From a virus, in IMG/VR virus record IMGVR_UViG_3300021341_000058, positions 1 to 23,016 of that record: DNA of 23,016 nt. One strand, 5' to 3'. Position numbers and translations under genes: made by a program. A model generated the notes under the pieces. It searched no databases. It saw only the letters and a program-made list of their open reading frames with translations, and was not told where the DNA came from. Each line of letters starts with the position of its first letter. Position 1 is the first letter of the stretch. Below, one piece after another: positions 1 through 23,016 of the stretch.

Positions 1-381
1 CTAGGTGATGCATTGCTGCTCTGTCCACGCTGCCGGAAACGGCTCAAGCAGCCGCGCCAGCGTCACCTCTGGCGCTTGCCTGCCGTCCAAGATCGCCTCG
101 ACGATGCCGGGCGAAAGCAGCGTCAGGCGCAGGACCCGGGCCATGTAAGTGAAAGCGATCCCCTCACGCTCGGCCAGTTCGGAAATCGACGCGAACTCGC
201 CGGACTCCAGCATCCGCTTCCAGCGAAAAGCGCGCGCCAGCGCCTTTACCAGTGCATTGTCCGGCTTGCGCGTCTGTTCTGCGCCATCTGGCAGCACCAT
301 CTCTTTTTTCCCGCCGCGCTTCACGAGGCGGAACGGGACGTGGAGCGTCACCGTGTCGGGGATCGGAGCCCCGCGTGTCAT
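1..381 (-). CDS. Small ParB/KorB-like HTH protein next to the recombinase
   Basis: A 126-residue protein whose TAG stop lies at the first base of the window. Residues about 63-100 contain a helix-turn-helix-like stretch (ISELAEREGI, then RVLRLTLLSPGIVEAILDG). It resembles the DNA-binding part of ParB/KorB proteins, where 'LSPxIVEAILxG' follows the recognition helix. No ParB nuclease domain is present. The ATG overlaps the TGA of the upstream recombinase as ATGA (378-381), so translation is probably coupled. I infer a DNA-binding accessory to the recombinase, perhaps a directionality factor or regulator. Sequence alone cannot tell which. Confidence 0.75.
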   Translation of the reverse strand: MTRGAPIPDTVTLHVPFRLVKRGGKKEMVLPDGAEQTRKPDNALVKALARAFRWKRMLESGEFASISELAEREGIAFTYMARVLRLTLLSPGIVEAILDGRQAPEVTLARLLEPFPAAWTEQQCIT

Positions 382-1703
382 GCTGCGACCTCGATGCCAC
401 CGGCCAGCAACTCGCGAGCCAGACCACCGAGCCCGTCGGCACGGAGGCGCACGTTCAGCCCCTCCGTCCCGATGTCGACGCGCTCGACCAGCAGCGCCAC
501 GATGCGGGCCTGCTCAGCGGGAAACAGTTCGTCCCACAGCGGATCGAGCCGGGTCAGTGCCTCACGGATGTTAGTCTCGGCGACCTCGCCGTCGTGGGCA
601 CGCGCTGCCTTCCAGGTCCCTGCGATGATCTCGGGCTGGCGGAACACGGCACGCAGTTGGTCGATCACGGCGGCCTCGATAGCGCCAGCGGGCACGCGGC
701 CGGCCGGGCAGGATCCGGCGCCGTGCTTCAGCACCGTCTGGCTGACATAGTAGCGGTAGAGCCTGTCGCCCTTACGGGTGTGCGTTGGCGAAAAGGCCGC
801 GCCGTCCGGGCCAAACAGCAGCCCCTTCAGCAGCGCGGGTGTCTCGGCGCGGGTTCGAGCAGCCCGCTTGCGCGGGCTTTCCTTCAGGATGGCGTGGACG
901 CGGTCCCACGTCTCGCGGTCGATGATGGCGTCGTGCTCGCCGGGGTAGCTGTCGCCCTTGTGGACGGCCTCACCGATGTAGGCGCGGTTGCTCAGCATCC
1001 GGTAGATGTATTTCTTGTCGATCCGGTTGCCGCGCGGCGTCTGAATGCCGCGTTTCGTGATCTCTCTCGCCAGCTCCGTGCCCGACCCGATCTCGAGGAA
1101 GTGGGCGAAGATCCAACGGACGTGCGCGGCGGCTTCCTCGTCCACGATCAGCTTCCGGTTCTCGACACGGTAGCCGTAGGGCGGCACCCCGCCCATCCAC
1201 ATGCCCTTCTTCCGGCTGGCGGCGACCTTGTCGCGGATGCGTTCGGCCGTGACCTCACGCTCGAACTGCGCGAAGCTGAGCAGGATGTTCAACGTCAGCC
1301 GCCCCATGGACGTGGTGGTGTTGAACGACTGGGTGACGGAGACGAAGGTCACGCCGTTACGGTCGAACACCTCGACCAGCTTGGCGAAGTCGGCCAGCGA
1401 GCGGCTGAGGCGGTCGATCTTGTAGACCACGACCACGTCGACCAGCCCGTCCTCGATATCCTCCAGCAGCCGTTTCAGGCCGGGGCGTTCCAGCGTGCCG
1501 CCGGAGATGCCGCCGTCGTCATACTGATCGCGGACAAGCACCCAGCCTTCGGACCGCTGGCTGGCGATGTACGCCTCACAGGCTTCGCGTTGGGCGTGCA
1601 GGCTGTTGAACTCCTGCTCCAGCCCTTCCTCGGAGGATTTCCGGGTGTAGACCGCGCAACGCAGCTTGCGCACGACCATAGATTTTTCGGGCGGCTTCGT
1701 CAT
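378..1703 (-). CDS. Serine site-specific recombinase (probable phage integrase)
   Basis: A 441-residue recombinase of the resolvase/invertase superfamily with a large C-terminal part. The N-terminal catalytic domain begins at about residue 14, with YTRKSS placing the likely nucleophile at Ser23. The conserved VVVYKIDRLSRS and FAQFEREVTAERIRDK segments follow, then a 'Recombinase' domain beginning near GMWMGGVPPYGYRV. The start at 1703 (MTKPPEKS) overlaps the upstream DUF2924 stop as ATGA; longer readings in this frame run through the DUF2924 gene and are shadows. The usual C-terminal zinc ribbon is degenerate. The paired cysteines expected around GLLFGPDGAAFSPTHT are absent and only the Cys of SCPAG remains. 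It likely catalyses prophage integration and excision through a Ser-DNA intermediate. Family call is secure; integrase role is inferred from context. Confidence 0.92.
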   Translation of the reverse strand: MTKPPEKSMVVRKLRCAVYTRKSSEEGLEQEFNSLHAQREACEAYIASQRSEGWVLVRDQYDDGGISGGTLERPGLKRLLEDIEDGLVDVVVVYKIDRLSRSLADFAKLVEVFDRNGVTFVSVTQSFNTTTSMGRLTLNILLSFAQFEREVTAERIRDKVAASRKKGMWMGGVPPYGYRVENRKLIVDEEAAAHVRWIFAHFLEIGSGTELAREITKRGIQTPRGNRIDKKYIYRMLSNRAYIGEAVHKGDSYPGEHDAIIDRETWDRVHAILKESPRKRAARTRAETPALLKGLLFGPDGAAFSPTHTRKGDRLYRYYVSQTVLKHGAGSCPAGRVPAGAIEAAVIDQLRAVFRQPEIIAGTWKAARAHDGEVAETNIREALTRLDPLWDELFPAEQARIVALLVERVDIGTEGLNVRLRADGLGGLARELLAGGIEVAA

Positions 1704-2155
1704 GTCCGCCCCCTGTGGTTCTTGAGGCCGAAGAACACCCAGCCGTTCCAGCGCGTGCCGGTGATTGCCCGCGCGATGGCGGAGAGCGACTTGTAGGGCC
1801 GCCCCTGCCATTCGAAGCCGTCGGCGGTGACGGTGACGACCTGTTCGACGCCCTGCCATTCGCGCAGAAGGCGCGTGCCTGTGATGGGGCGGTCGCGATC
1901 GGCGCGGATGCCGCGCTTGGATCGGTCGCCGCCGTCCAGTTCCTCGCCCAGCCGTTCCAGACGCCGTATCGTTTCGGGCTTCAGCCCGCCATAGGCGAGT
2001 TCCTGGATGCGGTATGCCAGGCGGGACTCGAGGTAGCGGCGGTTGAACGGTGGCGGCTCGCTGTCGAACAGGTCGCGCCACTGTTTCTTCAGGTCGGGCG
2101 TCGGCGTGGTCTTGAGCGCGGCCAGGCGCGCGGGGATGGGATCGGGCTTGTTCAT
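1700..2155 (-). CDS. DUF2924 family protein
   Basis: A 151-residue protein that I recognise as DUF2924, a family often found just upstream of serine recombinases in alphaproteobacterial prophages. Visible signatures are the N-terminal LYLESRLAYRIQELAYGGL-like stretch and the C-terminal block with FEWQGRPYKSLSAIARAITG then WNGWVFFGL. The latter resembles a small DNA-binding fold such as the one in RAMA-type domains. I chose the ATG at 2155 because AGGAG-like GGAGA lies 8 nt upstream. A longer in-frame reading begins at 2215 but lacks that support. Its stop overlaps the recombinase start as ATGA, and its own start overlaps the stop of the preceding small gene. Biochemical role is unknown; a partner of the recombinase is a reasonable inference. 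Confidence 0.82.
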   Translation of the reverse strand: MNKPDPIPARLAALKTTPTPDLKKQWRDLFDSEPPPFNRRYLESRLAYRIQELAYGGLKPETIRRLERLGEELDGGDRSKRGIRADRDRPITGTRLLREWQGVEQVVTVTADGFEWQGRPYKSLSAIARAITGTRWNGWVFFGLKNHRGRT

Positions 2156-2355
2156 GCATTTCTCCGGTGAGTTGGAGTTGCATGACGGCATTGGTCGGGC
2201 GGATAGTGTAGGCAACGTTCTCCAGTCTCGTCAGATACTTCGCCCACCTCCCGCATCCGCAACCGAACCAGCCCGAGCGCCAGCAGGCCGCACAGATCGG
2301 CGCGGCGTTCTGCGGGCGTCAGCTGGTCGGGCGGGAGCGGATTGGGGCGCTTCAT
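2152..2355 (-). CDS. Small hypothetical protein between helicase and DUF2924
   Basis: A 67-residue protein beginning MKRPNPLPPDQLTPAERRA. The first half is helical and leucine-rich (LCGLLALGLVRLRMR); the second half is polar with several Cys and His residues. Both ends form ATGA overlaps: the start with the helicase stop (2352-2355) and the stop with the DUF2924 start (2152-2155). That tight packing is the main argument that it is real. I do not recognise a named family. The PDQLTPAERRAD-type opening is common in small phage proteins encoded beside recombinases, but that gives no function. Confidence 0.65.
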   Translation of the reverse strand: MKRPNPLPPDQLTPAERRADLCGLLALGLVRLRMREVGEVSDETGERCLHYPPDQCRHATPTHRRNA

Positions 2356-4034
2356 GCGGCCGACCGCTCCGCCCGGCCAAGAACAGCGGCGGTTATCGCG
2401 CCACGGTTCCAGCGGAAGTTCAGGTGGCAGTTGGCGGCGTATTTCGACAGGCTGAAATCCAGCCCGTTGGCCTCGTGACCCGCGCGCTGCAGAAGGTCCA
2501 TCTGCTTCATCGTCGCCGGATCATTGAGCCAGCGACGGCTCTTGATCGATGCCGTCCCCGTCTCGGTAGCGCGCAGGAAATCGTCTGCGGCAGCGAGCGC
2601 CTGCACCCTGGTGCCGATGGCGAGCGGCCGGATCGCCCTGCCTTTCGGCTGTCCGAGCCCGTGCCAGAGCGCGCCATCATGGAACACCCCGGCCCAGCCA
2701 TTGAACCCGCTCGCCATCATCGCCTGGCCGTCGCCATGCAGATCGCACCAGGCGAATGGGGACCGCTCCAGCAGGTCGATCTCCATCATGTCGAAGGCGG
2801 TCAGCAGTCGGGCCTCTGCTCGTTCCCGCGTGAAGACGTGACCGCAGAAATCGCAGACCGATGCTCCAAGCGGCAATTCGGCCTCACAGGTCGGGCACAG
2901 TTTCCACGGTGCCTGGCCGGGCTCAGGATCGTCCTCGTCGAGGGTGATCTCCTGTTCGAGCGACCCGTGCCGGAGCGCTGCGCCCGCGAAGTCGAGCACG
3001 ACGCAGTCGGTTTTCACGATGCCTGGAAAACGCGCGGGATCGACCCTGCGCAGGCCGCGACCGACTGCCTGGATGAAGGTGCCCTTGTGCAGCATGGGGC
3101 GCAGGATGCCGATGCAGCCGACAGGCTGGCTGTCGAAACCTTCGGTCAGGACCATGCAGTTCGTCAGCACCTGCACCTCGCCCCGATCGAACCGGGCGAT
3201 GAGGTCGGCGCGCGTCCGCGATGGCATCTCGCCCGAGATCGTCTCGGCCGTGACGCCGGCCGTGCGGAATGCCTCGGCAACCGCATCGGCATGGTCGACC
3301 GTCGCACAGAAGAAGATGGTGCGCCGGTCCGCTGCCTTCGCCTGCCAGTGTTCGACGACGGCCTCGTTCAGCACCGAGCGGTTCAGCACCTTGTCTGCCG
3401 CGCGCATGTCGAAATCGCCCGCGGTGGCGCCCAGCCCGGCCAGTTCGTCCTCGACGCCGAGATCGATGGTGTAGGTCCGCGGTGGCACCAGGAGACCGCG
3501 ACCGATCAGCGTGCCGATCTTCAGATGATAGCCGACATTGCTGAAGGTGCGGCGCAGGCTGCGGCCATCGCCGCGACCCGGCGTGGCCGAGAGCCCGAGC
3601 AGCTTGATCTCCGGATTGAGCGCCCGGGCCTCGTCGATGATGGACTGATAGCTTTGCGCCGCGGAGCGGTGGCATTCGTCGATGACGAGATGCGAGACCG
3701 GCGCCATCCGCTCGCGCCGGTTGGCGCGCGCCAGGGTCTGGACGCTTCCGAAGACGATGCGGCCGTCCCAGTCGTCATGCTCGGCCTTGACCACCGAGGT
3801 CGGCATTCCGGTGACAGTGTCGATGGCGCTGCGGTTCTGATCAATCAACTCGTCGGTGTGCTGCAGCACCAGAACGCGGTCGTGTCTGCGGTGCTCCAGT
3901 TCCTCGCCGATGTAGAAACCGGCGATGGCGGTCTTTCCCGCCCCGGTGGGCAGCACCAGCATGGTGTTGCCATGTGCGGCGGTGCGATCGCGGGCGGCAT
4001 CGACCGCCGCCCTCTGATAGTCGCGCGGAATCAT
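2352..4034 (-). CDS. Superfamily 2 DEAD/DEAH-type helicase with zinc finger
   Basis: A 560-residue ATP-dependent helicase. Motif I is PTGAGKT (residues 29-35), motif II DECH (119-122) and motif III SATPGR (149-154). The C-terminal RecA-like lobe has TEGFD (297-301) and motif VI QAVGRGLRR (322-330). A four-cysteine ribbon follows (Cys380, 383, 394, 397), then a C-terminal region of unknown fold. The architecture matches phage and restriction-type SF2 helicases that remodel duplex DNA in replication or recombination. The start at 4034 follows a purine-rich GAGGGGGA overlapping the upstream gene's stop. The gene sits in the recombination operon with a Sak4-like ATPase. DNA unwinding in recombination-dependent replication is likely; polarity and partner are unknown. 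Confidence 0.92.
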   Translation of the reverse strand: MIPRDYQRAAVDAARDRTAAHGNTMLVLPTGAGKTAIAGFYIGEELEHRRHDRVLVLQHTDELIDQNRSAIDTVTGMPTSVVKAEHDDWDGRIVFGSVQTLARANRRERMAPVSHLVIDECHRSAAQSYQSIIDEARALNPEIKLLGLSATPGRGDGRSLRRTFSNVGYHLKIGTLIGRGLLVPPRTYTIDLGVEDELAGLGATAGDFDMRAADKVLNRSVLNEAVVEHWQAKAADRRTIFFCATVDHADAVAEAFRTAGVTAETISGEMPSRTRADLIARFDRGEVQVLTNCMVLTEGFDSQPVGCIGILRPMLHKGTFIQAVGRGLRRVDPARFPGIVKTDCVVLDFAGAALRHGSLEQEITLDEDDPEPGQAPWKLCPTCEAELPLGASVCDFCGHVFTRERAEARLLTAFDMMEIDLLERSPFAWCDLHGDGQAMMASGFNGWAGVFHDGALWHGLGQPKGRAIRPLAIGTRVQALAAADDFLRATETGTASIKSRRWLNDPATMKQMDLLQRAGHEANGLDFSLSKYAANCHLNFRWNRGAITAAVLGRAERSAA

Positions 4035-4045
4035 GGCCGTCCCCC

Positions 4046-4675
4046 TCAGCGTGCCCAGAAGGGCGCGGAGCCGGAGGACGGCGCGCCCGACTGACCCATG
4101 CCGTTGTCCGCAAGCTGCGAGCCCGAGGCGGTGAACTGACCCTGCTGCGGTGGCTGGGGTACGCTGCCCATCACCCGAGCGTATTCGGCATGGTCGGCGC
4201 CGAGCGCGGCCTTGATGACGTTGCGCCCGGTGTCGTCGGGCTTGTCCTTGTCGCGCTCGATGCCGATGCGCGCCACGAACTCCAGCCCACTCAACTCGCC
4301 GAGGCTGCGGATCATCCGCGCGGCGCGGGCGGCGTTCGACTGGTCATCGGCACGCACGCCGCGGGCGGATTCGAGGATGCCGCGGATCATGGCGCGCCCG
4401 CGGTTGCCGTAGGTGTCGTCGCCGGGACCGCCCGCAGCCTTTCCGCGAAAGCCGATGCGCGTGTAGATGCGACGCCGCGCGAACGGCCCCTCCATCACGA
4501 CTGCCTCGGTGTTGAGGTAGAGGGCCGGGCTGGTCTTGCTCTGGGTCAGCCAGCCTTCGGGGCCCGCGCCGCCGGGGCGGACGGTCAGGCAGACCTTGAC
4601 CAGAGTGTTGGCCGGGATGAGGTCGAAGGCGGCGTCCTGCGTGTCCGCGCCGTTGAAATCCATGTCGCTCGCCAT
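4046..4675 (-). CDS. Probable DNA-metabolism accessory, possibly ssDNA-binding
   Basis: A 209-residue protein encoded between the Sak4-like ATPase and the helicase. It has a beta-rich N-terminal half (LIPANTLVKVCLTVRPGG, then a YLNTEAVVMEGPFARRRIY segment) and a low-complexity Gln/Gly/Ser tail ending SAPFWAR. I do not recognise a named family. Phage single-strand annealing ATPases are often paired with an SSB-like protein, which is the basis for the suggestion. Two in-frame ATGs lie 6 nt apart. AAAGGAG ends 1 nt before the upstream one (4681) but 7 nt before the one at 4675, so I place the start at 4675 (MASDMDF). The upstream ATG would overlap the ATPase stop as ATGA. Confidence 0.75.
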   Translation of the reverse strand: MASDMDFNGADTQDAAFDLIPANTLVKVCLTVRPGGAGPEGWLTQSKTSPALYLNTEAVVMEGPFARRRIYTRIGFRGKAAGGPGDDTYGNRGRAMIRGILESARGVRADDQSNAARAARMIRSLGELSGLEFVARIGIERDKDKPDDTGRNVIKAALGADHAEYARVMGSVPQPPQQGQFTASGSQLADNGMGQSGAPSSGSAPFWAR

Positions 4676-4677
4676 TG

Positions 4678-5574
4678 TCATGCTCCTTTCGTCGTCGGGG
4701 GATTGGGTGCGGTGGCGGCCGCGGGCAGATCGAAGTTCAGGTGGGCAGCGCCATCGGGGCGCGGACCACGGATCTTCGCCATGAGCCGCCCGAGATGGGC
4801 GGGCTCGATCATCGACAACCGGCCGCTGCGGTCCTTCGCGGGAAGGCCGAAATCGTTGATGGTGGTGCAGATGAATGCCCTGAACGGGTCACCCTTCTCG
4901 GGGCGCAGTTCGGTCAGGGTCACGACTTCGTCGACGATGCCGGGCAATTCGAGGCCGGTCTTCGATCCCTCGATCTGCATCGAGAAGAAAGGCTTGCCGA
5001 AGTCGTCGAGCTTGCGGTCGAGCAGACCGACCAGCCAGATGTTCTTGGCGGGCGTGTGCTGCAGATGCGTGAGCCAGCCGATCATCTCCTGGCCGAGCAA
5101 CCCGTAGGTCGCGCGGAGATCCGGCTTGCCGGTGCGGTCGGACTGGGCCTGGGATTGGCCCTTGCACCACTGAAGGCAAATGCGAGAGGCGACGGAGATA
5201 CTGTCGACGAAGACCGTGTCGTACTTGTCGAGTTGGCTGGGGGGACCGAAGGCCGCGCAGACGCGCGCGAAGTGCCCGGGCCCATAGGACTGGTCGTCCC
5301 GCATGGCCGGGTTGGCGCCGCCGATCCAGGCGGCCAGATCGCGGGCGACCTCCCAGTCGCGGATGCGGATCTCGTCGCCGGGCCAGCCCTGAACGGCCAA
5401 CTCGCCCGCCTCGAGGTTCAGGAAAAGCGTTCGCTGCGGATCGAGGGTCAGCAGCTGCGTGGTCTTGCCGATGCCGGAGGTGCCCGTGAGCACCCCCTTG
5501 ATGCCGCGCGCCTCGCGCAAGCGTTCGTCGGCCGTGATGATGCGGAGCGGCCCGCCGCCGAAGGGGGCGCTCAC
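4678..5574 (-). CDS. Sak4-like AAA ATPase (phage recombination ATPase)
   Basis: A 298-residue RecA-fold ATPase. Walker A is GTSGIGKT (residues 31-38) and a hydrophobic Walker B ends in VFVDS (121-125). The order and length match the AAA_24/Sak4 group of phage nucleotide-binding proteins, which are related to the RecA/RadB core and help single-strand annealing or strand exchange with a phage SSB. Start is a GTG at 5574 overlapping the previous stop as GTGA. The next gene downstream may be its SSB partner and the one after is a helicase, giving a compact recombination module. Family assignment is by motif and length. Exact role, annealing or ATP-driven remodelling, is inference. Confidence 0.85.
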   Translation of the reverse strand: MSAPFGGGPLRIITADERLREARGIKGVLTGTSGIGKTTQLLTLDPQRTLFLNLEAGELAVQGWPGDEIRIRDWEVARDLAAWIGGANPAMRDDQSYGPGHFARVCAAFGPPSQLDKYDTVFVDSISVASRICLQWCKGQSQAQSDRTGKPDLRATYGLLGQEMIGWLTHLQHTPAKNIWLVGLLDRKLDDFGKPFFSMQIEGSKTGLELPGIVDEVVTLTELRPEKGDPFRAFICTTINDFGLPAKDRSGRLSMIEPAHLGRLMAKIRGPRPDGAAHLNFDLPAAATAPNPPTTKGA

Positions 5575-5864
5575 TTGCCGCCCTCCAGATCCCGCACAGC
5601 GGCCGAAATGGCGATGTCCGCGCCACAGGCGCCCTGGCGGCGCGCCATCTTCAACACGTCGCCAAGCGCACTCGTAAGCCGGTAGAGCTCGGACTGCTGC
5701 CGCGCCAGGGCGACAAGCGCGAACTCGATGTCGTCCACAGTGGCGCGCTCGATCGGCACCGCGCGGTTCGGCCTGTCAGACAGGGCCGGAACGTTGACCG
5801 TGTCGGGGATCGCCTCCATCCAGCTCGACTGGCGCAGGCGTTTCAGGGGGGAAGTCGTGAACAT
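5571..5864 (-). CDS. Small hypothetical early phage protein
   Basis: A 97-residue protein. The first 40 residues are Pro-rich and likely extended (AIPDTVNVPALSDRPNRA). The rest is predicted helical (DDIEFALVALARQQSELYRL, then DVLKMARRQG) and could form a short helical hairpin or coiled-coil pair. CGGAG lies 7 nt before the ATG at 5864. Its TGA overlaps the GTG of the ATPase gene, so it is likely translated with it. I recognise no family. It could be an accessory of the recombination ATPase, but only position supports that. Confidence 0.65.
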   Translation of the reverse strand: MFTTSPLKRLRQSSWMEAIPDTVNVPALSDRPNRAVPIERATVDDIEFALVALARQQSELYRLTSALGDVLKMARRQGACGADIAISAAVRDLEGGK

Positions 5865-5918
5865 GGTGATGCTCCGTGTTTTCGTCGGTTGGTGTCCAGG
5901 GATCGTCGGGAAGACTGC

Positions 5919-6000
5919 TGCCGGGCCTGACGCCGCCCTGGAGCTTGCGGTCGGAGTGTTTCCCCGCGTGGGGGTGTTGCATTCCTCCGAGGGCCCGGCA
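5919..6000 (-). other. Nested inverted repeats in the leader between sigma-like and early genes
   Basis: The 178-bp gap between the sigma-like gene and the 97-residue gene holds an ordered set of complementary segments. An outer 9-bp pair is TGCCGGGCC (5919-5927) with GGCCCGGCA (5992-6000). Inside it lies TCGGAG (5951-5956) with CTCCGA (5985-5990), and inside that CCCC (5962-5965) with GGGG (5970-5973) around a 4-nt loop. All three nest without crossing, as expected for one folded transcript leading into the AAA ATPase genes. A weak ORF (82 codons from an ATG at 6024, AGGA 6 nt upstream) overlaps it but runs about 90 nt into the next gene. Structured leader RNA is inference only. Confidence 0.35.
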
Positions 6001-6042
6001 TGAAACTTGGTGGAACCGGGTCATCGCCGGTCCTGTTGTCAC

Positions 6043-6654
6043 CTACCGGCGGGCCTCTGAGACTGTCGGGGCGGCGCCGAGATATGCGGCGAGATCAAGC
6101 GCCTCGGCCGCCTTCCGGATCGTGCCGAGCCGGGCGTAGACTGTGCTGCGATGGATCCCGAGGGCCTCGGCTGCCTCCGTCGGCGACATGTCGATCAGCG
6201 CCAGCGCGACATCCCTGCAGGTCGGTGTCAGCCCTGCGAGAAGGCGCCGGACATCGCGGACCAGCCCGAACGCCTCGTCCGGTGCACGCGCGACGGCGGC
6301 GTGCAGCGCCACACTGTCAGGCAGGGTTTCCGCGAGCGGCAGCGTCTCGTCATCGCCGCGACCCTCGGACGGAGTCTCGAAGTCGACCCACGCCCGCTCG
6401 GCCCGAAGGCGTTCGGTCGGCGCGGCCAGCGTGGCGATGCGGTTCGCCAGAACGCGGTCTGCGAACGTGTCGTACTGACCGCGGGAGGGGTCGAACCTGT
6501 CATCCCGGCGATAGAGGTGCAGACGCAGGTCCTGCTTGATGTCCTCGGCGTCCATGCCGGGGACCGAACCTGATCGAGCAAGTCGTTCGGCCCGGATGAT
6601 GATGTTGCGGGAGACGCGCGAGCGCGCGTCGCAAATGGGGTGGAAACGCTCCAT
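6043..6654 (-). CDS. Phage-encoded sigma-70 family (ECF-like) factor
   Basis: A 203-residue protein with two regions typical of small sigma factors. Residues about 34-75 (DAEDIKQDLRLHLYRRDDRF then QYDTFADRVLANRI) resemble region 2, which binds core polymerase and the -10 element. Residues about 157-185 (PTEAAEALGIHRSTVYARLG) form a region-4-like helix-turn-helix. The linker is acidic and lacks region 3, as in ECF factors. No anti-sigma gene adjoins it. It lies first in the leftward early operon, just after a terminator, so it could redirect host polymerase to phage promoters. It could instead be a sigma-like regulator without core binding. The ATG at 6654 has AAGG about 9 nt upstream. Confidence 0.8.
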   Translation of the reverse strand: MERFHPICDARSRVSRNIIIRAERLARSGSVPGMDAEDIKQDLRLHLYRRDDRFDPSRGQYDTFADRVLANRIATLAAPTERLRAERAWVDFETPSEGRGDDETLPLAETLPDSVALHAAVARAPDEAFGLVRDVRRLLAGLTPTCRDVALALIDMSPTEAAEALGIHRSTVYARLGTIRKAAEALDLAAYLGAAPTVSEARR

Positions 6655-6753
6655 GAAGTTTCGCCTTCGTCCAGGTGGACGGGCACGCGGCCCGAGTGAC
6701 CGGGACCGGCGAAAATTCGGGGAGCGGGTTCGAAATCAGGGCGCAAGGCGAAC

Positions 6754-6789
6754 GAAAAACCCCACGAAACCGATTGGTTTCATGGGGTT
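6754..6789 (-). terminator. Rho-independent terminator ending the two-gene cassette
   Basis: A 14-bp stem pairs 6758-6771 with 6776-6789 around a GATT loop. In the leftward transcript the stem is followed directly by a U run (complement of the A run at 6754-6757). The only imperfect pair (6765 with 6782) is a tolerated G-U in the leftward RNA but a C-A mismatch in the rightward RNA, so the hairpin suits leftward transcription. It lies 28 nt beyond the stop at 6818 and separates the cassette from the sigma-like gene. Confidence 0.85.
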
Positions 6790-6817
6790 GGTTACGGCGA
6801 AAAAAGTTTCGGTAGGT

Positions 6818-7981
6818 TCAGTCGTTGCCGGCGAAATTTCGGTCGCGCTGGTCGCCTCTGCCCTGTCTCAGGGCGCTCGCATCGACAAGGAACTTGGCTT
6901 CGTAGCAGTCGTCGCGGACCGAGAACGGGTCCTCGTCGATCCCGAAATTCGCCTTCAGGGCGGCGGCCAGAAGCTGGCGCTGACGTTCGTAGCCGCGCTC
7001 GAACTGCGCGAGAATTCGGAGCAAGCCGCTCGCCGGTTGTCGCCCCTTTATGGTGCGGACCGGAAAGGCCCGCGGCAGGGCTCCGCCGAGGGCAGAGCAG
7101 GTGAGCAGAAGTCGCCACTGGCGGGTGGGCTTTCGGTTGCGTTCGTCGCGCATGCCGAGTTGATCCGGCTCGAAGCGCGCTGGCGGCTGTCCGCGAAAAC
7201 TGACGTTCAGCACCGCTTCCTCTCGGAAGGTGAATCGCAGATCCCCCCAGCGGGCCCCGACTGGCAGGACCATAACGGGGCCCGTTGCAGCGTCGCTCGG
7301 ACCGGCCAGTTGGGCGATCTCGGGTGCGAACAACTCGGCGGGCGACATGCTGGCGGCAAAAGCATTGCGGGGCGCTGTGGCGAACCCAAGACACTCTGCG
7401 AGCGTCAGTACGCGCCCGCGCCGGGCCGCGAGGAAGGGAGCGACATCGGACTCGATCGCCATGAGCGACGTCACGAGCAATACGAAGGGGAGATTGCGAC
7501 GGTCGAGTTCGAGGACATCGGCTCGTCCGAGCGGTGTGCGCGGACTCGCAAGCGATGCGAAGACAGGGAATGAGCGCCCAGCGGCGATTGCATGATCGCC
7601 AACGTTGAAGATGTGGGAACCCCGCTGAAGCTCGTCCGAAGGCACGAGCTCGAGCGCTGCGGCGATGTCTGCGAAGAGCTTGCGGTGATCCAGTTCGCGG
7701 ATCCGGATATCCTCTTGTGTTAGATCTAGCGCATCACAGAGGCGTCCCGGATCGCCGCAAACAGCGCGTACTAGGCCCCCCCTGTGCCGCACGACTTGGC
7801 GCGGACAGTTCTCACCGCCGGGCCAAGGGCAGTCGATCCGCTCTGCGTATCGCGACGTCTCCGGCAGATAACGCTTGGCGTTGGTCCAGCAGGACGCCAG
7901 TTCCGCACACCAATCGCGGGTGTCGCTCGCATGGCCTGGGATGCGTTCAATCGTCTTCCAGAACGCCAGCGTCATCGTCAT
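6818..7981 (-). CDS. Unknown cargo protein B with a four-cysteine N-terminal cluster
   Basis: A 387-residue protein, second gene of the leftward cassette. The most telling feature is a cysteine cluster: Cys51 and Cys59 (CPWPGGENCPR), Cys75 and Cys82 (AVCGDPGRLC), spaced like a zinc site. The middle (about 120-240) alternates short hydrophobic strands such as FPVFASL and LPFVLLVTSLMAIE with charged turns. The C-terminal 90 residues are Arg/Gln-rich and helical, which may contact nucleic acid. No nuclease, ATPase or membrane motif is evident. It overlaps the end of gene A by 35 bp. GAAGG lies 2 nt before the first ATG and 8 nt before a second in-frame ATG at 7975, so translation may begin at the latter. 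Its GC content is close to the phage average. Function unknown. Confidence 0.8.
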   Translation of the reverse strand: MTMTLAFWKTIERIPGHASDTRDWCAELASCWTNAKRYLPETSRYAERIDCPWPGGENCPRQVVRHRGGLVRAVCGDPGRLCDALDLTQEDIRIRELDHRKLFADIAAALELVPSDELQRGSHIFNVGDHAIAAGRSFPVFASLASPRTPLGRADVLELDRRNLPFVLLVTSLMAIESDVAPFLAARRGRVLTLAECLGFATAPRNAFAASMSPAELFAPEIAQLAGPSDAATGPVMVLPVGARWGDLRFTFREEAVLNVSFRGQPPARFEPDQLGMRDERNRKPTRQWRLLLTCSALGGALPRAFPVRTIKGRQPASGLLRILAQFERGYERQRQLLAAALKANFGIDEDPFSVRDDCYEAKFLVDASALRQGRGDQRDRNFAGND

Positions 7982-9137
7982 CGCCTTCGGGATTTGGCCG
8001 GCAGAACTTCTGATCCTTGAGCCAGCGGTCGATCAGGTCACTGTCTGCGTCACGGTCATAGCGCGCGAGGCTCGGCGGCAGAATTGCGACGGTGCGCTCC
8101 TTGCCGTCGCCGTCGAACCGGAATTTGAATACGGCGCGGTCAATAGAGCCACCCGACAGACGCCGCTTCCAATCACCTCCCCACGCGAGGAAGAGATCGG
8201 ACGCCTTGCGCACTTCCTTTTCCTTGGCCTTACCTCCCCAAAAGCGCTCGATTTCAATCAGTCGAACGCTGACGATCTCAGGGACAGTGTCATTCTCCAA
8301 TGCATCCTTTCCCTTTTCGAGGAGAGGATCGAGCGTGAACCTGTTGGATCGATCGAAGTATTTTTCATCCTTAAAGAGGGCGGTTCCGAGTGTATTCAGG
8401 TATAGTTCTATTTCACCCTTAGTGCCGGCGTTCACAGCGAGTTCGTCTGTTTCGCCATCGTAGATTATGACATCGTGCTTTTGAGGCCTGTAATAGGCAA
8501 TGCCAGATGCACCATCGTCCTCGTGGCGTCCTTCCCGACGCATCGGTTCTCCGTGACGAACAAGAAACCAGGTCTTTGTTCCTCGTGGAAATGCAAAAAT
8601 GCGGCTACCTTTCCCCCGACGCTTCTTGTCGAACCAAGAGTCCATGTTCTCCTGCATGAAGGCTGTCTGAGCAGGCGTTGGATCCGGAGCCGGGCCTTTG
8701 TTGCCGATACGCCCAGCAAAATAGATGAAGCGTGAGCGATTGAACGCAACGACTTCGGCATGTTGTCGACGAAGAAGTTCGGGATTTTGGAGCCAAATCT
8801 GGAGTGCGATGTCGGCATCCGAGGGTTCTTCACCTGCCTCGATCACAAGACCTGCCTTTGCCGCGGCATCGATCAGTTCTTCGGCCGATTCCTTGGTGGC
8901 GGTTTCGTGCACATAGTAAAGCGCATCAACCATCTCATGCGGGACTTTGTCGTCGGCCCTCATCAGGATCTGTGCGAGCCCGTCGTAGGGAAAGTCGTCC
9001 CCCGCCACTTCGGGTAGCTGCAAGCCACGATCCGAAAAGTAACCCTTCCAAGAGGAAAAGAATTTCAGGAGATGCTTTTGCGAAATGCTTTTGAGCCGGT
9101 CAGGATTCGTGAAGCTCCTAAAGTTTGTTGATGCCAT
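7947..9137 (-). CDS. Unknown cargo protein A, low-GC first gene of the cassette
   Basis: A 396-residue protein with no family I can name. The N-terminal 130 residues are mostly helical, with KHLLKFFSSWKGYF and a central QIWLQNPELLRRQHAEVVAF stretch. From about 177 it turns beta-rich, with conserved-looking blocks: RIFAFPRGTKTWFLVRHGEP (179-198), YYRPQKHDVIIYD (215-227) and NAGTKGEIELYL (236-247). The C-terminus is strongly acidic (GDDDDAGVLEDD). Base composition differs from its neighbours: 8341-8460 is 57 of 120 GC, and other sampled lines are near 52 percent, against about 67 percent in the primase gene. That suggests separate acquisition. AGGAG lies 11 nt before the ATG at 9137. It shares an overlapping operon with gene B. 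Defence, exclusion or toxin roles are speculation. Confidence 0.8.
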   Translation of the reverse strand: MASTNFRSFTNPDRLKSISQKHLLKFFSSWKGYFSDRGLQLPEVAGDDFPYDGLAQILMRADDKVPHEMVDALYYVHETATKESAEELIDAAAKAGLVIEAGEEPSDADIALQIWLQNPELLRRQHAEVVAFNRSRFIYFAGRIGNKGPAPDPTPAQTAFMQENMDSWFDKKRRGKGSRIFAFPRGTKTWFLVRHGEPMRREGRHEDDGASGIAYYRPQKHDVIIYDGETDELAVNAGTKGEIELYLNTLGTALFKDEKYFDRSNRFTLDPLLEKGKDALENDTVPEIVSVRLIEIERFWGGKAKEKEVRKASDLFLAWGGDWKRRLSGGSIDRAVFKFRFDGDGKERTVAILPPSLARYDRDADSDLIDRWLKDQKFCRPNPEGDDDDAGVLEDD

Positions 9138-9201
9138 CCGCGACTCGGCTCCTGATTGAATCTGGGTTTGTTGAGGCTACTGACGGACCGGTTCTCGCAC
9201 A

Positions 9202-9301
9202 AGCATCTGTTCGTGAAAGGTTCCTTCGGTACCATCCGACAGTCCGAGACCCCCGCCGGTAGGTGAGGAGAGCATCTGGAGCTCTCCCATGAACAGCATC
9301 T
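9202..9301. promoter_or_regulatory. Three AGCATCT repeats in the divergent control region
   Basis: The 225-bp gap between the leftward cassette (start 9137) and the rightward replication operon (start 9363) must hold the promoters of both. The heptamer AGCATCT occurs at 9202-9208, 9271-9277 and 9295-9301, all in the same orientation. The middle copy lies in the loop region of an inverted repeat. I could not pick convincing -35/-10 boxes. Operator function for a phage regulator is inferred. Confidence 0.4.
9267..9287. promoter_or_regulatory. 7-bp inverted repeat overlapping a ribosome binding site
   Basis: GGAGAGC (9267-9273) and GCTCTCC (9281-9287) are perfect complements separated by 7 nt. 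A GGAG at 9278-9281, correctly spaced 7 nt before the ATG at 9289, sits at the loop/right-arm junction. The element could be an operator on DNA or an RNA hairpin that limits access to that site. Confidence 0.5.
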
Positions 9302-9366
9302 ATCCGGCGCGCTGCGCCATCCTGCATTCCCGCACGCCAGCGCCCAATAGTGGGGTCGGCGCATGA
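9289..9366 (+). CDS. Possible 25-codon leader peptide
   Basis: A short frame reading MNSIYPARCAILHSR and ending SGVGA. It has GGAG 7 nt before its ATG, and its TGA overlaps the ATG of the next gene as ATGA (9363-9366), the same coupling used through this phage. About three quarters of its third codon positions are G or C. The downstream gene itself has only a poor ribosome site, so coupling from this leader would explain its translation. It is too short to identify by homology, and chance cannot be excluded. Confidence 0.4.
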   Translation: MNSIYPARCAILHSRTPAPNSGVGA

Positions 9367-9569
9367 TCGATCCCGACGAACGCGAACAGGCAGCCCTGCG
9401 GGCCGCCCTCCGCAACATGGCCGAACTCATGGCCGAGATCGGATGGACCACGCGGTTCGCTGATCTCAGCGAAGCACAGGCGCTCGCGCTCGCGACGGCC
9501 GCCGTCGACGGCTTCCAGGAGGCGATGCAGACCAGCGCACCCCGGCCCGATCCGGAGGTTCCGTTCTGA
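9363..9569 (+). CDS. Small DUF6511-like protein
   Basis: A 68-residue acidic, helical protein beginning MIDPDEREQAALRAALRNM, with EIGWTTRFADLSEAQALALA and ending after GFQEAM. The 'IGW..RF.DLSEAQ...L...AVDGFQEAM' pattern is one I associate with the end of DUF6511 proteins; this is from memory. No recognisable catalytic motif is present. The stop shares one base with the ATG of the nuclease gene (TGATG), so the two are probably translated together. Role unknown; it is the first clear gene of the rightward replication operon. Confidence 0.65.
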   Translation: MIDPDEREQAALRAALRNMAELMAEIGWTTRFADLSEAQALALATAAVDGFQEAMQTSAPRPDPEVPF

Positions 9570-10315
9570 TGGGCGCCGGTTTCGACTTCAACCATCGGGA
9601 GAAGCCGCCCAGTTTCGCGGACGCCGTCAATGCCTGCATCGACACCGCCCTCGTGGCGGAACAGGCCGAACGTCCCCAACGCGACTATCTCGGGGGAAGC
9701 CGGCTGGGCGACATCTGCCAGCGCAGGCTGCAGTACGAATACCTGAAGACGCCGAAGGACCCGGGCGCCGGGTTCTCGGGCAAGTCCCTGCGGATCTTCG
9801 CGCTCGGGCACGTTCTCGAGGACCTGGCCATCGCCTGGCTGCGCAAGGCCGGCTTCGATCTTCGCACGCGCAATCGACATGGCGATCAATTCGGCTTTTC
9901 GGTCGTGGGCGGACGTGTGCAAGGCCATGCCGACGGGGTGGTCGTCGCCGCGCCGAACGGCATGGCGGTTCCTGCGCTCTGGGAGTGCAAATCGGCGAAC
10001 GCCAAGAACTGGCGGGAAATCGCGAAGCACGGCGTCGGAAAGGCGACGCCGGTCTACGCCACCCAGATCGCACTCTACCAGGCCTATCTCGGCCTGACCG
10101 AGGCGCCGGCGTTCTTCACGGCGATCAACAAGGACACGTGCGAGATCTGGCATCAACTCGTGCCGTTCGATGCCGCACTCGCCCAGTCCGCCAGCGACAA
10201 GGCGGTGACGATCCTGCGCGCCTGTGATGCGGGCGAACTTCTTCCCCGCCACACGGCCGACCCCGACCACTTCGAATGCCGCTTCTGTGCGTGGCGGGAA
10301 CGGTGCTGGGCATGA
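9569..10315 (+). CDS. PD-(D/E)XK nuclease, Cas4/AddB-like with probable Fe-S cluster
   Basis: A 248-residue nuclease of the RecB/Cas4 group. Catalytic elements are in order: a helix with GHVLED (His81), GHADG (Asp122), ECK (Glu139 and Lys141) and the downstream QIALYQAY helix (Gln166). One cysteine early (Cys50 in GDICQRR) and three late (Cys237, Cys240, Cys246 in CRFCAWRERCW) match the split four-cysteine pattern that holds a 4Fe-4S cluster in Cas4 and AddB. These enzymes usually resect DNA ends. No cas genes are nearby. The neighbours are a DUF6511-like protein and a primase-helicase, so a phage replication/recombination exonuclease is likely. The stop overlaps the primase start as ATGA. 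Confidence 0.9.
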   Translation: MGAGFDFNHREKPPSFADAVNACIDTALVAEQAERPQRDYLGGSRLGDICQRRLQYEYLKTPKDPGAGFSGKSLRIFALGHVLEDLAIAWLRKAGFDLRTRNRHGDQFGFSVVGGRVQGHADGVVVAAPNGMAVPALWECKSANAKNWREIAKHGVGKATPVYATQIALYQAYLGLTEAPAFFTAINKDTCEIWHQLVPFDAALAQSASDKAVTILRACDAGELLPRHTADPDHFECRFCAWRERCWA

Positions 10316-12669
10316 CGGTCCCGTCCGACACCATCGCGCCCGACGACGTCGCGCCCGACACCGAAATGATCGCGATCTATTCCGAGGTCGTGTTCGGCTA
10401 CTGCGACGGTTGGGTGCCGGTCCGTGCGCTGGCCGAGAAAGGCGCGGGCGATGGTCCGCCGCATGTGCCCTTCATCGAAGCGGACACCACGCTCGCCGCG
10501 AAACTCGCGCTTCAGGCGACATGGGCGAGCGACGCTGGCATGGCCCTGTTCGTTGCGCCCGGCACAGTCGCGGCTCCCGGCGACGCGCGTGCGGAGAGCA
10601 TCGTCCAGACGCAGGTGGTGCTGGTCGATCTCGACCATGGCGACATCGGCGCGAAGCGCGACCATCTTGTGCAGCACCTCGGCTGCCCGACACTCGAAGT
10701 CGCGTCCGGTGGTGTCACCGCCGAGGGCCGGCGCAAGCTGCACCTCTACTGGCGTCTGACCGAGCCTGCCGAAGGCGACGACATCGCCACGGTCTGCCGC
10801 GCCCGGCACATGATCGCCGCGAAGGTCGGCGGCGACCCTTCGTTCCGGTCCGCGCACCAGCCGATCCGCGTGGCGGGATCGATCCACGCCAAACAGGGCC
10901 TTCGGCGGCTGGTGCAGATCCTGAACCACGATCCTCGCGATCACGACCTTGGCGAGCTGCTCGAAGCGATCATCGCGATGCCGCCGCTCGAAGGCGAGAA
11001 CGGGCTCGACTTCAACATGGCCGCCACCGAGCGCGGCAGCGTGACCGAGCTGTTCGGCCGCCAGGTTCGCGAAGGCGGCGTGGATGGCACAACGCGGTTC
11101 GACGCACTGTCGCGCGTGATCGGCTACTGGATCCGCCGTGCCCGCGAAGGCCACGTGCCGCGCGAACAGGCGTGGGAGGAAATCGTCTCCTACAACACGG
11201 CCCGCGTTGCCCCTCCCTGGCCGGAGGACCGGCTGCGCGAGGAAGCCGAACGCCTCTGGAAACGCGACGCCGCCCGAAACGGCGAGATCGATGACGAGGA
11301 TGACGGTCCCGATGGCGGCGGCCCTGCTGGCGGGGGGCATGATGGGCCGGTGCCGGTGCGCTTCACCGAGGATGCGCTCGCCGCAACCTTCGCCGCCCGA
11401 CATGCCGAGACATGGCGCTACGTCGCCGGCTGGGGGCAGTGGCTGACCTGGTCGGGCAAGCTCTGGCGGCGCGAGGAGACGCTGCAGGCCTTCGATCTGG
11501 CCCGGATGATCTGCCGCGAGGCGGCGGCGCGCGCCGGGTCTGCACGGCTCAAGGCGAAGCTTTCCAGCGCCGCGACCGTGTCCGCCGTGGAGCGGCTCGC
11601 CCGTTCCGACCGCCGCCACGCAACCACGACCGAGCCGTGGGATCGCGATCCCTGGCTATTGAACACGCCCGGCGGCGTGGTCGACCTGCGTAGTGGCGCG
11701 TCGCTGCTGCACGACCCCGGCCTCTTCATGACTCGCATCGCCGGGGCATCGGTCGCCGACGCTTGCCCCGTCTGGCTCGGGTTTCTCGAAACCGTCACGG
11801 GCGGGGACGGCGAACTGCAATCCTACCTGCAGCGCATGGCGGGCTACTGCCTGACGGGCGTGACCACCGAGCACGCGCTGTTCTTCCTCTACGGCACCGG
11901 CGCAAACGGGAAATCCGTTTTCGCCAACACCCTGACCGCCATCCTTGGCGACTACGCCACCGTCGCGCCGATGGACATGTTCATGGCCACGCAGGGTGAT
12001 CGCCACCCGACCGACATGGCGGGCCTGCGCGGGGCGCGCATCGTCACGTCCATCGAAACGGAACAGGGCAGCCGCTGGGCCGAGAGCAAACTCAAAGCGC
12101 TGACCGGGGGCGACAAGATCACGGCCCGCTTCATGCGGCAGGATTTCTTCGAGTTCATCCCGCAGTTCAAGCTGCTGATCGTCGGCAACCACAAGCCTTC
12201 AATCCGCAACGTCGATGAGGCGATGAAGCGGCGTCTGCACATGGTGCCGTTCACGGTCACCATCCCTCCTGCGAGGCGCGACAAGCACCTGGCGGACAGG
12301 CTGCTGGCGGAACGTGACGGGATCCTCGCATGGGCGCTCGAAGGCTGCATCGAATGGCAGCGGACAGGGCTGCGCCCTCCGCCCGCCGTGATGGCTGCGA
12401 CTGAGGATTACTTCGAGGCCGAGGACGCCATCGGTCGCTGGATCGACGAGCGCTGCTCTGTCGGGTTGCACCTCAGCGCCAGCACCTCCGCGATGTTCGC
12501 CGACTGGAAGGCGTGGGCCGATGCGAACGGCGAGTTCGCAGGGTCGGTCAAGCGCTTCTCGGAAGCCCTGATCGTCCGGGGATTCGAGCGTCACAACACC
12601 CGCGCCGCGAAGGGATTCCGGGGCATCGCCCTCGATGACAGCAACTCTGACCTTTTCTCGGGAGAATAG
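10312..12669 (+). CDS. Phage P4/D5-type primase-helicase
   Basis: A 785-residue replication protein starting at the ATG of ATGA at 10312. A longer frame starting at 10276 lies inside the nuclease gene. The N-terminal third looks like an archaeo-eukaryotic-type primase: VLVDLDHGD with Asp106 and Asp108, HLYWRL (144-149), and RVAGSIHAKQG (186-196). A Gly/Asp-rich linker follows at about 327-345. The C-terminal half is a D5-type superfamily 3 helicase with Walker A GTGANGKS (528-535), preceded by a D5_N-like region and followed by an IVTSIETEQG segment. It should prime and unwind DNA at the phage origin. The related P4 alpha protein binds iterons, and such repeats lie immediately downstream. Length fits the family. 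Confidence 0.93.
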   Translation: MTVPSDTIAPDDVAPDTEMIAIYSEVVFGYCDGWVPVRALAEKGAGDGPPHVPFIEADTTLAAKLALQATWASDAGMALFVAPGTVAAPGDARAESIVQTQVVLVDLDHGDIGAKRDHLVQHLGCPTLEVASGGVTAEGRRKLHLYWRLTEPAEGDDIATVCRARHMIAAKVGGDPSFRSAHQPIRVAGSIHAKQGLRRLVQILNHDPRDHDLGELLEAIIAMPPLEGENGLDFNMAATERGSVTELFGRQVREGGVDGTTRFDALSRVIGYWIRRAREGHVPREQAWEEIVSYNTARVAPPWPEDRLREEAERLWKRDAARNGEIDDEDDGPDGGGPAGGGHDGPVPVRFTEDALAATFAARHAETWRYVAGWGQWLTWSGKLWRREETLQAFDLARMICREAAARAGSARLKAKLSSAATVSAVERLARSDRRHATTTEPWDRDPWLLNTPGGVVDLRSGASLLHDPGLFMTRIAGASVADACPVWLGFLETVTGGDGELQSYLQRMAGYCLTGVTTEHALFFLYGTGANGKSVFANTLTAILGDYATVAPMDMFMATQGDRHPTDMAGLRGARIVTSIETEQGSRWAESKLKALTGGDKITARFMRQDFFEFIPQFKLLIVGNHKPSIRNVDEAMKRRLHMVPFTVTIPPARRDKHLADRLLAERDGILAWALEGCIEWQRTGLRPPPAVMAATEDYFEAEDAIGRWIDERCSVGLHLSASTSAMFADWKAWADANGEFAGSVKRFSEALIVRGFERHNTRAAKGFRGIALDDSNSDLFSGE

Positions 12670-12673
12670 GAAA

Positions 12674-13303
12674 ATGCCAATGAATTCAGAGAGTGTGACG
12701 GATGTGACGGATCATACCTATAAGACCGTTACGCGCGCGCATGTGCGCGCCTGTGGAACAGATAGGGAACTATCCGTCACATCCGTCACACCCGTCACCA
12801 ACCCTCCTGTGCGGATGGAGGACGGTGGCGGACTGCTCCCGTGCATCCTCGCGCTCGACCTCGGCACCTCGACCGGCTGGGCGATCCGCGGCCATGACGG
12901 TCTGATCACCAGCGGCACCGTCTCGCTGCGCCCCGGCCGCTTCGATGGCGGCGGTATGCGCTACCTGCGCTTCACCAACTGGCTGACCCAGATCGACCGG
13001 CTGTCCGGGCCCGTCGCCGCCATCTGGTTCGAGGAAGTCCGCCGCCACGCGGGCACCGACGCGAGCCATATCTACGGCGGGCTCATGGCCACGCTGACCG
13101 CATGGGCCGAGCTGCGCGGCGTGCCCTACGAGGGCGTCCCGGTCGGCACGATCAAGCGCCACGCCTCGGGCAAGGGCAACGCCGACAAGGCCGCCATGGT
13201 CGCCGCCGTCCGTGCTCGCGGCTTCAGCCCAGCCGACGATAACGAGGCCGACGCCATCGCGATCCTGCTCTGGGCGATCGAGACGAACGGAGGTGTCGCA
13301 TGA
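12674..13303 (+). CDS. RuvC-like Holliday junction resolvase with repeat-encoded N-terminus
   Basis: A 209-residue protein with an RNase H-like core. Motifs are ALDLGTSTGWAI (Asp62), IWFEEVRR (Glu120), IKRHASGKGNADK (160-172) and a final acidic DDNEADAIAI (Asp189, Asp193), as in phage RuvC-like resolvases. It probably cuts branched DNA before packaging. The first 47 residues are unlike the family (SVTDVTD, then SVTSVTPVT), because they are encoded by 9-bp repeats. I chose the ATG at 12674 since GGAGAATAGG precedes it. The in-frame ATG at 12815 (MEDGGG) would give a 162-residue protein of ordinary length but has no clear ribosome site. A third ATG at 12635 lies inside the primase gene. Confidence 0.85.
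   Translation: MPMNSESVTDVTDHTYKTVTRAHVRACGTDRELSVTSVTPVTNPPVRMEDGGGLLPCILALDLGTSTGWAIRGHDGLITSGTVSLRPGRFDGGGMRYLRFTNWLTQIDRLSGPVAAIWFEEVRRHAGTDASHIYGGLMATLTAWAELRGVPYEGVPVGTIKRHASGKGNADKAAMVAAVRARGFSPADDNEADAIAILLWAIETNGGVA
12693..12798. repeat. Inverted clusters of 9-bp iterons, candidate phage origin
   Basis: Two copies of GTGACGGAT (12695-12703, 12704-12712) face three copies of the complement: ATCCGTCAC at 12772-12780 and 12781-12789, and ACCCGTCAC at 12790-12798 with one change. The arms form a perfect 20-bp inverted repeat (12693-12712 with 12772-12791). The 59-bp spacer has an AT-rich stretch and a hairpin of GCGCGC around ATGT (12735-12750). TGTGGAACA at 12752-12760 is a 7 of 9 match to a DnaA box complement. 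Position just after a P4-type primase gene suits an origin. Confidence 0.6.
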
Positions 13304-13500
13304 GATGGCATCCCCATGGCTACGGCGGCCGACGCCGGGATCCCGAGCAGGTCAAGCGCGAGGGCTGGCAGGAACAGGGCGTCCTCGCGGTCTCCGCCGA
13401 TGACGACCGCCTCACCTGGCCCGAGCGTGAACTGGTCCGCCAGCTCGGCGAGAAGCTATACGGCCCGCGTTCCTCCGACAGGGAGGCGCGCCATGGCTGA
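13300..13500 (+). CDS. Small basic hypothetical protein
   Basis: A 66-residue protein beginning MRWHPHGYGGRRRDPEQVKR. The N-terminus is rich in Arg, His and Gly, followed by LTWPERELVRQLGEKLYG, which is likely one helix. The ATG overlaps the resolvase stop as ATGA, and the end overlaps the next start by 8 bp. I recognise no named family. The positive N-terminus could bind nucleic acid. Its fixed place before a DUF6362-like gene suggests a shared role, but nothing more can be read. Confidence 0.65.
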   Translation: MRWHPHGYGGRRRDPEQVKREGWQEQGVLAVSADDDRLTWPERELVRQLGEKLYGPRSSDREARHG

Positions 13501-13873
13501 TCGCGAATGGACCGCCGACTGCGTCGCCGATCATTTCGAGGAGGCGTTCCGCACGCTGCGCAAGCTGCCGCCGGTGAAGGCGCAGGGCTACTTCAACACC
13601 TGGCCCGACATCGTGCGGACCAGCCGCGAGATCGCGGCGATGGAACCCCAGCCGATGCGGGTCTGGCCCTCGGCCGCCGCGATCACCCGGCTCGAGCAGA
13701 CCTTCGACTGGGTGCTCTGGATCGAGGAGGCGGAGCGCAAGCTGGTCTGGTCGCGCGCCGCCCGCGTGCCGTGGAAGCAGATCAGCGGGGAACTCGGCTG
13801 CGACCGCACGACCGCATGGCGGCGTTGGCAGCTGGCGCTGACCAAGATCGCTGCGCGCCTGAATGCGCAGTGA
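13493..13873 (+). CDS. DUF6362-like HTH protein
   Basis: A 126-residue protein. Residues 34-90 (FNTWPDIVRTSREIAAMEPQ, then VWPSAAAITRLEQTFDWVLW) match what I remember of DUF6362. Residues about 92-112 (VPWKQISGELGCDRTTAWRR) are a clear helix-turn-helix. The start at 13493 has GGGAGG 6 nt upstream; the longer in-frame reading from 13316 overlaps the previous gene and has no such site. Sigma-like or TerS-like HTH proteins of this size occur late in phage replication operons, so a transcriptional or DNA-packaging regulator is possible. It is the last gene before a palindrome-rich gap. Confidence 0.78.
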   Translation: MADREWTADCVADHFEEAFRTLRKLPPVKAQGYFNTWPDIVRTSREIAAMEPQPMRVWPSAAAITRLEQTFDWVLWIEEAERKLVWSRAARVPWKQISGELGCDRTTAWRRWQLALTKIAARLNAQ

Positions 13874-14288
13874 CTCCAATGTGTTGCAACACTTTTCCCT
13901 TCGACATCTGCAACAGATCCATGCTATTCCGAAGGCAAGATGGGGAGAGTGCGCTGGAAGGCTCGCTCTCCCCTTTGCGCTGACGGGGGCCTTCTGGACC
14001 CCGGTATCCAGCGAGGGTCCGGCCGGGGTCCAGCCCGAGGGAGTTTCCGGTTCCTTCCTGGCGATATTCGTATGCTGGCGGGCGAAGCGCGGGACATCGC
14101 CAGCGACAGGACCGGATTTTTGGGAAGCCACCCGGAAGCCGGAGCCACGCGCGCCCCGCGCAAACACCAATGAACGCTGGCCTTCCGACCGGCACCGCAG
14201 GTGGCCGCTGGACCCCGTGTGGAGTCCAGCCCGGCATCCGGAGTCCGGAAGCCACCGGCATCCACCCGACCAAGGAACCTTGCCCACC
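13874..14288. other. 415-bp gap with several palindromes and no convincing gene
   Basis: The stretch holds a perfect 12-bp palindrome GTGTTGCAACAC (13881-13892), a hairpin at 13942-13973, an 11-bp inverted repeat CTGGACCCCGG/CCGGGGTCCAG (13994-14004, 14023-14033) and a 7-bp pair GCTGGAC/GTCCAGC (14207-14213, 14224-14230). Similar CTGGACCCC-type extragenic palindromes are common in alphaproteobacteria as I recall. Two small frames, 13940-14173 (77 codons) and 14170-14292 (40 codons), chain by ATGA to the methyltransferase start. The first has only about two thirds GC at third positions and the second has no clear ribosome site, so I do not call them genes. The long upstream extension of the methyltransferase frame here is also not credible. 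Confidence 0.5.
13942..13976 (+). terminator. Possible terminator after the DUF6362-like gene
   Basis: GGGGAGAG (13942-13949) pairs perfectly with CTCTCCCC (13966-13973) around a 16-nt loop, followed by only three T residues. It lies about 70 nt after the stop at 13873. The stem is good but the loop is long and the T run short, so termination may be weak. Confidence 0.35.
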
Positions 14289-15671
14289 ATGACGCTGAGC
14301 TTCGCCCCGGACGCGATCGAGACGTGGCCGCTGTCGCGCCTCCAGCCCTACGCGAAGAACGCGAAGGCGCATGGCCCGGACCAGGTCGCGAAGATCGCCG
14401 CCAGCATGGCGGAGTTCGGCTGGACCGTGCCGTGCCTCGTCGCCGACGACGGCGAGCTGATCGCGGGGCACGGGCGCGTGCTGGCCGCGACGCAACTGGG
14501 GCTGACGGAAGCGCCGGTCATCGTGCTGGGCCACCTGACCGAGGCGCAGCGCCGGGCGTACCGCATCGCCGACAACAAGCTGACCGAACTCGGCACCTGG
14601 GACGAGGCGCTGCTGTCGGCGGAACTGAACGATCTGCTGGCCGAGGATTTCGACCTCTCGCTGGTCGGCTTCTCCGACGGCGAGTTGGACAAGCTGCTGG
14701 CCTTCGTGCCGGAGGGGGACGGTGAAGAAGGTGGCGCCGGGGGCTCCGTGCCGCCGGTGACCATCCCCGAACCGCCGCGCAATCCGGCGTCCCGCACCGG
14801 CGATCTGTGGATCCTTGGCGACCATCGGCTGCTCTGCGGTGACAGCACCAGCGCGGTTGATGTGCGCCGCCTGATGAATGGCGAACGGGCGATCCTGTTC
14901 GCAACTGACCCGCCATATCTTGTGGACTACGACGGTTCGAACCATCCGACCCGCAACAAGGACTGGTCGGCGTCCTATGGCACGACCTGGGACGACAGTT
15001 CGCAAGGAGCCGAGCTTTACGACGGCTTCATTTCCGCCGCCGTGGCGGAGGCCATCGCCGAGAATGCTGCATGGTATTGCTGGCATGCCTCGCGCCGCCA
15101 GGCGATGCTCGAGGCCTGCTGGGAAAAGGCCGGGGCCTTTGTCCATCAGCAGATCATCTGGGTGAAGGACCGCGGGGTTCTTACCCGGTCGCATTATCTG
15201 TGGAAACACGAGCCCTGCTTCATGGGCTGGCGGCGTCCGAACCGCCCGCCCAAGGTCGCCGAGGAAACGCTGCCGTCGACCTGGGAGATGCCCAGCTTCG
15301 CGAAGGACGAGCGCCCCGACCACCCGACGCCGAAACCGCTCGACGCCTTCGGCATCCCGATGCGCCAGCACGTCGCCCGAGGCGGCCTCTGCTACGAGCC
15401 CTTTTCTGGGTCGGGTTCGCAGATCATCGCAGGCGAGGCCAACGGCCGCCGCGTCTTCGCGATGGAAATCAGCCCGGCCTACATCGATGTCGCCGTTGAA
15501 CGCTGGCAGGCCGAAACCGGCAAGGACGCGATCCTCGACGGCGACGGCCGGACCTTCGCTGAGGTGAGGACCGAGCGGCTGGGCGACGATGCCGAACCAC
15601 CGGCCGAGACGCCGGACACGGACGCCGAACCCGAACCCGAACCCGCGCGAAAGCGCAAGTCCGCCGCATGA
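14289..15671 (+). CDS. ParB-like nuclease / DNA methyltransferase fusion
   Basis: A 460-residue fusion. Residues about 10-140 form a ParB N-terminal-type domain: LQPYAKNAKAHGPDQVAKIA, the GHGR motif (60-63) and YRIADNKLTELGTWD. After a Pro/Gly linker comes a DNA methyltransferase with TDPPY (motif IV, 206-210) and a late EPFSGSG (motif I, S-adenosylmethionine binding). Motif IV before motif I indicates the beta class, which makes N6-methyladenine or N4-methylcytosine. No restriction enzyme gene adjoins it, so it is an orphan that probably marks phage DNA against host restriction or regulates it. The target cannot be read. The start at 14289 is the first ATG at the domain boundary; AAGGAA lies 11 nt upstream. 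The C-terminus is an acidic Pro/Glu tail. Confidence 0.9.
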   Translation: MTLSFAPDAIETWPLSRLQPYAKNAKAHGPDQVAKIAASMAEFGWTVPCLVADDGELIAGHGRVLAATQLGLTEAPVIVLGHLTEAQRRAYRIADNKLTELGTWDEALLSAELNDLLAEDFDLSLVGFSDGELDKLLAFVPEGDGEEGGAGGSVPPVTIPEPPRNPASRTGDLWILGDHRLLCGDSTSAVDVRRLMNGERAILFATDPPYLVDYDGSNHPTRNKDWSASYGTTWDDSSQGAELYDGFISAAVAEAIAENAAWYCWHASRRQAMLEACWEKAGAFVHQQIIWVKDRGVLTRSHYLWKHEPCFMGWRRPNRPPKVAEETLPSTWEMPSFAKDERPDHPTPKPLDAFGIPMRQHVARGGLCYEPFSGSGSQIIAGEANGRRVFAMEISPAYIDVAVERWQAETGKDAILDGDGRTFAEVRTERLGDDAEPPAETPDTDAEPEPEPARKRKSAA

Positions 15672-15892
15672 AGCAGTCACGCCTCATGTCTCTGGTCGAG
15701 TCCATCACCAACGTGGTCGTCGGCTACGGCGTCGCCGTCGTCACGCAGATCCTGATCTTCCCGGTCTTCGGGCTGCACACGACGCTGGCGGAGAATCTGA
15801 AGATGGGCGCGGTGTTCACCTTGGTGAGCATCGCACGATCCTTCGCCCTGCGGCGGGTGTTCGAGACGATCCGGATGCGGAGCGCCAAATGA
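15668..15892 (+). CDS. Small inner-membrane protein (DUF7220-like)
   Basis: A 74-residue protein with two probable membrane helices: about residues 12-34 (ITNVVVGYGVAVVTQILIFP) and 43-60 (LKMGAVFTLVSIARSF). A basic RSFALRRVFE tail follows. The MKQSRLMSLVESITN opening is one I recall from the DUF7220 family of phage proteins; this is from memory. The ATG overlaps the methyltransferase stop as ATGA. It could be a small membrane effector, for example in superinfection exclusion or as a holin-like protein, though no lysis genes are near. Confidence 0.72.
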   Translation: MKQSRLMSLVESITNVVVGYGVAVVTQILIFPVFGLHTTLAENLKMGAVFTLVSIARSFALRRVFETIRMRSAK

Positions 15893-15896
15893 TCGA

Positions 15897-15919
15897 CCGC
15901 CGCCCCAGTGGGACGGCGG
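15897..15919. terminator. Hairpin between convergent genes
   Basis: CCGCCG-C-CCC (15897-15906) pairs with GGG-A-CGGCGG (15910-15919) around AGT. The single odd pair is C-A in rightward RNA and a permitted G-U in leftward RNA, so the stem is complete for the leftward transcript ending at 15946. There is no strong U run. It lies between two converging stops and probably ends one or both units. Confidence 0.45.
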
Positions 15920-15945
15920 CCATCAACCTGTCGGGGTCCGGTGTG

Positions 15946-16518
15946 TCAGGCGGCAGGGAGTTTGTACACGCGCCCCCGATCCTCGACCTTCTCCGAGGTC
16001 ACCTCGAGCCCGAGCTTCTTCTTCAGCGCTCCGGCCATCGCGCCGCGCACCGTGTGCGACTGCCAGCCCGTTGCGGCCATGATCTCCTCGATGGTCGCGC
16101 CGTCCGGCGTGCGCAGCATAGCGATCAGCGTGGCCTGCTTGGTGCCCTCGCGCGGAGTGCGCGCCTTGGGCGCGGCTGCGGGCTCAGTGGGGGTGTCCGT
16201 CGCAGCCTCCTCGGTCGGCGCGTCCGTCGCGCCCGCAGGCGCGGTGTTCGCTTCTTCGGGCTCGATGCCGATGGCGGCGAGGCCTGCGTCGGTGGCGATC
16301 AGCGTGACGCCGTGGCCATCGCCCGTTTCGCGCCAAACGAGATCGCCCTTGCGCATGTCGGCGTCGACCTCCTGCAGGAACCCCTTTGCGAGCATCGCGC
16401 CGACCACTTTGGCGGCGGCGCCGCCGCGCAGGCTCTCGGGCAGCGGCAGGGCGATATAATCGGGCCGCTGGGCGGCGGCGCTCAGGATCAGGGCTTGGGT
16501 GTCGGAAAGCTTGGTCAT
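15946..16518 (-). CDS. DUF3489 family protein
   Basis: A 190-residue protein with two globular parts. Residues 1-85 begin MTKLSDTQALILSAAAQRPD and look like a small winged-helix domain with a beta hairpin (LVWRETGDGHGVTLIATDAG). A Pro/Ala/Thr-rich linker spans about 86-118. Residues 119-190 (REGTKQATLIAMLRTPDGAT, then IMAATGWQSHTVRGAMAGAL, ending RVYKL) match DUF3489, a family of unknown function that resembles a winged-helix DNA-binding domain. GGGAGA lies 5 nt before the ATG at 16518. A regulator acting on phage genes is a fair inference. It runs opposite to the surrounding operons and shares a control region with the terminase operon through its upstream neighbour. Confidence 0.85.
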   Translation of the reverse strand: MTKLSDTQALILSAAAQRPDYIALPLPESLRGGAAAKVVGAMLAKGFLQEVDADMRKGDLVWRETGDGHGVTLIATDAGLAAIGIEPEEANTAPAGATDAPTEEAATDTPTEPAAAPKARTPREGTKQATLIAMLRTPDGATIEEIMAATGWQSHTVRGAMAGALKKKLGLEVTSEKVEDRGRVYKLPAA

Positions 16519-16570
16519 CGTCGTCTCCCGTATCGGGGCGCGCGGAATGCGGGCCCTTCTACGAGGCCGA

Positions 16571-16588
16571 GCCCGCCAGTCGGCGGGC
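16571..16588. other. Short GC hairpin between two leftward genes
   Basis: GCCCGCC (16571-16577) and GGCGGGC (16582-16588) pair around a 4-nt AGTC loop. It lies between the stop at 16609 and the DUF3489 start at 16518. There is no T run, so it may be an attenuator, an mRNA stabiliser or chance in GC-rich DNA. Confidence 0.3.
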
Positions 16589-16608
16589 GGGACCGGGAGC
16601 GGGTCGTT

Positions 16609-16833
16609 TCACTCGGCGTGTTCGCCTTCCCTGAAGGCGCTGTCGGTGATCTCGCGCAGCTTGGCGCGGTAGTAGTTCAGGGTGCCGACATGGCCCCAAT
16701 GGATCTCCTCCGGGCTGGTCTCGAAATGGTCCGCGCTGAGGGTGGCGAGCCGCTCCAGCATCGCGTCGATCTCGGTCTTCGCGGCGATGAAGGCATCGAG
16801 GGCCTTTGAGTTGTCAGTGGCGCGGCGGGTCAT
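16609..16833 (-). CDS. Small hypothetical phage protein
   Basis: A 74-residue, mostly helical protein: MTRRATDNSKALDAFIAAKT, then EIDAMLERLATLSADHFETS, a short IHWGHVGTLNYYRAKL helix and an acidic end. CGGAG lies 8 nt before the ATG at 16833. It is transcribed away from the terminase operon and toward the DUF3489 gene, with a 90-bp gap between them. I recognise no named family. Its size and the HFETSPEEIHWGHVG segment are seen in other alphaproteobacterial prophages as I recall, but no function follows. Confidence 0.65.
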   Translation of the reverse strand: MTRRATDNSKALDAFIAAKTEIDAMLERLATLSADHFETSPEEIHWGHVGTLNYYRAKLREITDSAFREGEHAE

Positions 16834-16894
16834 CGTGGTGGCTCCGTGGTGAGTTGCATCGCTTCATTGAAGTGACGTTCGCTCTGCTGCGGAG

Positions 16895-16913
16895 GCTTAT
16901 CAACTAGATAAGC
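16895..16913. promoter_or_regulatory. Palindromic operator candidate in a divergent promoter region
   Basis: GCTTATC (16895-16901) and GATAAGC (16907-16913) are perfect complements around AACTA. The element is locally AT-rich in an otherwise GC-rich stretch and lies between the leftward start at 16833 and the terminase start at 16945. Its symmetry fits a dimeric repressor or activator site. The DUF3489 protein is a candidate ligand by proximity only. Confidence 0.5.
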
Positions 16914-16944
16914 ACATGAATCTGAATGGTAATCGGAGCGGTCG

Positions 16945-17541
16945 ATGCAGGGCATGAGCGAGCGCCAGTACGCCGCGCATGTCGGGCTGTCGCGCGGTGC
17001 GATCCAGAAAGCGAAGACAGCCGAGCGCCTGGTCCTCTATCCCGACGGCAGCATCAACGCGGCCGCCAGCGACGTCAGGCGTGCCGAGACGACGGACCCG
17101 TCGAAGACGAGGAAGCCGCTCGCGCCGAAGCTGAAGCCCGTCCCCGAGGCGGCGGTGGCGGCTGTAGGCGACACGCTGCGCGAACAGGGTCTGGCGGTCC
17201 CGGCCGTCGGCGGCGGCACGACCTTTCTGCAGGCCAAGACCGCGAACGAGGTGCTCAAGGCGCAGGAGCGGCGCATCCGTCTGCAGAAGCTGAAGGGGGA
17301 GTTGATCGAGCGGGCGCGCGCGCTGGCGCTGGTGTTCCGGCTGGCGCGGGAGGAACGGGACGCATGGGTGAACTGGCCTGCACGCGCCGCCGCGCTGATG
17401 GCGGCCGAGCTCTCGGCCTCGTGCCGCGACGCGACAGGTCAGCAGATCACCGTGGAGCCAGCCGCGATGCAGAAGGTCCTGGAGAAACATGTACGCGCCC
17501 ACCTCGACGAACTCGCCGAGGTCCGGCCCGACTTCCGATAA
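16945..17541 (+). CDS. Terminase small subunit (Nu1-like)
   Basis: A 198-residue protein at the head of the packaging operon. Residues about 4-30 (MSERQYAAHVGLSRGAIQKA) are a helix-turn-helix like that of lambda Nu1, followed by a basic linker and two long helices (LKAQERRIRLQKLKGELIER, then RALALVFRLAREERDAWVNW) typical of oligomerising small terminases. Its role is to recognise the phage packaging site and feed DNA to the large subunit. GGAG lies 7 nt before the ATG at 16945. An ATG at codon 4 is possible too. Its end overlaps the large subunit gene by 53 bp, which also fits this pairing. Confidence 0.82.
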   Translation: MQGMSERQYAAHVGLSRGAIQKAKTAERLVLYPDGSINAAASDVRRAETTDPSKTRKPLAPKLKPVPEAAVAAVGDTLREQGLAVPAVGGGTTFLQAKTANEVLKAQERRIRLQKLKGELIERARALALVFRLAREERDAWVNWPARAAALMAAELSASCRDATGQQITVEPAAMQKVLEKHVRAHLDELAEVRPDFR

Positions 17542-19495
17542 GAGCGGCGATGGCCTGACCGACTTCGACGGCGCGGGCGAGATCCTGCGCGCCTGGGGCA
17601 ACGGGCTGCGGCCCGACCCGGACCTGACCGTCTCGGAATGGGCGGACCGGCACCGGATGCTCTCGGGCCGCGCCTCGGCCGAACCCGGGCGGTATCGCAC
17701 GGTACGCACGCCCTACATGCGCGAGATCATGGACCGGCTGTCGCCCGGCGATCCCACGCAGCGGATCGTGTTCATGAAGGCGGCGCAGGTCGGCGCGACC
17801 GAGGCGGGCAACAACTGGATCGGGTTCGCGATCCACCAGGCGCCGGGCCCGATGCTCGCGGTCCAGCCGACGGTGGAACTGGCCAAGCGCAACTCGCGGC
17901 AGCGGATCGATCCGCTGATCGACGAAAGCCCGGAGCTGCGGGAGCGGGTGAAGCCCGCGCGATCCCGCGATGCGGGCAACACCATGCTGTCGAAGGAGTT
18001 CGCGGGCGGCATCCTGATCATGACCGGGGCGAACTCGGCGGTCGGGCTGCGCTCGACCCCGGCGCGGTACATCTTCCTCGACGAGGTCGACGCCTATCCG
18101 GCCTCGGCCGACGAGGAAGGCGACCCGGTCACACTGGCGGAAGCGCGGTCGCTGACCTTCGCCCATCGGCGCAAGGTGTTCCTGGTCTCGACGCCCACCA
18201 TCCGGGGGCTGTCGCGCATCGAGCGAGAGTTCGAGGCCAGCGACCAGCGCCGGTACTTCGTGCCGTGCCCGCATTGCGGCGCGATGCAATGGCTGAAGTT
18301 CGACCGGCTGCGCTGGCAGAAGGGTCGCCCCGAGACGGCGGAGTATCATTGCGAGGGCTGCGACGCGGCAATCGCGGAGCATCACAAGACGGCGATGCTG
18401 GAGGGTGGCGAATGGCGGGCGACCGCCACGGCCGCCGATCCGACCACGGTCGGGTATCACCTCTCGGCGCTCTATTCGCCGATCGGCTGGCTGAGCTGGG
18501 AGCGGATCGTGCGGGCATGGGACGCGGCACAGGGGTCGGACGAGGCGATCAAGGCGTTCCGCAACACGATCCTCGGCGAGACATGGGTCGAGACCGGGGA
18601 AGCGCCCGACTGGCAGCGGCTCTACGACCGCCGCGAGCGCTGGACATCCGGCACCGTGCCTGCGGGCGGGCTGTTCCTGACCGCAGGCGCAGATGTGCAG
18701 AAGGACCGGATAGAGGTCGATGTCTGGGCCTGGGGTCGCGGACTGGAAAGCTGGCTCGTCGATCACGTCGTGATCGAAGGCGGGCCGGACCGGCATGACG
18801 CCTGGTCGGAACTGACCGCGCTGCTGGACAAAAGCTGGCCGCACGAACGCGGCGCGCATCTCAGGATCGCGCGGCTCGCGATCGACACCGGCTACGAGGC
18901 CCCGGCGGTCTACTCGTGGTCGCGGGCGCAGGGGTTTGGGCAGGTGTCGCCGGTCAAGGGCGTCGAGGGATTCAACCGCTCGAGCCCGGTCTCGGGCCCG
19001 ACCTTTGTCGACGCGACCGAGGGCGGCAAACGCCTGCGGCGCGGAGCCCGGCTCTGGACCGTGGCGGTCTCGACCTTCAAGGCCGAGACCTACCGCTTCC
19101 TGAGGCTGGCGCGCCCGACCGAGGAGGACATGACCGACGGTGCCGCGTTCCCGCCCGGCTCGGTGCACCTGCCGCACTGGGTCGAGAACGAATGGCTGAA
19201 GCAGTTCGTCGCCGAGCAGCTGGTGACGGTGCGCACGAAACGCGGCTTTGCGCGGCTGGAATGGCAGAAGCTCCGCGAGCGCAACGAGGCGCTGGATTGC
19301 CGGGTCTATGCCCGCGCCGCCGCCTGGATCGCGGGCGCGGACCGCTGGCCCGAGGAGAAATGGCGCGACCTCGAGGATCAGCTCGGGGCCGCCCCCACCG
19401 ACACCGATCCCGCCGGGCAGATCAACCGGCAGGGACAGACCCCGCAGGGCAAGCGCCGCTCCGACTGGCTCGGGCGGCGCGGGGGATGGTTCTGA
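17489..19495 (+). CDS. Terminase large subunit, GpA family
   Basis: A 668-residue packaging motor and nuclease of the lambda gpA type. The ATPase has a variant Walker A KAAQVGATE (residues 97-105), Walker B IFLDEVD (195-201) and the coupling STPT (234-237). A four-cysteine zinc site follows (Cys260, 263, 288, 291), and the C-terminal nuclease has acidic blocks such as GADVQKDR and LAIDTGYE. It packages DNA into the prohead and cuts it, producing cohesive ends in lambda-like phages. The start at 17489 has GGAG 5 nt upstream although it lies inside the small subunit gene. No alternative ATG occurs before the conserved region. Length is usual for the family. Confidence 0.95.
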   Translation: MYAPTSTNSPRSGPTSDKSGDGLTDFDGAGEILRAWGNGLRPDPDLTVSEWADRHRMLSGRASAEPGRYRTVRTPYMREIMDRLSPGDPTQRIVFMKAAQVGATEAGNNWIGFAIHQAPGPMLAVQPTVELAKRNSRQRIDPLIDESPELRERVKPARSRDAGNTMLSKEFAGGILIMTGANSAVGLRSTPARYIFLDEVDAYPASADEEGDPVTLAEARSLTFAHRRKVFLVSTPTIRGLSRIEREFEASDQRRYFVPCPHCGAMQWLKFDRLRWQKGRPETAEYHCEGCDAAIAEHHKTAMLEGGEWRATATAADPTTVGYHLSALYSPIGWLSWERIVRAWDAAQGSDEAIKAFRNTILGETWVETGEAPDWQRLYDRRERWTSGTVPAGGLFLTAGADVQKDRIEVDVWAWGRGLESWLVDHVVIEGGPDRHDAWSELTALLDKSWPHERGAHLRIARLAIDTGYEAPAVYSWSRAQGFGQVSPVKGVEGFNRSSPVSGPTFVDATEGGKRLRRGARLWTVAVSTFKAETYRFLRLARPTEEDMTDGAAFPPGSVHLPHWVENEWLKQFVAEQLVTVRTKRGFARLEWQKLRERNEALDCRVYARAAAWIAGADRWPEEKWRDLEDQLGAAPTDTDPAGQINRQGQTPQGKRRSDWLGRRGGWF

Positions 19496-19519
19496 GTGAG
19501 GACCGGTCCGCGCAGCGGA

Positions 19520-19544
19520 TGCGAGGCTCCGGTGGAGCGTCGCA
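19520..19544 (+). other. Hairpin between large terminase and gpW-like gene
   Basis: An 11-bp stem with one mismatch (19520-19530 with 19534-19544) closes a GGT triloop in the 82-bp gap. There is no T run, so it is more likely an mRNA processing or stability element than a terminator. Chance is possible. Confidence 0.3.
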
Positions 19545-19577
19545 AGGGAACGAACGCACTGAGCGGGAGCGAAGGGC

Positions 19578-19784
19578 ATGGACTGGACAGAAACCGAGCT
19601 CTCGGCGCTGCGCCGGGCCTATGCCAGCGGCACGACCCGGGTCAGCTACGACGGCAAGTCCGTCGACTACGGCTCGGCCGAGGATCTGCTGGCGCGCATC
19701 CGGACCATCGAGCGCGCCATCGCGGGCACCACACGGCCGCTGCCGGTGGCCGGGCACGCTGGCTTCTCGCGCGGGGATCGCTGA
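19578..19784 (+). CDS. Head-tail joining protein, gpW family
   Basis: A 68-residue protein: MDWTETELSALRRAYASGTT, then RVSYDGKSVDYGSAEDLLAR and IRTIERAIAG. The helix-hairpin-helix outline, with a short beta hairpin (TRVSYDGKSVDYGS) between two helices, is the gpW fold, and its place between terminase and portal is where lambda W lies. It helps complete the DNA-filled head before tail attachment. GGGAG and GAAGG precede the ATG. The stop overlaps the portal ATG by one base (TGATG). Confidence 0.82.
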   Translation: MDWTETELSALRRAYASGTTRVSYDGKSVDYGSAEDLLARIRTIERAIAGTTRPLPVAGHAGFSRGDR

Positions 19785-21340
19785 TGTCGGCGACCTGGTT
19801 CGATCACGCCATCGCATCGGTGGCGCCGCGCATGGCCGCGCGTCGCGTGATGGCGCGGCAGGCCTTCGAGACCCTGACACGGGGCTATGACGGAGCGGCG
19901 CGTGGGCGGAGGACGGAGGGCTGGCGCGCGCCCGGCTCCTCGGCCGACACCGAGATCGGCGTCGCCGGGGCGCTTCTGCGTGACCGGATGCGGGATCTGG
20001 TGCGCAACAACCCGCACGCGGCCAAGGCCGTCGCAGTGCTCGTTAACAACATCATCGGCGCAGGCATCATGCCGCGCGCCGCCAGCGGCGACGACACGCT
20101 CGACCGGAAGGTCGACGCGCTCTTCGAGCGCTGGACGGCGGACTGTGACGCCGACGGCCAGCTCGACTTCTACGGTCTGCAGACGCTGATCTGCCGCGAG
20201 ATGGTCGAAGCGGGCGAAGTGCTGGTGCGCCGCCGCCTGCGCCGGGCGAGCGACGGCCTTCCGGTGCCGCTGCAATTGCAGGTGCTGGAGGCCGACTTCC
20301 TCGACGCCACGAAATCCGGCGCCATCGGCACGGGCCGCCTTGTGCAGGGGATCGAGTTCGACCCGGTCGGCAAACGCCGCGCCTACTGGCTGCACGCCGA
20401 GCATCCGGGCGACGCCTACGGGGCGTTGCAGAACGGGCTGCAGAGCCGCCCGGTTCCTGCGACCGAGATCACTCATGTCTACGAGAAGCAGAGGACGCAG
20501 GCGCGCGGCGTCCCCTGGGGCGCGCCGGTGATCCGGTCGTTGCGTGATCTCGACGATTACGAGGTGGCCGAACTGGTCCGCAAGAAGACCGAGGCCTGCG
20601 TCACCGCCATCGTCTTCGGCGACGACGAGGCGCAGCAGGGCATCGCGCCCTCGGTGGTCGATGCCGATGGCAACCGGGTGGAGCAGTTCGAGCCGGGGCT
20701 GATCGCCTATGCCCGGGGCGGCAAGGACATCCGGTTCAACCAGCCCTCGGCCACCGGCGGCTATGGCGAGTACAAGCGCGCGAGCCTGCACACGATCTCG
20801 GCCGGGTTCCGGGTGCCCTACGAGCTGCTGACCGGCGACCTCAGCCAGGTCAACTATTCCTCGATCCGGGCGGGGCTCGTCGAGTTCCGTCGCCAGATCG
20901 ACGCCGTGCAATGGCAGCTCTTCATTCCGATGTTCTGCGCGCCGGTCTGGCGCTGGTTCACGGAAGCCGCCTGGGCGGCGGGTCAGATCCCGTCGCCGAC
21001 GGTGCCGGTCGAATGGTCGCCACCGAAGTTCGAGGCGGTCGATCCGCAGAAGGACGCGATGGCGAACCTGCTGTCGATCCGCTCGGGCACCATGACGCTG
21101 GCCGAGGTGATCGCCAAGCAGGGCCGCAACCCGGACGCCGTGCTGGCCGAGATCGCCGCGACCAACGCCAAGCTAGACGCGCTGGGGCTGGTGCTCGACA
21201 GCGACCCGCGCCGCGTCACCAAGACCGGCAGCGCGCAGAGCAGCGATCCGGTGAACGATCCGGTTGCCGACGAACCAGACACCGACGACTCGGCCGCCGA
21301 CGCGGACAATGACCCGGCGCAGGCCGACCAACAGGACTGA
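19784..21340 (+). CDS. Lambda-family portal protein
   Basis: A 518-residue portal subunit starting MSATWFDHAIASVAP. Typical segments of the lambda portal family follow: DLVRNNPHAAKAVAVLVNNI near residue 70, an FYGLQTLICREMVEAGEVLV block, GVPWGAPVIRSLRDLDDYE, and RVPYELLTGDLSQVNYSSIR in the last third. It forms the dodecameric ring at the head vertex through which DNA passes. The C-terminus is acidic and probably disordered (DPVADEPDTDDSAADADNDP). The frame extends upstream through the gpW gene, but the ATG at 19784 is coupled to the gpW stop and starts the conserved region. In lambda this gene overlaps the protease gene; here they are 5 bp apart. Confidence 0.95.
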   Translation: MSATWFDHAIASVAPRMAARRVMARQAFETLTRGYDGAARGRRTEGWRAPGSSADTEIGVAGALLRDRMRDLVRNNPHAAKAVAVLVNNIIGAGIMPRAASGDDTLDRKVDALFERWTADCDADGQLDFYGLQTLICREMVEAGEVLVRRRLRRASDGLPVPLQLQVLEADFLDATKSGAIGTGRLVQGIEFDPVGKRRAYWLHAEHPGDAYGALQNGLQSRPVPATEITHVYEKQRTQARGVPWGAPVIRSLRDLDDYEVAELVRKKTEACVTAIVFGDDEAQQGIAPSVVDADGNRVEQFEPGLIAYARGGKDIRFNQPSATGGYGEYKRASLHTISAGFRVPYELLTGDLSQVNYSSIRAGLVEFRRQIDAVQWQLFIPMFCAPVWRWFTEAAWAAGQIPSPTVPVEWSPPKFEAVDPQKDAMANLLSIRSGTMTLAEVIAKQGRNPDAVLAEIAATNAKLDALGLVLDSDPRRVTKTGSAQSSDPVNDPVADEPDTDDSAADADNDPAQADQQD

Positions 21341-21345
21341 CCTTC

Positions 21346-23016
21346 ATGGACACGATGATCGAACTGCCTGCCATGCGCCGGTCGGCGGAGCTTGCGCCGA
21401 ACACGGCCGACGCCGACAGCCGCACCGTCGAGGTGGTCTGGTCGGCCGGGGCGCGCGTCCGCCGCGCCACCTTCTTCGGGGAACCCTATGACGAGGAACT
21501 GAGCCTCGACCCGGCCCATGTTCGGCTCGACCGGCTGAACGCGGGCGCGCCGTTCCTGAAGGTGCACGAGCTCGACACGCTCGACGCGGTGATCGGCTCG
21601 GTCGTGCCGGGTTCGGCGCGGATCGAGAACGGACGCGGCATCGCGCTGGTCCGGATCAGCGAGCGTGCCGATGTCGAGCCGATCTGGCGCGACATCCAGG
21701 CCGGGCACATCCGCGCGGTCTCCATCGGCTACCAGGTCCACCGCTTCGAGGTCTCGAAACCCGAGGCCGCGCGCGAACTCTGGCGGGCGGTGGACTGGAC
21801 GCCGTTCGAGGTGTCCGCCGTCGCGGTCGGCGCCGACCCCGCCGCCGGTTTCCGCGCCCAGCATCCCCTTCACGACTGCGTCCTTCACCGCCGGGACGCC
21901 CCCACACCGCAAGGAGCATCCCCGATGACGGACAAGACCCAGACCCCGGCGAGCGACGCCGCACCCCCCACCACCCCCCAGCCGACCGTGCCGGTCGAAA
22001 CCGAGGACACGACCATGACCGAGCCGAAAGCGGCTGCGCCCGACCCGAAGGTCGCCGCCAGCGAGACGCGCAGCCAGCCGAAGACGCAGGCAACTCCCGC
22101 GCCCGACACCGAAGCGGTTGCCATCCGTGCCCGCGAGGCCGAGCGCGACCGCGTCTCCACCATCTACGATCTCGCGGGCCGCCTGAACCTCGAGCGCGGC
22201 TTCGCCGAGGATCTGGTGAAGCGCGGCGTCAGCGTGGACGAAGCCCGCCGCCTGATCCTCGACCAGGTCGCGGCGAAGTCGGACGAGACCCGGACCTTCC
22301 CGCATGTCTCCGTGCCCCTCGGCGGCCGTGACGAGCGCATCACCCGCCGCGATGCCGTGGCGAACGCGCTGCTGCACCGCTACAGCCCGACGCTCTTCCA
22401 GCTGGAGGACGCTGCGCGCCAGTACCGCGGCATGACCCTGCTGGAACTGGCCCGCGAGAGCCTCGGCAATGCCGGGGTGAACACGCGAGGCCTCTCGCGC
22501 GACGAGGTGGCGACGCGGGCGCTGCACTCGACCTCGGACTTCCCCGAGATCCTGTCGGCGGTCACCAACAAGACCCTGCGGCAGGCCTACGAGGCCTATC
22601 CCCGCACCTTCATGCTGTTCTGCCGCCAGGTGCTCGCCACCGATTTCAAGGCCATGCACCGGGTCCAGCTGGGAGAGGCCCCGCAGCTGCTCGAAGTCGG
22701 CGAGAGCGGGGAGTTCAAGCGCGGTACGCTGGGCGAGAGCAAGGAGAGCTACAAGGTCAAGACCTATGGCCGGGTGGTCGCGATCACGCGCCAGACGCTG
22801 ATCAACGACGACCTCGACGCCTTCACGCGGATCCCGGCGATGTACGGCAACTCCATCGCGCAGCTGGAGTCGGACGTGGTCTGGAGCATCATCACCGCCA
22901 ACCCGGCGATGGCCGACGGCAACGCGCTGTTCCACACGACCCACAAGAACCTCGCGGGCACCGGCGCAGCCCTTGCGGTCGAGGCGGTCGGCGCGGCCCG
23001 CGCCGCGATGGCCCAG
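21346..23016 (+). CDS. Prohead protease / scaffold / major capsid fusion (3' end outside window)
   Basis: An open frame of 557 codons runs to the window edge with no stop, so it is partial. Residues 1-185 are an HK97-type prohead serine protease: LKVHELD with His74, HIRAVSIGY with Ser126, and WTPFEVSAVAVG with Glu155, the usual triad arrangement. Residues about 186-255 are a Pro/Ala/Thr-rich linker. Residues 256-300 (IRAREAERDRVSTIYDLAGR) are helical like a scaffold. From about 330 on it resembles a major capsid protein (DFPEILSAVTNKTLRQAYEA; YGRVVAITRQTLINDD). Such fusions are known in alphaproteobacterial phages. The protease should cut itself and the scaffold from the shell during maturation. 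AGGA lies 9 nt before the ATG at 21346. Confidence 0.92.
   Translation, partial: MDTMIELPAMRRSAELAPNTADADSRTVEVVWSAGARVRRATFFGEPYDEELSLDPAHVRLDRLNAGAPFLKVHELDTLDAVIGSVVPGSARIENGRGIALVRISERADVEPIWRDIQAGHIRAVSIGYQVHRFEVSKPEAARELWRAVDWTPFEVSAVAVGADPAAGFRAQHPLHDCVLHRRDAPTPQGASPMTDKTQTPASDAAPPTTPQPTVPVETEDTTMTEPKAAAPDPKVAASETRSQPKTQATPAPDTEAVAIRAREAERDRVSTIYDLAGRLNLERGFAEDLVKRGVSVDEARRLILDQVAAKSDETRTFPHVSVPLGGRDERITRRDAVANALLHRYSPTLFQLEDAARQYRGMTLLELARESLGNAGVNTRGLSRDEVATRALHSTSDFPEILSAVTNKTLRQAYEAYPRTFMLFCRQVLATDFKAMHRVQLGEAPQLLEVGESGEFKRGTLGESKESYKVKTYGRVVAITRQTLINDDLDAFTRIPAMYGNSIAQLESDVVWSIITANPAMADGNALFHTTHKNLAGTGAALAVEAVGAARAAMAQ
21911..21927 (+). promoter_or_regulatory. Internal ribosome binding site and start in the protease-capsid fusion
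   Basis: AAGGAG (21911-21916) lies 8 nt before an in-frame ATG (21925-21927, codon 194), exactly at the protease/linker boundary. This is a stronger site than that of the full gene. It could yield a separate scaffold-capsid product lacking the protease, like the nested scaffold of lambda C/Nu3. Confidence 0.55.

Follow-up and report, generated by a model that had tools for sequence, protein, structure and literature searches.

For most temperate phages with P4-family primases, the replication origin is unknown. In the window analyzed here (the whole stretch of 23,016 nt, positions 1 to 23,016 of the viral record IMGVR_UViG_3300021341_000058), a symmetric cluster of 9-bp repeats stands where the gene for such a primase ends and a RuvC-like resolvase gene begins. 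The question raised by this locus is whether the cluster serves as the replication origin and, if so, which protein reads it. The sequence-only reading had described two direct copies of GTGACGGAT facing three inverted copies across 59 bp, with arms that form a perfect 20-bp inverted repeat. Both descriptions were confirmed (Table 1), the arms at 12693-12712 and 12772-12791 being perfectly complementary with 59 nt between them. Exact copies of GTGACGGAT occur four times in the whole 23-kb window, all within the element; when one mismatch was allowed, 8 copies were found across the window and 7.2 were expected, which is chance level. The unusual feature is the arrangement of the repeats and not the frequency of the 9-mer.

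Table 1. Features of the locus, with positions in the window and the basis of each entry.
Feature	Position	Strand	Basis or remark
P4/D5-family primase-helicase, 797 aa, proposed initiator	10276-12669	+	TIGR01613, D5_N, DUF5906, PHROG, fold
C-terminal winged-helix region (about aa 731-797), proposed iteron-binding domain	12466-12666	+	AlphaFold2, Mantel
Lys759 codon	12550-12552	+	N-terminus of predicted recognition helix GSVKRFSEAL
RuvC-like resolvase gene	12674-13303	+	PHROG 159, E 6e-28, residues 71-219 of 222-aa ORF; start at 12674 probable
Iteron 1, GTGACGGAT	12695-12703	+	Exact copy
Iteron 2, GTGACGGAT	12704-12712	+	Exact copy
21-nt alternating pyrimidine-purine tract, TACGCGCGCGCATGTGCGCGC	12730-12750		Mid-spacer; candidate melting or Z-DNA-prone core
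Iteron 3, inverted	12772-12780	-	Exact copy
Iteron 4, inverted	12781-12789	-	Exact copy
Iteron 5, inverted, GTGACGGGT	12790-12798	-	1 mismatch

The gene upstream of the element had been taken for a P4-type primase-helicase, and this assignment stands. Its product scored 339.9 bits against TIGR01613 (phage/plasmid primase, P4 family), for which the cut-off is 108.7, and it also matched D5_N, DUF5906 and a PHROG annotated as DNA primase. The helicase half, including the C-terminal domain, superposed on the SaPI5 primase-helicase 7ola over 388 residues (Z 29.7, rmsd 4.6). An AlphaFold2 model of this half (440 residues, 48 sequences, mean pLDDT 86) placed helices at 380-393 and 401-410 and strands at 414-417 and 422-429 of the 440-residue numbering in the C-terminal part, and a winged helix is thus predicted after the SF3/D5 helicase. 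Residue 759 (position 402 of the model) lies where helix 401-410 begins; this helix and the two strands that follow it are predicted to form the recognition helix and wing of the winged helix. The helicase half shares 100% identity with its counterpart at a locus of Paracoccus versutus DSM 582, which makes Paracoccus or close kin the probable host of the phage. Elsewhere in the window, an ORF at 13863-15671, about 1.1 kb from the candidate origin, encodes ParB-like and N6/N4 DNA methyltransferase domains (PHROG 498 and 620; Pfam N6_N4_Mtase). Two long ORFs on the minus strand at 6818-9137 (387 and 396 aa) matched no Pfam or PHROG family and may be chance ORFs of GC-rich sequence.

Relatives were collected by two kinds of scan of viral and genome contigs, one with the primase and one with the DNA motif alone, which together gave several hundred loci. 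An inverted repeat of 16 nt that paired at 14 or more positions was scored as an element when it lay no more than 300 nt beyond the primase stop codon. In a nonredundant set of 51 primases (less than 88% identity in the helicase half), 42 had such a repeat and 9 had none at this threshold, compared with 0 of 51 shuffled sequences. The usual layout was a pair of opposed tandem arrays directly 3' of the primase stop, with an outer span that changes little (83 to 110 bp) and 2 to 4 inverted copies. Autocorrelation of the arms reached 0.61 at a shift of 9, compared with 0.20 to 0.30 at the other shifts from 4 to 14. The search with the tandem motif alone returned 120 viral contigs, of which 41 had an inverted partner at 50 to 130 bp and 79 had none. 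A P4-family primase stop lay within 400 bp in 35 of those 41 contigs but in only 2 of the 79. Many matches to the tandem motif alone, given the 79 without a partner, are probably due to chance. Three exceptions (L006, L087 and L114) do carry P4/D5-type primases, which the first model had missed. In L006 and L114, whose P4-type primases are more distant, GTGACGG arrays (near 9377-9570 and near 823, respectively) lie within the 3' part of a long primase frame, another arrangement of an origin within coding sequence. Two near primase relatives, L264 and L268, had no recognizable downstream element, and in L264 the resolvase gene begins almost immediately after the primase; the origin of these two is therefore elsewhere or of a different look.

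The iteron unit itself differs among phages (GTGACGGAT, CTGACGCAG, GTGGCGGAT, CTGACAGAT, GTGCCAGAT, CTGAAGGAT, TGACCGAAG and others). The best 16-nt match between left and right arm averaged 15.2 positions when both arms came from one element, 12.6 when they came from different elements and 9.8 in shuffled sequence. The copies of one element vary in concert, as expected for sites with a single protein reader. Iteron distance did not follow the distance between helicase cores (r 0.05) but did follow that between C-terminal domains when the helicase core was controlled for (partial Mantel r 0.33, p 0.001, 38 loci). Among the 440 columns of the helicase half, residue 759 ranked first for the seventh iteron base, with mutual information of 0.850 of a possible 0.994 bits (next column, 0.637). 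Lysine at this residue occurred with GTGACGG-type iterons in 65 cases and with GC-type iterons in 3, and arginine occurred with GTGACGC-type iterons in 53.

The same association was recovered along the branches of two trees. On the helicase-core tree, 9 of 12 inferred base changes fell on branches with a K/R change at 759 (hypergeometric p 9e-11), and no other C-terminal column tested did as well. A tree of the C-terminal domain with column 759 removed, which takes account of a possible co-transfer of domain and origin, gave 5 of 6 coincident changes (p 8e-8). These p-values are guides only, since the tests rest on parsimony and approximate trees and the loci share ancestry. The Lys759 codon lies about 145 bp from the iterons, and joint transfer by recombination could inflate the number of coincident changes. 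Three further scans provided 86 additional distinct C-termini, of which 61 were unambiguous (Lys/GG, 40; Arg/GC, 21; off-diagonal, 0), although these came partly from clades already sampled and so make a weaker test than new lineages. A further specificity type was seen in L588, L589, L600, L601 and L603, in which the helix is GTSRWLAQ, not GSxKRFSE, and the iteron is TGACCGAAG; TGGCGG units pair with a GSMKRF helix. Because an iteron base covaries with a residue in the predicted DNA-binding domain of the adjacent primase-helicase, we infer that this protein binds the iterons. From the sequence comparisons taken together, it is very probable that the element is the phage replication origin, recognized by the P4/D5-family primase-helicase encoded immediately upstream. 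The earlier suggestion of a likely origin is in this way supported by the relatives and by the residue-base covariation.

The spacer between the arrays had been described as containing a GC hairpin and a degenerate DnaA box. The first is better described as a centered tract of alternating pyrimidines and purines. In 37 elements, the tract averaged 21 nt, consisted mostly of CG with CA, TG and TA steps and was located at 0.48 ± 0.04 of the spacer. It reached at least 16 nt in 32 of the 37; among 65-nt windows drawn at random from these loci, 0.4% had a tract of at least 17 nt. The alternation is better conserved than the hairpin potential, since the latter (5.4 pairs) exceeds only slightly that of shuffled dinucleotide units (4.9 pairs). 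The supposed DnaA box, TGTGGAACA, was not conserved; close relatives have TGTGGAGCG in its place, and the exact DnaA-box pattern was found in 0 of 37 spacers. A DnaA-dependent origin was accordingly rejected. No AT-rich unwinding region, which is typical of P4/SaPI-type iteron origins without strictly defining them, was found among the iterons, the GC content of the spacer being 55% in the window and 60% in the family mean. Alternating pyrimidine-purine DNA is prone to Z-DNA formation or distortion under supercoiling. We tentatively propose a P4-family code, which we place slightly on the doubtful side, in which recognition-helix residue 759 would specify G (lysine) or C (arginine) at the seventh base and opening would occur at the conserved, alternating, Z-DNA-prone core and not at an AT-rich element. 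A literature search confined largely to open papers found neither a description of a Z-DNA core in such origins nor one of this element from Paracoccus phages.

The position of the element relative to the RuvC-like gene depends on the start codon of the latter. The probable start is the ATG at 12674, preceded by GGGAG at 12660-12664, from which the iterons would be read as part of the resolvase N terminus; from the alternative in-frame ATG at 12815, beyond the element, the element would precede the gene. In the alphaproteobacterial members that bear RuvC, the frame is mostly open across the element with an ATG upstream. In some of them (L026, L206, L280 and L158), no start codon occurs from the element to the RuvC core, and translation of the iterons is therefore likely. 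Members of other clades have either a closed frame or a start codon beyond the element, and 32 elements have no RuvC core downstream. The origin thus probably overlaps the N-terminal codons of the RuvC-like gene in the alphaproteobacterial members, including the window.

To this overlap the sequence-only reading had added that the DNA pattern, and not the protein, seems to be under selection, and the comparison of relatives bears this out. The encoded peptide VTDVTD becomes LTDLTD, MTDMTG, VTQMTQ or FTGLTG in different relatives, and L158 has its right arm in a different frame. The relatives keep the 9-mer pattern while the peptide is altered, frame-shifted or absent, and the converse, a peptide kept over varying DNA, was not found among them. 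When 25 close relatives were aligned to the window, the arms diverged in 0.6% and 0.3% of cells and none of their 3 variable sites fell at a third codon position. In the same 25 relatives, the RuvC core diverged by 10%. Third positions accounted for 139 of its 255 variable sites and for 54 of 69 in the 3' part of the primase gene. Because the arms are nearly invariant without third-position bias, and because the element elsewhere lies outside any resolvase frame, these data show that selection acts on the DNA and not on the encoded peptide. A Holliday junction resolvase also follows the primase and repeats in Listeria phage PSA (L353) and in Mycobacterium phage Adephagia (L355), where it is RusA-like. 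This suggests a conserved order of primase, origin and resolvase in which the resolvases are exchangeable.

Phage P4 has a separate crr site, of which no counterpart was noticed in the window, where there is a single repeat cluster. The proposed initiator resembles P4 alpha, a primase-helicase of several functions in which a winged helix at the C terminus binds the iterons of the origin, although the primase domain of P4 alpha is of the TOPRIM type (summarized in PMC4234260). Parallels also come from staphylococcal elements: according to PMC7581432, the C-terminal domains of SCCmec Cch2 and SaPI Rep recognize iterons directly downstream of their own genes. The SaPI Rep/ori system (SaPI5 structures 7ola and 7om0) shares short iterons 3' of the helicase gene, which a C-terminal domain reads in SaPIs and is predicted to read here, and the fold match given above covers that domain; the window differs in iteron sequence, in its 9-bp head-to-head arrays, in its GC-rich alternating center and in being carried by a proteobacterial phage. 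Cch2 is likewise a Primase_Cterm/D5_N helicase, and its C-terminal domain on its own binds direct repeats 3' of its gene, but the putative SCCmec origin has just three 5-bp AAGTG direct repeats, inverted repeats are dispensable for binding and no alternating tract is described in the relevant passages of PMC7581432. In Lactobacillus phage phi-adh, the annotated rep_origin (13084-13469 of NC_000896.1) begins where a homologous P4-family primase gene ends (37% identical over 339 aa). It also has repeated 7-mers in tandem copies and in both orientations around a spacer; the repeats there are GTGTAGGGTT and AACTATACAC, in several arrays, and the spacer is AT rich. Listeria phage PSA, Mycobacterium phage Adephagia and Bacillus phage vB_BteM-A9Y have repeats of their own at the corresponding place. 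The tandem short repeats beside an initiator gene that characterize P4/SaPI-type origins are present in the window, and we class the element as a variant of this type, not as a plain member, because it lacks an AT-rich unwinding region.

Other functions for the element were weighed against that of an origin. Symmetric intergenic repeats are typical of operators, and the residue-base covariation indicates a binding protein, so that the iterons could instead be a site at which the primase-helicase or another regulator controls the RuvC-like and later genes with no role in replication. We consider this improbable: a scan of 12500-13000 found no sigma-70-type promoter or terminator consensus, the element is kept in the 32 cases in which the next gene is not RuvC, and the corresponding place is an origin in P4-family relatives (phi-adh record; PMC7581432). 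The element may also be used both as an operator and as an origin. Alternatively, the functional form could be a structured RNA or a single-strand stem-loop, a hairpin of about 100 nt like that proposed for the archaeal plasmid pRN1. The plasmid has a large symmetric element 3' of an SF3-type primase-helicase gene, and replication requires an intact stem-loop of about 100 nt there (PMC4234260). The element strand has a strong predicted fold (z = -9.0 compared with 200 shuffles), and the complementarity of the arms is kept through sequence change. In pRN1, however, the stem-loop is free of iterons and was not found to be bound specifically (PMC4234260), whereas arms of the window type pair and also consist of tandem iterons whose sequence follows a protein residue. 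The direct copies in an arm covary, which a hairpin does not require, and inverted copies vary from 2 to 4 without partners. Arm mismatches carry no clear RNA signature (8 G-T compared with 5 A-C, both small counts), and Rfam returned only matches below the gathering score, to animal miRNA families. The concerted direct repeats and the covariation with a winged-helix residue favor reading of the sequence as a duplex, and we regard the stem-loop as quite improbable. Bordetella phage BIP-1 has been cited for a stem-loop origin (PMC4234260); in the near-identical BPP-1, which has a related primase, no such 12-nt inverted repeat was found downstream of the primase.

The genes that follow the element suggest two further functions. 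The palindrome could be a resolvase substrate or recombination site, extruding into a cruciform that the RuvC-like protein cleaves, given that a RuvC-like gene lies downstream in most members and a resolvase likewise in phages PSA and Adephagia. Retention of the element in the 32 cases without a downstream RuvC core and the location of the specificity residue in the primase make this very unlikely. Iterated sites are also typical of centromeres, and the ParB-like methyltransferase protein is encoded nearby, but the position of the element is tied to the primase gene and its sequence follows a residue in the primase C terminus; a partition site for that protein is accordingly given almost no credence.

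The preferred reading remains that of an origin read by the primase-helicase. In the mechanism that we propose, the C-terminal winged helix would bind the 9-bp iterons by way of its predicted recognition helix, which begins at Lys759, as the covariation suggests, and iteron DNA (GTGACGGATGTGACGGAT) is the expected target of this domain. By symmetry and by analogy with SaPI-type initiators, the head-to-head arrays would place two helicase oligomers on either side of the spacer of about 60 bp. The spacer, with its alternating tract, would then be distorted or melted, after which the SF3 helicase would unwind outward and the primase domain would prime, as expected from the family. We infer that replication starts at the element. 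GC skew in AcaML1, phi-adh and five viral contigs had no consistent turning point at the element, and there was none at the annotated phi-adh origin either.

The element is organized like the origins of SaPI, SCCmec and phi-adh and differs from them in its symmetric 9-bp iterons, its centered alternating tract and its probable overlap with the 5' end of a RuvC-like gene. It provides a case in which an origin probably lies inside the coding region of its neighbor, with the DNA under selection. It also raises the question of why a GC-rich alternating tract is found where an AT-rich melting site is expected. The origin, its reader protein and a residue-base contact are here proposed jointly from sequence alone, and if the recognition code is true, the origin specificity of many uncultured phages would be readable from their sequences.
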